From Saccharothrix obliqua (GTDB taxonomy: Bacteria > Actinomycetota > Actinomycetes > Mycobacteriales > Pseudonocardiaceae), in contig NZ_JAHXGQ010000004.1 of assembly GCF_019375475.1 (NCBI RefSeq), positions 310,001-374,000 on the forward strand: a stretch of 64,000 bases of DNA, written 5' to 3'. Numbering within the stretch: position 1 is the stretch's first letter; every line of letters starts with the position of its first letter. A program made the translations under genes and the position numbers. The notes beneath the pieces are model-generated. The model made no database searches and was not told the origin of the DNA. It saw only the letters and a program-made list of their open reading frames with translations. This document shows positions 1-64,000 of the stretch, piece after piece.

Positions 1-2407
1 GCCCGAGGGACTGGGCGCGGAGCACCGCGGACAACCGGTCGGTGGTGCCGAGCTTGCGGTAGAGGTGTTGCAGGTGGCGGTGGACGGTGCGTGGTGAGAT
101 GTCCATCCGGCGGGCGATGGCGTCGGCCGTCAAACCCTCCGCCAGCACGGTCAGCACCATGTGCTCGCGTTCCGTCAGGCCGCAGTCCGACACCGGGACC
201 CACGTGCCGGCCAGGCGTTCGCTCAGACCCGGTTCACACGCCTCCAGCAGGTCGCGGGCCCGTTCGCGCTCCCGGCGCTCCGGCCGGGGCCACCCGGCGG
301 CCCGGTGCAGGGCGGCGGCGATCAGCCGGGCGCGCCCGGCGTGGACCAGGTTGCCCAGCGCCTCGAACGCCGTCGCCGCGTCGGTCGCCGCGGTGGCGGC
401 GGCGGCCGGGTCGGTGTGCCGCAACGCGCCGACCTCCGCCAGCCGGGCGTACCCGCCACGCAGCCCGGCGGGCAGGCCGTCCGCGACGCGACGTGCCCGC
501 TCCGCCCACCGGGCGGCCTCGGCCACCCGGTCACGCGCGCCTTCCGCCAGCGCCGCCAGGGCACACCACTCGACCTCGGCCGCCGGGTCGTCCCGGACCG
601 CGGCCACGCCGACCTCCGCGAGGTGGTCGGCGCAGCGGTCGGGCTCGCCCGCGTGGAGCAGGGCCAGCGCGAGCGCCACGTGCGCACGGGGCGTGCCACC
701 GGCGACCGCCTCCGCCGCGAGTTCCAGGCCGGTCTCGGTCGCACCGCGCCACAGGGCGACGCGTGCCTTCCCGGCCAGTGCGAGCGACGTCGGCAGCCCG
801 GCCAACGCGGCGGCCTCGGCGGCGTCGGTGAAGCACTCGTCGGCTTCCACGAGCCGGCCGAGGCGTTCCAGGGCCTCGCCGCGCACCTGCCAGAGCGGGA
901 CCAGGAGGTCGTCGCGGTCGAGGCGGGCGAGGCGGATGGCGCGCTCGGTGTGCCGGACCGCGTCGGCGGGGCGTTCGAGGGTGACCTCGGCGCGGGCCAG
1001 GTCGAGCAACGCCTCGACGGGGCAGTCCGGCGTCCGGTCGGCGAGTTCGGCGGCTTCGGCCAGGGCGTGCGGGTCGTAGGGCGGCGTGGCGAGCCGAGCG
1101 GTCAGGGCTCGTGCCAGCAGAGCGGGGTCGCCGAACGCGCGTGCCGCGGCTTCGGCGTGGTCGGCCAGGGCGATGTCACGCAGCAGCCGGTCGCGGGCGG
1201 TGTGCGGTTCGGCGGCGGTGAGCAGGGCGGTCGCGTCGGCGTGACGGCCGTGGGCGCGTTGTGCGGCGGCGGCGCGCACGGCGATCTCCACGCCGTCCGG
1301 CGGGTGGGTGGCCAGCACGGCGCGGGCGGCGGCGTGGTGGTCGTCGGGCAGCCCGGCGGCCTGGGTGGCGGTGACGAGCTTGCGCAGGACGTGCTGCCGG
1401 GTCGCGGTGAGCGCGTCCGGCACCAGGCCCAACGCCTCGGTCAGCCGCCGCACCGCGACGGCGGGCGCGATGGCGGCCGACACGTCGGCCGCGCCCAGCA
1501 GGTCCGCCACCGCGGTCAGGTCGCCGACTTCGGCGTGCGCGGCGTGGTGCGCGCGGACCGCCACCGGGGCGTTGTCCTCGACCAGGGCGCGGATGGCGCG
1601 GGCGTGGGCGGTCGGCAGCCAGTCCACCGAGGCGTGGACCGCTTCCCGCAGCCGGGTTTCCCGGTAGGCCGGTTCGGTGCCGGCGCTCAGCACGCCGCGA
1701 GCCGTGAGCCGGGCCAGGGCGGCGTGGACCTCGGGCAGCGGTGTCGCCGCGACGGCGGCCACCAGGCGCGGTTCAGCGGAACCCAGCACGGCCACGGCCT
1801 GCGCCACGAGCAAGTCCTCCGACGGCAGAAGGGGCGGCTCGACGGCGAACGGGGCGAGAACAACCCCGTCAGCCGGGAACGGCGACGGACCAGGCCGATG
1901 CGCGGCGACGACCAGCACATCGCCCTCCGGAGCCCACCGAACCAGGTGCCGCAACAGTTCCAAGGAACCGGAGTCGGCCAGGTGCGCGTCGTCCACCACG
2001 ATCAACAAGCCGGCGGGCTTCGCCAGGGCACCCACCAGATCCCCCACCGTCCGATAAACCCGGTGCCGCTCGGTCGGCGAGGTGCCCGGTCCCCTCCCGG
2101 GTTCCAGGAACGAGTGCAACAGGGCCCGCAACAGCAACAACGCGTCCTGACCGGCGGCGGTGGGTACGTCGCCGGCCCGACGAGCACCGGCCCGCAACGC
2201 GCTGAACGGCACATCCCGCCCATCCCCCGCGGCAGCCACCACCGCCACACCCCGCTGCCGCGCGATACCGGCCAGCCGCCCCAACAGCCGCGACTTGCCG
2301 GCCCCGGGACCCCCCACCACCAGCCGCCCCCGCAGCCGCGCGCCACCAGTCGACGCCGCCAACCAGTCCAACGCCTCCCGGAACCCGACCGGTCCCCCAT
2401 TGGTCAT
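1..2407 (-). CDS. LuxR-family LAL regulator with AAA ATPase domain (3' end cut by window edge)
   Basis: A reading frame of about 802 codons opens at ATG 2407 and is still open at base 1, so the extreme C-terminus is missing. The N-terminus carries a Walker A motif GGPGAGKS (residues 32-39) and a Walker B-like LLIVVDDAHLAD. A long alpha-helical, Ala/Leu/Arg-rich middle follows, of the TPR-like kind. The C-terminus is a LuxR helix-turn-helix, with LTEREHMVL, GLTADAIARRM and SPRTVHRHLQHLYRKL in order. This is the standard LAL (large ATP-binding LuxR) layout: an NTP-dependent transcriptional activator whose effector cannot be read from sequence. Its target is unknown; the MFS gene to its right is divergent and could be one. 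Several long frames on the opposite strand here are only GC-bias shadows. Confidence 0.9.
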   Translation of the reverse strand, partial: MTNGGPVGFREALDWLAASTGGARLRGRLVVGGPGAGKSRLLGRLAGIARQRGVAVVAAAGDGRDVPFSALRAGARRAGDVPTAAGQDALLLLRALLHSFLEPGRGPGTSPTERHRVYRTVGDLVGALAKPAGLLIVVDDAHLADSGSLELLRHLVRWAPEGDVLVVAAHRPGPSPFPADGVVLAPFAVEPPLLPSEDLLVAQAVAVLGSAEPRLVAAVAATPLPEVHAALARLTARGVLSAGTEPAYRETRLREAVHASVDWLPTAHARAIRALVEDNAPVAVRAHHAAHAEVGDLTAVADLLGAADVSAAIAPAVAVRRLTEALGLVPDALTATRQHVLRKLVTATQAAGLPDDHHAAARAVLATHPPDGVEIAVRAAAAQRAHGRHADATALLTAAEPHTARDRLLRDIALADHAEAAARAFGDPALLARALTARLATPPYDPHALAEAAELADRTPDCPVEALLDLARAEVTLERPADAVRHTERAIRLARLDRDDLLVPLWQVRGEALERLGRLVEADECFTDAAEAAALAGLPTSLALAGKARVALWRGATETGLELAAEAVAGGTPRAHVALALALLHAGEPDRCADHLAEVGVAAVRDDPAAEVEWCALAALAEGARDRVAEAARWAERARRVADGLPAGLRGGYARLAEVGALRHTDPAAAATAATDAATAFEALGNLVHAGRARLIAAALHRAAGWPRPERRERERARDLLEACEPGLSERLAGTWVPVSDCGLTEREHMVLTVLAEGLTADAIARRMDISPRTVHRHLQHLYRKLGTTDRLSAVLRAQSLG

Positions 2408-2762
2408 GCAGCCCTCCCCCATCAAGACAAATGAGGACGCCCAGACGCACCGGATACGCCAATCGCCGACAACCCCCGCTCCCGGCGCCCGTTTCCCCGA
2501 CCCCGCGGTTGATCGCGCTCGGCGAAACCCGCTCCCCCGAACACCGCACACGGCAGGGTGGACATGTGCGAATCCTGATCACCGCCGTGCGCCCTGCCGC
2601 ACCGCTCGGCGGTCCCACCACCGCCACCGGTTCCGCCTCGGCAGCCCCACCGGCCCCAGCCGTCACCTGGGCCCCGGCGGCCCCCACCCTGCCGGTCTCA
2701 ACCTCCTCCCCCTCACGGGACTTCGCATCCGCCGGCTACGCGATGAGCCGGGGAGTCCCAGC
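2408..2762. other. Intergenic region between divergent regulator and MFS genes
   Basis: This 355-base stretch separates two divergent genes and should hold both promoters. I see no convincing coding frame, RNA gene or inverted repeat in it. The right end carries a GGGGAG ribosome-binding sequence shortly before the MFS start. Confidence 0.5.
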
Positions 2763-3995
2763 ATGAGCGCCGTGCTCACGCCGCTGCGGGAGCCGGTGTT
2801 CCGGTGGCTGATCACCGGGCGCGGCTGCGCCGAGTTGGCCAACGGCATCGCTCCGGTGGCTCTGGCGTTCGCCGTGCTGGACATGACCGGCAGCCTGGTC
2901 GACCTCGGCATCGTGGTGGGGGCGCGGTCGACCGCGGTCGTGGTGCTGGTGCTGTTCGGCGGGATGCTCGCCGACCGGCTGCCCCGCGCGGTGATCCTCC
3001 AGGGCACCGGCCTGGTAGCCGCGACCACGCAGGCCGCACTGGCCGCGGCCGTGCTCGGCCAGTTCGTCTCCCTGCCGTTGCTGGTGGTGCTGGGCGTGGT
3101 GAACGGGACGGCGTCGGCGATGTCCCTACCGGCCGCCGCCGCGCTGACACCCCAGACCGTGCCACCGAACCTGCTGACCCAGGCCAACGCCCTGGCCAGG
3201 GTGGGCGTCAACACGGGCCGCTTCACCGGTGCCGCCGCGGGTGGGGTGCTGGTCGGCGCGCTCGGCTCGGGTTGGGCGATGGCGGTCAACGCGTGCCTGT
3301 TCCTGTTCGCCGCGTTCGCCTACCGGCAGGTCCGCGTGCCGCGGCCGGAGCGGGCGGCGAAGGTCGGTGTGCTGCGCGACCTGGCCGACGGGTGGCGGGA
3401 ATTCACCGAGCACACCTGGGTGTGGGTGGTGGTGCTCCAGTTCATGGTGGTGAACGCGGTGCTCAGCGGCGGCGTCGTGGTGCTCGGTCCGGCGATCGCC
3501 GACCAGACCGTCGGCCGCGCCGCCTGGGGGTTCGTCGTCGGGGCGCAGACGCTGGGCGCACTGGTCGGCGGCGTGGTGGTAGCCCGATTCCGCCCGAAGC
3601 GGGCGTTGCTGGTCGGCGTAGCGCTGATCACCGCGGAAGCCCTGCCCCTGGTGGTGCTGGCCGAACTACCCCATCTCGTGCCGCTGCTGGCCGCGATGTT
3701 CGTGGTCGGCATGACGACCGAGGTCTTCGTGGTGGCGTGGGACGTCTCCCTCCAACAAAACATCCCGCCCCAAAAACTGGCCCGCGTGTACTCCTACGAC
3801 ATGCTCGGCTCGTTCATCGCGATCCCCATCGGCCAAGTAGCGGCCGGCCCGTTGGGCGGTCGGTTCGGTACCGGCCCGACCCTCCTGGCAGGCGCGGCAG
3901 TGGTGGTGACGGCGACATTGCTGGCCGTGTGCAGCCGAGACGTGCGCCGACTACGCCGACGCGACCCCGAACCGATCCCCACCGAAACCCACTGA
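2763..3995 (+). CDS. MFS transporter, probable exporter (EntS-like family)
   Basis: The protein has 410 residues with about 12 hydrophobic segments. The loop GGMLADRLPRAVIL after the second segment matches the MFS A-motif position (G-x-x-x-D-R). The family that includes enterobactin exporter EntS and macrolide efflux proteins has this size and spacing, so an inner-membrane proton-driven exporter is likely. The substrate is not readable. ATG 2763 was chosen because GGGGAG lies just upstream and the first membrane segment begins soon after; the frame stays open further upstream, but that part lacks membrane character. The gene stands alone, divergent from the LAL regulator and convergent with the oxidoreductase to its right. 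Confidence 0.85.
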   Translation: MSAVLTPLREPVFRWLITGRGCAELANGIAPVALAFAVLDMTGSLVDLGIVVGARSTAVVVLVLFGGMLADRLPRAVILQGTGLVAATTQAALAAAVLGQFVSLPLLVVLGVVNGTASAMSLPAAAALTPQTVPPNLLTQANALARVGVNTGRFTGAAAGGVLVGALGSGWAMAVNACLFLFAAFAYRQVRVPRPERAAKVGVLRDLADGWREFTEHTWVWVVVLQFMVVNAVLSGGVVVLGPAIADQTVGRAAWGFVVGAQTLGALVGGVVVARFRPKRALLVGVALITAEALPLVVLAELPHLVPLLAAMFVVGMTTEVFVVAWDVSLQQNIPPQKLARVYSYDMLGSFIAIPIGQVAAGPLGGRFGTGPTLLAGAAVVVTATLLAVCSRDVRRLRRRDPEPIPTETH

Positions 3996-4043
3996 CGCAC
4001 ACTCCCCAAGAACGTCGCCTACCTGAAGAAACCACCCGCCGGG

Positions 4044-4913
4044 TCAGGGCAGGGCGGGCAGCACCTCGGCCGCCACGGTTTCCAGGATTCCCTCATCCCC
4101 GGCGTACGGCCCCGCCTCGCGGGGCCACGGCGCGGCCACGTCGGTGAAGCCCAGTTCGGCCGCCCGGCCGAGGAAGTCGCGGTAGCACTCGGTGCTGGAC
4201 AACGAGTACACCGGCGCGCCGTCGGTCTGCAGGAACCGCCGGAACCCGGTCACCGGCGTCTCGGCCAGCACCTCGTCCATCCGCGCCGACAACTCGGCCA
4301 CCGTCGACCACCAGTCCGCCAACCCCTCCCGGTGCAGCCCGGTGGTCACCCACCCCTCGCCACGCCGAGCCGCCAGGCGCAGGCCCTTCGGGCCGTTGGC
4401 CGCCAGGACGAACGGCACGCGGGGCCGCTGCACGCAGCCCGGCAGGTTGCGAGCGCCCTCGGCCCGGTAGTGCTCGCCGGACCACGTCACGTCGTCGTGG
4501 CGGAGGAGTTCGTCCAACAGCTCCACGAACTCGGTGTACCGCCCGAACGGACTGGTCACCCGGTTGGTGCCGCCGAACACCTTCGTGTCGTACCCGCCGG
4601 CGCCACCCGAGCCGATCCCGAGCGTGAACCGCCCGCCGGACGCGTCGTCCAACGCGGTCACCTCGCGCGCGAACGGCACCGGGTGGCGGAAGTTCGGCGA
4701 CGCCACCAGCAACCCCAGTTCCACCCGGGACGTCACCTCGGCGGCCAGCGCGAGCGTCGGCACGGCCCCGAACCACGGACCGTCCACGAAATCCGTCCCG
4801 CCCACGTGGTCCCACGTCCAGACGTGGTCGAACCCGTACCTCTCGGCGGCCTGCCAGCGCGGTTTCGCCTCGGCCCACCGGTACTCGGGCAGGATGGTGA
4901 TCCCGGCCTTCAT
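4044..4913 (-). CDS. LLM-class (luciferase-like) F420-dependent oxidoreductase
   Basis: This 289-residue protein is of the bacterial-luciferase-like TIM-barrel family. Typical segments are AERYGFDHVWTWDHV near the N-terminus, VELGLLVASPNFRHP in the middle and LGIGSGGAGGYD, the phosphate-binding part of the barrel. Members use reduced F420 or FMN to reduce or oxygenate small organic substrates, and actinomycetes have many. The substrate is unknown. Start ATG 4913 has GGGAG seven bases upstream. The space directly behind this ribosome-binding site is filled by a 36-bp perfect palindrome, so expression may be controlled by a repressor or by mRNA structure. Confidence 0.85.
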   Translation of the reverse strand: MKAGITILPEYRWAEAKPRWQAAERYGFDHVWTWDHVGGTDFVDGPWFGAVPTLALAAEVTSRVELGLLVASPNFRHPVPFAREVTALDDASGGRFTLGIGSGGAGGYDTKVFGGTNRVTSPFGRYTEFVELLDELLRHDDVTWSGEHYRAEGARNLPGCVQRPRVPFVLAANGPKGLRLAARRGEGWVTTGLHREGLADWWSTVAELSARMDEVLAETPVTGFRRFLQTDGAPVYSLSSTECYRDFLGRAAELGFTDVAAPWPREAGPYAGDEGILETVAAEVLPALP

Positions 4914-4925
4914 CGACGCGCTCCC

Positions 4926-4961
4926 ATCAGTCGGCCTGTTCGATCGAACAGGCCGACTGAT
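4926..4961. repeat. 36-bp perfect palindrome in front of the LLM oxidoreductase
   Basis: The arm ATCAGTCGGCCTGTTCGA is followed without any loop by its exact reverse complement. The palindrome begins 13 bases upstream of the oxidoreductase start codon, just behind its GGGAG ribosome-binding site. It could be an operator for a dimeric regulator or fold as a cruciform or hairpin in the 5' leader. No run of T follows, so it does not look like a simple terminator. Confidence 0.85.
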
Positions 4962-4979
4962 CGCACGTCAAGCGCATTG

Positions 4980-5222
4980 CCCGGCCCGGGGCCCAGGCGC
5001 CGGGGATCGAGAGCCCGGGGCCTGGGGTCCCGAGAGCCAGGGTCCCGAGAACCGGGGTCCCGGGCACCGGATTCAGGTGCCCGAGGCCCAGGTGTCCGAG
5101 AGCCAGGGTCCCGGGGTCCTGGGCACCGGAACCCGGGCGCCCGAGGCGCGGGGGCCGGGGATGCCCCGGGCCCGGAGCCCGGGGCCGCCAAGCCCTCGGG
5201 TGCCTCAGGGCTCAGGTGCCCA
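4980..5222. repeat. Low-complexity degenerate GC repeat tract
   Basis: The tract is made of loosely repeated words such as GGGTCCCGAGA, ACCGGGGTCCCGGGCACCGG and CAGGTGCCCGAGGC, many of them self-complementary. Short open frames across it encode only Pro/Gly/Ser/Arg repeats, so I read it as non-coding. It fills the space between the palindrome and the end of the aminopeptidase gene and could form strong secondary structure. Confidence 0.6.
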
Positions 5223-5234
5223 GCCGCACCGGGC

Positions 5235-6104
5235 TCACGCCCCGGCCAGCTGCCACGCCACGTTGGCCGCCGCGTTCGTGGCGGTGCCCATCACGTTGGA
5301 CGCGACGTTGGTGACCGTGTCGCACCGCGAGTGGTAGCACGGGTCGTTGCCGCTGGTGATGCCGCTGACCGGGACCCCGATCCGGGCGAACGACGCGTGG
5401 TCGCTGCGACCGGCGATGTTCACCCCGCGGGTCGCGAGGTTCTGCCCCCGGAACCACGTCTCGAACGTCTGGCGCAACGAGGCGTTGTCCGTGTAAACAC
5501 CCCACGTGGTCGTGTTGCGCGCACCCACCATGTCGAAGTTCAGGTACGCCTTGATCCGGCTCCGCTCGGCCGCGGGCACCGAGTTCGTGTAGTAGCGGGA
5601 CCCGATCATGCCCGCCTCCTCCGCACCCCACCAGCCGAACTTCAGGCGCTTCTGCACGTTCGGCTTGGTCCGCGCCAACGTCAACGCGGTCTCCAGCACG
5701 GCGGCCGACCCGGAGGCGTTGTCGTTGATACCGGGTCCGGCGGTGACGGAGTCCAGGTGGGCGCCCAGGAACACGACCTGGTTGGCGTCACCGAACGGCC
5801 ACTCGGCGATCACGTTCCAGCCGGTCGCGCCGGCGTGCTGGAACGCCTGGAGGGTGGTGCGGAAGCCGGCGGCGTCCAGCTTGCCCTTCACGTAGTCCGC
5901 CGACGCCCGGTAGCCGGGCCTGCCGTGCGCCCGGTTGCCGCCGTTGCCGTCGGCGATCGTCTGGAACTGCTGTATGTGGGCCATCACGCTGTCGGCCGGG
6001 ATCTGCGGCGGCGCGGCCTGGGCGGCCACCGCGGGTGCGGTCACGACCGCGCCCACGAGACCGAGGGCGGCCAACGCGACACCGAGCGTCTTCCCGATTC
6101 GCAT
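5235..6104 (-). CDS. Secreted M28-family zinc aminopeptidase
   Basis: The 289-residue protein resembles Streptomyces griseus aminopeptidase. Residues 1-30 form a signal peptide ending near VAAQA. The two-zinc centre is complete: GAHLDS (His116), NDNASG (Asp128, bridging), AEEAG (Glu162 as base, Glu163), FDMVG (Asp191) and DPCYHSRCD (His258). It should remove N-terminal, usually hydrophobic, residues from extracellular peptides. Start ATG 6104 has AAGGAG upstream. It lies 46 bases behind the RHS gene on the same strand and may share its transcript. A longer upstream extension of this frame only shadows the RHS gene. Confidence 0.93.
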   Translation of the reverse strand: MRIGKTLGVALAALGLVGAVVTAPAVAAQAAPPQIPADSVMAHIQQFQTIADGNGGNRAHGRPGYRASADYVKGKLDAAGFRTTLQAFQHAGATGWNVIAEWPFGDANQVVFLGAHLDSVTAGPGINDNASGSAAVLETALTLARTKPNVQKRLKFGWWGAEEAGMIGSRYYTNSVPAAERSRIKAYLNFDMVGARNTTTWGVYTDNASLRQTFETWFRGQNLATRGVNIAGRSDHASFARIGVPVSGITSGNDPCYHSRCDTVTNVASNVMGTATNAAANVAWQLAGA

Positions 6105-6150
6105 GTGCGCTCCTTGTGCAGGGCGGCTATGCGGCGGCGTCCTTCGCACG

Positions 6151-9117
6151 CTACCGGTCCCACGCGCGGCCCGAAACGTACGGATGGCGGGAAAAATCCA
6201 GTTCCGGGCCGACCGGCGCGGGAGCCGTCCGACACCCCGTGCGCGGGTCGTGGCAGCCGTCCGAACCGTGGTGCAGACCGGTTTCCCGGTCGTGGTAGCG
6301 GCCACCCGCGCGCAACGGGCAGTCCTCGGCACCCGCCACCGGGTGCTCCTCCCCCAGCGCGCTCGCCCGCAACCGCCACACCACCCGGCCGTCCGGGGCG
6401 ACCAGCTCGGTCGGCGCGCCCACCGGGTCCGTGACCACCAGGCGCCACCGGCCCGGTCCGCCCTGCTGCGTGATCGGCACGCCGTCGACGTGCTCCCACG
6501 TGGTAGTGACGACCGCCCCGCCCGCCGACCGCTCCTGCTCGACGAGCACGCCGCCGTCCCAGTGGAACCGCACCTCCTCCACCACCTCGCCCGCCGACCA
6601 CCGCTGCTTGGCGATCCGCCTGCCCACCGGGTCGTAGCGGTAACGCCAGCGCTCACCGGTCGGCGTCACGGCCCCCACCAGCCGGTTGCGCACGTCGTAC
6701 TCGTAGACCGCCGTACGCCGCGCACCGGTCAGCGTGAAGTGCACCGCCCGCACCAAACGGCCCTGGGCGTCGTGGTCGAGCAGCACCCGACCGGCCCGCC
6801 GCACCAGCGTCCCGGCGCGGTCACGGGGACCGGACGCCGCGCTGTCCACCGACCGCGTGTCCACGGCGAACGACGGGTTGCCCGACCGGTCGTAGCGGTA
6901 GCTCTCACGCCACCCCTCCGCCCGCACCGCCGTGACCCGACCCGCCACGTCCAGCTCGTACCGCCGCACGCCCTCCGCGTCCCGCACCTCCACCGGCACG
7001 CCGTCGCCCCGGTACCGCCAGGTCCGCGTGAAACCCGCCACCTCCCGCGCCACCAGGCGCCCCGCGGCGTCCCACCGGCTGACCACGCCCACGTCCGCCG
7101 TCCCGAGGAACGTCTCGCGCCGCAACGGGTCGTGGTCAACGGAAAGCGACCGACCACCGACCTCCACGAGGACCGGCAGCCCCACCCGGTCGTACCGCCG
7201 GTGGGAGACGCGGCCGGCAGGCGTGGTGCGGGACGTGCGGCGCCCCAAGGCATCCCGGGTGGTGGCGACGGTGCGCCCGTTCACCGATTCCGCGACCACC
7301 CGGCCCGCCGCGTCCCGCGTGATCACCAGCTCCGCGTCCGGCCCGACGGCGACGACGAGCCTGCCCGCCGCGTCGTGCCCGAACGTCGTGAGCTGCCCGT
7401 CGTCGGCGCGTTCGGCCACCACGCGCCCCATCTCGTCGCGGACCACCGTCAGGCCACCGCCGTTCACCACGCGCACCAGGCGGTTCGCCGCGTCGTGCTC
7501 GTAGAACACCGATCGGCCGTTGAAGTCCCGTTCCGCCACCAGGTTCCCGGCACCGTCGTAGTCGCGTCGCCACCGCAGCAACCGCGGGTCGGCCACCTCC
7601 ACCAGCCGGAGTTCGGTGTCGTGGGCGTACTCGTGCCGCGCGCCGTCCGGGTCGACGCGGGCGGTCACGAAGTGGAACGGCCCCACTTCGTAGCGGGTGG
7701 TGTGACCGGCGCGGTCCGTCGTCGCCACCACGTCACCGTTGCCGTTCGTGCTCCACGTCCGGCTGGTCCCGTCCGGGAACACGCACCGGGCGGGTCCGCC
7801 CGCGTTGCCCCACACCACTTCCGTCACGCCGCCGAGCACGTCGGTCACCCGCACCAGGCGGCCACGCGCGTCCACCTCGTACCGCACCGGCGCGTTCTCC
7901 GCGTCGACCACCTCGACCGGCAGTCCCGCGGCGTTGGTGCTGAACGTCGTGACGTTGCCCAGGGCGTCCGCGGTGCTCCGGAGTTCCCCGTGCTCGCCAT
8001 AGGTGTGGCGGGTGACCGCACCACCCGGATCGGTCGCGGTCAACAGGTTCCCGCGTTCGTCGTAGGTGAAGCCGTACCGCGCGCCGTCCGGTCCGACGAC
8101 CAGCGTGGGTCGGCGCAGGGCGTTGTACTCGGCCGTCACGGTGGTGCCGTCCGGCCGGTCCACGCGGACCGGGTCGCCCGCCTCGTCCCGCGTCCAGCGG
8201 GTCGTGTGGCCGAGCCCGTCGGTGCGGGACAGCAGCCGGTGGTGCCGGTCGTGCTCGGCGCGTTCGACGTTGCCACGCGGGTCGACCGCTTCGGTCACGT
8301 TCCCGAACACGTCGTAGCGGAACACCCGGAGCCCGCCGAGGCTGTCGACGACGGTCGTCGACCGGCCCTCGACGTCATAGTCGACGGTGGCCGAGCGGAT
8401 ACCGCGCTCACCCTCGCCGCGGACGACCCGGCCGTCCGCGCGGTAGGTGTACGCGTAGCGGAAACCCTCGCGGTCGGTCCACCCCGCGACCCGGTCGGCG
8501 TCGTCGTACCGGTAGCGGAACGGCAGGAACGTCGTGTCGACCACCTCGGTGAGCCGGCCCGGGTCGTCGTACCGGTAGCACGCCAACACGACGTCGGCCA
8601 GGCGCAACGCCGTGACCCGCGGACCGGCCGCGTCGTGCTCGGTGTCCACGAGCACCCGGTACCCGCCGGAGTGCACCACTTCCACGGGCACGCCCGCGTG
8701 GTCGCGGCGGAACTCGACGCGGTTGCCGTTGCGGTCGGTGAGGGCGGTGATCGGCCGCACCCGGTCGTCCGCCGGGTTCGGCGCGAAGTGCCTCGTCCAG
8801 CCGGCCTTGGTGTCCCGCAGGAGGAACTCGCCGCCGTCCACGACCAACCGCAGCGGTGTGCCGCGCTCGGGCAGCCCCGGCTCGCGGTAGGTCAGCACCC
8901 GGCCGTCGCCGTGGTAGCGGACGGCGTCGCCGACCTCCAGCCGCTGGTCCATCGTGGACGACCAACCGGGGCCGTGGAGGCCGCCCGCGCTGCCGGAGGC
9001 GTAGGTGCGCGCCAGGACCAGCGGCAGCACCGCGGGCAATTCCACGTCGACGCGGTGGAACACCACCCGCCCGGACACGACGTCCACGCGATCGATGGTG
9101 CCCGCACCGGCCGACAC
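6151..9117 (-). CDS. RHS/YD-repeat protein, core only
   Basis: The 988-residue protein opens with a DUF6531-type segment (DVVSGRVVFHRVDVELP, PLVLARTYASG) and continues as many YD repeats of the type YDxxGRLTEV, YDxxGNVTEAVDPRGN and RDAAGRVVAES. RHS cores form a beta-barrel cage that normally encloses a C-terminal toxin. Here the protein begins directly at the DUF6531 region, without a trafficking domain. The terminal core motif is eroded: YHDRETGLH is kept, but the usual RYYDP reads GCHDP, the SPDPxGL stretch reads APAPVGP, and the chain stops soon afterwards. No toxin or immunity gene is adjacent. The start is GTG 9117; an in-frame stop lies at 9139-9141. Confidence 0.85.
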   Translation of the reverse strand: MSAGAGTIDRVDVVSGRVVFHRVDVELPAVLPLVLARTYASGSAGGLHGPGWSSTMDQRLEVGDAVRYHGDGRVLTYREPGLPERGTPLRLVVDGGEFLLRDTKAGWTRHFAPNPADDRVRPITALTDRNGNRVEFRRDHAGVPVEVVHSGGYRVLVDTEHDAAGPRVTALRLADVVLACYRYDDPGRLTEVVDTTFLPFRYRYDDADRVAGWTDREGFRYAYTYRADGRVVRGEGERGIRSATVDYDVEGRSTTVVDSLGGLRVFRYDVFGNVTEAVDPRGNVERAEHDRHHRLLSRTDGLGHTTRWTRDEAGDPVRVDRPDGTTVTAEYNALRRPTLVVGPDGARYGFTYDERGNLLTATDPGGAVTRHTYGEHGELRSTADALGNVTTFSTNAAGLPVEVVDAENAPVRYEVDARGRLVRVTDVLGGVTEVVWGNAGGPARCVFPDGTSRTWSTNGNGDVVATTDRAGHTTRYEVGPFHFVTARVDPDGARHEYAHDTELRLVEVADPRLLRWRRDYDGAGNLVAERDFNGRSVFYEHDAANRLVRVVNGGGLTVVRDEMGRVVAERADDGQLTTFGHDAAGRLVVAVGPDAELVITRDAAGRVVAESVNGRTVATTRDALGRRTSRTTPAGRVSHRRYDRVGLPVLVEVGGRSLSVDHDPLRRETFLGTADVGVVSRWDAAGRLVAREVAGFTRTWRYRGDGVPVEVRDAEGVRRYELDVAGRVTAVRAEGWRESYRYDRSGNPSFAVDTRSVDSAASGPRDRAGTLVRRAGRVLLDHDAQGRLVRAVHFTLTGARRTAVYEYDVRNRLVGAVTPTGERWRYRYDPVGRRIAKQRWSAGEVVEEVRFHWDGGVLVEQERSAGGAVVTTTWEHVDGVPITQQGGPGRWRLVVTDPVGAPTELVAPDGRVVWRLRASALGEEHPVAGAEDCPLRAGGRYHDRETGLHHGSDGCHDPRTGCRTAPAPVGPELDFSRHPYVSGRAWDR

Positions 9118-9185
9118 CGATGCGGGCTCGCCCGAACCTCACTCGTTCGACGCAGTGTTTTTCTTCAGCCGCAACGAATACCGGC

Positions 9186-10385
9186 TCACGGTACCGAGGC
9201 CGCCTCGGGTGTGCGGCGCAGCAGCAGCACCGCGCCCAGCCCCAGCACCGCCACCGCCGCGAAGAACCAGAAGCCCCACGGGTACGCGACGCCCGCGGTC
9301 ACCAGCGCGCCGGTGACGAACGGGCCGAGGATCGAGCCGATCCGCCCGACCGCCGAGGTGAAGCCCAGCGCCGTGCCGCGTGCTCGCGCGGGGAACGCCT
9401 GGGTCACGTACCCGAAGATCAGCACCTGCGCGGAGAACACGAACACACCGGTCAGCAGGACCATCACGTTCAGCAGCGCGCTGCTGTCCACGCGCATGCT
9501 CAACGCCGCCAGCAGCACCGCGGACGCGCCGAACCAGAGCACGGCGACCGGCTTGACGCCGAACCGGTCCGCGATCAGGCCCGCCGCCAGCAGGCCGATC
9601 ACCGCGCCGATGTTCAGCATCAGCAACAGGGTGATCGCCGTGGACATCGGGTAACCCGCCGTCCGCATCAGCTGCGGCAGCCAGGTGTTCAACCCGTACA
9701 CCAGCAGCAGCCCCATGAACGACCCGACCCACACCGCGATGCTGGTGCGGCGGTGCCGCGGTCCGAGCAGTTCCCGCGCCGGCATCGGCTCGCTCTCCCG
9801 GGCCGCCGCGAGGAACGCGCCGGACTCCGGCAACCGCCACCACATCAGCGGAACCGCCAGCAACCCGGCGATGCCACCGCCGTAGAACAGCAGGTGCCAG
9901 TTCTCCGCCGCCGCCAGGGCGAGCAACGTCATCAGCACCGCGCCCACGTGGTACCCGGTCATGGTGAGCGTGCTCGCGCTGGCCCGGCGGCGGGCGGGCA
10001 GGCTCTCCGCCATGGTCGCCAGTGCGACCGGCATGCAGGCGCCGAGCCCGAGCCCCGCCAGGAACCTCAGCAGCGCGAACACCGCCACGTTCGGCGACAG
10101 CGGGATCGCGAGCGTGAAGACCGAGAACAGCAGCACGGAGCCGATCAGCAGCCGCCGCCGCCCGAACCGGTCGGTCAGGGGGCTCAGCCCGGCCGCGCCG
10201 ACCGCCACCCCGACCAGGGACAGGGTGGCCACCAGCGTCGCACCGGCCGGAGTGAAGCCCAGGTGGCCGGTCTTGAGCAGGACCGGGATGGTCGCGCCGA
10301 ACGCGACCAGGTCGTAGCCCTCCAGCAGGACGGTCAGCCAGCAGAGCGCGGCCGTCCAGCCGGAGCGGGTTGGAGACGTCGTCAT
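9186..10385 (-). CDS. AAHS-type MFS aromatic-acid transporter
   Basis: The 399-residue protein has about 12 membrane segments. The first contains LLEGYDLVAFGATIPVL, matching the DGxD-type motif of aromatic acid:H+ symporters (PcaK, BenK, MhpT). The cytoplasmic loop LTDRFGRRRLLIG is the MFS signature, and its counterpart in the second half is LIADRFGVKPV. It sits 54 bases behind the benzoylformate decarboxylase gene on the same strand, so uptake of benzoylformate, mandelate or a related aromatic acid is the natural inference. Start ATG 10385 has a clear AAGGAG upstream. Confidence 0.9.
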   Translation of the reverse strand: MTTSPTRSGWTAALCWLTVLLEGYDLVAFGATIPVLLKTGHLGFTPAGATLVATLSLVGVAVGAAGLSPLTDRFGRRRLLIGSVLLFSVFTLAIPLSPNVAVFALLRFLAGLGLGACMPVALATMAESLPARRRASASTLTMTGYHVGAVLMTLLALAAAENWHLLFYGGGIAGLLAVPLMWWRLPESGAFLAAARESEPMPARELLGPRHRRTSIAVWVGSFMGLLLVYGLNTWLPQLMRTAGYPMSTAITLLLMLNIGAVIGLLAAGLIADRFGVKPVAVLWFGASAVLLAALSMRVDSSALLNVMVLLTGVFVFSAQVLIFGYVTQAFPARARGTALGFTSAVGRIGSILGPFVTGALVTAGVAYPWGFWFFAAVAVLGLGAVLLLRRTPEAASVP

Positions 10386-10439
10386 TGCCGTTCTCCTTCC
10401 GGTGGCCGATCGCCTCGGCCGGTGATCGCCCAGCGGGGT

Positions 10440-12002
10440 TTACTCCGGGCTGGTCGGGTAGGTGTCGACCTGGATCAGCTGGAGCCCGCCCACCGCGAGC
10501 CGCGCCCGCAAGGCGGCCTCGTCGGACACGGTGGTGGCGGGCACGCCGTAACCCTCGGCGATGCGGGTGAAGTCCAGGCCGGGGATCTCGGTGCCGGGCA
10601 CGTCGGGCGTGCCCAGCAGCTCGCCGAACCAACGCAGCGCGCCATAGGTGCCGTTGCGCAGGATGACGAACGTGACCGGCACGCCGTAGCGGGCGGCCGA
10701 CCACAACGCGGTGATGCCGTAGTTCGCCGAGCCGTCGCCGACGACGGCCACGACCGGCCGGTCCGGGCGGCCCATCGCCATCCCGACCGCCGCGGGCAGC
10801 CCGAACCCGAGCCCGCCCGCCGCCGGGAAGAAGTACGACCCGCCGCGACGCAGGTCCATCTGCCGCCACCAGGCCGAGTTCGTGGAGGTGGACTCCACCA
10901 CGTAGATCGCGTCGTCGGGCTGGGTGTCGCGCAGGGCCGCGAACACCTGCTCCGGGTGCAGGGCGTGCGGCGCGGTCGCCGGCTCCGGGTTGGGCACGTA
11001 CCCGGGTTCGGTCGGGCGGGGCGCGGTGCGGTCGAGCAACGCCTCCAGCACCACGCCGGGGTCCGCGATGAGCGCGTCGCCCATCGGCGCGCGGGTGGCC
11101 GCGCCGGCGTCGTCGGTGACCTGCACCAGCCGCGTGCCCTCGGGCAGGTACGGGCCGGGCACGTGCTGGTGGTAGCGGAACACCGGCGCGCCCAGCACCA
11201 GCACCAGGTCGTGCCCCTCGAGGGCGGAGGACACCGCGCCGATGCCCGCGGGCAGCACGCCGCGGAACAGCACGTGCCGGTTGGGGAACGGCAGCCGGAA
11301 GGGCGACGGCGCGACCCACGTGGGCACCGACCGGTGCTCCGCGAACGCGACGGCGCGGTCGAACAGGCCGGCCGTGTCGATGTCGCCGCCCAGCACCAGC
11401 GCCGGGTTGCGGGCCTGCTCGAACCGGGCCACCAGCTCGGCCAGCTGCTCCTCGGTCGGCGCGGCGCCCCGGCGGACGCTGCGGTCCAGGACGGTGTCCG
11501 CCTCGACCTCCTGCGCCCAGTCGTCGTAGGGCACGGAGAGGTAGGTGGGACGGCGCTGGACGTCCGCCTCGAACACGGCCTGCGCCACGGCACGCGGCAC
11601 GTCGGACGCCGTGGCGGGCTCACCCGACCACGCCACCAGCGGGCGCATCAGGTTGGTGGCCTCCACGTTGGCGAGCATCGCCTCCAGGCCGATGGCCGAG
11701 CGCACCTGCTGGCCCGCGGTCAGCACCAGCGGCGAGCGCGAGTGCACGGCGTTGGTCAGCGCGCCCATGGCGTTGCCCGAGCCCGCCGCGGCGTGCAGGT
11801 TCACCAGCACCGGGCGGCCGGTGGCCTGCGCGTAGCCGTCGGCCATGCCGACCACCACCCCCTCGTGCAGGCCGAGGACGTACTGGAACGACGGCGGCAG
11901 GTCGGCGAGGAACGGCAGTTCGTTCGAGCCGGGGTTGCCGAAGACGGTCGTGAGTCCGTTGCGCTCCAGGAACTCGTGGACGATGCGGCGGACGGTCGGC
12001 AA
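10440..12002 (-). CDS. mdlC: Benzoylformate decarboxylase (ThDP-dependent)
   Basis: The 520-residue protein follows the Pseudomonas putida enzyme almost without gaps. Catalytic positions match by number: Ser26 in FGNPGSNELPF, Glu47 in LGLHEGVV, His70 in LVNLHAAAG, and the second active-site His in FRYHQ near residue 281. The ThDP/Mg motif runs from GDGSANYG to NGTYGALRWF, with RN where the classic motif has NN. The enzyme converts benzoylformate to benzaldehyde and CO2 in the mandelate pathway. The start is TTG 12002 with GAGGGG upstream. It is followed by its presumed transporter, and a LysR gene diverges from it. No benzaldehyde or mandelate dehydrogenase gene is adjacent. Confidence 0.93.
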   Translation of the reverse strand: MPTVRRIVHEFLERNGLTTVFGNPGSNELPFLADLPPSFQYVLGLHEGVVVGMADGYAQATGRPVLVNLHAAAGSGNAMGALTNAVHSRSPLVLTAGQQVRSAIGLEAMLANVEATNLMRPLVAWSGEPATASDVPRAVAQAVFEADVQRRPTYLSVPYDDWAQEVEADTVLDRSVRRGAAPTEEQLAELVARFEQARNPALVLGGDIDTAGLFDRAVAFAEHRSVPTWVAPSPFRLPFPNRHVLFRGVLPAGIGAVSSALEGHDLVLVLGAPVFRYHQHVPGPYLPEGTRLVQVTDDAGAATRAPMGDALIADPGVVLEALLDRTAPRPTEPGYVPNPEPATAPHALHPEQVFAALRDTQPDDAIYVVESTSTNSAWWRQMDLRRGGSYFFPAAGGLGFGLPAAVGMAMGRPDRPVVAVVGDGSANYGITALWSAARYGVPVTFVILRNGTYGALRWFGELLGTPDVPGTEIPGLDFTRIAEGYGVPATTVSDEAALRARLAVGGLQLIQVDTYPTSPE

Positions 12003-12048
12003 GGTGCTGCCCCTCTCGGTGGTGCGGTCGAGATGACCGAGTGACCCA

Positions 12049-12088
12049 GAACATAAGGAGCCGGCGGACTGTGTTCCAATAAATGTTC
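12049..12088. promoter_or_regulatory. Candidate LysR operator between mdlC and the LysR gene
   Basis: The 115-base divergent region contains GAACAT (12049-12054) and its inverted copy ATGTTC (12083-12088), within an AT-richer stretch. LysR proteins usually bind such dyads between divergently transcribed genes. The site is a guess from position and symmetry only. Confidence 0.35.
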
Positions 12089-12117
12089 AGCGGCAGACAC
12101 ATCGACGGGATCTATAG

Positions 12118-13014
12118 TTGCGTGACTTCGACCTGAACCTGGTGCGCACGTTCGTGCTGCTCTACGAGACGCGCAGCGTCACGGCCACCGCCGAGGCGAT
12201 GCACGTCACGCAGCCGACCATCAGCTACAGCCTGCAAAAGCTGCGCCGCCGGTTCGGCGACGAGTTGTTCCGGCGCGCCAAGGGCGGGCTCGCGCCCACC
12301 ACCACGGCGAGCGCCCTGTACGAACCGCTGCACAACGCGCTCGCCGCCATCGAGGAGGCGGTCAGCGGCGCGCGGCCGTTCGACCCGAGGACCGCGCGCA
12401 CGACGTTCACGCTCGCCCTGTCCGACCTGGGCGAGGTGTCGCTGCTGCCCCGCCTGATGGCCGCGCTGCCGTCCCGCGCGCCGGGTGTCGGGCTCACCGT
12501 GCGACCGCTCGACGTGGTCAACGCGCCCGACCTCCTCGGGCGCGGCGAGGTCGACGCGTTCATCGCGTCACCGCTGTTCGGCACGCCGCGCGTCGCACGC
12601 GTGCCGCTGTTCGCGGAGGGCTACGTGGCGATGGTCGCCGACGACCACCCCCGGTTGCGGGGCGACCACGCGGACCTGGCGGCGCTCGCGGCGGAGCAGC
12701 ACGTCACGGTGTACGGCCCCACCGGGCACGACGGACCGCGCCGCGCGCTGGAGGCCAACGGCCTGGAGCATCGGGTGGTGCTGCGGACGACCCGGTTCGC
12801 GGCGTTGCCGTTCCTGGTGCAGGACAGCGAACTCGTGGCGATGGCGCCCCGGATGGTCGCGGACGCGTTCGCCGCCGACCACCGGCTGCGGTTGCTGGAA
12901 CTGCCGTTCGAGATCGAGCCGGCCCAGGTGTCGGTCTACGCCCGCCACGCCCACGCGCGGAGCCCGGCGCAGGCGTGGCTGGTCGACTTCATGGCGGAGG
13001 TGCTGGCCGAATAG
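12118..13014 (+). CDS. LysR-family transcriptional regulator
   Basis: The 298-residue protein has a typical N-terminal winged helix (DLNLVRTFVLLYETRSVT, MHVTQPTISYSLQKLRRRFGDELF). An effector-binding domain follows, starting near RTTFTLALSDLGEV. It is divergent from mdlC and is presumably the activator of the decarboxylase and transporter genes, responding to an aromatic acid. The start is TTG 12118; MRDFDLNLVRTF is a normal LysR N-terminus and no better in-frame start exists. The gene ends one base before a long hairpin shared with the convergent hydrolase gene. Confidence 0.9.
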   Translation: MRDFDLNLVRTFVLLYETRSVTATAEAMHVTQPTISYSLQKLRRRFGDELFRRAKGGLAPTTTASALYEPLHNALAAIEEAVSGARPFDPRTARTTFTLALSDLGEVSLLPRLMAALPSRAPGVGLTVRPLDVVNAPDLLGRGEVDAFIASPLFGTPRVARVPLFAEGYVAMVADDHPRLRGDHADLAALAAEQHVTVYGPTGHDGPRRALEANGLEHRVVLRTTRFAALPFLVQDSELVAMAPRMVADAFAADHRLRLLELPFEIEPAQVSVYARHAHARSPAQAWLVDFMAEVLAE

Positions 13015-13053
13015 CACTCACGCCGCCGTCCACTGTGGACGGCGGCGTGAGTG
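13015..13053. terminator. Bidirectional hairpin terminator between LysR and hydrolase genes
   Basis: CACTCACGCCGCCGTCCA pairs perfectly over 18 bases with its reverse complement across a 3-base loop. It lies directly after the LysR stop and 14 bases from the end of the convergent hydrolase gene. Confidence 0.85.
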
Positions 13054-13067
13054 TCCATCGAGGATCG

Positions 13068-13799
13068 TCAGACGCCCAGGAACTCGAAGGCCGCCGCGCG
13101 GAACTCGTCGCTCTTCAGCGCGCCGAGGTGGTCACCGGGCACGTGCCGCAGCTCCGCGCCGGCCACGCGCGCCACGACCTGCTCGACGCCCTGCGCCATC
13201 GGGTCGCCCTCGCCCGCCAGGAACAGCGCCGGGACGGCGGGCGCGGTGGCGGCGGGGTCGAACGGCTCGCGGGCCAGGCCCTCGACCAGGCGCAGCAGCG
13301 ATTCGGAGTCCTGGCCCGGCGCGGACACCATGCCGGTGATGATGCCGGTCAGCGGGTCCGCGGGCCGCGGGCCGCCCTGGACGGCGGCACGTGCCGCGGC
13401 GAGGTCCACCGCGCCGAACGGCTCCATCGGGCTGAGACCGCCGAGCACGAGGCGGCGCACCGGGAGGTAGCCGCCCGCGGCGAGGTCCCACGCGAGGCGG
13501 GCGCCGAGCGAGTAGCCGATCACGTCGACCTCGCCCGCGCCGACGCCGTCCGCCATGCGCCGCAACACGTTCGCGGTGGTGACCTCGTCCGCGGAGCCGA
13601 CGGCCGGCCCGCCCGCGTGGCCGGGCAGGTGCACGACGACCGCTTCGCGGCCGGCCGCGGCCAGCGGGGCCGCCCAGCGCTCGGCGGGCCAGTCCGCGGC
13701 CCCGTCGGCGGCGAATCCGTGGATGAGCACGACCGGCGGGCCGGTGACCTCGGTGGTGGGTTGGGTGCGGGTGGCCGGCAGCGCGGCGACACTGGTCAT
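13068..13799 (-). CDS. Alpha/beta-hydrolase fold protein
   Basis: The 243-residue protein shows the fold's landmarks: the oxyanion region VVLIHGFAADG near residue 25, the nucleophile elbow GYSLGARLAW (Ser in GxSxG), an acid in LFLAGEGDPM and the C-terminal His in HVPGDHLGALKS. It should hydrolyse an ester, thioester or lactone. It is the last gene of the importer-TetR transcript, but it also has its own copy of the regulon operator, overlapping the start codon. A TACGCT hexamer at -12 to -7 and the absence of a ribosome-binding site suggest a leaderless transcript. The frame continues upstream into the TetR gene's shadow and was not used. Confidence 0.87.
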   Translation of the reverse strand: MTSVAALPATRTQPTTEVTGPPVVLIHGFAADGAADWPAERWAAPLAAAGREAVVVHLPGHAGGPAVGSADEVTTANVLRRMADGVGAGEVDVIGYSLGARLAWDLAAGGYLPVRRLVLGGLSPMEPFGAVDLAAARAAVQGGPRPADPLTGIITGMVSAPGQDSESLLRLVEGLAREPFDPAATAPAVPALFLAGEGDPMAQGVEQVVARVAGAELRHVPGDHLGALKSDEFRAAAFEFLGV

Positions 13800-13817
13800 T
13801 CTACGAGCGTAGACGAA
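13796..13817. promoter_or_regulatory. Putative TetR operator, copy 1 (hydrolase promoter)
   Basis: The site matches 17 of 22 positions of the inverted repeat formed by TTAGTCTACGT and its complement ACGTAGACTAA. Its centre reads TCTACG-AG-CGTAGA. It overlaps the hydrolase start codon and lies between that gene and the TetR gene. Confidence 0.6.
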
Positions 13818-13840
13818 AACGCCCGGACGGGTCCAGGCGC

Positions 13841-14419
13841 TCAGCCCACCACGCGCCGCATGAACTCCGCGATGTACGCGCGGTACCGGTCGGTCAGCTC
13901 GCCCACCGGGTGCATCAGGCTCGCCACGTTGGCCCCGATGGTCACCGAGATGACCTCGTCCGCGAGCACGCCGACGACGGGCGGTTCGAGCCGCGAGGCG
14001 GCGGCGATCCGCCTCGTCAGCTCGGCCCGCCACGTCGTCAGCAGGTCGCGGTAGCGCCGCGCCAGGTCGGGGTTCGCGACCGAGCGCTCCCACAGCACCA
14101 GCAGCACGCGCGCGGACGCGATCTGGTGCGGTTCCAGCGGCATCGCACCCTCGACGAACCCGTGCAACGCCTCCACCGGGCTCGCGCCCGGGTCCAACTC
14201 GGACATCCGCCGCGCGGTCTCCGCCAGGACGCTCTCGAACGTCGCGGCGATGATCTCGTCCTTGCTGGCGAAGTAGTGCTTGAGCGCGCCGTTGGCGAAA
14301 CCGGCGGCGGTGACGATGCTGCGCATGGTCGCCGCTTCGAAGCCGCCCTCGGCGATCAGCTTCTTGGCGACCTCCACGATCTCCCGCCGCCGCTGGTCGT
14401 GGTCGATGACCTTCGGCAT
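13841..14419 (-). CDS. TetR-family transcriptional regulator of the cluster
   Basis: The 192-residue protein has the TetR DNA-binding domain in residues 10-56 (RREIVEVAKKLIAEGGFEAA, TAAGFANGALKHYFASKDEI). An all-helical C-terminal ligand domain follows, of the BetI/TetR_C type. It lies 19 bases behind the second ABC ATPase gene and should be co-transcribed with the importer. Five promoter regions in this block carry one shared 22-bp dyad, and this is the only DNA-binding regulator inside the block. I infer that it binds these sites, including the one before the importer operon, so it would control its own synthesis. The ligand is unknown, probably the imported compound or a metabolite of it. 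Confidence 0.92.
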   Translation of the reverse strand: MPKVIDHDQRRREIVEVAKKLIAEGGFEAATMRSIVTAAGFANGALKHYFASKDEIIAATFESVLAETARRMSELDPGASPVEALHGFVEGAMPLEPHQIASARVLLVLWERSVANPDLARRYRDLLTTWRAELTRRIAAASRLEPPVVGVLADEVISVTIGANVASLMHPVGELTDRYRAYIAEFMRRVVG

Positions 14420-14438
14420 GGTCAGCGCCCGCGCGACG

Positions 14439-15278
14439 TCACGCCGAGTCCCGGAGACCGAGCCAGGTGGCCCGGCGTTCGGCCTGGCGCACGGGATCCG
14501 CGACCGGTGCGGCCAGCAGCAGCCGCCGGGTGTACGGGTGCTCCGGGTCGTCGGTGACCTTGGTGGTGTCGCCGTCCTCCACGATCTCGCCCTGGTACAT
14601 CACCGAGACCCGGTGGCAGATCCGCCGCACGACGCCGAGGTCGTGCGAGACGAACAGGTACGAGACACCGGTGTCCCGCTGCAAGTCGATGAACAGGTCG
14701 AGGATCGTGGACTGGGTGGTCAGGTCCAGCGCGCTCACCGGCTCGTCGCACACGATCAGCCGCGGCCGGCGGACCAGCGCCCGCGCGATCGCGATCCGCT
14801 GCCGCTGACCGCCGGAGAACTCGCTCGGGTACCGGTGCACGGCGTCGCTGGGCAGCCGCACGTGGTCCAGCATCTCGGCGACCACCGCGCGTGCCTTCTC
14901 CCGCGACGTCCCGGTGACCTCCAGGGGTTCGGCCAGGACCTCGCCGACCGTCATCGTGGGGTCCAGCGAGCCGTACGGGTCCTGGAACACGACCTGGATG
15001 TCGTTGGCCAGCCGACGCCGCGCCGCGCCCTTCACGTGCGTGATGTCCTGGCCGTCGAACGAGATCCGCCCCGACGTCACCGCGGCGAGCCCGAGCACGG
15101 CCTTGCCCAGCGTCGACTTGCCGGAACCGCTCTCGCCCACCAGACCCACGCACTCACCCGCGCCGACCGAGATCGACACGCCCTTGAGCGCGCGCAGCCG
15201 GAGCTTGCGGTGGATGCGGTAGTCGACCACCAGGTCCTCCACCGCGAGCAGCGGCTCGGCTCCCCCGGGCGCGTTCAT
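14439..15278 (-). CDS. Peptide/nickel-type ABC transporter ATPase (OppF/DppF class)
   Basis: The 279-residue protein has Walker A GESGSGKST, Q-loop VFQDPYGSLDP, signature FSGGQRQR, Walker B LIVCDEPVSALD and H-loop VSHDLG. The C-terminal HPYTRRLLLAAPV stretch is typical of the oligopeptide-transporter ATPases. It powers uptake together with the ATPase half of the fused protein encoded just upstream. Its ATG 15278 overlaps the stop of that gene (ATGA), so the two are translationally coupled. Confidence 0.93.
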   Translation of the reverse strand: MNAPGGAEPLLAVEDLVVDYRIHRKLRLRALKGVSISVGAGECVGLVGESGSGKSTLGKAVLGLAAVTSGRISFDGQDITHVKGAARRRLANDIQVVFQDPYGSLDPTMTVGEVLAEPLEVTGTSREKARAVVAEMLDHVRLPSDAVHRYPSEFSGGQRQRIAIARALVRRPRLIVCDEPVSALDLTTQSTILDLFIDLQRDTGVSYLFVSHDLGVVRRICHRVSVMYQGEIVEDGDTTKVTDDPEHPYTRRLLLAAPVADPVRQAERRATWLGLRDSA

Positions 15279-17116
15279 CGTGCACCGTCCTTCTCGCCCA
15301 CCCGGTCGAGCGCGGCGGGCGATTCCCGCGACCACGCCTCGTCCAGTTCCTGCCTGCTCTCGGTGTCGTCCAGCGACGCGCTGATCAGCTCGGCCGTGTA
15401 CGGGTCCTCCGGGTTGCGGAAGATCCGCTCCACCGGGCCCGTCTCGACGATCCGGCCGTCCTTCATGACCACGACCCGGTCGCAGATGTCCGCGACCACG
15501 CCGAAGTTGTGCGTCACGATCACCAGCGCCATGCCGTACTCCCGCTGCAACTCCCGCAGCAGTTCCAGCACCTCCGCCTGCACCGTGACGTCCAGCGCGG
15601 TCGTCGGCTCGTCGGCGACCAGCAGCGGCGGTCGCCCGGCCACCGCGCCCGCGATGAGCACGCGCTGCGCCATGCCGCCCGAGATCTGGTGCGGGTACGA
15701 CACCAGGACCCGGTCGGGGTCGGTGATCCCGACCTGCACCAGGACCTCCCGCGCCCGCTCGCGCGCCGCGGCCTTCGACATGCCGTGCACGTGCCGCAGC
15801 GGTTCGACCAGCTGGTGCCCGATGGTGTAGCAGGGGTCCAGGTTGGTCATCGGCTCCTGCGGCACGTAGCCGATCGACCGGCCGAGCAGCGCCGCGCGCT
15901 CGCCCGGCGACAGGCGGCCGACCTCGCGCCCGCCGACCCAGATGCCGTCCGCGACCGCGGTGCCGCCGGACGGCAGGAGGTTGAGCACGGAGAAGATGGT
16001 CTGCGTCTTGCCGGAACCGGACTCGCCGACGATGCCCAGCACCTCGCCGGGCGCGGCGTCCAGCGACACACCGCGGACCACTTCCTTCACGCCGTTCGAC
16101 ACGGCGTAGCCGACGCGCAGGTTGTCCACGCGCAGGGCGCAGTCCTCCGCGTCGTGCGCGTGCGACCCGCTCGCCACCCGCTCCGCCAGGTCGCCCGGCG
16201 CGGGCGCGGCCAGCGATTCCCGCACCCGCGACCGGTCACGCCGGGTCGGCTGCTCGGACCGGACGCTGACCAGGTCCGCCAGGGTGGACCCGATGAACGC
16301 CAGCGCGGCGATCGTGAGCCCGAGGGCGATCGACGGCCACAGCAGGATCAGCGGGTAGTTCAGCATGTTCTGGAAGCCGTCGTTCATCATCTGGCCCCAG
16401 CTCGGCGTGGACGCCGAACCGATGCCGAGGAACTGGAGGCCCGCCTGCATACCGATGGCGATACCCGCGGTCAACGCGGTCTGCACGACGATCGGGGCGT
16501 AGACCGCGCGCAGCATGTGCGTGCGCAGGATGCGGCCGTTGGTCACGCCCGCGACGCGCGCGGCGTCGATGTACGGCTCCTTGCGGACCGACAACGCCCG
16601 CGCCCGCGTGATCCGGTAGTAGCCGGGCGCCAGGAAGATGCCCAGCGCCACCATGAGGACCACGAACGACTGCCCGGTGCCGGCGGCGACCACCAGCAGC
16701 ACGATCATGCCGGGAACGGACTGGAGGGCGTCGCTGATCCACGAGCACACGCGGTCGGTGGCACCGCCGAAGTAACCGGCGGACACGCCCGCCGGCACAC
16801 CCAGCAGCAGACCGGCGGCACAGGTGATCACCGCGCCGAACAACGTCGTCTGCGCGCCGTAGAGCAGGCGGCTGAGGATGTCGCGGCCGGCGGAGTCGCC
16901 GCCCAGCAGGTGGCCGTCGCCCGGTGTGGCGTGGGTCAGCTTGAAGTCGACGAGGTTCGGGTCGAACGGCGCGAGCCACGGCGCGAGCACCGCGACCGCG
17001 ACGACGACCAGCAGCACGGCGAGGGCGACCACGCCGAGCGGGCGGCGCAGGTAGCGCCGCCACAACGAGATGCGCTTGACGGGCGCCAGGGTGGTGGGGA
17101 ACGGAGCTGTGGTCAT
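15275..17116 (-). CDS. Fused ABC permease-ATPase (DppC-DppD type)
   Basis: The 613-residue protein joins two subunits that are usually separate. Residues about 1-300 are a DppC-like permease: a first membrane segment after RRPLGVVALAVLL, then GGDSAGRDILSRLLYG, and the EAA-like loop KEPYIDAARVAGVTNGRI. After a charged linker, residues about 340-600 are a DppD-like ATPase: Walker A GESGSGKT, VPQEPMTNLDP, signature ISGGMAQR, Walker B LLVADEPTTALD and H-loop VTHNFG. Start ATG 17116 overlaps the upstream permease stop, and the gene overlaps the next ATPase gene in the same way. Such fusions are known in actinobacteria. The import substrate is unknown. Confidence 0.93.
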   Translation of the reverse strand: MTTAPFPTTLAPVKRISLWRRYLRRPLGVVALAVLLVVVAVAVLAPWLAPFDPNLVDFKLTHATPGDGHLLGGDSAGRDILSRLLYGAQTTLFGAVITCAAGLLLGVPAGVSAGYFGGATDRVCSWISDALQSVPGMIVLLVVAAGTGQSFVVLMVALGIFLAPGYYRITRARALSVRKEPYIDAARVAGVTNGRILRTHMLRAVYAPIVVQTALTAGIAIGMQAGLQFLGIGSASTPSWGQMMNDGFQNMLNYPLILLWPSIALGLTIAALAFIGSTLADLVSVRSEQPTRRDRSRVRESLAAPAPGDLAERVASGSHAHDAEDCALRVDNLRVGYAVSNGVKEVVRGVSLDAAPGEVLGIVGESGSGKTQTIFSVLNLLPSGGTAVADGIWVGGREVGRLSPGERAALLGRSIGYVPQEPMTNLDPCYTIGHQLVEPLRHVHGMSKAAARERAREVLVQVGITDPDRVLVSYPHQISGGMAQRVLIAGAVAGRPPLLVADEPTTALDVTVQAEVLELLRELQREYGMALVIVTHNFGVVADICDRVVVMKDGRIVETGPVERIFRNPEDPYTAELISASLDDTESRQELDEAWSRESPAALDRVGEKDGAR

Positions 17117-18054
17117 CGCTCGCGCACCTTCGGGTTGACCCACCCGAGCACGAGGTCGAGCAGGAAGTTGACGATGACGACGAACACCACGGTGACCGCG
17201 GTCAGCCCGAGCAGCACGGGGATGTCGCCGATCTGCGAGGCCGACTGGGTCAGGCTGCCGATGCCGGGCAGGTTGAACACGATCTCGACGACGATCGCGC
17301 CGCCGAGCAGACCCACGAACAGCAGCGCGAGCACGGTCAGCGCGGCGGGCGAGGCGTTGCGCAGCACGTGCGCGGTGACGCGCCTGCCGGACAGCCCGCG
17401 GGCGCGCAGCGTGCGCACGAAGTCCTGGTTGGCCACCTGGAGGAAGCCGTTGCGCAGCTGTTCGGCGACCATGACGATCGCGCCCAGCGCCAACGACACC
17501 GACGGCAGCGTGATCGACTGGATCCAGCCGCCGAAGGAGTGCTCCGGTGACACGTAACCGACGGCGGGGAACCACTTCAGCTCGATGCCGAACCACATGA
17601 CCAGCACGAGGCTGACCCAGAAACCGGGCAGCGCGAACAGGACCACGGACGCGAGCTTCAGGCTCCGGTCCAGCAGGCCGCCGGGCCGCAGGCCGCACGC
17701 GATGCCCACGCCCACGCCGATGATGGCGGCGAGCAGCGTCGCGAAGACCACGATGGACAACGTGACCGGGACGCGCAGCGCGATCTGGTCGTTGACCGAC
17801 TGGAAGTTGCGCCACGAGGAGCCGAAGTCGCCCGTCGCGGCGCTGGAGAACCAGTTCCAGAACTGGACGAGCAGCGGCTGGTCGTAGCCGATCTTGGTGC
17901 GCAGCGCGGCCTGCTGGGCCGCCGTCGCGCTGTTGCCGAGCAGGCCGGGTGTCGGGTCCCCGACCGCCACGTGCGCGAGGAAGTACGTGCCGCTGGTGAC
18001 GACCACGAGCAGCAGGATCCCCGACAGCAGGCGTTTCGCGATGAAGGAAAGCAA
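17113..18054 (-). CDS. ABC importer permease (DppB type)
   Basis: The 313-residue inner-membrane protein starts with the family's usual first segment (FIAKRLLSGILLLVVVTSG). It contains GDFGSSWRNFQSV, a loop typical of DppB/OppB, and the conserved FVRTLRARGLSGRRV loop that contacts the ATPase. It forms the translocation pore with the permease half of the fused protein. The start is TTG 18054, preceded by GAGGAG. A strong hairpin lies between it and the binding-protein gene. Confidence 0.93.
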   Translation of the reverse strand: MLSFIAKRLLSGILLLVVVTSGTYFLAHVAVGDPTPGLLGNSATAAQQAALRTKIGYDQPLLVQFWNWFSSAATGDFGSSWRNFQSVNDQIALRVPVTLSIVVFATLLAAIIGVGVGIACGLRPGGLLDRSLKLASVVLFALPGFWVSLVLVMWFGIELKWFPAVGYVSPEHSFGGWIQSITLPSVSLALGAIVMVAEQLRNGFLQVANQDFVRTLRARGLSGRRVTAHVLRNASPAALTVLALLFVGLLGGAIVVEIVFNLPGIGSLTQSASQIGDIPVLLGLTAVTVVFVVIVNFLLDLVLGWVNPKVRER

Positions 18055-18067
18055 TGTCGGCTCCTCA

Positions 18068-18102
18068 CCGGCAGGCCCGTCCGGTGTGGACGGACCTGCC
18101 GG
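18068..18102. promoter_or_regulatory. Intercistronic hairpin after the binding-protein gene
   Basis: CCGGCAGG and CCGTCC pair with GGACGG and CCTGCCGG around a 5-base loop, with one C/A mismatch inside the stem. It lies between the binding-protein stop and the permease start. Such hairpins often protect or partly terminate the upstream message, so that more binding protein than permease is made. Confidence 0.65.
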
Positions 18103-18114
18103 AGCACGGGCGCG

Positions 18115-19641
18115 TCAGCCGCGCTGGATGAACCGCAGCGTCGGGAACATCATGCCGGTGACCGGCGTGACCGTGATGCCCTTGACGCTGAAGTAGGTGT
18201 TGTCGGCCTGGTACCACACGTCGAACCACGCCAGGTCGACCAGCTTCTTGTTGAGCTGCTTGAGCAGTTCCGTCTGCTGGGGGCCGGGTTCGGCCTGCTC
18301 GGCCTGCTCGACCAGCGCCTTCACTTCCGGGAAGGCGTCGACCGACGGGTTCGGGTTGTACCACTGGGACGTGGTGACCTGGTCGGTCAGCGTCGCCATG
18401 TCGTTGCCGGCCAGCGCGATCACCGCGAGGAACATCGGGAAGGTCGGCGCGTTCTTCTGGTAGTCGGGCATGGCCATGTCCTGCCACTCGACCTTGATGC
18501 CCAGCTCGCCGAAGGTCTGGTTGGCGGCGGGCTGCCACGCCTGGAAGATCGGCGACATCGGCATCTTCACGCTGAAGCCGTCCGGGTAGCCGGCCTCCGC
18601 GAGGAGCTGCTTGGCCTTGGCCACGTCGGTCTTGTACTTGTCGTTCATCGACTTGTCGTAGACCGCGCCGTCCACCGACCAGACCTGGTTGGTGACGGTG
18701 CCGGAGTCGTTGGCGACCGCCTTGAGGATGCCCGCGGCGTCGAAGGCGTAGCTGATCGCCTGGCGCACGCGCTGGTCACCGAGCGCCTTGACCTGCGCAC
18801 CGGTCCGGTCGGCGAACTGCACGCCGACCCACGACGCCGCCTTCGAGGCGATGTTCCAGCCGTTCTCCTTCGCCTTGGGCAGGTTCGCGGCGTTGGCGAA
18901 CTGCACGTTCAGCTGGCCGGACAGCATCGCGTTGAAGCTCGCCGTCTGGTCGGTGATCGGGAACAGCCGCACGGTCGGGAACGGGTAGGTGCCCGTGTCC
19001 CAGTGGTCCTGCTTCTTGGTGAAGACGTACTGCGACTGCGGGGTCGAGGACGCCTTGTCGTACTTGTACGGGCCCGACCCCACGGGGTCGGACGCGAGCG
19101 CGCCGGACTTGATGGCCGCCGGCGAGGCCATCCAGCTCCGGCCGAGGCCCATCTGGTACAGCAGGGCGTCGTCCCGCTTGGACAGTTTGATCTCGACGGT
19201 GTCCGCGTCCTTGGCGGACACGCCCGCGACGTTCAGGTACGCCTGGCCGGAGCGGACGCCGGCCTTCAGGTGTTCCAGGTTCGCGACGGCCGCCGTCGCG
19301 TCGAACTTCTGCCCGTCCTCGAACGTCACGCCCTGGCGCAGCTTCGCGGTCAGCGTGAGCCGGTCGGTGGACCACTCCCAGGACGAGGCCAGCGCGGGCA
19401 CCGGCTTGCCGTCCTTGTCCAGCGCGACCAGCGGGTCGTAGACGGCCGACAGGTACGGCCCGTCGAAGCCGATGTCGGCGCTCGCCGGGTCCCAGGACGT
19501 GACGTCGAGGAAGACCCCGGCCTTGAGTTCGCCCGTGTCACCGGCGGCGGTGGTGCCACCGCCGCCGGAGCCGGTGCATCCGGCGAGCGCGAGAGCCGCC
19601 GCCGCGGCTATCGCGACCAGTGCCGTCCGTGTCCTCGTCAT
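18115..19641 (-). CDS. Extracellular solute-binding lipoprotein of the ABC importer (family 5)
   Basis: The 508-residue protein has a lipoprotein signal ending in LALAGC, with the lipidated cysteine at residue 22, followed by a Gly/Ser/Thr linker. Family-5 features follow in order: LDVTSWDPASAD, YDPLVALDKDGKPVPALASSW, LRQGVTFEDGQKFDA, VGSGPYKYDK and DQRVRQAISYAFD. It delivers the substrate to the importer. This family also binds sugars, opines and other solutes besides peptides, so the ligand stays open. The start is ATG 19641 with AAGGA upstream. It is the first gene of the importer-TetR-hydrolase transcript, and an operator copy lies about 116 bases upstream. Confidence 0.93.
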   Translation of the reverse strand: MTRTRTALVAIAAAAALALAGCTGSGGGGTTAAGDTGELKAGVFLDVTSWDPASADIGFDGPYLSAVYDPLVALDKDGKPVPALASSWEWSTDRLTLTAKLRQGVTFEDGQKFDATAAVANLEHLKAGVRSGQAYLNVAGVSAKDADTVEIKLSKRDDALLYQMGLGRSWMASPAAIKSGALASDPVGSGPYKYDKASSTPQSQYVFTKKQDHWDTGTYPFPTVRLFPITDQTASFNAMLSGQLNVQFANAANLPKAKENGWNIASKAASWVGVQFADRTGAQVKALGDQRVRQAISYAFDAAGILKAVANDSGTVTNQVWSVDGAVYDKSMNDKYKTDVAKAKQLLAEAGYPDGFSVKMPMSPIFQAWQPAANQTFGELGIKVEWQDMAMPDYQKNAPTFPMFLAVIALAGNDMATLTDQVTTSQWYNPNPSVDAFPEVKALVEQAEQAEPGPQQTELLKQLNKKLVDLAWFDVWYQADNTYFSVKGITVTPVTGMMFPTLRFIQRG

Positions 19642-19756
19642 TGAGTCCTTCTCTCGGTGATGGACTGCCGGCGGGGGTCACGCGCCGCTGCCGCGGGCTG
19701 GTCCTCGCCTGGAGATGTGGTTCAAGTGGGTGAGACCTGGCTCACCGTGGTGCGGG

Positions 19757-19778
19757 TTAGTCTACGGTTGTCGGCAAA
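19757..19778. promoter_or_regulatory. Putative TetR operator, copy 2 (importer operon promoter)
   Basis: The site matches 16 of 22 positions; the half TTAGTCTACG is perfect and the other half is weaker. On the minus strand it covers a TAGACT -10 candidate, 16 bases after a TTGATT -35 candidate, so a bound repressor would block the promoter of the binding-protein operon. Confidence 0.6.
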
Positions 19779-19871
19779 AAAATCAACGGTTGACCGACCG
19801 GTAAATCGTCCCGAAACCAACTGGTTACCCAGGGTCGACAAATCGTGAAATCGTATATGAAACGGGTGTTC

Positions 19872-20849
19872 TCAGACCGCTTCGGCGACCAGCACGCGCG
19901 GGCTGCCCGGCAGCGCGATGACCTCGCGCGCACGCCAGCCGGAACCCTCCAGCCACGCCTTGACCTCGGACTCCGGGTAGACGACCGTGCCGTCGATGAC
20001 GAAGTATTCGCCCGCGTGCAGCGCGTCGATCGGCCGCTGGCGCTCGTCGTCGTCCAGGAAGAAGTCGAGCAGCAGCAGGGTCGCGCCCTCCTTGGCCGCC
20101 GCACGGGCGTTGGCCAGGATGGTCTTGTTCTGCTCCGCCGTGAACCGGTGCAGCACGTGGTTGACCATGACGATGTCGTGCTCGCCGCCCGGCGCGGCGG
20201 TCTCCGTCTCGGCGGGCTCGACGGTCGCGCGGTCGGTGAAGCCGGCCGCCGCGAGCGCGTTGTTGATGCCCTCGGTGGACATCGGCGCGAACACGAACCG
20301 GACGGTCAGGTCGGGGTTGGCCCGCAGCGCGTTCACCGCGAAGTCCGGCGACAGGCCGCCCAGGTCCAGCATCGACCGGTACGGCGTGAAGTCGAAACCA
20401 CGCGCGAGCATCGCCGCGTGCAGCGAGTTGTACCGCATCACGCCGGCCATGAAGGTGCCCCACCGGGCTTCGTCCATCGCCAGCTCGCCCGGCTTGGTCG
20501 TGTCCACGGTGGTGTCGAACTGGAGCCAGTGGCCGTAGCTGATCTCGTTGAGGAAGGTCAGGAACGGCGCGAGGTCGGTGTCACCGGCGCCGCCCAGGTA
20601 CTCCGCGGCGTCGGCCGCCAGGGAGTACCGGCCGTCCTGCCGGTCGAGCAGGCCCTTGGCGTTCATCGCGTCGGCCAGGATGCGCGCGATCTGCTCGCTC
20701 ACGCCGGTGGTGGCGGCCAGCTCGGCGGCCGTGCGCGGGCCGTCGGACAGGGCCCGGAAGAGCCCGACCCTCGACGCGGCGAACAGCTGCTTGGCGCCCA
20801 TGTAGCCGATGGCGATGTCGACGATGCGGTCCGGGACGGGTCCGGTCAT
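19872..20849 (-). CDS. O-methyltransferase-like protein (plant-type OMT family)
   Basis: The 325-residue protein has an N-terminal winged-helix dimerisation domain (KQLFAASRVGLFRAL, TAAELAATTGVSEQI) and a C-terminal Rossmann-like domain. Features such as IVMVNHVLHRF, where the catalytic His sits, and LLLLDFFLDDD match O-methyltransferases of the acetylserotonin/hydroxyindole type. The SAM-binding motif I is unusual: it reads LDLGGLSPDFA where the family has a DxGGGxG loop. It may bind SAM poorly or do another job. Start ATG 20849 has GAGGAG upstream. It has its own operator-bearing promoter on the same strand as the importer. Confidence 0.85.
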   Translation of the reverse strand: MTGPVPDRIVDIAIGYMGAKQLFAASRVGLFRALSDGPRTAAELAATTGVSEQIARILADAMNAKGLLDRQDGRYSLAADAAEYLGGAGDTDLAPFLTFLNEISYGHWLQFDTTVDTTKPGELAMDEARWGTFMAGVMRYNSLHAAMLARGFDFTPYRSMLDLGGLSPDFAVNALRANPDLTVRFVFAPMSTEGINNALAAAGFTDRATVEPAETETAAPGGEHDIVMVNHVLHRFTAEQNKTILANARAAAKEGATLLLLDFFLDDDERQRPIDALHAGEYFVIDGTVVYPESEVKAWLEGSGWRAREVIALPGSPRVLVAEAV

Positions 20850-20910
20850 GAAAGCTCTCCTCGAAAAGGAAGCGGGCCACCTCGGCGGGCGCCCGGGACG
20901 AGATGGGGTG

Positions 20911-20932
20911 TTAGTCTACGCACGTCGACTAA
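20911..20932. promoter_or_regulatory. Putative TetR operator, copy 3 (methyltransferase promoter)
   Basis: The site matches 20 of 22 positions of the dyad: half-site TTAGTCTACG, then CACG, then TCGACTAA. It lies 62 bases upstream of the methyltransferase-like gene start and covers a TAGACT -10 candidate on the minus strand. Confidence 0.7.
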
Positions 20933-21081
20933 AAGCGCCAGCCCCTGAGCCGGATTCCACCGGCGGTGGCATTCCGATCGGGTAACGGCCCGCGCTCCGC
21001 CCCCGGTCGGACCGCGAACGCGGTCGCCCGTTCCGGAGCACCCGGTGCCGCCACTCGACCGCCCGGCGGCCCTGGTGGTTT

Positions 21082-21103
21082 ATTTTCTACGCTTGTATAC
21101 CGT
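21082..21103. promoter_or_regulatory. Putative TetR operator, copy 4, weak (SDR promoter)
   Basis: Only 12 of 22 positions match, but the core TCTACG and the right-hand GTATAC are placed as in the other copies. It lies 40 bases upstream of the SDR start. Alone it would not be convincing. Confidence 0.35.
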
Positions 21104-21142
21104 AAGCCGACCGGAACCCCGGTCACCCGAGAGGAACCGACG

Positions 21143-21865
21143 ATGACCTCTTCCCGCACCGTCCTGGTGACCGGCGGAGCCGGCGGCATCGGCCGCGCGA
21201 TCGCCACCGCCTTCCAGAAGGCAGGCGACACCGTCGTCGTGGCCGACGTCCACGGCGTCGAGGAGGCCGCCGACGCGCTCGGTGTCCGCGGCGTGGCCCT
21301 GGACATCACCGACGAGGACTCGATCGGCCGCGCGCTGGACGAGGTCGGCCCGGTGGACGTGCTGGTCAACAACGCGGGCCTGCTCAGCGTCCACGGCCGA
21401 CTGCTCGAACTGGCCGCCGCGGACATGGGCCGCATCCTCCAGACCAACGTCCAGGGCACTTTCCTGATGACGCAGCACGTCGCGCGCCGGATGGTGGAAC
21501 GCGGCGTGCGCGGCGTGGTGGTGAACCTGTCGTCGATCGGCGGTCGCCAGCCCACGCCCGGCATGGGAGCCTACGAGAGCAGCAAGGCCGCGGTGGACGC
21601 GCTCACCCGGTGGTCGGCCATCGAGCTGGCCGAGCACGGCATCCGCGTGAACGCGGTCGCGCCCGGCCCGGTGCTCACCCCGATGCTGGCGATGGGCCTG
21701 CCGGAGGGCTCGCCCGCGCGCGAGGCGTGGCTGAGCCGGATCCCGCTGCGGCAGCTCGCGGCGGTGGAGGACGTGGCGGCGGCGGTGGTCTTCCTGGCCG
21801 GCGACGCGGCGTCCCACATCACCGGCACCAGCCTGCCCGTGGACGGCGGCCAGCTGCTGGTCTGA
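21143..21865 (+). CDS. Short-chain dehydrogenase/reductase (SDR)
   Basis: The 240-residue protein is a classical SDR. It has the cofactor motif TGGAGGIGRAIA near residue 10, an Asp-containing ADVHG turn that suggests NAD rather than NADP, NNAGLL, the catalytic Ser in NLSSIGG, and YESSK, the catalytic YxxxK. The C-terminus has the usual ITGTSLPVDGG. It oxidises or reduces an alcohol/ketone. Start ATG 21143 has GAGGAAC upstream. The gene lies between two operator copies and ends at a strong hairpin shared with the amidohydrolase gene. Confidence 0.92.
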   Translation: MTSSRTVLVTGGAGGIGRAIATAFQKAGDTVVVADVHGVEEAADALGVRGVALDITDEDSIGRALDEVGPVDVLVNNAGLLSVHGRLLELAAADMGRILQTNVQGTFLMTQHVARRMVERGVRGVVVNLSSIGGRQPTPGMGAYESSKAAVDALTRWSAIELAEHGIRVNAVAPGPVLTPMLAMGLPEGSPAREAWLSRIPLRQLAAVEDVAAAVVFLAGDAASHITGTSLPVDGGQLLV

Positions 21866-21875
21866 CTGACGTGCC

Positions 21876-21909
21876 GAACGGGGCCGGGCCGCGTGGCCCG
21901 GCCCCGTTC
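21876..21909. terminator. Bidirectional hairpin terminator, SDR / amidohydrolase
   Basis: GAACGGGGCCGGGCC pairs perfectly with its reverse complement across a GCGT loop. It sits between the two convergent stop codons. Confidence 0.85.
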
Positions 21910-21914
21910 ACGCA

Positions 21915-23261
21915 TCACCCGCGTTCGTAGACGATCCGTCCACCCAGGACGGTCAGCTCGACGTCCACGTCGGGCAGTTCGGCCGGGGTGAGCGCCAGCG
22001 GGTCGGCGGCCAGCACGCACAGGTCGGCCACCATGCCCTCGGCCAGGGTGCCCTTCCACGCCGAGGCGCCGTCCTGGCGCGCCGGGTTCACCGTGTAGCA
22101 GCGCAGCAGCGTCTCCACGCGCTCGCGCGGGTCCTCGGCCGGACCCATCCACTGGTCCGCGGCGGCGATCTCACGACGCCAGTCCGGCGCGAGCACCGGT
22201 GCGTCCGACGTGAGGCACAGCGGCACCCCGGCGTCCAGGGCCGCGCGCAGCGGCCACGCGCCCGCGGCCCGCTCCTGGCCGAGGGTCGCCCCGACCACGC
22301 CCGCCGTGCGCACCGCGATACCGGCCTGCGCGGAGAGCCCGACCCCGAGGTCCGCCATGCGCCGCAACTGCTCCGGGCTCACCAGGTCGCCGTGGATGAC
22401 GTAGTGGCCGAGGTCCGCGTCCTGCTCGGCGCGGGCTCGCGCCACCGCGTCCAGCAGCAGGTCGATCGCCCGGTCGCCGGTGGCGTGCAGGCCCACCTGG
22501 AGCCCCGCGCGGTGGGCGGCCAGCACCATCTCGGTGAGGTTGCGCTCGCGGTCCGCGGCGTCCTGGCCCTCGACGAGGAGTTCCGCGTGCGTGCCGTCGG
22601 TGTAGCAGTGGTGCGTGTACGCCGTGCGCATCGGCGGGATGCCGTCGGCGAAGATCTTCACCCCGGCGAAGTTCAACCGCTCGGGGTCCGCGCCCGGTCC
22701 GTCCACAGTGGCCAGTCCGGCGAGGAAGTCGTCGAGGGTGCTCCGGCCGTCCAGCTCGCCGTAGAGCCACAGCGCCGTGACCCGCGCCCGCAGCAGCCCC
22801 TCGGCGGCCAGTTCGCGGTACTGCTCCACCACCGACGTGCCGAACGCGCCGGTGCCGCCGGCGTCCTCGCCCGGCCCGAGCCCCGGTTCGGTGTAGCTGG
22901 TGATTCCCAGCCCCGCCAACAGGTCTCCGGCCCGGAGGATGGCCGCGCGCCGCTCGGCGGCGGTGCGCAGCGGGCGTTCCGGCGGCATCCCGGGCGCGCC
23001 GGTCTCGCCGAACAGCGTGTGCGGCCACAGGGCGCCGAGCCAGGTGGCGTGCAGGTGGGCGTCGTTGATGCCGGGGATGACGGCCCGGCCGCCGAGTTCG
23101 ACCACCTCGGTGCCCGACCCGACCAGGTCGGCGACGTCGTCGTCGGAGCCGACGCGCAGCACGCGCCCGTTCCGGACCGCCAGCGCGGTCGCGGGACCGG
23201 AACCCGCCATGGTGTGCACCGGTCCGCCGCGCAGGACAAGGTCCGCAACTGAATCCACCAC
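21915..23261 (-). CDS. YtcJ-like metal-dependent amidohydrolase
   Basis: The 448-residue protein belongs to the amidohydrolase superfamily, in the group of YtcJ and N-substituted formamide deformylase. It shows DAHLH (metal HxH), GVKIFADG, the bridging-Lys region of the barrel, LHATGDRAID, VIHGDLVS and TSDAPV, the late metal Asp. It probably cleaves an amide or related C-N bond, but the substrate cannot be named. GGGAG lies 5 bases before GTG 23261 and 8 before GTG 23258; either could be used. It diverges from the zinc dehydrogenase operon, with a near-perfect operator between them. Confidence 0.88.
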   Translation of the reverse strand: MVDSVADLVLRGGPVHTMAGSGPATALAVRNGRVLRVGSDDDVADLVGSGTEVVELGGRAVIPGINDAHLHATWLGALWPHTLFGETGAPGMPPERPLRTAAERRAAILRAGDLLAGLGITSYTEPGLGPGEDAGGTGAFGTSVVEQYRELAAEGLLRARVTALWLYGELDGRSTLDDFLAGLATVDGPGADPERLNFAGVKIFADGIPPMRTAYTHHCYTDGTHAELLVEGQDAADRERNLTEMVLAAHRAGLQVGLHATGDRAIDLLLDAVARARAEQDADLGHYVIHGDLVSPEQLRRMADLGVGLSAQAGIAVRTAGVVGATLGQERAAGAWPLRAALDAGVPLCLTSDAPVLAPDWRREIAAADQWMGPAEDPRERVETLLRCYTVNPARQDGASAWKGTLAEGMVADLCVLAADPLALTPAELPDVDVELTVLGGRIVYERG

Positions 23262-23295
23262 GGGCGCTCCCTGTTGTGTCCGGGGTCTCGACATT

Positions 23296-23317
23296 TTAGT
23301 CGACGTACGTAGACTAA
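23296..23317. promoter_or_regulatory. Putative TetR operator, copy 5 (divergent amidohydrolase / dehydrogenase)
   Basis: This is the best copy: 21 of 22 positions match the perfect dyad, the only change being G at position 7. It covers TAGACT, a -10 candidate for the rightward operon, and abuts TAAAAT, a -10 candidate for the leftward amidohydrolase. One dimer pair could control both directions. Confidence 0.75.
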
Positions 23318-23363
23318 CCCACCGGGCGGCGTGCGCGCGCCTCCCGCCACCGGAAGGAGTCCG

Positions 23364-24473
23364 ATGACCGTCCCGACCTCCACCCGTGCGGCGGTGCTGA
23401 CCGAGCACGGCAAACCGCTGCACCTCACCGAACTCCCGCTGCCCGCCGAGGTCGAACCCGGCGCGGCCCTCGTGCGCGTCTCGTGCGCCACGCTGTGCGG
23501 CACGGACGTGGAAATCTGGTCCGGCAAGATGAGCTTCCCCGGGATGCTCCCGATGGTGCTGGGCCACGAGATGGTGGGCGAGGTGGTCGCCGTCGGACCG
23601 GGCACCCGGGACGCGCTCGGCCGGGACGTCCCGGTCGGCGCGCGGATCGGCTGGTCCGAGTCGACCTGCGGCGAGTGCTACGGCTGCACCGTCCTGCGCG
23701 AGCCCGTCGCGTGCTCGCGCAGGGGTTACGGCTTCCTGCAACGGTCCGACGTCCACCCGTTCGCCACGGCCGGCCTCTGCGAGTACGCCTACGTCGTGCC
23801 GGGCGCGGCGAAGCTGCTGCTGCCCGACGAGCTGCCGGACAGCTGGGCCGCGATGGCCGGGTGCGCGGCCAAGACCGTGCTCCGCGCGTTCCACACCGCG
23901 GGCGGCGTGACGCCGGGCTCGCGGGTCGTGATCCAGGGCTCCGGCGCGCTCGGCCTGTTCGCCACCGCCGTCGCCCACATCAGCGGCGCGGGCAAGGTGA
24001 TCACCGTCGGCGCGCCGGACTCGCGCCTGGCGCTGGCGGGCCGGTTCGGCGCGGACGCGGCGGTGAACGTCGCGGAGGGCTCGGACGGCATCGTCGAGCG
24101 CGTCCGGGAACTCACCGACGGCCACGGCGGCGACCTGGTGATGGACTTCGCCGGCGCGCCGTCGGTCGGCCGCGAGGCCGTCGCCATGGCCGCCCAGCGC
24201 GGCCGGGTGGTCATCGTCGGCAGCACGGGCCCGGACAGCGCGCCCCTGCCGCTCGGCACGGTGATGGGCAAGGAGCTGACCGTCGTCGGCTCGCTCAACG
24301 GCGACATCGCCGACTACCACCGCGCGGTCGAGTTCTTCGGCGCGTTCGCCGACCGGATGCCGTGGCAGGAGCTGTTCGGCGAGCCGGTCGGCCTGTCCGC
24401 CGCGTCCGACCGGATCGAGGCCATGCACCGCCTCGACGAGGTCAAGGCCGTCATCGACCCCCGTCTTCCCTGA
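23364..24473 (+). CDS. Zinc-dependent medium-chain alcohol dehydrogenase
   Basis: The 369-residue protein has the catalytic-zinc Cys in TLCGTDVE, GHEMVGEV with the zinc His, and a structural-zinc cluster of four Cys (CGECYGC and the later ACSRR). The Rossmann motif is GSGALGLFATAVA. It should interconvert an alcohol and an aldehyde or ketone with NAD(P). Start ATG 23364 follows a strong GGAAGGAG. It opens an operon of five genes (dehydrogenase, aldo/keto-reductase-like, two esterases, MFS) controlled from the divergent operator. Confidence 0.93.
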   Translation: MTVPTSTRAAVLTEHGKPLHLTELPLPAEVEPGAALVRVSCATLCGTDVEIWSGKMSFPGMLPMVLGHEMVGEVVAVGPGTRDALGRDVPVGARIGWSESTCGECYGCTVLREPVACSRRGYGFLQRSDVHPFATAGLCEYAYVVPGAAKLLLPDELPDSWAAMAGCAAKTVLRAFHTAGGVTPGSRVVIQGSGALGLFATAVAHISGAGKVITVGAPDSRLALAGRFGADAAVNVAEGSDGIVERVRELTDGHGGDLVMDFAGAPSVGREAVAMAAQRGRVVIVGSTGPDSAPLPLGTVMGKELTVVGSLNGDIADYHRAVEFFGAFADRMPWQELFGEPVGLSAASDRIEAMHRLDEVKAVIDPRLP

Positions 24474-24488
24474 CCGTAGGAGGCCACC

Positions 24489-25445
24489 TTGTCCACCCTT
24501 CCCCGCCGTCGGGTCGGTACGTCCGATCTGGACGTTTCGCTGCTGTCCCTCGGCTCCTGGCACACCTACGACCGCATGGACTTCGCCGACGCCGTCGCGA
24601 TGATCCGCAAGGCCGTGTCCGCCGGTGTCAACCTGTTCGACGTCGCCGTCTACGGGATGCCCGGGATGCCGCCGGTGTTCACCGACGTCATCTGGAGCGC
24701 GATCATGCGTGCCGCGGGCATCCCCCGCGACGAGTACCTGGTGTCCGCGAAGCTCTGGCTGGAGGGCTTCGGCGACCGCGGTTTCCGCCCGCAGCTGGAG
24801 AACGCGTTCCTGCGCGGCGGTTTCGACGTCGCCGACCTGGTGGTCCTCGGCGACCTCCGCCGGGACGACATCGCGCTGGAGGACCTGGTCGACGACCTCG
24901 CCGACCTGACCCGCGCCGGGCTGATCCGCGCGTGGGGCGTGAACAACTGGTCCGCGACGAACATCCGCCGGCTGCGCGAGATCGCCGCCGAGCGCGGTGT
25001 CCCGGGCCCGCAGATCGCCCAGCTCAAGTACAGCATCGGCCGCCGGTCCATCCCAGACGGCGAGCCGTTCGCCGCGTTGTTCGCCGACGGGTTCACCATG
25101 CAGGCGTCGGACGTGCTCGAAGGCGGCATCCTGGCCGGCAACACCGACCCGGCGCGCGAGGTCGGCCGCGACCCCGGCGGCATCCGGGAAACGCTCAAGC
25201 AGCACGCGCCGGGCGTCGTCGAGGTCGCGCGGCAGCTCGGCACGAGCGCGGCGCGGTTGGCCGTCGCCTTCACCCTGACCCACCCGGCCAACGTCACCAC
25301 CCTGTTCGGCGCGTCCAAGCTGTCGCAGCTGGAGGACAACCTCGCCGCGGTCGACCTGGTCCAGCAGGTCGGCGCCGAGGAGATCCGCACCCTGGTCGAG
25401 CCGTTCTGGGCCGACCGCGGCGTGGTGGACCCGGAGGGACCGTGA
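24489..25445 (+). CDS. Aldo/keto-reductase-like protein with altered active site
   Basis: The 318-residue TIM-barrel protein follows the aldo/keto reductase pattern from RRVGTSDLDVSLLSLGSW to the GVNNWSATNIRRL cofactor-binding region. Of the usual Asp-Tyr-Lys-His tetrad, Asp (NLFD), Tyr (AVYG) and Lys (VSAKLW) are present, although one residue is missing between Asp and Tyr. The position of the catalytic His, normally in a DLYQLHWPD-like strand, reads DLVVLGDLRRDD, so Gly replaces His. It may still reduce a substrate, or act as an isomerase or binding protein. The start is TTG 24489 with TAGGAGG upstream. Confidence 0.85.
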   Translation: MSTLPRRRVGTSDLDVSLLSLGSWHTYDRMDFADAVAMIRKAVSAGVNLFDVAVYGMPGMPPVFTDVIWSAIMRAAGIPRDEYLVSAKLWLEGFGDRGFRPQLENAFLRGGFDVADLVVLGDLRRDDIALEDLVDDLADLTRAGLIRAWGVNNWSATNIRRLREIAAERGVPGPQIAQLKYSIGRRSIPDGEPFAALFADGFTMQASDVLEGGILAGNTDPAREVGRDPGGIRETLKQHAPGVVEVARQLGTSAARLAVAFTLTHPANVTTLFGASKLSQLEDNLAAVDLVQQVGAEEIRTLVEPFWADRGVVDPEGP

Positions 25446-25474
25446 TCTCCCAACCCGTCAGCGAGGAGCCTGCC

Positions 25475-26449
25475 GTGACCCACACCCCCGTCCCGTTCGA
25501 CCCCGAGATCGAGCCCGTGCTGGCGCAGGTGGTGCCCGCCGACGCGCCGCCGTTCACGCCGGAGACGATCCCCGGTATGCGGCAGGCCATGGCCGCGATG
25601 TTCCCGCCCGCCGCGGAAGCGGTCGGCGACGCGCCCGTGGACGTCGTGGAGCGCATCATCCCCGGCCCCGCCGGCGAGCCCGACCTGGAGATCACCGTCA
25701 TCTCCCCGCGTGGTCTCGACCGGCCCGTGCCGGGCGTCTACAACATCCACGGCGGCGGCATGATGGTCGGCCACCGCAACATGGACGTCTCCCGGCTCCT
25801 CGACCTGGTCCTGGAACTCGGCGTGGTCGCGGTCAACGTCGAGTACCGGCTCGCACCCGAGCACCCGCACCCGGCGCCGGTGGAGGACTGCTACGCCGGT
25901 CTCGTGTGGGTCGTGGAGCACGCGGCGGAGCTGAACATCGACCCGGAGCGGGTCGTCGTGATGGGCGGCAGCGCGGGCGGCGGGCTCTCCGCCGGCGTGG
26001 CGTTGCTGGCCCGGGACCGGGGCGGCCCCGCACTGGCCGGTCAGCTGCTGCTGTGCCCGATGATCGACGACACGAACACCACGGTCGCGAGCCACCAGTA
26101 CAGCGGGCTGGGCACGTGGACCCGGGAGTCGAACATCGCCGGGTGGCGGTCGCTGCTGGGCGACGCCGTCGGCACCGACGCGGTGTCGCCGTACGCCGCG
26201 CCGACCCGCGCCACCGACCTGTCCGGGCTGCCGCCCGCGTTCATCGAGGTCGGCAGCGCCGAGCCGTTCCGGGACGAGGACACCCAGTACGCGCTGCGCA
26301 TCTGGGCCACCGGCGGGCAGGCCGAACTCCACGTGTGGAGCGGCGCGTTCCACGGGTTCGACATGTACGCGCCGGAGTGGCACCTCAGCAAGACCGCGAT
26401 CGAGGTGCGGAACTCGTGGCTCCGCCGGGTCCTGGGGCTCGGGAGGTGA
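25475..26449 (+). CDS. HSL-family alpha/beta-hydrolase (esterase) 1
   Basis: The 324-residue protein belongs to the hormone-sensitive-lipase type of carboxylesterases. It has the oxyanion motif YNIHGGGMMVG, EYRLAPEHPHPAP, the nucleophile GGSAGGG and the C-terminal His in FHGFDMY. It hydrolyses short-chain esters or lactones. I chose GTG 25475 because GAGGAG lies six bases upstream; an earlier in-frame GTG at 25442 overlaps the previous gene's stop but has no such site. It is a tandem paralogue of the next gene. Confidence 0.9.
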   Translation: MTHTPVPFDPEIEPVLAQVVPADAPPFTPETIPGMRQAMAAMFPPAAEAVGDAPVDVVERIIPGPAGEPDLEITVISPRGLDRPVPGVYNIHGGGMMVGHRNMDVSRLLDLVLELGVVAVNVEYRLAPEHPHPAPVEDCYAGLVWVVEHAAELNIDPERVVVMGGSAGGGLSAGVALLARDRGGPALAGQLLLCPMIDDTNTTVASHQYSGLGTWTRESNIAGWRSLLGDAVGTDAVSPYAAPTRATDLSGLPPAFIEVGSAEPFRDEDTQYALRIWATGGQAELHVWSGAFHGFDMYAPEWHLSKTAIEVRNSWLRRVLGLGR

Positions 26450-27432
26450 CCGCCGGGCAGCACCGACCCGTCCCGTACGACCCCGAGCTGGAACCGGGTC
26501 TCGCGGCGTTCCTCGACCTGGTCGAGCGGATCCCGCTGCGGGCGGACACGATCCTCGCCAACCGGGCGCACTTCGCGACCATCATCCCGCCGGTCGAGCA
26601 GATCGTCGGCGACCGGCCCGTCCTGGTCGAGGACCGGGTCGTCCCCGGCCCCGAGGGCGCGCCGGACGTCGTGCTGACCGTCGTGCGCCCGAAGGACGGC
26701 GTGCCGGCGGGCGCGCCCGCGTTCTACAACATCCACGGCGGCGGGATGGTCCTCGGCAACCGGTACTTCGGCATCGACGGGCTGATCGAGGACGTGCTGC
26801 GGTACGGCGCGGTCGGCGTGTCGGTCGAGTACCGGCTGGCGCCGGAGCACCCCGCGCCCGCGGCCGTCGAGGACTGCTACGCGGGCCTGGTGTGGCTCGC
26901 GGAGCACGCCGACGAGCTGGGGGTGGACCCGGGTCGCGTCGTGGTGACCGGCGCGAGCGCGGGCGGCGGCCTGTCCGCCGGCGTGGCGTTGCTGGCCCGG
27001 GACCGGGGCGGCCCCGCGATCGCCGGGCAGATGCTGATCTGCCCGATGATCGACGACCGCAACGAGAGCGTGTCCAGCCTCCAGTACGACGGGCTCGGCG
27101 CGTGGGACCGCAACAACAACGACACGGCGTGGAACGCCATCCTCGGCCCGTTGCGCGGCACCGACGAGGTGTCGCCGTACGCGGCGCCGGCACGCATGGC
27201 GGACCTGTCGGGACTGCCGCCCGCGTTCATCGACGTCGGCGCGGCCGAGGTGTTCCGGGACGAGGCGACCGAGTACGCGTTGCGCATCTGGGCCACCGGC
27301 GGTCAGGCCGAACTCCACGTGTGGGCGGGCGGTTACCACGGTTTCGCGGGCTTCTCCCCCGCCGCCGAGGTGTCCCGCGCTGCGGTGGCGGTCCGGTCGT
27401 CGTGGCTGCGGCGGGTGTTGCGGACCCCATGA
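26446..27432 (+). CDS. HSL-family alpha/beta-hydrolase (esterase) 2
   Basis: The 328-residue protein is clearly related to the preceding one. It has YNIHGGGMVLG, VEYRLAPEHPAPA, GASAGGG with the nucleophilic Ser, LARDRGGPAIAGQ and YHGFAGF with the catalytic His. Long identical stretches such as SAGVALLARDRGGPA show a gene duplication. The start GTG 26446 overlaps the upstream stop (GTGA). The pair may handle two related esters or successive steps. Confidence 0.9.
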   Translation: MTAGQHRPVPYDPELEPGLAAFLDLVERIPLRADTILANRAHFATIIPPVEQIVGDRPVLVEDRVVPGPEGAPDVVLTVVRPKDGVPAGAPAFYNIHGGGMVLGNRYFGIDGLIEDVLRYGAVGVSVEYRLAPEHPAPAAVEDCYAGLVWLAEHADELGVDPGRVVVTGASAGGGLSAGVALLARDRGGPAIAGQMLICPMIDDRNESVSSLQYDGLGAWDRNNNDTAWNAILGPLRGTDEVSPYAAPARMADLSGLPPAFIDVGAAEVFRDEATEYALRIWATGGQAELHVWAGGYHGFAGFSPAAEVSRAAVAVRSSWLRRVLRTP

Positions 27433-28628
27433 GCCTGCGCCGGGTAGCCGTCGTGCTCGGGCTGCTGGAGACCTTCGGACCCATCTCGATGGACCTCTAC
27501 ATGCCCGCGCTGCCGCGGCTCGCGACCGACCTCGACACCAGCGACAGCCTGGCGCAGGCGACGATGTCGGCGTGCATGCTGGGCCTGGCCCTCGGCCAAC
27601 TGGTCCTGGGCCCGCTCAGCGACCGGTACGGCCGACGCCGGCCACTCCTGGCCGGCGTCGGGCTGTTCGCGGTGCTCTCCCTGGTGTGCGCGGTGACGCC
27701 GTCCATCGAACTGCTGCTGGCGGCGCGCTTCTTCCAGGGCCTGTGCGGCTCGGCGGGCATCGTGATCGCCCTGGCCGTGGCCCGCGACCTCGCCGACGGC
27801 GTGGAACTGGTGCGGCTGCTCGCGCTGCTCACCACGGTGGGCGCGATCGCGCCGATCGTGGCGCCCGTCGTCGGCGGCCAACTGGCGCCGGTGATGGGGT
27901 GGCGCGGCATCTTCGCGGTGCTCGCCGGGATCGGCGTCCTGCTGTTCGTGCTGGCGTTGACCGCGTTGCCGGAGAGCCTGCCACCCGGAGCCCGGCAGGC
28001 CCGCGGTGGCGCGCGGGAGTTCGGCGCGGTGCTGCGGGACCGGTTGTTCCTCTGCTTCCTGCTGGTCGGCGCGTGCGGCGGTGCGGCGTTCTTCACCTAC
28101 CTGGCGTCGGTCAGCTTCGTGCTCCAGGGCAGTTTCGCGCTCAGCCCGCAGCTGTTCAGCATCTGCTTCGCGGTCAACGCGGTCATGTCCGTCATCGGCG
28201 CGCAGGTCAACCGCGCCCTGGTGCGCCGGGTGGGTCCCGCCCGGATGTACGCGATCGGGACGACCACGACGGCGGTCGCCGCCATCGCGATGGTGGTGGC
28301 CGTGGTGTGCGACGCGGGCCTGCTCGGCCTGCTGATCCCGTTGGCGCTGCTGATGTTGGCGAGCGGCGGCACGCAGGGCAACGGGTCGGCGCTCGCGTTG
28401 TCCGGTCACCGGGAGCGCGCGGGCACGGCGGCGGCGCTGCTCGGCACGGCGTCGTTCGCCGTGGGTCCGCTCGTCGCGCCGCTGGTGTCGTTGAGCGGGA
28501 CCAGTCCGTTCTCCATGAGCCTCACGATGGCGATCGCCTACGGATGCGCCGTGGCGCTCGTGTGGTTGGCGGTGATGCCCCGCTTGCGCCACCAAGCGCG
28601 TCAGGACGTCGAAGCCGTGCCGACCTGA
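27429..28628 (+). CDS. Bcr/CflA-type MFS transporter
   Basis: The 399-residue protein has 12 membrane segments. ISMDLYMPALPRLATDL in the first segment is the signature of the Bcr/CflA drug-resistance group, and LSDRYGRRRPLLAG is the MFS A-motif. Members export drugs, dipeptides or sulfonamides. As the last gene of the dehydrogenase-esterase operon it may export a product or surplus substrate of the cluster. Start ATG 27429 overlaps the upstream stop (ATGA). The gene ends three bases from the convergent DUF3592-like gene. Confidence 0.9.
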   Translation: MSLRRVAVVLGLLETFGPISMDLYMPALPRLATDLDTSDSLAQATMSACMLGLALGQLVLGPLSDRYGRRRPLLAGVGLFAVLSLVCAVTPSIELLLAARFFQGLCGSAGIVIALAVARDLADGVELVRLLALLTTVGAIAPIVAPVVGGQLAPVMGWRGIFAVLAGIGVLLFVLALTALPESLPPGARQARGGAREFGAVLRDRLFLCFLLVGACGGAAFFTYLASVSFVLQGSFALSPQLFSICFAVNAVMSVIGAQVNRALVRRVGPARMYAIGTTTTAVAAIAMVVAVVCDAGLLGLLIPLALLMLASGGTQGNGSALALSGHRERAGTAAALLGTASFAVGPLVAPLVSLSGTSPFSMSLTMAIAYGCAVALVWLAVMPRLRHQARQDVEAVPT

Positions 28629-28631
28629 CCG

Positions 28632-29039
28632 TCAGAAGGGGAAGAACAGGACGTAGGCGAAACCACCGCTGATCCCCCCGGTGACGGCCAGCGGCAGGAG
28701 GTTCGAGAACAACGGCCGCCAGGTGCCGCCACGACCGACCGTGGTGGCGGTGCGGCCGGGGTTCCGACGCCAGTAGCGCACGAGGACGGGATCGTTCTCC
28801 CGGAAGCCCCACGGCGCTTCCTCCTCGAACTCGAACGCGGCCCCGTACCCGATCGAGAACCGGTACACGGCCATGGTGGTCGGGTTCTCCCCGGACGTCT
28901 GCCGGAACCGGACCAGGTAACCCGTGGCGCGCTCGCCCCGGAACTGGAGCAGCAACCGGGAGAGCGTCCGGTACGCGAAGTACCCGAACAGTCCGGTGCA
29001 CGCGCACCAGGCCAGGAAGAACACCAACCTGTCGTCCAT
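28632..29039 (-). CDS. DUF3592-like small membrane protein
   Basis: The 135-residue protein has one membrane segment near the N-terminus (LVFFLAWCACTGLFGYFAY) and another at the very C-terminus (LAVTGGISGGFAYVLFF). Between them is a beta-rich domain with ATGYLVRFRQ, YRFSIGYG and NDPVLVRYWRRNP, which resembles DUF3592 proteins of unknown function. Start ATG 29039 lacks a good ribosome-binding site; a longer version from 29087 is possible but adds no recognisable sequence. Nothing in the neighbourhood indicates its role. Confidence 0.65.
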   Translation of the reverse strand: MDDRLVFFLAWCACTGLFGYFAYRTLSRLLLQFRGERATGYLVRFRQTSGENPTTMAVYRFSIGYGAAFEFEEEAPWGFRENDPVLVRYWRRNPGRTATTVGRGGTWRPLFSNLLPLAVTGGISGGFAYVLFFPF

Positions 29040-29080
29040 GCGCCGCAAGGTAACAACACTCCGGCGTCCCGGATCGGCGT

Positions 29081-29375
29081 TCGACACAGGACTGCCCGAA
29101 CGTCCCGAACCACGTCACCCCGGTGCGAATCCACACCGGCAGCCCGGCAGATCAGCGCTCGACACAGGACCGCCCGAACCACGCCACTCCGGCGCGAACC
29201 CACACCGACACCGACAGCCCAGCAGGACCAGCACTCGACACAGGACCCGCCGAACCACGCCACCCCGCTGCCGGTGTCACGCCGACACCGACACCCCAGC
29301 AGGACCAGCACTCGACACAGGACCGCCCGAACCACGTCACCCCGCTGCCAGCGTCACACCGACACCGGCAGCGGG
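29081..29375. repeat. Four-copy tandem repeat with about 77-bp unit
   Basis: Units begin with TCGACACAGGAC at 29081, 29159, 29235 and 29312, so spacing is 76-78 bases. Each continues with a CCGAACCACG-like word and a CACACCGACACCG-like stretch. The last copy runs into the 3' end of the flavin monooxygenase gene and supplies its final codons and stop. I see no RNA fold or protein family in it. Confidence 0.85.
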
Positions 29376-30514
29376 TAGTCCGGCAGGGTCGGGTCCGTCG
29401 CGAACCAGTCGGTCATCTTCAGCATCGCCGACAACACCGGCTTCGAGTTGAACATGGCGTTGCGCGCCCGGATGCGCAACGCGCTCGGCGGCGCGAGGAA
29501 CGGGCCCGCGTTCGCCTTCCTGACCACCTTCGTCAACCCGCGCATCCGGTCCTCGTACCGGCGGAAGGCCACCACGTGGTCACCTCCCGCCACGCTCAAC
29601 TCGCCCGCCAGCACGTACGCGCCGACGATCGCCAGGCCCGACCCGAACCCGCCCAGCGTGTTGCCGTACCCGGCGTCGCCGACGAGTGCGACCCGGCCCT
29701 TGACGCACGTCGTGGTCTCGACGCGGCTGATCGAGTCGAGGTACACGGACTCCGCGTCCGCGACGCGTGCCATCAGCTCCGGCACCCGCCACCCCGCGCC
29801 CCGGTAGGCGGCACGCAGGATGTCGCGCTGCGCGGCCACGTCGTACCGGTCGTAGGTCAGCTCCGCCGACGCGAACACGAAGAACGCCGGAGCTTTCGGC
29901 CCGCCGACCGCCACCATCCGACCCGGCTCGTTGTAGAGCTGCGGCTCGCCGCCGACGTCGCCCAGGTCCACCAACGCGTAGTAGTACCCGAGATGCCGCA
30001 CGTGGTCGCGTTCCGGGCCGAACGCGAGTCGTCGGACCGTCGAGTGGATGCCGTCCGCACCCACCACGAGGTCGAACGTGCGGGGCGCGGCGTGCCGGAA
30101 GGTGACGTGCACGCCGTGCGGCGTCTCGGTCAGCGATGTCACCGAGTCGCCGAACACGTACTCGCACTCCGCTGTCCGCTCGTGCAGCAACGCCGCCAGG
30201 TCACCACGCGGGATCTCGATCTCGCCACCGGTGAACGCGCCGGGGATCACCGCCAAGCGCCGTCCCGAAGCGTCCACGACGGTCTGGTCGACCCCGCCGG
30301 TCTGCCGGGACCGCACCGCGTCCAGCAGCCCCATCCTGGCCAGCACCGCGCGCTGGGTGGGGCCCTTGAAGTCGACGGCCTGCCCGCCCGGACGCGGCGC
30401 GGACGCCCGTTCCACGACGGTGACCACGCAGCCGAGCCGGTGCAGCCAGTGGGCGAGCGCGGGACCGCCGATACCCGCGCCGGAGATGAGGACCGTGGTG
30501 TTCTTCATGGCCAT
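29354..30514 (-). CDS. FAD-dependent monooxygenase (PHBH-like)
   Basis: The 386-residue flavoprotein has the dinucleotide motif ISGAGIGGPALAHWL at the N-terminus, VVGADGIHSTVR (the DG motif) in the middle and VALVGDAGY (the GD motif) near residue 275. These are the three marks of group A aromatic hydroxylases and tetracycline/rifamycin-type monooxygenases. It probably inserts oxygen into an aromatic or polyketide substrate, perhaps a drug. The start is ATG 30514, or 30508 two codons later; neither has a clear ribosome-binding site, so the transcript may be leaderless. An 11-bp-period direct repeat lies just upstream, and the adjacent SARP gene suggests its regulator. Confidence 0.9.
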   Translation of the reverse strand: MAMKNTTVLISGAGIGGPALAHWLHRLGCVVTVVERASAPRPGGQAVDFKGPTQRAVLARMGLLDAVRSRQTGGVDQTVVDASGRRLAVIPGAFTGGEIEIPRGDLAALLHERTAECEYVFGDSVTSLTETPHGVHVTFRHAAPRTFDLVVGADGIHSTVRRLAFGPERDHVRHLGYYYALVDLGDVGGEPQLYNEPGRMVAVGGPKAPAFFVFASAELTYDRYDVAAQRDILRAAYRGAGWRVPELMARVADAESVYLDSISRVETTTCVKGRVALVGDAGYGNTLGGFGSGLAIVGAYVLAGELSVAGGDHVVAFRRYEDRMRGLTKVVRKANAGPFLAPPSALRIRARNAMFNSKPVLSAMLKMTDWFATDPTLPDYPLPVSV

Positions 30515-30530
30515 GAGGTTGGTCGGCGGC

Positions 30531-30551
30531 GCTGACAGTCCGCTGACAGTC
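30531..30551. promoter_or_regulatory. Direct repeat with 11-bp period, candidate SARP binding site
   Basis: GCTGACAGTC occurs at 30531-30540 and again at 30542-30551. SARP regulators bind direct repeats spaced by one helical turn of 11 bp near the -35 region. The repeat lies between the AfsR-type regulator gene and the monooxygenase start, overlapping the regulator's last codons. Confidence 0.5.
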
Positions 30552-33498
30552 ACAGGCCGATGGTTGTCAGCGCCTCTTCCCGGCTCATCGCCGCACCTCG
30601 CGAGTACGCCGCGGCGAACGCCTCCACGCCGATCTCGTCCCGGGCACGCCGCGTCACGCGGGCCACGTCCGGGTCGCCGACACGTGCCGTGCCGCGCAAC
30701 GCCACCGCCACGCCCAACCACAACGCCGCTCGCGCACCGTCCGCCGACTCCGCCCGCCCCTCCACGACCAACGCGACCTCCGACGCCAACAGCGGCGTGC
30801 GGACCGCTCGGAGCGCCTGGTCGTGCCGACGAGCCGCCTCCCGGGGGTCGTCGGCCAGCCTGCCGAGCGCGGTCAGCACCCGGGCGGTCCGCCACCGCGC
30901 GCCGCCCTCCTCCTCGGCGAGGGCCCTCGCCAGCAGGTCCGCGGCGGTCGCGTGGTCACCGGTCGACCGCGCGACCTCGGCCAGACCGAGCAGCGCCTCG
31001 CCGGTCGGCCGGGCGAACCGGGCCGCCGCCCGCGTGAACGCGACGCGCGCCGCGTGCGTCTCGCCTTGCCGCAGCAGGCAACGCCCCTGGTGGCAGAGCA
31101 GTTCGCCGCACTCGTCGGCCGCGCCCAGCGCCTCGTACAACGCCAACGCCTCCGCCCAGCACGCGTGCGCCCGGTCCCACTCGCCGCGCCAGCCCTCGAC
31201 GCGGGCCAGCCAGTCCAGCGACTGCGCCACGCCCCACCGCTCGCCGAGCGCCCGGAAGGACGCCAACGCCGCCGCCATGTCCCGCTCCCCGGCGGCGGGC
31301 GCGCCGTCCAACACCCGCAGCAGCGCGCGGCCGAACCCGGCCAGCGCGGCGTTCCACGGGTCCTCGCCCAGCAACGCGCCCGGATCGGCGTGCGGGTCGA
31401 CCGGCGGACCCACGACCATGCCCCACAACGCCACGCCGAACGGGTGCCGCAGCTCCAGCGAACCCGACTCGACGATCCGCCGCGCCCGTTCCCAGTGCTC
31501 CGCCGCCGGGCGCGGCCACGCGTGCACGACGCAGCTCACGTACTCCTCGGCCAACCCGTCGGGCACGTCGCCGACGAGCAACGCCGCCGCCGCGTCGCCG
31601 GCCTGCGCCCGCCGGCCGCTCAACCACCAGTAGGCGGCCAACGCCGCCACCAGCCGCATACCCGTCTCGCGGTCCGCGTGCCGCAGGGCAGCCATCAGGT
31701 TGTCGTGCTCGGCGGACAGCCGGGCGAGCCACGTGAGCTGTTCCGCTCCCCTCAGGTGCGGATCGGCGCGTTGGGCCAACGCGAGGTGGTAGGCGACGTG
31801 CGCGCGCCTTACGTCCCGTTCCTCGGTTTCGCCCAGTTGTTCCACGCAGAACAGCCGGATCGTGTCGAACATGCGGTAACGGCCGTCCACGACCGTCACC
31901 AACGACTTGTCCACGAGGTCGGCGAGCACTTCGTCCGCGTCCTCGACACCGCACACCGCCTCCACCGCCGCCAGTGGCGCACCACCGGCGAACACCGCGA
32001 AACGACGGGCCAGCACGCGTTCCCGCTCGCCGAGCAGGTCCCAGCTCCACGCGACCACCGCGTGCAGGGTGCGGTGCCGTTGGGCGGCCGTGCGGTCACC
32101 GCGGGAGAGCAGCTTGAACCGGTCGCGCCCGGTCAGCCGGTCGGCGATCTCGGCCGCCGAGAACTGCCGCAGCCTGGCCGCCGCCAGCTCGACGGCCAGC
32201 GGCAGGCCGTCCAGCGCCACGCAGATCGCCGCCACCGCCGCGTCGTCCGGCGGCACACCGGGTCGAACGGCCGCCGCGCGGTCGGTGAACAGGCGGACCG
32301 CGTGGTCCAGGTCGAGCGGTTCCAGCGGGAGCAACGCCTCACCGGTCAGGCCGAGCGGTTCCCGGCTGGTCGCGAGGACGCGCAGCCGGGGGCAGCGGGT
32401 GAGCAGCAGGCGCACCAGGCCGGCGGCCTCCGCCACCACGTGCTCGCAGTTGTCCAGCACCAGCAGCAGGTCCCGGTCGAGCGCCGCGACCAGGCGGGCG
32501 ACCGGGTCCGCGCGGCCCGGCCGCAGCCCCGACTCGCGCACCCCGAGCGCGGCCAGCACGGCGGGCGCGACGGCGTCACCGGCGGTGAGGCCGGACAGGT
32601 CCGCGAAGCACGCGTCCGGCGCGGTCCGGGCGGCGAACTCCACCGCGAGCCGGGTCTTGCCCGTGCCGCCCGGACCGCACACGGTGACCAGCCGGGCGTC
32701 CAGGTCGGCGAGACGGGCCAACTCCTCGTCGCGCCCGACGAAACCCGTCAACGGGGCCGGGACACCACGCCGGGTCACGGGCTCCTCGTTCCGGAGCACG
32801 GCCAGGTGGGCGGCGGCCAGGCCGGGTGTCGGGTCGACGCCCAGTTCGTCGGCGAGCCGCCGCCGTGCGTCCTCGAACTCGGTCAAGGCTTCCGCGGTGC
32901 GGCCTTCCGCGTGCAGCGCGCGCACGAGCTGTTCACGGAACCTCTCACGCAACGGATGCGCCGTCACGAGCGCACGCAGGCGTGCGACCGGTGCGTCCCC
33001 CATGGCGAGTTCGGCGTCCACGAGGTCTTCGGTGGCCGATAGGCGCAACTCCTCCAGACGCGCGGCCTGCGCCACGCCGTGCGGCAGGTCCGCCAGTGCC
33101 GGGCCGCGCCACAGCTCCAGCGCGTCACGAAGCGTGCGCGTGGCGTCCGCGACCCGTCCGGCGGCGAGGAGCGCGCGACCGTCGCGTGCCATCCGCTCGA
33201 AGACGTGCGCGTCCACGTCGTCCGCGTCGACGGCGATCCGGTAGCCGCCGCCGGTGAACTCGACGGAGCCCGGTGGCAGCACCCGGCGCAGCCGCGAAAC
33301 CTGCGCCTGCACCGCGTTGACCGCCTCGGCGGGCGGGTCGTCGCCGTACTGACCCGCGACCAGGCGCTCCAGCGGGACCGGTCGGCCCGGCGTCAGCAGC
33401 AGCATCACCAGCACGGCACGGGGACGCGGCCCGCCGACCGGGACCACCTCCCCGTCGGGCGACCGCACCTCCACCGGACCGAGCACACCGAACCGCAC
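30550..33498 (-). CDS. AfsR-type SARP regulator with NB-ARC and TPR-like domains
   Basis: The protein has 982 residues. It opens with an OmpR-like winged helix (RFGVLGPVEVRSPDG, LLLTPGRPVPLERL, VQAQVSRLRRVL). The BTAD domain follows to about residue 245 (ELGVDPTPGLAAAH). An NB-ARC ATPase has Walker A GPGGTGKTRL and LLLVLDNCEHV, and the rest is helical, TPR-like. AfsR-type SARPs are ATP-dependent activators of secondary metabolism. The start is GTG 33498; GGGGA lies somewhat far upstream, so a short leader is likely. It diverges from the DUF4132 operon. Its direct-repeat candidate lies at the next gene, so the monooxygenase is its most obvious target. Confidence 0.9.
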   Translation of the reverse strand: MRFGVLGPVEVRSPDGEVVPVGGPRPRAVLVMLLLTPGRPVPLERLVAGQYGDDPPAEAVNAVQAQVSRLRRVLPPGSVEFTGGGYRIAVDADDVDAHVFERMARDGRALLAAGRVADATRTLRDALELWRGPALADLPHGVAQAARLEELRLSATEDLVDAELAMGDAPVARLRALVTAHPLRERFREQLVRALHAEGRTAEALTEFEDARRRLADELGVDPTPGLAAAHLAVLRNEEPVTRRGVPAPLTGFVGRDEELARLADLDARLVTVCGPGGTGKTRLAVEFAARTAPDACFADLSGLTAGDAVAPAVLAALGVRESGLRPGRADPVARLVAALDRDLLLVLDNCEHVVAEAAGLVRLLLTRCPRLRVLATSREPLGLTGEALLPLEPLDLDHAVRLFTDRAAAVRPGVPPDDAAVAAICVALDGLPLAVELAAARLRQFSAAEIADRLTGRDRFKLLSRGDRTAAQRHRTLHAVVAWSWDLLGERERVLARRFAVFAGGAPLAAVEAVCGVEDADEVLADLVDKSLVTVVDGRYRMFDTIRLFCVEQLGETEERDVRRAHVAYHLALAQRADPHLRGAEQLTWLARLSAEHDNLMAALRHADRETGMRLVAALAAYWWLSGRRAQAGDAAAALLVGDVPDGLAEEYVSCVVHAWPRPAAEHWERARRIVESGSLELRHPFGVALWGMVVGPPVDPHADPGALLGEDPWNAALAGFGRALLRVLDGAPAAGERDMAAALASFRALGERWGVAQSLDWLARVEGWRGEWDRAHACWAEALALYEALGAADECGELLCHQGRCLLRQGETHAARVAFTRAAARFARPTGEALLGLAEVARSTGDHATAADLLARALAEEEGGARWRTARVLTALGRLADDPREAARRHDQALRAVRTPLLASEVALVVEGRAESADGARAALWLGVAVALRGTARVGDPDVARVTRRARDEIGVEAFAAAYSRGAAMSREEALTTIGL

Positions 33499-33585
33499 GG
33501 TGCGATTGTCCCCGCCGATCCGGTCGGGACTGTCGTACCCCTGCCGTATTGTCCGCCGGGACTGGAGCAACAGGAGGTTTCGGGC

Positions 33586-36500
33586 GTGCGCAGGTGGGAA
33601 CTCGTGGCGGCGACATCCGCCAAGTTCTGGGAGGTCGACCGCGCGGGAGCGGTGGTGACCGTCCGCTTCGGACGGCTGGGCACCGGCGGCCAGACGAAGA
33701 GCAGGGAACTGCCCACCGAGGCCGCCGCGACCGCGCACGTGACGAAGCTGATCGCGGAGAAGGAGCGCAAGGGCTACGCGGAGACCACGTCCGGCGCCGC
33801 TCCCGCGGGCCCGCCGAGCACGGCGGCCGGACCGGGCGGCACTTCCCACCCGGCCGCCGCCTCCGAACCGGCCGCCTCCGACCCGGCAGCCGCTCCGGTG
33901 CCGGCCGCGGCGGCCGACGACCGCACGACCCCCGGCGACTACCCCACCCCCGTCGGCGAAATCCCGACCGCGGCCGACGAGGACGTCCTCGTGTTCCCGC
34001 CCAAGTGGCGCGCCACCGTCCACCCCCGGCACGGCGGGCACGTCCCGTCCGACGTCCGCCCCGCGCCCAAGGCCGCCGGGCGGCTGCGCCGGTTCCTGGC
34101 CGAGGCCAAGGGCCTGGCGACCACCCTCGCCGACGACCGCACCGACCCGGCCCTGGCCGCCGCCCTCGACGCCTACCTCGCGGGCGGGGCCGACGCGGTC
34201 GGCGCGGCGTGCGCGGTCGCCATGACGGTGGAGCAACACCACGGCTCGCCCCCGGACCAGCGGCAGATCGCGGACGACCTCGTGCTCTCCCACGGTGTCG
34301 AGTTCGCCGCGCGGGCCGCCGTCGAACTGGGCCGCGTCGAGGTGCACGTGGGCAGGCGGCTCAGCGCCAACAGGCGGTGGCTCGCGCCCAGCGCACCGGG
34401 GCGGCTGGGTCACCGCATGATCTCGAACCTCCTCGACCGCGTGCGCCGCCTGATCGCCGCGCACCCCGACCAGGCGGGCGTGGCGGCAGCCGTCGCCGAC
34501 CTCCGCACCACCACCCTGACCAGGCTGATCGCCTCCTACCTCGTCCCCACCCGCACCGGGTGGGTGGACGAGGTGCTGGACGAGGCGATCGCCGCCAACG
34601 CCTGGGCCGACTGGACCCCGTTGCTGGCGAGCATCGGCACGGTGGAGCAGTTCCGCCGGGTCCTCGACCACGATTACGTCGCCTGCAACCTGGGCAACAC
34701 GAACGTCCTCCGCACGGTCGTGGACGGCGTGGGGCCCGCCGCGGCACCGGTCCTCGCCCGCCTGCTGGACGGCGAGAAGCAGCGCGACGCACGGCGACCG
34801 CTGGTCGAGACCCTGGCCGTGCTGCCGACCGACGAGGCGTTCGACCTGCTGCTGGCCCGCGTCGACCAGCCGTCGGCGGAGAGCGCGGTCATCGACGCCG
34901 CGCGGCGGTTCCCGCGCCGCGCGCTGCGCCGATTCGCCGCGCACGCCGGGAACCGCGTGGTGCGGAACGTGTTGCACGCCCACGTCCGGGCGCACGGCGA
35001 GCTGGTGGCCGAGCTGCCGGAGGACGTCCGGCAGGTCGTGGCGGAGGTCGAGGCCGACTACCGGCAGGCCCCGGCCGCCGACCCGGCGACGCTGCCCGCG
35101 CTGCTGGTGCGGCCACCGTGGACGGTTGGGCACGACGTGGCGAAACCCGTTGTCCTGAAGGGGATCGAGGCCCCGCGGGACACGCGGGTGGCGTGGGCGC
35201 CGGGTGAGCGCGAGGAGTGGCTGGCCACCAGGGACACCTACTTCCAGCTCCGCGACGCGGACTGGCCGAAGCTGGTACGCCACCTCCAGACCAGCGCGCA
35301 CTACAGCGACCACCAGCGGATGTCGTTGTTCCTGCACGGTCCGGTGGAGGACGCCCGGCCGCTGCTGGCCCAGTGGCGGTCGCAGTACACCTGGAACGCC
35401 GAGCAGTGGGGCCGCCTGCTGGCCGCCCGGTTCGAGGCCGACGCCCTGCCCGCGCTGCTGGACGTCGCGAAGTCCCGACCCGCGGTGGCGGTCGGCTTGC
35501 TGATGCCGTTCGTGGACGGCCGGGTCGCGCACCTGATGGCGGGTTGGCTGGTGCGCTCGAAATCGGCCCGTGCGGAGGCGATCACATGGTTGCGCCGCCA
35601 CGCCGCCGACGCCGCACGCCACCTGGTGCCGACCGCGCTCGGCGCGCCCGGCGCGGCCCGCCGGTCCGCCGAGGCCGCGCTGCGGCTGATCCCGGCGGAG
35701 GCGGTCGCGGCGGCCGGTGCGCACGGACCGGCGGCGGAGGCCGCGATCCACGCGCTGACGACGGTCGACCCGCTGGACGTGCTGCCGGTGAAGCTGCCCT
35801 CGCCCGGCGACTGGGCCGATCCCGGGATGCTGCCGCAGGTCCTGCTCGCGGACCGGCGGCACGCCCTGCCGCACGAGGCCGTCGGGCACGTGATCACCAT
35901 GCTCGCCATGTCCACTCCGGACGACGTGTACGCGGGCGTGCCGGTGGTGCGGGAGCTGTGCGACCCGAAGTCGCTGGCGGAGTTCGCGTGGGCGTTGTTC
36001 GAGCGGTGGCGTGGCGCCGGGATGCCGTCGAAGGACGGCTGGGCGCTGGGCGCGCTGGGGCTGCTCGGCGACGACGACACCGCCCGCCTGCTCGCGCCGC
36101 TGATCAAGGCGTGGCCCGGGGAGAGCGGGCACGCGCGGGCCGTGGCGGGGTTGGACGTGCTGGCCGCGATCGGCACCGACGTGGCGCTGGTGCAGCTCAA
36201 CAGCATCGCCGTGAAGGCGAAGTTCAAGGGCCTCAAGCAGCGGGCGCAGGAGAAGATCGAATCGGTCGCGGCCGGTCTCGGGCTCAGCGCCGAGCAGCTC
36301 GCCGACCGCCTCGTGCCGGATTTCGGCCTGGACGACGCGGCGACGCTCACCATCGACTACGGGACGCGCCGGTTCCTGGTCGGCTTCGACGAGCAACTCA
36401 AGCCCCACGTCGTGGACGACACCGGCAAACGCCGCAAGGACCTGCCGAAACCCGGCGCGAAGGACGACCCGGAACTGGCACCCGCCGAGCACAAGCGGTT

Positions 36501-37221
36501 CGCGCAGTTGAAAAAGGACGTCCGAGCCATCGCGGCCGAGCAGATCGACCGGCTCGAAGCGGCGATGGTGCGGGGACGCCGCTGGTCGGCGACCGAGTTC
36601 CGCGAGCTGTTCACCGGACACCCCCTGCTCTGGCACATCGTCCGCCGCCTGGTGTGGACCACCACCGACGGACACTCCTTCCGCCCCGCCGAGGACCGCA
36701 CGCTCGCCGACGTCCACGACAACACCTACACACTCCCCGACAACACACACGTCGGCATCGCCCACCCCCTCCACCTCGGCCACGACCTCCCCGCCTGGGC
36801 CGAACTGTTCGCCGACTACGAAATCCTCCAACCGTTCCCCCAACTCGGCCGCCCCGTCCACCACCTCACCACCACCGAACGCACCGCCCAACGCCTCACC
36901 AGGTTCGAAGACGTCTTCGTGCCCACCGGCCGCATCCTCGGCCTCACCCAACGCGGCTGGCAACGCGGAACGCCGATGGACGCGGGCATGGAGGCGTGGG
37001 TGCTCCGGCCGCTGCCGAGCGGCGGCTCGGTGGTGGTCAACCTGGACCCGGGCATCGCGGTCGGCATGGTGGACGAGTTCCCGGAGCAGAAGCTCACCGA
37101 GATCTGGGTGCACGACGAGCAGGACGGCGCGTGGAGCCCGCGCGGCGAGCTGACCTTCGGCACGCTCGACCCGGTCACCGCGTCCGAGCTGATCGCCGAA
37201 CTGACCGGCCTGACGAGCTGA
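33586..37221 (+). CDS. WGR domain + DUF4132 protein (YehI-like)
   Basis: The 1,211-residue protein starts with a WGR domain in residues 1-65 (RRWELVAATSAKFWEV, VRFGRLGTGGQ, KERKGY). After a Pro/Ala-rich linker to about residue 115 comes a very long helical region. The C-terminal DUF4132 part includes RGRRWSATEFRELFTGHPLL, LVWTTTDGHSFRPAED and IAHPLHLG. WGR domains bind nucleic-acid ends in PARPs and other proteins; DUF4132 has no established activity. E. coli YehI (once called MolR) has the same pairing. The start is GTG 33586 with CAGGAGG eight bases upstream. It leads the five-gene MoxR-vWA operon. Confidence 0.9.
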   Translation: MRRWELVAATSAKFWEVDRAGAVVTVRFGRLGTGGQTKSRELPTEAAATAHVTKLIAEKERKGYAETTSGAAPAGPPSTAAGPGGTSHPAAASEPAASDPAAAPVPAAAADDRTTPGDYPTPVGEIPTAADEDVLVFPPKWRATVHPRHGGHVPSDVRPAPKAAGRLRRFLAEAKGLATTLADDRTDPALAAALDAYLAGGADAVGAACAVAMTVEQHHGSPPDQRQIADDLVLSHGVEFAARAAVELGRVEVHVGRRLSANRRWLAPSAPGRLGHRMISNLLDRVRRLIAAHPDQAGVAAAVADLRTTTLTRLIASYLVPTRTGWVDEVLDEAIAANAWADWTPLLASIGTVEQFRRVLDHDYVACNLGNTNVLRTVVDGVGPAAAPVLARLLDGEKQRDARRPLVETLAVLPTDEAFDLLLARVDQPSAESAVIDAARRFPRRALRRFAAHAGNRVVRNVLHAHVRAHGELVAELPEDVRQVVAEVEADYRQAPAADPATLPALLVRPPWTVGHDVAKPVVLKGIEAPRDTRVAWAPGEREEWLATRDTYFQLRDADWPKLVRHLQTSAHYSDHQRMSLFLHGPVEDARPLLAQWRSQYTWNAEQWGRLLAARFEADALPALLDVAKSRPAVAVGLLMPFVDGRVAHLMAGWLVRSKSARAEAITWLRRHAADAARHLVPTALGAPGAARRSAEAALRLIPAEAVAAAGAHGPAAEAAIHALTTVDPLDVLPVKLPSPGDWADPGMLPQVLLADRRHALPHEAVGHVITMLAMSTPDDVYAGVPVVRELCDPKSLAEFAWALFERWRGAGMPSKDGWALGALGLLGDDDTARLLAPLIKAWPGESGHARAVAGLDVLAAIGTDVALVQLNSIAVKAKFKGLKQRAQEKIESVAAGLGLSAEQLADRLVPDFGLDDAATLTIDYGTRRFLVGFDEQLKPHVVDDTGKRRKDLPKPGAKDDPELAPAEHKRFAQLKKDVRAIAAEQIDRLEAAMVRGRRWSATEFRELFTGHPLLWHIVRRLVWTTTDGHSFRPAEDRTLADVHDNTYTLPDNTHVGIAHPLHLGHDLPAWAELFADYEILQPFPQLGRPVHHLTTTERTAQRLTRFEDVFVPTGRILGLTQRGWQRGTPMDAGMEAWVLRPLPSGGSVVVNLDPGIAVGMVDEFPEQKLTEIWVHDEQDGAWSPRGELTFGTLDPVTASELIAELTGLTS

Positions 37222-37240
37222 ACCGCGGAGGCGAATCCCG

Positions 37241-38320
37241 ATGTCCGACCAGAAGGACCTGCAACGGCCGCCCGCCGAGGTGCGGTTCGCCGACGAGCTG
37301 GCGCGGTTGCGCGCCGACGACACCGCGCACCGGCCGCCGGGCTGGGCGCTGAGCCTGGAGGCGGCGCGCCGGTTCATCGTCGGCGACGAGAGCCGCGACG
37401 TGAGCCGCAAGTTCGTCGGTGACCCGTCGCTGGTGGACCGCTGCCTCGTGACGCTCGCGACCAGCCGCGGCCTGCTGCTGGTCGGCGAGCCCGGCACGGC
37501 GAAATCGCTGCTGTCGGAGCTGATCGCGGCGGCGGTGTCCGGTGAGTCGACGTTGACCGTCCAGGGCGGCGCGGCCACCACCGAGGACCAGGTGAAGTAT
37601 TCCTGGAACTACGCGCTGCTGGTGGCCGAGGGCCCGACACCGCGGTCGCTGGTGCCCGCGCCGATGCTGCGCGGCATGGCCGAGGGCAAGGTGGTGCGGT
37701 TCGAGGAGATCACCCGCTGCCCCCTGGAGGTGCAGGACTGCATGTTGTCGCTGCTGTCCGAGCGGGTCGTGGCGATACCCGAGCTGACCGGGCCGGACGG
37801 CATGGTGTTCGCCCGCGACGGCTTCAACGTGATCGCCACTGCGAACACGCGGGACCGGGGCGTGAACGAGATGAGCGCCGCGCTCAAGCGCCGGTTCAAC
37901 TTCGAGACCGTGTTCCCCATCGCGGATTTCGCCACCGAACTGGACCTGGTGGAGCGTGAGGCGGGCAGGCTGCTGGAGCGCTCCGGGGTCGGTGCGCCAC
38001 CGCGGCGCGACGTGCTGGAGGTGCTGGTGCGGACGTTCCGCGACCTGCGTGGCGGCGTGTCGTCGACCGACCGGCTGTCCACGGTGATGAGCACCGCGGA
38101 GGCGGTGTCGGTGGCGCACGCGGTCGGGTTGCGCGGCTGGTACCTGCGTGGCGAGGCGGGCAGCGCGGCCGACGTGGTGGAGTGCCTGGCGGGCACGGCC
38201 GCCAAGGACAGCCCCGAGGACCTGGCCCGCCTGCGCCGCTACCTGGAGCAGCAGGTGCCCCGGCGGACCGGGGCGCAGTGGCGGGAACTGCACCTCGCCC
38301 GGCACCTGCTGCCCGGCTGA
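37241..38320 (+). CDS. MoxR-type AAA+ ATPase (YehL-like)
   Basis: The 359-residue protein has Walker A GEPGTAKS (residues 82-89), Walker B VVRFEEITRCP, sensor-1 FNVIATANTRDRGVNEM and the LKRRFNFETVFPI region of MoxR ATPases. MoxR proteins work as rings that remodel partner proteins, usually with a vWA protein whose gene lies nearby, as it does here three genes on. Start ATG 37241 follows GCGGAGG. Its stop shares one base with the next start (TGATG). Confidence 0.93.
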   Translation: MSDQKDLQRPPAEVRFADELARLRADDTAHRPPGWALSLEAARRFIVGDESRDVSRKFVGDPSLVDRCLVTLATSRGLLLVGEPGTAKSLLSELIAAAVSGESTLTVQGGAATTEDQVKYSWNYALLVAEGPTPRSLVPAPMLRGMAEGKVVRFEEITRCPLEVQDCMLSLLSERVVAIPELTGPDGMVFARDGFNVIATANTRDRGVNEMSAALKRRFNFETVFPIADFATELDLVEREAGRLLERSGVGAPPRRDVLEVLVRTFRDLRGGVSSTDRLSTVMSTAEAVSVAHAVGLRGWYLRGEAGSAADVVECLAGTAAKDSPEDLARLRRYLEQQVPRRTGAQWRELHLARHLLPG

Positions 38321-40698
38321 TGGGCGCGACGTTCCTGGGCGTCCGGCACCACAGCCCGGCGTGCGCGCGGCTGGTCCGGGACACGATCCTGGACCAGCGG
38401 CCCGCGCACGTCCTGGTCGAGGGGCCGGCCGACGTCAACGACCGGCTCGGCGAACTGCTCCTGGGCCACGAGTTGCCGATCGCGCTCTACACGTACCACC
38501 GGGGTGACGGCGGGGCGCACGCGTCGTGGACGCCGTTCTGCGACTACTCGCCGGAGTGGGTCGCGCTCACCGCGGGCCGGGAGGTCGGGGCGCGGGTGCG
38601 GTTCATCGACCTGCCCGCGTGGCACCCGGCCTTCGCCGACCGGGACAACCGGTACGCCGACGCGGAGATCCGGTACGCGGAGGCCGTGGAGCGGCTGTGC
38701 CGGGAGTTCGCGGTGGACAACGTGGACACCCTCTGGGACCACCTCTTCGAGGCCGCGCCCGAGGACGGTCTGGCCGAGCGGCTGACCGCGTACTTCGACC
38801 TGCTGCGTGGCGACAGCGCGGCGAGCCCCGACGACCGAGCCCGGGAGGAGTACATGGCGCGCTGGGTCCGCGCCGCCCTGGCCCGCGACGACGGGCCGGT
38901 GCTGGTGGTGACGGGCGGGTTCCACACGCCCGCGCTGCGTGCCCTCGTCGCCGACGGGGTCCGCGGGTGGACCCGACCAGCCGACCAAGCGGGCGGCGGC
39001 CGAGCGACCACCGGCACGACCGACCGCGACCGGACAGCCGGTGGTGGCGAACCGGCCGGCAGCGAGCCGAGCGCCGGCCGAGCACACAGCGGCGAGGTGG
39101 GCGGTTCCGCCGACGGGTGGCCCGAGGTGCCGCGGTCCACCGGTGGCGCGAGTTACCTGGTGCCCTACTCGCACCGGAGGCTCGACGCGTTCACCGGCTA
39201 CGAGTCCGGGATGCCGTCGCCCGAGTATTACCACTGGCTCTGGCACCGCGGTGTCGGCGCGGCGGCGGACGAGTTGGTCCGCTCGGTCGTCACGCGGCTG
39301 CGCGGGCGGAAGGTCGTGGTGTCCACCGCGGACCTCATCGCGGCACGCACGCTCGCGGACGGGCTGGCGCGGCTGCGCGGGCACGACCGCCCGGCGCGGG
39401 TGGACGTGCTGGACGGCCTGACCGGCGCGCTGGTGTCCGAGGACCTGGACCGGCCGCCGCCGTGGGCCCGGCGCGGTCCGCTGGAACCCGGCACGCACCC
39501 CGCGATCGTGGAGATGGTCGCCGCGCTCAGCGGTGACCGGGTGGGCAGGCTGCACGCCGACACCCCGGCCCCACCGCTGGTCGCGGCCGTGCAGGCGGAA
39601 CTCCTCGCGGCCGGGTTGGACGGCGCGGGGCTGGTGGGGCTGGACCTCGCCGACCCCGTCGACCTCGACCGCTCGCGGCTGCTGCACCGGCTGCGGGTGC
39701 TGGGCGTGCCGGGCTTCGCCCGGGAAACCGGCCCGCGTGGCGGCGGCGACCCGGAGCCGCGCGAGCGGTGGCTGCTTCGCCCGGACGACCACCGGGTGCC
39801 CGCGTTGATCGAGGCCGCCGCGCACGGTGCGACGGCGAGCGACGCGGCGGGCGCGAAGCTCGCCGCGCGGCTGCCCGGCGCGGACGTCGCGGAGCTGTCG
39901 GCGGTGTTGTTCGACGCCGCCCTGTGCGGTGTCGGCGCGGAACGGGTCCTCGCGCTCCTCGCCGACGAGGTCGGCCGGGTGGGCGACCTCGTCGCACTGG
40001 GGCGCGTGCTGGCCGACGTGCTCAGCCTGTGGCGGCACGACCGGCTGCTGGGCACGGCGGGCAGTCCCGCGCTGGGCGCGGTGGTCGACGCGGCCGTGAC
40101 CCGGCTGCTGTGGCTCGCCGAGGGCGTGCACGGGGGTCCGGCGCCGGCCGAACCGGGTCGGCTGCGGGCGATCGTCGCGGTGCGGGACGCGGTGCGGCAC
40201 GCCGGTCCGGTCGTCACCACGGGGGTGCCCGAGGCGGTGGCCGTGCTGAGCCGGGTCAGCGCCGACCGGCGGGTGCCGCCGGACCTGCGTGGCGCGGCGT
40301 TCGGGTTCGGCTGGTCGCTGGGTTGCCCCGTGGACGCGGCGGGCGCGGTCCGCGGCATGGCCGCGCCCGCCACCATGGGTGACTGGCTGGCCGGGTTGTT
40401 CGCCCTGGCCCGTGACGAGGTGCTGACCGCCGGTGGTGTGGTGGGCGTGCTGGACGAGGTGGTCGACGCGCTGACCGAGGACGAGTTCCTGGTGGCGCTG
40501 CCCGCGTTGCGGCAGGCGTTCGCGTTCTTCCCGCCCGCCGAGCGGGAGGCGATCGCGCGGATGCTGCTGGAGCTGCGTGGCGTGACGGGCTCGGCACGCG
40601 CCCTGCTGCGCACGCCGGTCGACCCGGTGCTGGTGGCGGAGGCGGGAGCGGTGGAGGCGGCGGTGGACCGGGTGCTGGCGCGGGAGGGGTTGGCGTGA
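38320..40698 (+). CDS. DUF5682 family protein (YehM-like)
   Basis: The 792-residue protein starts with TFLGVRHHSPACARLV and HVLVEGPADVNDRL, the conserved opening of DUF5682. VVTGGFHTPALRALV follows near residue 205. A Gly/Thr/Arg-rich, probably disordered insert covers residues about 215-270. After it come SYLVPYSHRRLDAFTGYESGMPSPEYYHW and a long helical region. The His-rich opening (RHHSP) and VEGP recall the TraB/ChaN-like fold; this is a similarity by eye, not a proven activity. The family's function is unknown, but it travels with MoxR and vWA genes. Start ATG 38320 overlaps the upstream stop. Confidence 0.88.
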   Translation: MGATFLGVRHHSPACARLVRDTILDQRPAHVLVEGPADVNDRLGELLLGHELPIALYTYHRGDGGAHASWTPFCDYSPEWVALTAGREVGARVRFIDLPAWHPAFADRDNRYADAEIRYAEAVERLCREFAVDNVDTLWDHLFEAAPEDGLAERLTAYFDLLRGDSAASPDDRAREEYMARWVRAALARDDGPVLVVTGGFHTPALRALVADGVRGWTRPADQAGGGRATTGTTDRDRTAGGGEPAGSEPSAGRAHSGEVGGSADGWPEVPRSTGGASYLVPYSHRRLDAFTGYESGMPSPEYYHWLWHRGVGAAADELVRSVVTRLRGRKVVVSTADLIAARTLADGLARLRGHDRPARVDVLDGLTGALVSEDLDRPPPWARRGPLEPGTHPAIVEMVAALSGDRVGRLHADTPAPPLVAAVQAELLAAGLDGAGLVGLDLADPVDLDRSRLLHRLRVLGVPGFARETGPRGGGDPEPRERWLLRPDDHRVPALIEAAAHGATASDAAGAKLAARLPGADVAELSAVLFDAALCGVGAERVLALLADEVGRVGDLVALGRVLADVLSLWRHDRLLGTAGSPALGAVVDAAVTRLLWLAEGVHGGPAPAEPGRLRAIVAVRDAVRHAGPVVTTGVPEAVAVLSRVSADRRVPPDLRGAAFGFGWSLGCPVDAAGAVRGMAAPATMGDWLAGLFALARDEVLTAGGVVGVLDEVVDALTEDEFLVALPALRQAFAFFPPAEREAIARMLLELRGVTGSARALLRTPVDPVLVAEAGAVEAAVDRVLAREGLA

Positions 40699-41798
40699 CG
40701 GGGTTGGAGCGCTGGCGGTTGATCCTGGGTGAACCCGCGAGCCGGCACACGGGACAGCTCCCGGACGACGCGCGGGGGCGGGACGCCGCGTTGGATTGGC
40801 TGTACGGGCGGGACCCGGAGCTGTCGCGGCGGGACGTGCGGCGCGGCGGCGCGGAGGAGTCGGCGTTGACCGCGGTGGACTGGCTGGACGACATCCACCG
40901 GCTGTTCCCCAAGGAGACCGTCGAACGGCTGGAGCGCGACGCCGTCGAGCGGTACGGCATCACCGAGGTGGTGACCGACCCGGCGGTGCTGGAGCGGATC
41001 GAGCCGAACGCGGCGCTGCTGCGTGCCGTGCTGCGGACCAAGCACCTGATGAACCCCTCGGTGCTGGCGATGGCGCGGCGGATCGTCGCGGCGGTGGTGG
41101 CGGAACTGGTGCGGAAGCTGGCGCGCGAGGTGCGCCAGTCGTTCACCGGGACGCGCAGCAGGCGGCGCACCGCCTTCAAGCAGGCCCGCAACTTCGACTT
41201 CCACGGCACGATCCGCGCCAACCTCGGGCACTACCAGCCCGACCAGCGGCGCGTGTTGATCGAGCAGCCGCGGTTCCACTCGCGCACCCGCCGCCACCTG
41301 GACCGGTGGCAGCTCGTGCTGGTCGTGGACCAGTCCGGTTCGATGGCGGGTTCGGTGATCCACTCGGCGGTGACCGCCGCGTGCCTGTGGGGCTTGCCGG
41401 GCCTCAAGACGCACCTGATCGCGTTCGACACCACCGTGGTCGACCTGACCTCCGACGTCACCGACCCGGTCGAGCTGCTGATGAAGGTGCAGCTGGGCGG
41501 CGGCACGGACATCGCGCGGGCCGTGTCGTACGCGGCGGGCCTGGTGGAGAACCCGCGGCGGGCGATCGTCGCCGTCGTCACCGACTTCTACGAGGGCGGT
41601 GACGAGCAGCGCCTGATCCGCGCGGTGCGCGGCATGGTCGAGCAGGGCACGCACGTGCTGGGCCTGGCCGCGCTGGACGAGGACGCCAACCCCCACTACG
41701 ACCGGGACCTGGCGCAGCGGCTGGCGAACGTCGGCGCGCACGTGGGCGCGATGACACCCGGGCAGCTGGCGGAGTTCGTCGCGGAGAGGCTCGGCTGA
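40695..41798 (+). CDS. vWA domain protein (YehP/CoxE-like)
   Basis: The 367-residue protein has a helical N-terminal half with RTAFKQARNFDFHGTIRANL. A von Willebrand A domain begins near residue 210. The metal-site residues are complete: DQSGS, the Thr in GGGTDIARA and the Asp in VTDFYEGG. Such proteins act as metal-dependent adaptors or substrate binders for MoxR ATPases. The start is GTG 40695, overlapping the upstream stop, with GGGAGGGG before it. It is translationally coupled to its neighbours on both sides. Confidence 0.92.
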   Translation: MTGLERWRLILGEPASRHTGQLPDDARGRDAALDWLYGRDPELSRRDVRRGGAEESALTAVDWLDDIHRLFPKETVERLERDAVERYGITEVVTDPAVLERIEPNAALLRAVLRTKHLMNPSVLAMARRIVAAVVAELVRKLAREVRQSFTGTRSRRRTAFKQARNFDFHGTIRANLGHYQPDQRRVLIEQPRFHSRTRRHLDRWQLVLVVDQSGSMAGSVIHSAVTAACLWGLPGLKTHLIAFDTTVVDLTSDVTDPVELLMKVQLGGGTDIARAVSYAAGLVENPRRAIVAVVTDFYEGGDEQRLIRAVRGMVEQGTHVLGLAALDEDANPHYDRDLAQRLANVGAHVGAMTPGQLAEFVAERLG

Positions 41799-43684
41799 TG
41801 CGCACCGACCTGCTGGCGCTCACCCCGGACGCGCTCGCCGCGCTGGCCAACCGGGGCCTGGTCAAGCGCGCCACCAAGGAACTCGACGCCGGTGCCGGAC
41901 CGGACGTGCGGCCGGCCGACGACGGCACCGTGCGCGGCGTCTTCCCGGACGGCGTCGAGTCGGTCCTGCCGCCGGGCGCCGCGCTGGACGCGGCGACGTG
42001 CACGTGCGGCGCGCCCGGCGTGTGCCGGCACCTGATCGCCCTGGTGCTCGCCTTCCAGCGGCAGCGGGAGGCGGTGGGTTTCACGCCGTGGTCGCCGGGT
42101 GACACCACCGACGAGGCGTTGACGGCGCTGGTGGGCGACCGGGCGGTGGCGGCGGCGCGGCGGGTGTGGCGTGCCGGGTACCCGGTGAAGCTGGTCCGGC
42201 CGACCGCCGAGGACCCGGTGGCGAGCGCGGAACTCCCGGCGTGCACGGTGCGGTTCCTGGTGCCCGACGACCTCGGCTACGTGCACACCGACGCGAGCGC
42301 GGCGAAGCGCGACGAGGTGCTGGTGCTCGCGGTGTGGGCGTTCCGGGAGGCCGACGCGCGTGGCCTGGTCGAACCGCGGCCCCGGCTCGACGTGGGTGGC
42401 GGCGGGCGGGAGCGGGCCGACGACATGTCGGACGTGCTGGACCTGGCGGACCAGTTGCTGCGGGATGGCGCCGTGCACACGACCCCCGTGCTGGACGCCG
42501 AACTGCGCCGTGCCCGGGACGACCTGGCGGCGGCCGGCCTGCACTGGCCCGCGGCGGCCGTGGCGGACCTGGTCGAGCAGGTGGCGGCGCACCGGCAGCG
42601 CAGCGCCCGCCACGAGCCGCACCGCGTGGCCGAGCTGATCGCCGAGCTGCACGCCCGGCACCGCGCGACCGGGCGGCGGTCGCAGGTGCTGGGCACCGAG
42701 GAGGCCGCCGAGACGCCGTTGCGGCGGGTGCGCCTGACCGCGCTCGGCTGCCGCGTCCGCGGTACCGACGAAGACCGGACCGCCGAGGTGTTCTTCGCCG
42801 GTGACGCGGCGGTCCTGGTGCTACGGCACCGCTGGCCGGTGGGCGAGGACGAGCACCCGACCGGTCACGACCTGGCCGGGCGACGGCTCGCGGGCAGCAC
42901 GCTGGGCGTGCTGGCGGCGGCGGGCGTGGTGTCGGAGTCGGCGGTGCGCAGCGCCAGCCGGGCCGTGCGGCTGACGTCGAACCGCGTGTCGCGGACGTCG
43001 ATCACCCCGGTCGGCCGGTCGTGGGCGGGGCTGCCCGCCGCCGTGCTGGCGGAGGACCTGGCGGAGGTCGCGGAGTCGCTGCGCGACCAGCCGCCGCGCC
43101 TGGTGCGGGCACGCGTCGAGGCGGAGAGCGTGCGGGTGGTGCCGGTCGGCGACGTGCGGCGCGTCGGCTACGACCCGGGCGCGCAGCGGTTGATCGCGGA
43201 AATCACCGACCGGCACGGCAACTCGGCCACCGTGTCCGCCGTGCACCGATCGGTCACGCCCGGCGCGCTGGACGCCCTGGCCGCCGCGCTCGCCGCCGGT
43301 CCCGAGTTCCTCAGCGGCGCGTTGCGGCGGGTGCGTGGACGCCTGGTCGTCGACCCGATCGCCGTGCTCACCCCGGACGGCCTGGTGGTGCCGGACCTGG
43401 CGGCGGGCGGCGGCGCCACGTTGCGCGACACCGACTGGTCAGCCCCCGACCTGCTGACGGCAGCCCTGGACGAAGCCCTGGCCGCGACCGCCGAGGCCGC
43501 CCACCGCGGCTTGGCCCACCTCCCGCCGAGCCTGGTGGCACGCCTGACCGAGGTCGCGGGCGGCCTGCGCCGAGTCGGCCTCACCACCGCCGCCGGAACC
43601 GTGGACGCCCTGGCCGCCAACCCCGACCGGGAAACCTGGCTCACCGCCCAGATCCGCCTGCTGACCACCGCCGAACTCCGCTGA
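41798..43684 (+). CDS. SWIM zinc-finger protein (YehQ-like)
   Basis: The 628-residue protein has a SWIM zinc finger at the N-terminus: Cys68, Cys70, Cys76 and His78 in CTCGAPGVCRHL. The rest is a long domain of unknown fold with many Arg-rich helices and strands (for example VRFLVPDDLGYVHTDASA). SWIM fingers bind DNA or proteins. It is the last of the five coupled genes, with ATG 41798 overlapping the upstream stop. Its 3' end overlaps the convergent NACHT-HEAT gene by 44 bases. Confidence 0.9.
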   Translation: MRTDLLALTPDALAALANRGLVKRATKELDAGAGPDVRPADDGTVRGVFPDGVESVLPPGAALDAATCTCGAPGVCRHLIALVLAFQRQREAVGFTPWSPGDTTDEALTALVGDRAVAAARRVWRAGYPVKLVRPTAEDPVASAELPACTVRFLVPDDLGYVHTDASAAKRDEVLVLAVWAFREADARGLVEPRPRLDVGGGGRERADDMSDVLDLADQLLRDGAVHTTPVLDAELRRARDDLAAAGLHWPAAAVADLVEQVAAHRQRSARHEPHRVAELIAELHARHRATGRRSQVLGTEEAAETPLRRVRLTALGCRVRGTDEDRTAEVFFAGDAAVLVLRHRWPVGEDEHPTGHDLAGRRLAGSTLGVLAAAGVVSESAVRSASRAVRLTSNRVSRTSITPVGRSWAGLPAAVLAEDLAEVAESLRDQPPRLVRARVEAESVRVVPVGDVRRVGYDPGAQRLIAEITDRHGNSATVSAVHRSVTPGALDALAAALAAGPEFLSGALRRVRGRLVVDPIAVLTPDGLVVPDLAAGGGATLRDTDWSAPDLLTAALDEALAATAEAAHRGLAHLPPSLVARLTEVAGGLRRVGLTTAAGTVDALAANPDRETWLTAQIRLLTTAELR

Positions 43685-46600
43685 GGACCACCAGCAGCTC
43701 CCGCGCCTCGTCCCGGCACAGTTCGCTCCACAGGGCGAGGTCCCGTGCGGCACGCCGTCGGACGTGCCGCGGCACCGCACCGTCCCGCGCGACCTCCCGC
43801 ACCACCACGGCGGCGGCCTCCCGGAAGTCCCGCCACAACTCCGCCACACCTTCCGCGGCCCGCACCCGGACCACGGCTCCGACCGACCGGTCGGCCGCCA
43901 CCTCCCGCAACGCCAACGCCGCTTCGTGCGGCGCGAACGTGCCCAGCGACTTGAGCACCACCACCTGGTGCAACGGCCGGTCGGCCCGCAACGTGCGCAG
44001 GAACCGCACCATCCCGGCACGCAGATCGGGCCGGTGCAAGCCAATCACCTCAGCCGCATTCGCCCGTGCGGTAACCACGACCTCGGTGTCTTGAACAACT
44101 GCCTGCAACGCGGCAACCCCCAGCTCCCGCCCCCGCACACCGAACCCCATCAGGTCCCGCCCCGCTCGCCACCGCAACGCAACCCGGGTGCCGCTACCGG
44201 CAATCTCCGCCAACACCCGGACACTCGTCGCGCGGTCCTCCGCCCCGTACTCGCGGAACCTGTTGGCGACAGCCCACCGCACAGCCGGACTGGCCGTTTC
44301 GTCATGCAACAACGAGCGCAGAGCGCTGTCGCCATCCGTCCGGCGCAACATGTCGAGCGCATCCACTCGGACGACACCACGCAGGAAATCCAGCACCTCA
44401 TGCGGTTCTTCCGGCGCGTAGTCAAGTAAGAGCCGCGCAGCAGCCAACCGTCTGCGCAACGGAAGGCCGCAGTCATCAAACTCCTGCCGCGCAAGCTCAA
44501 CAGCATGCCGCCGCCACGCGGGACCCATCGCTGCGAGTTCGTACCACTGGTGCCACCTCTCCAGCAGAACTGCGGCCTCGAGCGCGAACTCCGGCACGAT
44601 CCGCCCAAGCGCGGCAGCCGCGTCGATCTTGGTCTCAACAGAAAACTCCGGGGCAGCCAACACATCCCGAAGCATCTCTTCCGTCTCGGCTACGAACCAC
44701 CGTTCGCCAAGCCAGCCGCTTCCCGGCAGCCGATCACTGATCGCGGCGGTGTGGTCAGCCAGCAACGCCAGCTCGATCTCGAATCGCTCACTCTCCCGGA
44801 GCAACCTCACCATCCGGCTCCGCACAGCGCTGTCGGCGTCCGGCGACCGCACGACCGCGCCGGCGAGCCGTCCGGATTCAGCAGTCGATTCCCACAACAA
44901 CGAGTCAAGCGCCGAACCGCGCTCCGCCGCGGTGCACTCAGGATCGCTCGCCATCCTCCTGAGCAGAGCCACTACCGCTGGACCGGCCGTCCGGTCGAGT
45001 CGGCGCAGTTCATCAGCCACCGAGACACGGCTGTCGGCAGTCTCTCCCGGATCGGTCACGACCGCCCGGCAGAACGCCGCGGCCTCATCGGTTGCCGCCG
45101 GGTCGAGGATCGCCAACCGGCGGTATGCCACCGCGCGGACGGTGTTGGGCGCGCACTTGTCGGCTACTTGGGACCGCAGCTCTCCTACCGCCTGACCTGC
45201 AAGATCCGGGCACAACTGGCCGAGGAGAAACGCGGCATCGCTCCGCACCGCCGCAGGCGTCACTCGGTCGTCGAGTTCGCGCAACAACGCAGGCCCCACA
45301 TCAGCACCCAGCGCGGCCAGTTCACGGACCCGGAATGCCCACACAACCGGGTACTTCTGGACAACGTCCTGACGGCGGGCCGGCACTGCTCGCGCCAGTG
45401 CGACGGTCGCGGCCAGACGGGTACTCGCGGGTGCGGCACGGTCGCCCACCACGGTGGACAGGGCGGCGAGCACATCGGGATCTTTTCGGTGGTCCAACCT
45501 GTGCAGGCAGTGGGCCAACGCGACGATCAGGTCCTCGGTGGCGTCCGGCACCAGCACCACGGCCTTCACTGCGGCGATGATGTGGGCACGCAGCCGGCGA
45601 CTCACGCGCGAGGTATAGGCCGACAGCAAATCCACATCACGAACCGTTATGGCTTCCGAACGGAGCAGGTCGATCAAACTCTCCACCGCCTGCCGGTGGA
45701 GCGGGGTCCCCAGATCAAGCAGGCGGCGTGCGGCTCCGACCCGCGACCACGTGAACCGACTGGGGTCCGACAACGCCGCCGCGAGCAGCCGGCCGGTGGC
45801 CGGCGCATCGTCGGTGTCCGGCTGAGACATCGGCAGATTGCGATGCCATGGTAAGTCGTCGTCCAGCGCAATGCTCAAGAGGGCCTGCTTCCCTTTCCCG
45901 CGCAAGTCCGGGCGGAGGTCCATCAGCTTGCGCCAAGCCCACCTGGCCACGCCCGGTTCGGGATTCGACTCGGCGATCGCCACCAGAGTGCGCGTCACCT
46001 CGGCGTGGTACTCCGGCCCCAGTCGAGCAAGCTCTCCTGCCGCATAGCACCGGGCGCTCTGGTCGGAGACCTCATCAGCCACCAATGCGCGCAACGCCAC
46101 GACCGCTTCCGCTCGGTACGGATCACCGAACATCGCGAGCTGCGCAAGCGAAGCCGCCCTGTCGTAGCCGCTGGCGAACGGGTCAGCCGCCACTTCCCAG
46201 TACGCCTGTGCCGCCTCGTCCTGGTACTCCGAACCGAGATCGGAGAGCGTCTTGGCCGCCCAGTGGCGTGCGTGGGCGTTGCTCTCGGGGTGAACGATCG
46301 TGGCACGCAGCAGCCTTTCAGCCGGCCGGAGGAAGTCAGGACCGAATCGGGCCAGCGATTCCGCGATGATCCAGTGACCGTGAATCGCGGTGCTCGGATC
46401 TTCGGCCAGGGCGACCAGCAACTGACCCGCCGCGGCCCGGTGCTGCGGGCCCAGCGCCGCCAGGGTGTTGGCGGCGGGCACGCGAGTGATGATTTCAAGA
46501 GCACGATCGGTGGCCAGGCGCGTGAGAGCGGCTACCGCTTCCGCGGCCTCCTGTGGTCCGAGGGCGGACAGGCCGAGAGCCGCGTCCCGGACACCTTCCT

Positions 46601-48723
46601 TGGTCCGGGTGCGCAAGATGTGGCGGAACACGTCGGCCGCTCGCTCGTAGTGCTCAACGCCGATCTCGATCAAGCCCGTCGCGGCCACGGCCAGGTCCGC
46701 GTCCGGGGTATCCGGGTGGTCCAACCGCTCCATCAACGCACGCACCGCATGGGCACGGGCGGTAGGGCCGAAGCCCGCCAACACGACCGCCGCCGTGCGG
46801 TGGTTCGCCGCGCTGGTCCAAGGGTCCGCCAGCACGGCACGCAACCCACGCTCGGACGCGTCGCGCTCGGACCCGCCGCACTCGGCCAACGCCTCCGCCG
46901 CCGCCAAGCGGTGGTCCGACGAGACAGCCGGGTCGTCCACCACGCCACGCAGCACCGCGACCGCCGCACCGGACTCGGGGCCGTGCAGGCGGGTCGCCAA
47001 CGCCGCCGCCGCGGTCACCCGCGACGACCACGGCGCGTTCACGTCGCCCATCAGGTCGGCCAACCAGGACGGCAGGCCCGGGTGGTGGGCGGCCCGGGAC
47101 GCCTCGGCCAGGATGTCGCCGCCGGGGTGCTGCGTGGTCATCGCCCAGTCCCGGACGGTTGCCAGGAACGCGTCCACCACGTCCGCGCCCGCCGGCACGT
47201 GTGCCGCCAGCAGGCGGGCCGCGAGCAGGTGCAGGCCCGAATCGCCCTGGTGCAGCAGGCGGACCAGGCGGTCGGCCTCGGTCGGGTGCAGGCGGGTGTG
47301 GTGGAGCAGCACCATGCGTGCGTACCGGCCGCGCTCGCCCGGCCGGGCGGCGTGCACCAGGTGCGCGAAACCGGTGTCCGCCGGGTCGAAGCGGTCCGGC
47401 AGGAGGCGCGCGGGCGGTGGCGGCCAGGTGTTCGGCGAAGCTGTGGTGCAGGAAGCGGAGGTCGTCGCCACGGCGGGCGAGCGGACCGACGGACGTCAGG
47501 TAGGCCGCGACGTCGTCGGGGTCGGGCACCGCCGCCGAGTTGTCGCGGAGCCATTCGCGGGCGGCGGTCAGCAGGGACGTGTCGGCTTCCAGGCGGACGC
47601 GGCCGAGGTGTTCCAGGAGGCCGTCGCGGTGCTCCTCGAACGGGCCGGTGTGCCCGGAGCGCAGGTACTTCAGGTACGCCTCGTACAGTTCGTACTGGTT
47701 GTCCGGCAACGGGCGGTCGTCGTGCTCGAAGATGATCGCCGCGATGGTCGCCAGGAGCGGCACCCGGACCAACTCGTCCAGGTGTGCCCGGCGGATCTGG
47801 CGGACGAACCGGTAGGCGCGGTCGGCGTCGCCGTCGAACCAGTTGTCGGCGAAACCACGCAACGCCTCCTCGTCGAACGGCTGCAACTCGTAGCGCGCCG
47901 CGCCGATCCGCTGCAACGGCGCCAGGGCCGCGCCCTCGATCGGCCGGGTGGTGACCACGACCCGGTACGGGGACTCCGGCGACGCCCACCCGGCGAGCAC
48001 GGACACCAGGCGGTCACGTCGGGTCGCGTCCGCCACCTCGTCCAGGCCGTCCACGAGGAGCAGCCAGCGGAGGCCCGCGACGCGCCCGCCGAGGGTGCGG
48101 TCCTCGACCGCGGCGTCGAGGTGGGCGCCGTACTCGGCCAGCACGGCGTCCGCGAGCGCCCGGGTGAACGGCAGGTCGAGCCGGGCGGCGAGTTCGCGGG
48201 CGGTCAACCGCAGCGGCACCACCGGCTCGGTGATGGGCGTGGCCGGTCCGCCGGCCGCGATGTCGGCCGCGAGCCGCAGCGACAACGTGGACTTGCCCTG
48301 GCCCGGACCGCCGGTGATCAGCAGGTGGTCGTCGCCGTCGAGCGCCGCCCGCACGGTCTTGGTCGGCGGCCGGACCGCCGGGCGCACCACGGGCGCGGCG
48401 GGCACGTCGACCAGCCGACCACGCCCGTCCAGGATCGGTGCGGGCTGCTCGGTGACGCTCTCCTCCGAGCCGCTGCCCAAGTCCTGTCGCACGTAGACGG
48501 TGGCCAACGACGGGCGGCGCGCACCCGGCAGCCGGTACGGCAGGTCCCGCGCGGCACGCACCTGGGCACGCAGCAGCGAGGCGATCCCGTCGGGCAGCCC
48601 GGAAGCCCGTGCCCCGCTCTCGGTGACGTAGACGTGGACCCCGCCGTGGATCTCACCCGCCTGCACCGAAGCGCCGACGACGTCGCCGACCTGGTTCGCG
48701 GTCCGCCGGATCTCACGCGTCAC
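43641..48723 (-). CDS. NACHT-HEAT STAND NTPase, interrupted by an apparent frameshift
   Basis: Two frames form one logical protein of about 1,690 residues. From GTG 48723 (GGAGG upstream) the first part has a short effector-like N-terminus, then a NACHT NTPase with Walker A GGPGQGKST and Walker B LLLVDGLDEVAD, up to FLHHSFAEHLAATA. In a CGCGCG run at 47406-47412 the frame is lost. The neighbouring frame takes over with RLLPDRFDPADTGFAHLV and continues as many HEAT-like repeats of the type AAAALATRLHGPESGAAAV to the stop at 43641. Without correction the NACHT frame would end at 46654 as a 689-residue protein with a nonsense tail. NACHT-HEAT proteins are signal-dependent switches, many in antiphage defence. 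Sequencing error, mutation and slippage are all possible causes. Confidence 0.82.
47406..47412 (-). other. Frameshift position in the NACHT-HEAT gene
   Basis: On the coding strand the sequence is GCCCGCGCGCCTCCTGCC. Reading on gives Ala-Arg-Ala-Pro-Pro, whereas loss of one base or gain of one CG dinucleotide restores Arg-Leu-Leu-Pro-Asp and the long HEAT frame. The repeat of CG makes both slippage in the cell and sequencing error plausible. Confidence 0.75.
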
Positions 48724-48923
48724 CGGACCTCCCTCCCCAGCCGGCGATGCTCCCACGGTCGCCGGAGGGACGGGGAGGGCTGGACCGCGATCGGAGCAGT
48801 GCACCGGCTGACGTGACCGGGATCACGGCCTGCGGGCAAGTCGTGCGCGGCACGTTACGCCAGACGGGGGACGATCAACGTACGGTGGAGCGCGAAAGTG
48901 GTTTCCGAGGTCAGGAGTGGCCG

Positions 48924-49739
48924 ATGGCCGAGCGGTCGCGGGGCAAGAGCGGGCGGGTGGTGCGCACCGAGCGCATCTCACCGGACATGATCAGGGTCGT
49001 GCTGGGCGGGGACGGGCTCGCCGACCTCGTGGTCGGGCCGTTCACCGACAGCTACGTGAAACTCCAGTTCCCGCAGGCCGACGTGGTGTACCCGGAGCCG
49101 TTCGACCCGTCGGCGATCCGCGAGACCATGCCGCGCGAGCAGTGGCCCCTGACCCGCACGTACACCATCCGGCGGTGGGACGCCGAGGCACGCGAGCTGT
49201 GGATCGACTTCGTCGTGCACGGCGACTCGGGCGTGGCCGGTCCGTGGGCCGCGAAGGCGCAGCCGGGTGACGTGCTGCACTTCGCCGGACCCGGCGGCGG
49301 TTACGCGCCGGACCCCACCGCCGACTGGCACCTGCTGGTCGGCGACGAGAGCGCGTGGCCCGCGATCGCGGCGGCCCTGGACGCGCTGCCCGAGGACGCG
49401 AACGTGCGGGTGTTCGCGGAGGTCGAGGGCCCCGAGGACGAGCAGGACGCGCCGTTCGACGTGGTGTGGCTGCACCGCGCGGGCGGTCCGCGCGGCGACG
49501 CCGCCGTGGCGGCGGTCCGCGAGCTGGAGTTCCCGCCCGGCCGGGTGCACGCGTTCGTGCACGGCGAGGCGAACATGGTGAAGGCGCTGCGCGGTCACCT
49601 GCGCAAGGAGCGCGAGGTGCCGCGCGAGCAGCTGTCCATCTCCGGCTACTGGCGGCTGGGCAAGGACGAGGACGGCTGGCAGTCCACCAAGTCCGACTGG
49701 AACCGGCAGGTGGAGCAGGAGCAGGAAACCACGGGGTGA
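48924..49739 (+). CDS. Siderophore-interacting flavoprotein (ViuB/SIP family)
   Basis: The 271-residue protein has the FAD-binding RTYTIRRWD, FVVHGDSGVAGPWA and GPGGGYAPD segments of ferric-siderophore reductases. The C-terminal part has HLLVGDESAWPAIAAAL and SISGYWRLGKDEDGW, which close the NAD(P)H-binding side. It should release iron from an imported siderophore by reduction in the cytoplasm. Start ATG 48924 has AGGAG seven bases upstream; the frame is open further upstream but without conserved sequence. It stands alone and ends at a hairpin. Confidence 0.92.
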   Translation: MAERSRGKSGRVVRTERISPDMIRVVLGGDGLADLVVGPFTDSYVKLQFPQADVVYPEPFDPSAIRETMPREQWPLTRTYTIRRWDAEARELWIDFVVHGDSGVAGPWAAKAQPGDVLHFAGPGGGYAPDPTADWHLLVGDESAWPAIAAALDALPEDANVRVFAEVEGPEDEQDAPFDVVWLHRAGGPRGDAAVAAVRELEFPPGRVHAFVHGEANMVKALRGHLRKEREVPREQLSISGYWRLGKDEDGWQSTKSDWNRQVEQEQETTG

Positions 49740-49761
49740 TCGTCGGGTAGAACCACCGGAC

Positions 49762-49795
49762 AACGGGCCGGGCGCGGTGATGCGCCCGGCCCGTT
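49762..49795. terminator. Hairpin terminator after the siderophore-interacting protein gene
   Basis: AACGGGCCGGGCGC pairs perfectly over 14 bases with its reverse complement around a 6-base loop. It starts 23 bases after the stop codon. Confidence 0.8.
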
Positions 49796-49982
49796 CGCGT
49801 CGGGAGCCGGACCCCCTGTGTCACAAGACTTCCCGACCGGTGAAATCGGCTCGCGCGACGATGGTAGGGCGGCCGTTCGGGGTCTTTTCCGCGTGGTGCG
49901 GAGCAATCGGCTCCCCGGCGCCCGCTCGGCGCGGCGCGCTCGCCCTAGCCTGCGGTTGTCCAGCAGACGCACGGGAGGTGCG

Positions 49983-51134
49983 ATGAGGACAGGACCCCTG
50001 TTGACCGCGGCGGCGGTGTTGGCCGGTGGGCTGGTGGGTGTTCCACCGGTCGCCGCGGCGGAGGTGCTGGGCGCGGACGCGCCCGGTGCGATCGACGGCA
50101 GTTATGTGGTCGTGCTCAAGGGAGATCGTGCCGCGCACGGCTTGGCGGCCCGCTACTCGGGCACGGTCGTGCACACGTTCTCCCATGTTTTCCAAGGGTT
50201 CTCGGTGCGCATGGCGGCTCGCGACGCCCGTCGGCTGGCCGCCGACCCGGCGGTGTCCTACGTGCAGCAGAACCAGCGGGTGCGGGTCTCCGGGGAGCAG
50301 CGGAACCCGCCTTCGTGGGGTTTGGACCGGATCGACCAGCGGCGCTTACCGCTGGACGACGTCTACCGGTACCCCGACACCGCGTCGAACGTCACCGTCT
50401 ACGTGGTCGACACCGGGATCCGGGTCGGCCACCGGGATTTCGGCGGACGCGCGGTCTGGGGCACGAACACGGTGGACAACCAGCAGGAGGACTGCCACGG
50501 GCACGGCACGCACGTCGCCGGCACCGTCGGCGGCCTGACCTACGGTGTGGCGAAAGGGGTTCGGCTGGTTTCGGCGAAGGTCTTCGACTGCGGCGGCAAC
50601 GGCAGCAGCGAGGACGTCGCCGAGGCGTTGGACTGGGTGGTGGCGCAGCACGTCTCCGGTCCGGCGGTGGCCAACATGAGCCTCGGCGGTGACGCGCCGG
50701 ACCGCGTGATCGAGGACGCCGTGCGCCGCACCGTCGCCGACGGCGTGGTGGCGGTCGTGGCGGCGGGCAACGAGTCCGACGACGCCTGCCGGCACTCGCC
50801 GTCCCGGGTGCGGGAGGCGTTGACCGTCGCGTCCACCGGCGGGTACGACAGCCGGTCGTACTTCTCCAACTACGGCGGGTGCGTGGACCTGTTCGCACCC
50901 GGCGAGAGCATCGTCTCGGCGGGCAACGGCAGCGACGACGACTGGGCGGACCTGTCCGGCACGTCCATGGCGACACCGCACGTGGCGGGCGCGGCGGCGT
51001 TGCTGCTGTCCCGCGACCCCGCGCTGACGCCGGCCCAGGTGGCCACCGCGGTTCTGAACGACGCCACCAAGAACGCGGTGTCCGACCCGAGGGGTGCGCC
51101 GAACCGGCTCCTCGCCGTCAACCCCGCGCGGTGA
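49983..51134 (+). CDS. Secreted subtilisin-like serine protease (S8)
   Basis: The 383-residue preproprotein has a signal peptide to about residue 26 and an I9-type inhibitor propeptide (SYVVVLKGD to YVQQNQRVRV). The S8 domain has the complete triad Asp143 (VVDTGI), His174 (HGHGTHVAG) and Ser328 (GTSMATPHVAG), with oxyanion Asn263 (AAGNES). It is the size of a proteinase K/aqualysin-type enzyme with no C-terminal extension. It should be exported and self-activated for extracellular protein breakdown. Start ATG 49983 follows GGGAGG. Confidence 0.95.
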   Translation: MRTGPLLTAAAVLAGGLVGVPPVAAAEVLGADAPGAIDGSYVVVLKGDRAAHGLAARYSGTVVHTFSHVFQGFSVRMAARDARRLAADPAVSYVQQNQRVRVSGEQRNPPSWGLDRIDQRRLPLDDVYRYPDTASNVTVYVVDTGIRVGHRDFGGRAVWGTNTVDNQQEDCHGHGTHVAGTVGGLTYGVAKGVRLVSAKVFDCGGNGSSEDVAEALDWVVAQHVSGPAVANMSLGGDAPDRVIEDAVRRTVADGVVAVVAAGNESDDACRHSPSRVREALTVASTGGYDSRSYFSNYGGCVDLFAPGESIVSAGNGSDDDWADLSGTSMATPHVAGAAALLLSRDPALTPAQVATAVLNDATKNAVSDPRGAPNRLLAVNPAR

Positions 51135-51138
51135 GCGG

Positions 51139-51183
51139 CCCGCCCGCGCACCGGCCGGTCACCGCGTCGGGTGCGCGGGCGGG
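51139..51183. terminator. Hairpin between protease and VOC genes
   Basis: CCCGCCCGCGCACC (51139-51152) pairs perfectly with GGTGCGCGGGCGGG (51170-51183). The right arm lies inside the last codons of the convergent VOC gene, so it could end transcription in both directions. Confidence 0.65.
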
Positions 51184-51536
51184 TTCTCCCCGTGGGACAG
51201 GACGTTGACGACGTTGCCGCCCGGGTCGCGGACGAAGAACCGGCGCACGCCCCACGGTTCGGTGGTCGGCCCGTGCACGATCTCCGCACCCGCCGCGACC
51301 GCCGCCCGGTGGCACGCCTCCACGTCGTCGACCTCGATGGACGCCACCGGCACGACCGGTCCGGTCTCGTCGCGCGTCATCAGGCTGAGCTGGACCTGTG
51401 GCCGCGCCGGGTCGGCGAGGGTCACGATCCAGCCGAGGTCCATCACGACCTCCATGCCCACCACGCGGGTGTAGAACTCCACCGCCGCGGGCAGGGACGT
51501 GCTCTTCAGGTTCGGTACCACCCGGTTGACCGCCAT
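51159..51536 (-). CDS. VOC-superfamily (glyoxalase-like) protein
   Basis: The 125-residue protein has the vicinal-oxygen-chelate pattern: an N-terminal beta-alpha-beta unit with AVEFYTRVVGMEVV and a second with ASIEVDDVEACHRAAVAAGAEI. It ends in WGVRRFFVRDPGGNVVNVL, where a metal-ligand Glu often stands but here reads Asn-Val. It may bind or modify a small molecule or confer drug resistance; the sequence does not decide. It lies 14 bases behind the response regulator gene on the same strand and may be part of that operon. Confidence 0.85.
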   Translation of the reverse strand: MAVNRVVPNLKSTSLPAAVEFYTRVVGMEVVMDLGWIVTLADPARPQVQLSLMTRDETGPVVPVASIEVDDVEACHRAAVAAGAEIVHGPTTEPWGVRRFFVRDPGGNVVNVLSHGENPPAHPTR

Positions 51537-51550
51537 GCCGCCATCCTCCG

Positions 51551-52207
51551 CTACGCCTCGTCGCGCGGGCTGACCAACCCCGTCTCGTACGCGGTGATCA
51601 CCGCCTGCACCCGGTCGCGCAGGTCCAGCTTGGCCAGGATGCGGGCCACGTGCGTCTTCACCGTCGCCTCCGACAGGTGCAGGCGCGTGGCGAGTTCGGC
51701 GTTGCTCAACCCCTGCGCCAGCAACCGCAGCACCTCCAGCTCGCGTGGCGTGAGCGCGGCCAGGTCGCGGTGCGCGACACCCTCGTCGCGACGCGCGAAC
51801 CGCTCCACCAGGCGGCGGGTGATGCTCGGCGCGAGCAGGGCGTCACCGGCGCGGACCATGCGGATGGCCGCCACCAGGTGCTCGGGCGTCACGTCCTTGA
51901 GCAGGAAACCGCTCGCGCCCGCGGACAACGCCGCGTAGACGTAGTGGTCCAGGTCGAACGTGGTGAGCATGAGGACGCGGGGTTCGCCCGCCGCGCCGGA
52001 GAGGATGCGCCGGGTCGCCTCCAGGCCGTCCAGGACGGGCATCCGGATGTCCATCAGCACCACGTCGGGCCGGGTGCGGCGGACGGCGTCCACCGCCTCC
52101 TCGCCGTTGGTCGCCTCCGCGACGACGTCCACGCCGTCCGCGGTGAGGATCATCCGGAACCCGGTGCGCACCAGCAGTTGGTCGTCCGCGATCACCACGC
52201 GGGTCAC
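51551..52207 (-). CDS. NarL/LuxR-type response regulator
   Basis: The 218-residue protein has a receiver domain (VVIADDQLLVRTGF with acidic pair, phosphorylated Asp in VVLMDIRMP, Lys in GFLLKDVTPE). A LuxR helix-turn-helix follows (LTPRELEVLRLLAQG, LHLSEATVKTHVARIL). Its start GTG 52207 overlaps the stop of the histidine kinase gene, so the two are coupled. The divergent ABC exporter is its likely target. Confidence 0.94.
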   Translation of the reverse strand: MTRVVIADDQLLVRTGFRMILTADGVDVVAEATNGEEAVDAVRRTRPDVVLMDIRMPVLDGLEATRRILSGAAGEPRVLMLTTFDLDHYVYAALSAGASGFLLKDVTPEHLVAAIRMVRAGDALLAPSITRRLVERFARRDEGVAHRDLAALTPRELEVLRLLAQGLSNAELATRLHLSEATVKTHVARILAKLDLRDRVQAVITAYETGLVSPRDEA

Positions 52208-53520
52208 GAAGCCTCCAGGGGAATCTGTGCGGTCACGCGGAAACCGCCGCCGACGCGCGGGCCGGTGCGGAGGGTGCCACCGTAGACGCCGAGCCGTTCG
52301 CGGAGCCCGATGAGGCCGCGTCCGCCGCCCCGCCCCTCCCCCGGCCGGCCGCCCGTGTCGGTCACCTCGACGGTCAACTCGTCGTCGCCGTAGGACACGA
52401 CGACCGCGGCCGACGCGCCCACGGCGTGCTTCACCGTGTTGGTCAACGCCTCCTGCACCACGCGGTACGCCGTCAACTCCACTCCGGACGGCAGGTCACG
52501 CGGCTCGCCGACGATCGACAGCTCGACCGGCGCCCCGGCGTCCCGGACCCGCGCCACCAGCGCCGCGAGCTGGTCCAGCCCCGGCTGCGGCGCCAGGGAG
52601 TCCGCGTCCGCGCCGTCCGCGGTGAGCAGCCCCATCACGTGCCGCAGCTCCGCCATCGCCGCCCGGCCGCCCGATTCCACGGCGAGCAGCGCTTCCCGCG
52701 CCTGGTCCGCGTCGACCTCCATCACCTTCCGGGCCGCACCCGCCTGGATCACCATCACGCTCACGTTGTGCGTCACCACGTCGTGCAACTCCCGGGCGAT
52801 GCGGGCGCGTTCGTGCTCGACAGCGCGTCGCAACGCCTCGGCCTGCTCGCGTTCCATCGCCGAAACCTGTGCCGTGCGCTCGTCGGTGCGCAGTTTCCAC
52901 GTCCGCAAACCGTTGGCCGCGAACGCGATCGGGATGAGCACCAACAGCGGTATGAACTCGTAGGGCACCACGGGCAGCGGCCAGCTGCGGAAGGTGGTCA
53001 CCGACAACACGGCCGTGGTCACGCCGAGCAACGCCGGCACCCGGTACTGGCTGTACGCGGACGCCGTGTACACGGCGATCACGATCGCGTAGAACGTCAA
53101 CCGCGGCGACACCTGCGGCGCGGCCAACGTCACCAGCGCCACCGTCCACAACACACCCAGCGGGAACCGGCGGCGCAGTGCGATGGCCAGCGACGCGACC
53201 AACGCCACCACCACCGAGCCGAACGTGTCGACGCGTGGCGCCAGGCGTTCCTCCGGCGGTCTCGGCAGGTCCGGCGGCAGCGGCACGTCCGACAGGTCGG
53301 GCAGGTCCGGCAGGTCGGCGGGGAAGTCCGGCCACACCGGCGGCATCGGCAGGGACATGTCCTGGCGGTTGAGCGCGTACTCCACGGACAGCACGCACAG
53401 CGCGACCGCCAGCACCACGTCGAAGACCAGGTTCCACCTGGTCGGCCGGGGCGGCGGTCCGCTGGGCCGGGCGAGCCACGCGCACACCGGGCGCAGCAGG
53501 TCCACCAGCCGGTTCTCCAC
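52204..53520 (-). CDS. Sensor histidine kinase (HisKA_3 type)
   Basis: The 438-residue membrane kinase starts with a segment FDVVLAVALCVLSVEYAL. An external loop rich in Pro, Asp and Leu follows, with repeats such as DFPADLPDLPDLSDVPLPP, then several further membrane segments. The dimerisation/phosphorylation helix is RARIARELHDVVTHNVSVM, and the ATPase part has YRVVQEALTNTVKHA and GRGLIGLRERL. GTG 53520 was chosen for GGTGAG upstream; ATG 53556 would add 12 residues. With its regulator it probably senses envelope stress or an antimicrobial agent. Confidence 0.92.
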   Translation of the reverse strand: MENRLVDLLRPVCAWLARPSGPPPRPTRWNLVFDVVLAVALCVLSVEYALNRQDMSLPMPPVWPDFPADLPDLPDLSDVPLPPDLPRPPEERLAPRVDTFGSVVVALVASLAIALRRRFPLGVLWTVALVTLAAPQVSPRLTFYAIVIAVYTASAYSQYRVPALLGVTTAVLSVTTFRSWPLPVVPYEFIPLLVLIPIAFAANGLRTWKLRTDERTAQVSAMEREQAEALRRAVEHERARIARELHDVVTHNVSVMVIQAGAARKVMEVDADQAREALLAVESGGRAAMAELRHVMGLLTADGADADSLAPQPGLDQLAALVARVRDAGAPVELSIVGEPRDLPSGVELTAYRVVQEALTNTVKHAVGASAAVVVSYGDDELTVEVTDTGGRPGEGRGGGRGLIGLRERLGVYGGTLRTGPRVGGGFRVTAQIPLEAS

Positions 53521-53720
53521 CGGCTCATTCTCACCGACGCCCGATCGGCGGAACATCGGCACCGGTGCCGGTTCCGACCACCCGCCGGACTACACCGCGA
53601 GGATGACACCGGGGCGCGTCATCCGGACGCGGTACCGGAAACCGCTCCGCCGACCGACGCGACCACGCCGCCGCCGGCCCTAGCTTCGGCCCGCACACCA
53701 ACCCGGACCGAGGAGATCGC

Positions 53721-54398
53721 ATGACCACGCCGGTGATCGAGCTGCGCGACGTGAGCCGCCGGTACGACGGCGGACCACCCGCCCTGAAGGACGCGTCGCT
53801 GACCGTCGCGCCCGGTGAGGCGGTGGCGGTGCTCGGCCCCTCCGGCAGCGGGAAATCCACGCTGCTCAACCTGATCGCCGGGCTGGACCGCCCGGACTCG
53901 GGCACCGTCACCGTCGCCGGGACGAGGGTGGACCGGCTCGGCGAGGCCGCCGCCGCGCGCTACCGCCGGGACTCGGTCGGCATGGTGTTCCAGTTCTTCA
54001 ACCTGCTCGACGACCTGACCGTGGCGGACAACGTGGCGCTGCCCGCGCTGCTCGCCGGCCGGTCCCGCGCCGAGGCGCGGCGGCGTGGCGCGGAGCTGCT
54101 GGGCGCGCTGGGCGTCGAGCGCCACGCCGACGCCTACCCCGGCCGGTTGTCCGGTGGCGAGCGGCAGCGGGTGGCGGTGGCCCGCGCGCTGGTGAACCGA
54201 CCCGCCCTGCTGCTGGCCGACGAGCCGACCGGCGCGCTGGACTCGGCCGCGGGCGAGGAGGTCGGCAAGCTGCTCACCGAGCTGAACGCGGACGGCCAGA
54301 CCATCGTGCTGGTCACCCACGACCTCGACCTGGCCCGGTCGTGCACCGGCCGCACGATCCGGATCGCCGACGGCCGCGTCGCGGAGGACGGCCGGTGA
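53721..54398 (+). CDS. MacB/LolD-type ABC transporter ATPase
   Basis: The 225-residue ATPase has Walker A GPSGSGKST, VFQFFNLLDDLTVADNV (Q-loop and the family's NLL motif), signature LSGGERQR, Walker B LLLADEPTGALD and H-loop VTHDLD. It powers the FtsX-type permease encoded next. Start ATG 53721 follows GAGGAG. It is divergent from the two-component genes, an arrangement common for antimicrobial-peptide and bacitracin-type resistance transporters. Confidence 0.95.
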   Translation: MTTPVIELRDVSRRYDGGPPALKDASLTVAPGEAVAVLGPSGSGKSTLLNLIAGLDRPDSGTVTVAGTRVDRLGEAAAARYRRDSVGMVFQFFNLLDDLTVADNVALPALLAGRSRAEARRRGAELLGALGVERHADAYPGRLSGGERQRVAVARALVNRPALLLADEPTGALDSAAGEEVGKLLTELNADGQTIVLVTHDLDLARSCTGRTIRIADGRVAEDGR

Positions 54399-56677
54399 GC
54401 GCGCTGGGCCGCGTGGTGCGTGCCGGCGTCCGCCGCAAGCGCGTGCAGACCGCCGTGATCGGGCTGGCCACGATGATGGCGGTGACGGCGTCCGTGCTCG
54501 GCGGGTCGCTGCTGGTGGTGTCGAGCGCGCCGTTCGACGAGGCGTTCACCGCGCAACGCGGTGCGCACGTGGCGGCGCGGTTCGCCGCACCGCCCCGGGC
54601 CGGCGCCGTCGCGGGGGTCACCGACAGCGCGGGCCCGTTCCCGTTCGGCACGGCCGTGCCGGACAGCCGCGGCCTGGAGCGCGCGCCGCTGGCGCTGGTC
54701 GGGCGGGCCGACCCCGGCGGGCCGGTGGACGAGGTGGCCGTGCTGAGCGGTCGGTGGGCCGCGGCGGTGGACGAGGTCGTGCTGTCCGCCGACGTGCCGT
54801 TCGCCGAGCGGCTGCTCGACCAGGAAATCCGGCTGGTGGACCGGCCGGGCGCGTTCACCGTGGTCGGCCTGGCCCGGTCGGTCAGCCGCACGGCCGACGC
54901 CTGGGTGCTGCCCGCCGCGCTGCCCGCGCCCACCGGCTACCAGGTGCTGTACCGGCTGGCCGAGCCCGACCGGGTGGACGACGCCGTGGCCGCGATCAGG
55001 GGCGTCGGCGAGGTGGTGGGCGCCCAGTCGTGGCTGGTGGTGAAGGAGGAGGCGGTCCGGGAGACGGCCGTGTACGTGCCGTTCCTGGTCGCGTTCGGCC
55101 TGCTGGGGCTGGTCATGTCGGTGCTGATCGTCGGCAACGTGGTGGCGGGCGCGGTGAGCGCGGGCACGCGGCGCATCGGCGTACTCAAGGCCCTCGGCTT
55201 CACCCCGGCGCAGGTGGTGCGTGCGCACGTGGCGCAGGCGCTGGTGCCGGCGGCGGTCGGCACGGCGGTCGGCGTGCTCGCGGGCAACCTGCTCGCGGTG
55301 CCCGTGCTGGCCGAGACGACCGAGGTGTACGGCACGGGCGCGCTCGGCGTGGACCCGGTGGTCGACCTGCTGGTGGTCGTCGGCGTGCTGGGCGTGGTGG
55401 CGCTGACCGCGTGGGCGGGCGCGGCGCGGGCCGGGCGGCTGCGGACGGTGGAGGCGCTGGCCGTCGGCCGCACCCCGCGCCCGCGCCGCGGTCGGACGGC
55501 GACCCGCGTCGCGGCCCGGCTGCCGGTCCCGGTACCGGTGGCGCTCGGGCTGGCGCGGCCGTTCGCGCGGCCGGTGCGCGCCCTCGGGCTGGTGGCGGCC
55601 GTCGTGTTCGGCACGACGGCGGTCACGTTCGCGGTCGGCCTGGGCACGTCGCTGGGCGCGGTGCAGACCGCGCGGGAACCCGACGCGACGGACGTGGTGA
55701 TCGGCGTGCGCGCGCCGGAGGGCGACCCGATCCCGACGGGCGCGACGGCGGCGCTGCGGCCGGACACCGACCGCGCGGCCGTCACGGCGGCGATCGACGC
55801 GCAGGCGGGCACCGCCGGGTACTACGGCATCGCGCGACGTCGGGCCGCCGTCGCCGGCATGAGCGGTTCGGTCGTGGCGCTCGCGTTCAGCGGCGACACG
55901 TCGCGCAGCAACTACCAGCTGATCTCCGGCACGTGGTTCCGCGGCGCGGGCGAGGCGGTCGTGCCGACGACGTTCCTCACCGCGACGGCCACGTCGATCG
56001 GCGACACCGTCACGCTGGAGGACGGCGGCCGGTCGGTGCGGTTGAAGATCGTCGGCGAGGTGTTCGACACGCGCAACGACGGCAAGCAGGTGCTGGTGGA
56101 CGCGGCGTCGCTGCCCGGTCTCCGGCCGACGATGTACCACATCTCGGTGCGCGAGGGCACGGACCTGCCCGCCTACCTGGCGGGGTTGTCGGCGGCGCTG
56201 CGACCGCTGGGCGTCGAGCCGCGGGAGGGCCGGGACGGCGGGTTCAGCGACATGCTCGCGTTGATCGCCGGGCTCACCGCGCTCCTCACCCTGCTGCTGG
56301 TGGCGGTCGCCGGGTTGGGCGTGCTCAACACCGTGCTGCTGGACACGCGGGAACGGGTGCGCGACCTCGGCGTGCACAAGGCGGTCGGCATGACACCGGG
56401 GCAGACCACGGCGCTGGTGGTCGCGTCGGTGGCGGTGACCGGTGTGGTCGGCGGGGTGCTGGGCGTCCCCGCCGGCGTGGCGCTGCACTCGGCGGTGCTG
56501 CCGCTGATGGCCGAGGGCGCGGGCACCGCGCTGCCGGCGTCCGCCCACGCCGCCTACCACCCGGTGGGGCTGGTGCTGTTCGCGCTCGGGGGGTTGGTGA
56601 TCGCGGTCCTGGGCGCGTTGCCACCCGCGGGTTGGGCGGCACGCACCCGCACCGCGACCGCGTTGCGCGCCGAGTAG
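54395..56677 (+). CDS. FtsX/MacB-type ABC permease
   Basis: The 760-residue permease has two FtsX domains. The first spans residues about 220-340 (FLVAFGLLGLVMSVLIVGNVVAG, RRIGVLKALGFTPAQVV) and the second lies at the C-terminus (ALLTLLLVAVAGLGVLNTVLL, RDLGVHKAVGMTPGQT). Large extracytoplasmic regions lie ahead of each. Such proteins move antibiotics, lipids or lipoproteins by a mechanical mechanism. The start GTG 54395 overlaps the ATPase stop, so the two subunits are made together. Confidence 0.92.
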   Translation: MSALGRVVRAGVRRKRVQTAVIGLATMMAVTASVLGGSLLVVSSAPFDEAFTAQRGAHVAARFAAPPRAGAVAGVTDSAGPFPFGTAVPDSRGLERAPLALVGRADPGGPVDEVAVLSGRWAAAVDEVVLSADVPFAERLLDQEIRLVDRPGAFTVVGLARSVSRTADAWVLPAALPAPTGYQVLYRLAEPDRVDDAVAAIRGVGEVVGAQSWLVVKEEAVRETAVYVPFLVAFGLLGLVMSVLIVGNVVAGAVSAGTRRIGVLKALGFTPAQVVRAHVAQALVPAAVGTAVGVLAGNLLAVPVLAETTEVYGTGALGVDPVVDLLVVVGVLGVVALTAWAGAARAGRLRTVEALAVGRTPRPRRGRTATRVAARLPVPVPVALGLARPFARPVRALGLVAAVVFGTTAVTFAVGLGTSLGAVQTAREPDATDVVIGVRAPEGDPIPTGATAALRPDTDRAAVTAAIDAQAGTAGYYGIARRRAAVAGMSGSVVALAFSGDTSRSNYQLISGTWFRGAGEAVVPTTFLTATATSIGDTVTLEDGGRSVRLKIVGEVFDTRNDGKQVLVDAASLPGLRPTMYHISVREGTDLPAYLAGLSAALRPLGVEPREGRDGGFSDMLALIAGLTALLTLLLVAVAGLGVLNTVLLDTRERVRDLGVHKAVGMTPGQTTALVVASVAVTGVVGGVLGVPAGVALHSAVLPLMAEGAGTALPASAHAAYHPVGLVLFALGGLVIAVLGALPPAGWAARTRTATALRAE

Positions 56678-56790
56678 GCGCTCCCCGGTTCCGTCCACTT
56701 CGGACGCCGCCGATATTCGATCGCCGGGACCCGTGCGGTGCGGGAACATGGTGCGTCACCCCACCGCCGACACGTCCTGGAGGACGACGG

Positions 56791-58614
56791 ATGACCGTGC
56801 CCGGGAACCCCGGCGCCGAACGATCACCCGACCGCCGCCCGGCGGTCGGGCTCGTCCTGCGCCACTACGGGCGGGAACTGTGGCGGCAGCGCCGCCTCGC
56901 GATACCCGCGTTCGCGCTGCCCGCCCTGGGCAACACCGTCCTGCTCTACCTCACGCCGCTGGTGATCGCCTCGCTGGTGGGCGCGCTGGCCGGCGGCGCG
57001 CCCGCCGAGGTGTCGACGGTGCTGCCCTACGTGCTCGGTTTCGCCGTGCTGATGCTGGTCGCCGAAGCGCTGTGGCGGGTCGGCGTGCACTGCCTGAACC
57101 GCACGGAGAGCCGCGGCATGGAGCGGTTGTGCGTGAGCGGCATGGAGGAGCTGCTGGCCAAGGACGCGGCGTTCTTCCACGACAACTTCGCGGGCTCGCT
57201 GACCAAGCGGGTGCTCGGCTTCACCCGCCAGTTCGAGGAGTTCGTGGACACCCTGGTGTTCCAGGTGGCGGCGAACGTCGTGCCGCTGGTCTTCGCGTCG
57301 GTCGTGCTGTGGCGCTACCACCCGGTGCTGGTGCTCGTGCTGGTCGGCCTGCTGCTGCTCACCGGTCTGGTGATCGCGCCGCTGGTGCGTCGCAGGCAGC
57401 TGCTGGTCAACGACCGGGAGGCGGCGATCGCGCGGGTTTCCGGTCACGTGTCCGACACGTTGACGAACATGGAGACCGTGCGGGCGTTCGCCGCCGAGCA
57501 ACGCGAGGCGGCGGAGCACCGGTCGCGGGTCGCCGAGCAACGCAGGCTGACGTTGCGGTCGTGGGATTACGGGAACCTCCGCATCGACACCGTCGTCGCG
57601 CCCATGTCGGTGCTGACCAACGCGCTCGGCCTGCTGGTCGCGGTGGGGTTGGGTGGCGGTGCGCTGGGCATCGAGGCGATCGTGGTGACGTTCACGTACT
57701 TCGCCAACGCGACGCGGATCATGTTCGAGTTCAACCAGATCTACCGGCGGTTGGAGGGTTCGCTGACCGAGGCGGCGCAGTTCACCGAGCTGCTGCTCAC
57801 GCCGCCGACCGTGGTCGACCCGCCCGCGCCGGAACCGCTCGCGCCGTCGGGCGCGGAGGTCAGGTTCGAGCGGGTGGTGTTCGCGCACGACCGCGGCCGG
57901 CCGTTGTTCGACGGGCTCGACCTCACCATCCCCAGCGGGCACAAGGTCGGCCTGGTCGGGCGGTCCGGTGGTGGGAAGACGACGTTGACCCGGCTGCTGC
58001 TGCGGCTGATGGACGTCGACGGCGGGCGGATCCTGGCGGGTGGCCAGGACATCGCGAAGCTGCGCCAGGAGGACTTGCGCGGGCTGATCGCCTACGTGCC
58101 GCAGGAGCCCGCGATGTTCCACCGGACGCTGCGCGAGAACCTCGCCTTCGCCCGTCCGGGCGCCACCGCCGCCGAGATCGAGCGCGCCGCGCGGGCCGCG
58201 CACGTGACCGACTTCGCCGACTCCCTGCCGCAGGGCTTCGACACGCTGGTCGGCGAGCGCGGCGTCAAGCTGTCCGGTGGGCAGCGCCAGCGGGTCGCCC
58301 TGGCCCGCGCCATCCTGCGTGACGCGCCGATCCTGCTGCTGGACGAGGCGACCAGCGCGCTGGACTCGGAGAACGAGGTCCTGGTGCAGGAGGCGCTGTG
58401 GCGGTTGATGGAGGACCGGACCGCCATCGTGGTGGCGCACCGGCTCAGCACCGTGGTCCGCATGGACCGGCTGATCGTGCTGGACGAGGGTCGGATCGTG
58501 GAGCAGGGCACGCACGAGGAACTGCTCCGGGCACAGGGCGCCTACGCCCGCCTGTGGCACCACCAGTCCGGCGGCTTCCTCACCGACGAGCCCCTGACCG
58601 ACGCCGCCCGGTGA
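56791..58614 (+). CDS. ABC exporter with fused membrane and ATPase domains
   Basis: The 607-residue half-transporter has about six membrane segments in residues 20-320. Its ATPase has Walker A GRSGGGKTT, YVPQEPAMFHRTLRENL, signature LSGGQRQR, Walker B ILLLDEATSALD and H-loop VVAHRLST. This is the type IV exporter architecture of MsbA, LmrA and many peptide or drug exporters, working as a homodimer or with a partner. Start ATG 56791 has GGAGG eight bases upstream. It follows the MacB-like pair by 113 bases on the same strand and ends at a hairpin. Confidence 0.93.
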   Translation: MTVPGNPGAERSPDRRPAVGLVLRHYGRELWRQRRLAIPAFALPALGNTVLLYLTPLVIASLVGALAGGAPAEVSTVLPYVLGFAVLMLVAEALWRVGVHCLNRTESRGMERLCVSGMEELLAKDAAFFHDNFAGSLTKRVLGFTRQFEEFVDTLVFQVAANVVPLVFASVVLWRYHPVLVLVLVGLLLLTGLVIAPLVRRRQLLVNDREAAIARVSGHVSDTLTNMETVRAFAAEQREAAEHRSRVAEQRRLTLRSWDYGNLRIDTVVAPMSVLTNALGLLVAVGLGGGALGIEAIVVTFTYFANATRIMFEFNQIYRRLEGSLTEAAQFTELLLTPPTVVDPPAPEPLAPSGAEVRFERVVFAHDRGRPLFDGLDLTIPSGHKVGLVGRSGGGKTTLTRLLLRLMDVDGGRILAGGQDIAKLRQEDLRGLIAYVPQEPAMFHRTLRENLAFARPGATAAEIERAARAAHVTDFADSLPQGFDTLVGERGVKLSGGQRQRVALARAILRDAPILLLDEATSALDSENEVLVQEALWRLMEDRTAIVVAHRLSTVVRMDRLIVLDEGRIVEQGTHEELLRAQGAYARLWHHQSGGFLTDEPLTDAAR

Positions 58615-58618
58615 CCTG

Positions 58619-58655
58619 CGTGGTGATCCTCGGGTTCGCGCCGAGGATCACCACG
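58619..58655. terminator. Hairpin terminator after the ABC exporter gene
   Basis: CGTGGTGATCCTCGG pairs perfectly over 15 bases with its reverse complement around a 7-base loop, starting five bases after the stop codon. Confidence 0.85.
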
Positions 58656-58784
58656 GCCTTGTCCCGGGCACCCGGCGGTGCCGGGGTCGCTGGGGCGCCC
58701 GGTCTGCCGTGCACCGCGGGTCGTGCGGGGAGCACCCGCGTGGGCGGAAGACCGGGTGCGGCCGTCGGGCCGGTCGAGGTTCCC

Positions 58785-58997
58785 GAAGCACCCCTGCCAA
58801 CGCGGGGAAGCCGCGAAGCCGCAGCAGTCCGGCAACCACCGGCTGGGACCACCCCCGCTCGCGCAGGGAAGACCTCGGCCCAGGCGACGGTCTCCCCACC
58901 CGGGTAGGGACCACCCCCGCTCGCGCGGGGAAGACCAGAGCGAAGTGTGGGTCAAGTATGGGTTGAGCCGGACCACCCCCGCTCGCGCGGGAAAGAC
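58785..58997 (-). CRISPR. Small orphan CRISPR array, type I-E-like repeat
   Basis: Three near-identical 28-base repeats lie at 58846-58873, 58908-58935 and 58970-58997. On the plus strand they begin GGACCACCCCCGCTCGCGC and end GGGGAAGAC, with one change each in the first and third. Spacers are 34 bases. A decayed fourth copy (58785-58812, about 21 of 28 matching) sits one period to the left, and a still weaker one near 58725-58752. On the minus strand the repeat has the GTCTTCCCCGCGCGAGCGGGG form of type I-E repeats. The AT-richer leader-like side is therefore on the right and the decayed trailer end on the left. No cas gene is in the window. Confidence 0.85.
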
Positions 58998-59605
58998 ACT
59001 TCATGACCCCTGTGACTTTACTGCGGGGTGGGGTGGTTTTCATTCGGTTCATCATCGTCTCGTTATGAGCTGTAGGCGTCGGGAGGCGGTTCGCCTTCAG
59101 CGCGCGACAGCGCCGCGTCCGCCACGCTCAGCGCCCGATGGGCGCGTACCCCTGGGCCGCCAGTGCGCGCGGTCGCCGTGTGTCAGAGTGGCGTAAAGCT
59201 GAGGCCATGCGCGAGCGTCCCAGGCATGGCGCGCCAACGCTATGGCACGTTCCAGGCTGCGCACGGCCCCCGGGCTCTCGACCGCGAGTCCGGCCACCCG
59301 CGGTACTCGGCAAGACCGCGGCATGAGCCCCGATGACGCCCACCGGCGGCTGATGCGCTCGAACGTGACGACAGCGGGCAGGACCGCGGCCACCGGTCCA
59401 CCGCACCAGGGGGCGTCAACGCCAAGCCCGATGCCAAGAGCGCATTCGTACCCCACGACGCGCTTCGGGAGAACTGCCTGCTCATCTCTCCACTACACCG
59501 CCGGGTAGCCGGCACGCGCGGCCATCACATCGAGGCTCGCCCCGGCCGAAACCCGCAACGCCCGCAGCACGCTCGTACCGCCAAGACTTCGCGAACCAGA
59601 GAGCG
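58998..59605. other. Region without a recognisable gene
   Basis: The first 80 bases are relatively AT-rich and could be the CRISPR leader. The rest has only short frames of arginine-rich sequence on both strands, none with a family I recognise, a convincing start or a plausible codon pattern. It may hold remnants of a lost gene or mobile element. Confidence 0.5.
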
Positions 59606-59650
59606 GGGCCGGTTCCGAGGCACCCCCCTGGTGGACCTCGGAACCGGCCC
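59606..59650. terminator. Hairpin terminator of the sigma / anti-sigma operon
   Basis: GGGCCGGTTCCGAGG pairs perfectly over 15 bases with its reverse complement (59636-59650) around a 15-base loop. It lies four bases beyond the stop of the leftward anti-sigma gene. Confidence 0.85.
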
Positions 59651-59653
59651 GGG

Positions 59654-60382
59654 TCAGCCGAGGGACCTCGCCAGTGCGAGCGTGTCGGCCTCGGTCAACG
59701 TGTTGGACGTGATCGCGTAGACGACGCCCGTGCTCGTCGTCCAGGTCAAACGACGGCCGGTGCACTGGTGGGTGCTCGTCTGCTCAGGCTTCGTCACGGC
59801 CACCAACTGCACACTGAGCACCAAAGGCCCCTGGGCCCACTGCCCACGCCGGCCGTTGATGTCCGGCTCCAACTCCACCACATCCGGCCGCGCCGACGAT
59901 TCGACCGCCACCTGCGAGTCCTCGGAGTAGCGCTCCAGCGTCCACACCGCCTTCGGCGTCGAGTACGTCACCGCCACCACCCCACGACCCTGCCCGAACG
60001 GCTGGAACAAAACGCGCTCCGGCGACGCCCAGGGCGCGTCGACGGGCGGGCGCCAGGCCAGCCACCTCTCGACCACGCCCGCGTCCGAGAGCCGCGGCAT
60101 CCGACCGCAGAACGGTGTGCTCTCCTCGGGCACGGACCACGTCGTCGGAGCCGAGGAGGTGGCCGCCGCCTCGACGGTCCCCCCTGGCGCCTCCCTCCGC
60201 AGCAGCGCCAACGACACCAGCGCCAACACCAGGAGGCACGCGGCGAGCAGGAACGGTCCGGCCCAGCGGCGCGGTGGGCGCTCGGGCAGGCGGTCCACCA
60301 CGGCCGCCACCACCTCCTCGGACGGCTCCCGGCGCAGTTCGCGCCCCAGCTCGCGCAGTTCGCGCTCCACGTCCTCAGCCAC
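59654..60382 (-). CDS. Membrane-anchored probable anti-sigma factor
   Basis: The 242-residue protein has a cytoplasmic N-terminus of about 40 residues (ELRELGRELRREPSEEVV), one membrane segment (AGPFLLAACLLVLALVSLALL region) and an extracytoplasmic domain. The domain ends with VVYAITSNTLTEADTLALARSL, a pattern seen at the end of anti-sigma sensor domains. The start GTG 60382 overlaps the sigma gene by eight bases, which supports the role: it would hold the sigma factor at the membrane until a signal arrives. The short cytoplasmic part lacks a zinc HxxxCxxC motif, so it is not of the ZAS type. Confidence 0.75.
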   Translation of the reverse strand: MAEDVERELRELGRELRREPSEEVVAAVVDRLPERPPRRWAGPFLLAACLLVLALVSLALLRREAPGGTVEAAATSSAPTTWSVPEESTPFCGRMPRLSDAGVVERWLAWRPPVDAPWASPERVLFQPFGQGRGVVAVTYSTPKAVWTLERYSEDSQVAVESSARPDVVELEPDINGRRGQWAQGPLVLSVQLVAVTKPEQTSTHQCTGRRLTWTTSTGVVYAITSNTLTEADTLALARSLG

Positions 60383-60917
60383 GCCTGACCTCGTCCTCCC
60401 GCGCCACGCCCAGCAGATCGCGCAGCCGCCCCAGCGCACGCGCGCCACGCGACTTCACCGTGCCCCGCGGCCACCGCAGCACCCGGGCCGTCTCGTCCTC
60501 GGTCAGCTCCAGCAGGTACCGGCACTCCAGCACCTGCCGGTCGCGCTCGTCCAACTGCCGCAACGCCGCCAGCAGCCGCCGCTTCCGCTCGTCCGCCACG
60601 ACCACCTCGTCGGGCTCGACGGGCGGCGGACCGCCGCCGAGCACCGCGACCCGCCCCGCCAACGCGACCCGCCGGCCGTGCGCGCGGTGGGAGTTGCGGG
60701 CGACGTTCGCCACGATCCGCAGCAACCACGGCCGGAACGGCGCGCCGCGCCGGAAGTCGCCGAAACCCCGGTACGCACGGACGAAGGCGTCCTGCACCAC
60801 GTCGTCCGCGTCGCCGGCCGCGCCCAGCAGCCGGGCGACCCGCACCGCGTCCGAGTGGTGCCGCCGCACCAGTTCCCCGAACGCCTCCACGTCACCGGCA
60901 CGCGACCGGTCGACCAA
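60375..60917 (-). CDS. ECF RNA polymerase sigma factor
   Basis: The 180-residue protein has region 2 (FGELVRRHHSDAVRVARLL, DDVVQDAFVRAYRGFGDFR, FRPWLLRIVANVARN) and region 4 (LRQLDERDRQVLECRYLLE, LTEDETARVLRWPRGTVKSR). It is a SigE-like extracytoplasmic-function sigma factor. The start is TTG 60917 with GAGGGG upstream; no better in-frame start follows before region 2. It is coupled to the anti-sigma gene. Confidence 0.93.
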   Translation of the reverse strand: MVDRSRAGDVEAFGELVRRHHSDAVRVARLLGAAGDADDVVQDAFVRAYRGFGDFRRGAPFRPWLLRIVANVARNSHRAHGRRVALAGRVAVLGGGPPPVEPDEVVVADERKRRLLAALRQLDERDRQVLECRYLLELTEDETARVLRWPRGTVKSRGARALGRLRDLLGVAREDEVRRG

Positions 60918-60998
60918 CCGCCCCTCGTCCAGGACCGCTCCCCTCGGCTCGCCCTCCCACCGGGTCCTACACCGCTCGGGCCGCCGGGGTTCCCGGGT

Positions 60999-62495
60999 TC
61001 ACCCGGTCGGCAGCACCGTCCGGCACGCCAGGTGCAGCGCCAGCCGCTCGTCGCGGTGCGCGAGGTCGACGCCCAGTTCCCGCTCGACGCGGGCGATGCG
61101 GGCCGCCACGGTGTTGCGGTGCACGCCGAGCGTCGCGGCGGTCTCGGCGATCGACGACTCGGCGTCCAGGTACGCGGACAGGGTGCGCACCAGGTCACCG
61201 GGCAGGCCGCGCAGCGGGGCGAGCAGGGCGCGGGCGGCCGGTTCGAACGTGTCGGTCCGCGTCCACTCCAGCAGCAGCTGCGCCATGCCGAGCTGGTCGA
61301 CGTGCAGGAAGTTGCCGCTCTCGACGCGGGTCGCGGCGAGCCGGGCGGCGTCGGTCGCCTCGGCCACGGTCTTCGCCAACCCCTCGAACCGGGCGTGCGG
61401 GCGACCGACACCCATGTGCGCGCGCACGGTCCGCCGCAGGTCGCGCTGCGCCGCGCGGAGCCGGGTGCCCAGCGCCCGCACGCGGGCGGCGGTCGGTTCC
61501 TGGTCGAACGAGGTCCACGCGGTCCAGCCGTCGCCGTGCTCCACCACGACCGCCGCCACACCCGCCGCACGCAGCGCAGCCACCACGTCCGGCCCGCGCG
61601 CCACCACGTCCACCGAGGCCGGGACGCCGACGCGGATGCCGACGTGCCAACCGCCGAGCTGCCACCCCGCGTCGGTGGCGCGGCGGCGCAGGTCGGCGGT
61701 CGGTTCGCCGTCCAACCGCAGCAGGTCGCCCAGCAACGCCGTGCGAGACCGCGCGTCGCGCTCCAGTTCGAGGCGGTTGGCCAGCAGCCACCGCTGCACC
61801 GCGCCGCCGGTCAGCGCCAACGCGGGCGGTGCCACCTCGGCACGCGCGGCGGCCGGACCGGACAGCTCCACCGCCAGCCACGCGCTGGGCCGGGCACGCG
61901 GCAGCACGACGGGGTGGGCCAGCACCACACCGCCCGGCACGTCGATGCGTTGCGGCACGGGTTCGTCCACGCGCACCGCGCCGCGCACCGGGTCCCCCGC
62001 GAGCAACGCACCCCGGTCGTCGAGCAACGCGACCGGCGCGTCCAGCAGGTCACGCAGCACCGCCACGACCTCCTCGGGTGGCCGCAGCCGCTCGCCCAGC
62101 GCGGCCTGCGCCGCCAGCACCAGCCGCGCCCGGTCCAGGTCCGGCGCGGCCAACGCCAGCCGGGCCGCGACCACCAGGTCCAGCGGCTCGGCGGCGGTGA
62201 CCAGCACCGGCACCGCCAGCCGGTCGCCGAGCAACCGCGTGGCCGGCGGCAGCCCGCCGGGCAGCAGCACACCCGCGCCGCCGGCGTCGGCGACCCGGCG
62301 CAACAACGCGTCGACCCGCCAGTCCGCGGCGGGCGGCGGGTGCACCGGCACCACCAGCTCGCCGGCCGCCACCTCGGGGCGCAGGTCGAACACCGCGCGC
62401 ACCGCCGTGACCCGGCGGTCCAAGCCGTCCGCGCCCGCCGGCACCACCACGTCGGACCACTCGGGCAGGGCCAGCAGCCCCCGCACGGCGATCAC
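60999..62495 (-). CDS. PucR-family transcriptional regulator
   Basis: The 498-residue protein opens with a PucR domain (VRGLLALPEWSDVVVPAGADG, RRVTAVRAVFDLRPEVAAG). The middle has the degenerate GGDEF-like region of CdaR/PucR proteins (GWHVGIRVGVPASVDVV, MGVGRPHARFEGL). The C-terminus is the PucR helix-turn-helix (IAETAATLGVHRNTVAARI). These regulators often control purine or hydantoin breakdown. The start GTG 62495 overlaps the stop of the DUF917 gene, so it is co-expressed with that gene and probably regulates it. Confidence 0.92.
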   Translation of the reverse strand: MIAVRGLLALPEWSDVVVPAGADGLDRRVTAVRAVFDLRPEVAAGELVVPVHPPPAADWRVDALLRRVADAGGAGVLLPGGLPPATRLLGDRLAVPVLVTAAEPLDLVVAARLALAAPDLDRARLVLAAQAALGERLRPPEEVVAVLRDLLDAPVALLDDRGALLAGDPVRGAVRVDEPVPQRIDVPGGVVLAHPVVLPRARPSAWLAVELSGPAAARAEVAPPALALTGGAVQRWLLANRLELERDARSRTALLGDLLRLDGEPTADLRRRATDAGWQLGGWHVGIRVGVPASVDVVARGPDVVAALRAAGVAAVVVEHGDGWTAWTSFDQEPTAARVRALGTRLRAAQRDLRRTVRAHMGVGRPHARFEGLAKTVAEATDAARLAATRVESGNFLHVDQLGMAQLLLEWTRTDTFEPAARALLAPLRGLPGDLVRTLSAYLDAESSIAETAATLGVHRNTVAARIARVERELGVDLAHRDERLALHLACRTVLPTG

Positions 62496-63505
62496 GCGGG
62501 CACCGGGTCGCAGTCGATGCCGAACGCACGCGGCGCCACCACCGGCAGGTGCGCCGGGTCGGCCCAGAACGCCGGGGCGGGCAGCCGGGCCACTACCAAC
62601 TCGATCCCCGGCCGCACGTGGTAGCAGGAGATCGGCGCGCGGGTGCGGCGCTCCAGCACCACGAGCACGTCCGGCGTGGCGGCGACCGGCGCGCCGTCAC
62701 GCAGCGCCAGCAGGTACTCGTTCTCCATCTCCAGGCGCAGCACCGCGCCCGTGGCGTGGTCCAGCACCGCGACGCTGCCCCGGCCGAAACCCGTGCCGCG
62801 TCGGCGGGACACGTCCACCACGCGGCCGGTGGCCAGGACGTCGCCCGGCACGCCCGTCACCGCACGCCTGCCCAGTTCCAGCGCGCCGGACGTGCTGCCG
62901 ACCACCGCGCACCCCGGCAGGTCGGCCACGCGGACCGGGCTCAACGCGAGCACCGCCCACCCGCCGACCACGGTGAGGAACCCGCGCACCGCCCGTTCGA
63001 CGTCCGCGGGCGTGCCGGTGGCCAGGACCAGCACCTGGCCGCCGGGCGCGGCGAGCGCCGCCGGCGCGACACCCCGGCCGGCCGCCGCGGTGGACAGCTG
63101 GTCCAGCCGCGGCAGGCCCCGTCCGGCCAGGTCGGCGTCCACGTACGGCAGGTCGAGGTCGTCGGCGGCGACCACCGGCAGCAGCCCGTTCAACCCGCCG
63201 ACCTCGATGCTCATCACCGCGTCCGGCCGGTCGCCGGTCCACCGGGCGATCGCGTCCACGGCCGTGCGGAACTCGTGGCCGCCCATGGGTTTCTCGGCCA
63301 GCACGGCGGTCGCGCCGACCAGGCCGACGGGCACCACCAGGGCGTCCGGCGGGAGGTCGCCGGGCGGGATCGCGGTCGGCCGCCGCCCGGCGTCGATCCG
63401 CCCGCGCAGCACCGCGCCCGCCCACGCGGTGTCGCCGCCGCCACCGGAGCCGAGCAACGTCACGCCAAGCTCCAGGGCGGCCACGTCGTCGCGGTCGATG
63501 CGCAT
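62492..63505 (-). CDS. DUF917 family protein (hydantoinase-associated)
   Basis: The 337-residue protein has the family's start RIDRDDVAALELGVTLLGSGGGGD and VPVGLVGATAVLAEKPMGG. Its end, HLPVVAPRAFGIDCDPVP, is also typical. DUF917 includes S-methyl thiohydantoin desulfurase, and its members often lie next to hydantoinase and PucR genes; the reaction of this one is not established. ATG 63505 fits the family N-terminus best; ATG 63523 would add six residues. Together with the PucR gene and the second DUF917 copy it forms a leftward operon. Confidence 0.88.
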   Translation of the reverse strand: MRIDRDDVAALELGVTLLGSGGGGDTAWAGAVLRGRIDAGRRPTAIPPGDLPPDALVVPVGLVGATAVLAEKPMGGHEFRTAVDAIARWTGDRPDAVMSIEVGGLNGLLPVVAADDLDLPYVDADLAGRGLPRLDQLSTAAAGRGVAPAALAAPGGQVLVLATGTPADVERAVRGFLTVVGGWAVLALSPVRVADLPGCAVVGSTSGALELGRRAVTGVPGDVLATGRVVDVSRRRGTGFGRGSVAVLDHATGAVLRLEMENEYLLALRDGAPVAATPDVLVVLERRTRAPISCYHVRPGIELVVARLPAPAFWADPAHLPVVAPRAFGIDCDPVPA

Positions 63506-63669
63506 GTGGACAGTGTCGCCCATCCCGCTCGGCGCAGCGCGCGACCGCCGTCCGGGCCGGCGCCCTCACCGGTCGCCGGTGTCCACCACGGCGTGCCGGG
63601 CCGAGCGGGCACGCCGCCTTCGCGAACACCGCTCCGGTGACCTGCCGATCACCACGGCGGTCCGCTCGC

Positions 63670-64000
63670 TCACGCCGACACGCGCACCGGGTCGTGGTCG
63701 TACCCGAAGTACCGGGGACCGGCCAGCGCCAAGCCCTCCGGGGTGTGCCAGCGCGGGTCGGCGGGCGCGGCGATCACCGCGACCCGCTGCCCGAACCGCA
63801 GCCGCTCGGTGGTCACCGCCTCCCCCGACTCCCGGTCCAGCACGCAGATCAGGTCCGGCACCGAGACCTGGACCACGCCGTCGCGCTCCGCGACGAGGTG
63901 CTCGTTCTGGAAGCGCAGCACCATTTCCGCACCCGCGTCACCGTCCATACCGGACAGTCGCGCGTCACCGCGCGCGAAGCCCGACGCGGTGCGCCGCCGG
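63670..64000 (-). CDS. Second DUF917 family protein (5' part beyond window edge)
   Basis: The frame is open to base 64000, so only the C-terminal part of about 109 residues is seen. It reads RTASGFARGDARLSG, VLRFQNEHLVAERDG, VPDLICVLDRESGEAVTT and PRWHTPEGLALAGPRYFGYD, all typical of the DUF917 C-terminus and better conserved than in the neighbouring copy. ATG 63948 is internal to this domain and is not the true start. The pair may be the two subunits or two paralogues of one enzyme. Confidence 0.85.
   Translation of the reverse strand, partial: RRRTASGFARGDARLSGMDGDAGAEMVLRFQNEHLVAERDGVVQVSVPDLICVLDRESGEAVTTERLRFGQRVAVIAAPADPRWHTPEGLALAGPRYFGYDHDPVRVSA

Follow-up and report, generated by a model that had tools for sequence, protein, structure and literature searches.

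A gene for a large SARP regulator is followed, on the same strand, by a flavin-dependent monooxygenase gene, and a short direct repeat lies at their junction. The locus raises the question of whether this repeat is an operator and, if so, which regulator would read it and which gene it would serve. In the window (the whole stretch of DNA analysed here, 64 kb), the 11-bp unit CGCTGACAGTC occurs on the + strand in two gapless copies, at 30530-30540 and 30541-30551, both of which contain the 10-mer GCTGACAGTC (30531-30540 and 30542-30551) with zero mismatches. The perfect 10-bp direct repeat with an 11-bp period described in the first-pass annotation is thus confirmed, the full perfect unit being 11 bp.

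Both genes are located on the - strand. The upstream one (30550..33498, start GTG at 33496-33498) encodes a SARP of 982 aa with a putative DNA-binding part, BTAD, ATPase and TPR, and the downstream one (29354..30508) was identified by domain and solved-relative searches as an FAD-dependent monooxygenase (FAD_binding_3). The repeat indeed sits at the 3' end of the former and upstream of the latter, as had been annotated: the SARP stop codon TGA is the complement of 30550-30552 and overlaps the first 11-bp unit. From this stop codon, the - strand reads TGA-C-TGTCAGCG-GAC-TGTCAGCG-CCGCCGAC-CAACCT-CATGGCC-ATG. The coding strand accordingly has a distal direct SARP-type box GTCAGCG (30541..30547) 2 nt past the stop codon, a proximal GTCAGCG (30530..30536) 11 bp from it, an 8-bp spacer (30522..30529), a putative -10 hexamer of the NANNNT type, CAACCT (30516..30521), 7 nt, and the predicted leaderless start ATG (30506..30508; MKNTTVLISG...).

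No other run of 10 bp or more at period 11 is present in the window. Order-2 Markov simulation yielded on average 0.39 such runs per window, with one or more appearing in 32 of the 100 simulated windows; the repeat on its own merits is therefore not beyond chance, and the functional case is its conserved geometry in other genomes. With one mismatch allowed, the 10-mer had 8 matches in the window against 5.3 expected, i.e. there is no window-wide motif.

Conservation and spacing of the boxed promoter

A search for the monooxygenase across 99 related genomes, its own included, gave matches in 84. The geometry was defined as GTC[AG][AG]C boxes at 11-bp multiples, 8 bp, NANNNT, 6-7 nt and ATG or GTG, and was found in nine of the ten best loci (L002, which is the window, and L003-L011), that is, in the window and in eight of the nine next closest homologues. 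The exception, L009, is the same gene as L242 in the named genomes and has three boxes without the downstream spacing. Among 20 further loci (L012-L031) the geometry was detected by regular expression in L023 only. L018 has many boxes and a start codon farther downstream; because L018 and L094 have boxes yet no start codon at the expected place, not all boxed genes are predicted to be leaderless. By eye, most of L015-L031 (about 48-58% identity; not L018 and L023) have a AACTGTGTCTA...GGACACAGTT-like palindrome in place of the SARP boxes, which suggests another class of regulator, a TetR-type repressor being our guess.

A scan of named public genomes returned 58 loci, 36 at ≥62% identity and 22 lower, the former including Nonomuraea, Streptosporangium, Sphaerisporangium, Actinoallomurus, Amycolatopsis, Actinophytocola, Umezawaea, Dactylosporangium, Virgisporangium and other genera. 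With a slightly relaxed regular expression, the geometry was present in 28, a SARP-domain ORF in 27 and both in 22 of the 36 closer loci; the corresponding figures for the 22 loci below 62% were 1, 5 and 1, and the SARP counts over all 58 did not change with a single-sequence query. Six of the eight misses have, by eye, the same layout with altered boxes (L240, L251, L266, L232, L272 and L253), while in the remaining two, L242 and L275, the layout was not seen. Two more distant loci from Actinomadura (L273 and L281) showed a similar geometry in which GTGAGCG replaces GTCAGCG; both loci hold a SARP, which hints at a joint change of regulator and box sequence. In a tree built from 88 monooxygenases, the boxed label (counting partial geometries) required 7 changes against 29 when shuffled, and the full-geometry label alone required 10.

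To derive a profile, 45 promoters (9 from whole genomes, 36 from named ones) were collected, of which two were dropped for having no start codon. In 39 of the 43 left, the promoters were in register as cTGTCAGCgG.t.GTCg.cGg.cTGTCAGCGgc.cc.gCGA.gcT followed by the start codon, which comes after a gap of 7 nt past the -10 in 34 promoters and of 6 nt in the other five. The register filter required a box-like proximal site and the A and T of the hexamer; the distal box, the degenerate middle box and the C and G before the -10 A lay outside its demands. Per base, the distal box was kept in 39 (G), 38 (T), 39 (C), 37 (A), 38 (G) and 35 (C) of the 39 promoters, the unrequired C before the hexamer in 37 and G as its first base in 35, at which two positions the window has C-C. 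The window array consists of two boxes; in relatives, a third, degenerate box frequently stands between the outer two. Between -20 and -5, 11 of the 43 promoters have a Shine-Dalgarno-like tetramer.

The gap of 6-7 nt predicts a leaderless monooxygenase mRNA, with transcription starting at 30508-30509. An alternative in-frame ATG is present at 30514, but the ATG at 30508 is likelier, since the former would precede the predicted transcription start. The closeness of the repeat to the start codon, remarked upon earlier as unusual, is therefore part of a conserved design in which the start follows the -10 by 6-7 nt. In Streptomyces avermitilis, 22.2% of mRNAs are leaderless and AUG is preferred, as stated in the available portion of PMC8780764.

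The spacing was further assessed in 297 family genomes with the distances left free. With a box distance of 1-26 bp, 128 matches (a few overlapping) were listed in 74 genomes, with gaps of 4 bp (58), 15 bp (60), 26 bp (1), 25 bp (5) and others (4); 119 of the 128 thus fell at 4, 15 or 26 bp, i.e. at periods 11, 22 and 33, and after grouping into 22 sequence clusters the same gap classes (4, 15, 26, 25 and others) counted 6, 9, 1, 2 and 4. When the distance between box and -10 was free to take any value of 0-19 bp, 33 matches resulted: 23 at 8 bp, seven at 19 bp (8 + 11), two at 4 bp and one at 0. Neither pattern, when reversed, had a match in the 297 genomes. A box-to-ATG search without the -10 gave matches in 71 of the 297 genomes and two matches of the reversed control, overlapping matches being listed unevenly. 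Class-wide, the two-box promoter pattern was found in 27 of 394 genomes and its reversed control in none.

Within its own genome (97% complete), the strict adjacent-box pattern occurs once, at the window site; with one mismatch allowed, there were 32 places against seven for the reversed control, and the window site was the only one free of mismatches. A relaxed pattern gave 46 places against seven for the control in 10 relatives, with most gaps unphased. In 11 large regions and 20 kb of the window, the strict pattern had six matches, all at the start of the monooxygenase.

A SARP orthologue is directly upstream in L032-L036, nearby in L039 and convergent in L042, while in genome G062 it is on a different contig from the monooxygenase. 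All eight genomes with a SARP at ≥60% identity (of the 99, own included) have the monooxygenase with the geometry promoter; G039 has the monooxygenase and promoter and no SARP at ≥60% identity. Four boxed monooxygenases (L037, L038, L040 and L041) had no SARP in the fetched flanks, so that these must rely on a different SARP or on a trans-acting one. A conserved cluster around the pair was considered and rejected: among eight leftward genes compared with 11 regions, just two hydrolases matched, weakly, in L039, and on the rightward side L032 alone had matches, to a WGR-type gene and to part of the gene after it. In the fetched flanks, then, the SARP-monooxygenase pair is conserved and nearly all tested neighbours are not, which, together with the single occurrence of the strict pattern, supports the earlier proposal that a single monooxygenase is the local target.

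The regulator and competing readings of the site

The upstream protein scored above cut-off for BTAD (PF03704, 131.7 bits, cut-off 22.1), ATPase (PF13401, 32.2, cut-off 27) and TPR (PF13424, 49.2, cut-off 30.1), and below it for the OmpR-type DNA-binding domain (PF00486, 22.6 bits, cut-off 26.2, E 1.2e-4). Without its first 19 residues (P0001) it aligned to the AfsR SARP domain (8hvr) over residues 2-217, and its best solved relatives were AfsR, then EmbR. With 220.8 bits, the same query remained far under the cut-off of 1430 bits of the AfsR equivalog NF053617 (NCBIfam); by these scores, the regulator is a SARP but not AfsR.

Its own gene is preceded by a -10-like GACAAT (33505..33510, - strand, by eye) 6 nt before the GTG. 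Since a [GC]A[CG]AAT-like hexamer lies, by eye, 6-7 nt upstream of seven of eight SARP starts, the window's included (L034 differs), the SARP mRNA is probably leaderless as well. Autoregulation through the same boxes was considered and rejected, visual inspection of the 110 nt preceding each of the eight SARP starts having revealed no GTCAGC box. In L034 (genome G016), unlike in its relatives, three tandem copies of GGGCAAATCCAACACA are located directly upstream of the SARP gene, which has no clear start codon at the aligned place.

The first-pass annotation took the 11-bp spacing as a sign of SARP binding, and this view is strengthened by the -10 at 8 bp and by conservation beside a large SARP across genera. 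SARP promoters have direct repeats 11 or 22 bp apart and the 3' repeat 8 bp from the -10, according to the accessible text of PMC10936776, and both spacings are found here with the putative -10. We therefore consider it very probable that the repeat serves as operator in a promoter through which a SARP activates the monooxygenase gene. Among the closest known counterparts, as far as the same source describes it, is AfsR-afsS of Streptomyces coelicolor, which likewise combines a large SARP with ATPase and TPR, two 11-bp direct repeats and a poor NANNNT -10 (the suboptimal CACTGT in afsS, CAACCT here); AfsR protomers take one repeat each and contact sigma and the beta flap, and the 8-bp rule holds at our locus (PMC10936776). 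Unlike in that system, the box sequence is a different one here, the target is a lone enzyme gene beside the SARP, and the start is 6-7 nt past the -10. The PimR, SanG and PolR operators (CGGCAAG heptamers) also comprise two or three heptamers with 4-bp spacers, and PimR binding needs two heptamers so spaced; unlike here, the PimR operator lies away from the pimM -35, the pimM leader is 148 nt and the setting is a biosynthetic cluster (available parts of PMC3367932 and PMC5930380).

Another OmpR-type regulator, e.g. PhoP, might bind the boxes, with the SARP a mere neighbour. PhoP and AfsR share direct-repeat recognition at afsS, as outlined in the accessible text of PMC10972967; the repeat CGTT(T/C)ATCGNN given there, however, is unlike our box. 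The genomic association was examined in 40 pattern matches chosen by eye from the family genomes, whose 12-kb regions were checked for a SARP-domain ORF. Such an ORF was present in 20 of 40 site regions versus one of 20 control regions (Fisher p 0.0005), and in 19 versus one with the window's SARP domain as a lone query. The half of the boxed regions in which a SARP was not found speaks for PhoP or a similar protein, but the enrichment argues against it, as does the fact that in many named genomes the gene just before the boxed monooxygenase encodes a SARP, and we regard this alternative as unlikely.

The SARP operator may comprise more than the two direct boxes. A reverse box TGTCAGC (30565..30571, + strand; GCTGACA on the coding strand) is located 23 nt before the distal direct box, within the end of the SARP reading frame, and contributes to the left arm of a hairpin that may form with 30528-30537. 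CTGACA, expected about 0.005 times per 62-nt stretch, precedes the first GTCAGC by 11, 20-23, 32-33, 43 or 53 nt in 22 of 43 promoters, the window included. Compared with even placement, these distances are phased at 10.5 bp with R 0.91 (n=22; 0 of 20,000 simulations as high) in a test conceived after the distances had been seen and on related species that are not independent, and R was 0.88 after collapse to 15 genus-distance pairs. In about half of the cases by eye, the reverse box sits in the conserved end of the SARP frame (...ALT...), as in the window, so coding constraint plays a part; in the others it is intergenic. Promoters of mostly other targets had it in four of 40. A role as an antisense promoter was rejected, since NANNNT 8 bp on, on its own strand, was seen in 0 of 22. 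The simplest reading is that the reverse box would bind a further protomer in the opposite sense.

Alternatively, the inverted arms 30528-30537 and 30565-30574 could fold at the SARP stop into an RNA hairpin acting as a transcription terminator or as a device for translational coupling of the two genes. The arms are perfect over 10 bp (MFE -32.1 kcal/mol), and 19 of 40 promoters have the reverse arm CTGACA in the 45 nt that precede their first GTCAGC; against this, the folding is just 1.6 sd under shuffles (15 of 200 as good), a consensus scan gave no terminator-like site, and the arm is helically phased even where the SARP stop is far upstream, which a hairpin does not need. This makes an RNA role still more doubtful than binding by a PhoP-like protein. 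Finally, a chance repeat in GC-rich sequence, for all its frequency in the simulations, has next to nothing left to recommend it given that the layout is kept at the same place in other genera and that reversed patterns had 0 matches.

Returning to a SARP-dependent operator, the geometry, its conservation, the phasing and the genomic link to SARP genes are observations, from which we infer binding by the SARP of the window, activation, the start site, a signal and a substrate of the enzyme. The large SARP from the upstream gene would bind both GTCAGCG boxes side by side on one DNA face, each protomer occupying one 11-bp repeat, and would replace the -35 element, holding RNA polymerase on the poor CAACCT 8 bp downstream. 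Transcription would start at the ATG or one base earlier and yield the leaderless mRNA, and an additional SARP protomer probably joins by way of the reverse box, some two helical turns upstream. The SARP gene would have its own leaderless-looking promoter; because this one is box-less and has a better -10, the SARP would be made steadily and the enzyme only once a signal switches on the ATPase/TPR part. Not part of the earlier annotation were the -10 and the leaderless start, the reverse box, the relatives' degenerate third box and the wider promoter class.

Among its nearest solved relatives, the monooxygenase has Tet(56), Tet(55), Tet(50) and 6-hydroxynicotinate 3-monooxygenase. It thus resembles tetracycline destructases by sequence but is far under the family cut-off (NF033476, NCBIfam; 193.7 versus 550 bits).

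The wider class of boxed promoters and its targets

Promoters of the same class are present in 74 of 297 family genomes (reversed control 0). By our assessment, genes of export or drug-modifying type begin at 18 of the 40 start codons: nine FAD monooxygenases by N-terminal sequence, three DrrA-type ABC ATPases over the NCBIfam cut-off, three MFS pumps (two tested, closest to LfrA and QepA and under those cut-offs) and three beta-lactamase-fold hydrolases (one tested). A fourth DrrA type, L098, came from the SARP regions. Other targets were a C45 acyltransferase, an S9 peptidase, an amidase, DUF2306 proteins and a weak DUF4386 match. Very short frames were opened in L140, L157, L164, L165 and L173, and L170 may be intragenic; these may not be true starts. 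The promoter class may guard against compounds.

DnrI acts in the daunorubicin cluster, whereas the large SARPs considered here adjoin single genes. DnrI binding at the drrAB/drrC resistance genes is cited, by title, in PMC10972967, and a similar link of SARP to DrrA-kind resistance genes is our guess for L138, L148, L177 and L098. Most medium and large SARPs are not well investigated, according to that recent review in its accessible part (PMC10972967). Among the open-access papers listed, we found no report of SARP boxes before leaderless genes, or of a GTCAGC box, which is weak evidence of absence.

In the literature, SARPs figure chiefly as activators of Streptomyces antibiotic clusters. 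What appears to be the same regulator-enzyme switch is shared by many actinobacteria of the soil. The promoter code (boxes, 8 bp, -10, start codon) permits prediction from sequence of a large SARP's possible target and of the mRNA start, and it points to resistance-like enzymes and pumps that may be induced by the compounds they remove. As a tentative generalisation, in which we have less than even confidence, large SARPs outside Streptomyces could be stand-alone switches guarding one or a few genes of export or drug-modifying type via leaderless promoters rather than biosynthetic clusters; the operator would combine direct boxes with a helically phased reverse box, and the ATPase part would assemble a higher-order SARP complex on sensing a compound.

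Of 15 regions around SARPs, six had boxes (L094, L097-L100 and L103) and nine had none, the latter including two other SARPs of the own genome and the SARP orthologue of G062. A relaxed-box search gave 0 matches near eight of these nine SARPs and 0 in 20 control regions. Because of these nine regions, the box code is, as judged from the flanking DNA, one that covers part of the large SARPs only. The DNA-contacting recognition helix did not clearly separate the SARPs near boxes from the others.

Two further arrangements were observed within the class. The own genome has a second boxed gene of the leaderless type (L143, C44:228265-228317), beyond the strict pattern, which encodes a DUF2306 membrane protein; similar proteins are found at L141, L144, L145 and L166, with a SARP nearby at L166 only. 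Upstream of the DrrA-type gene at L148, three reverse boxes with an 11-bp period stand back to back with the direct boxes, in an arrangement resembling a divergent promoter.
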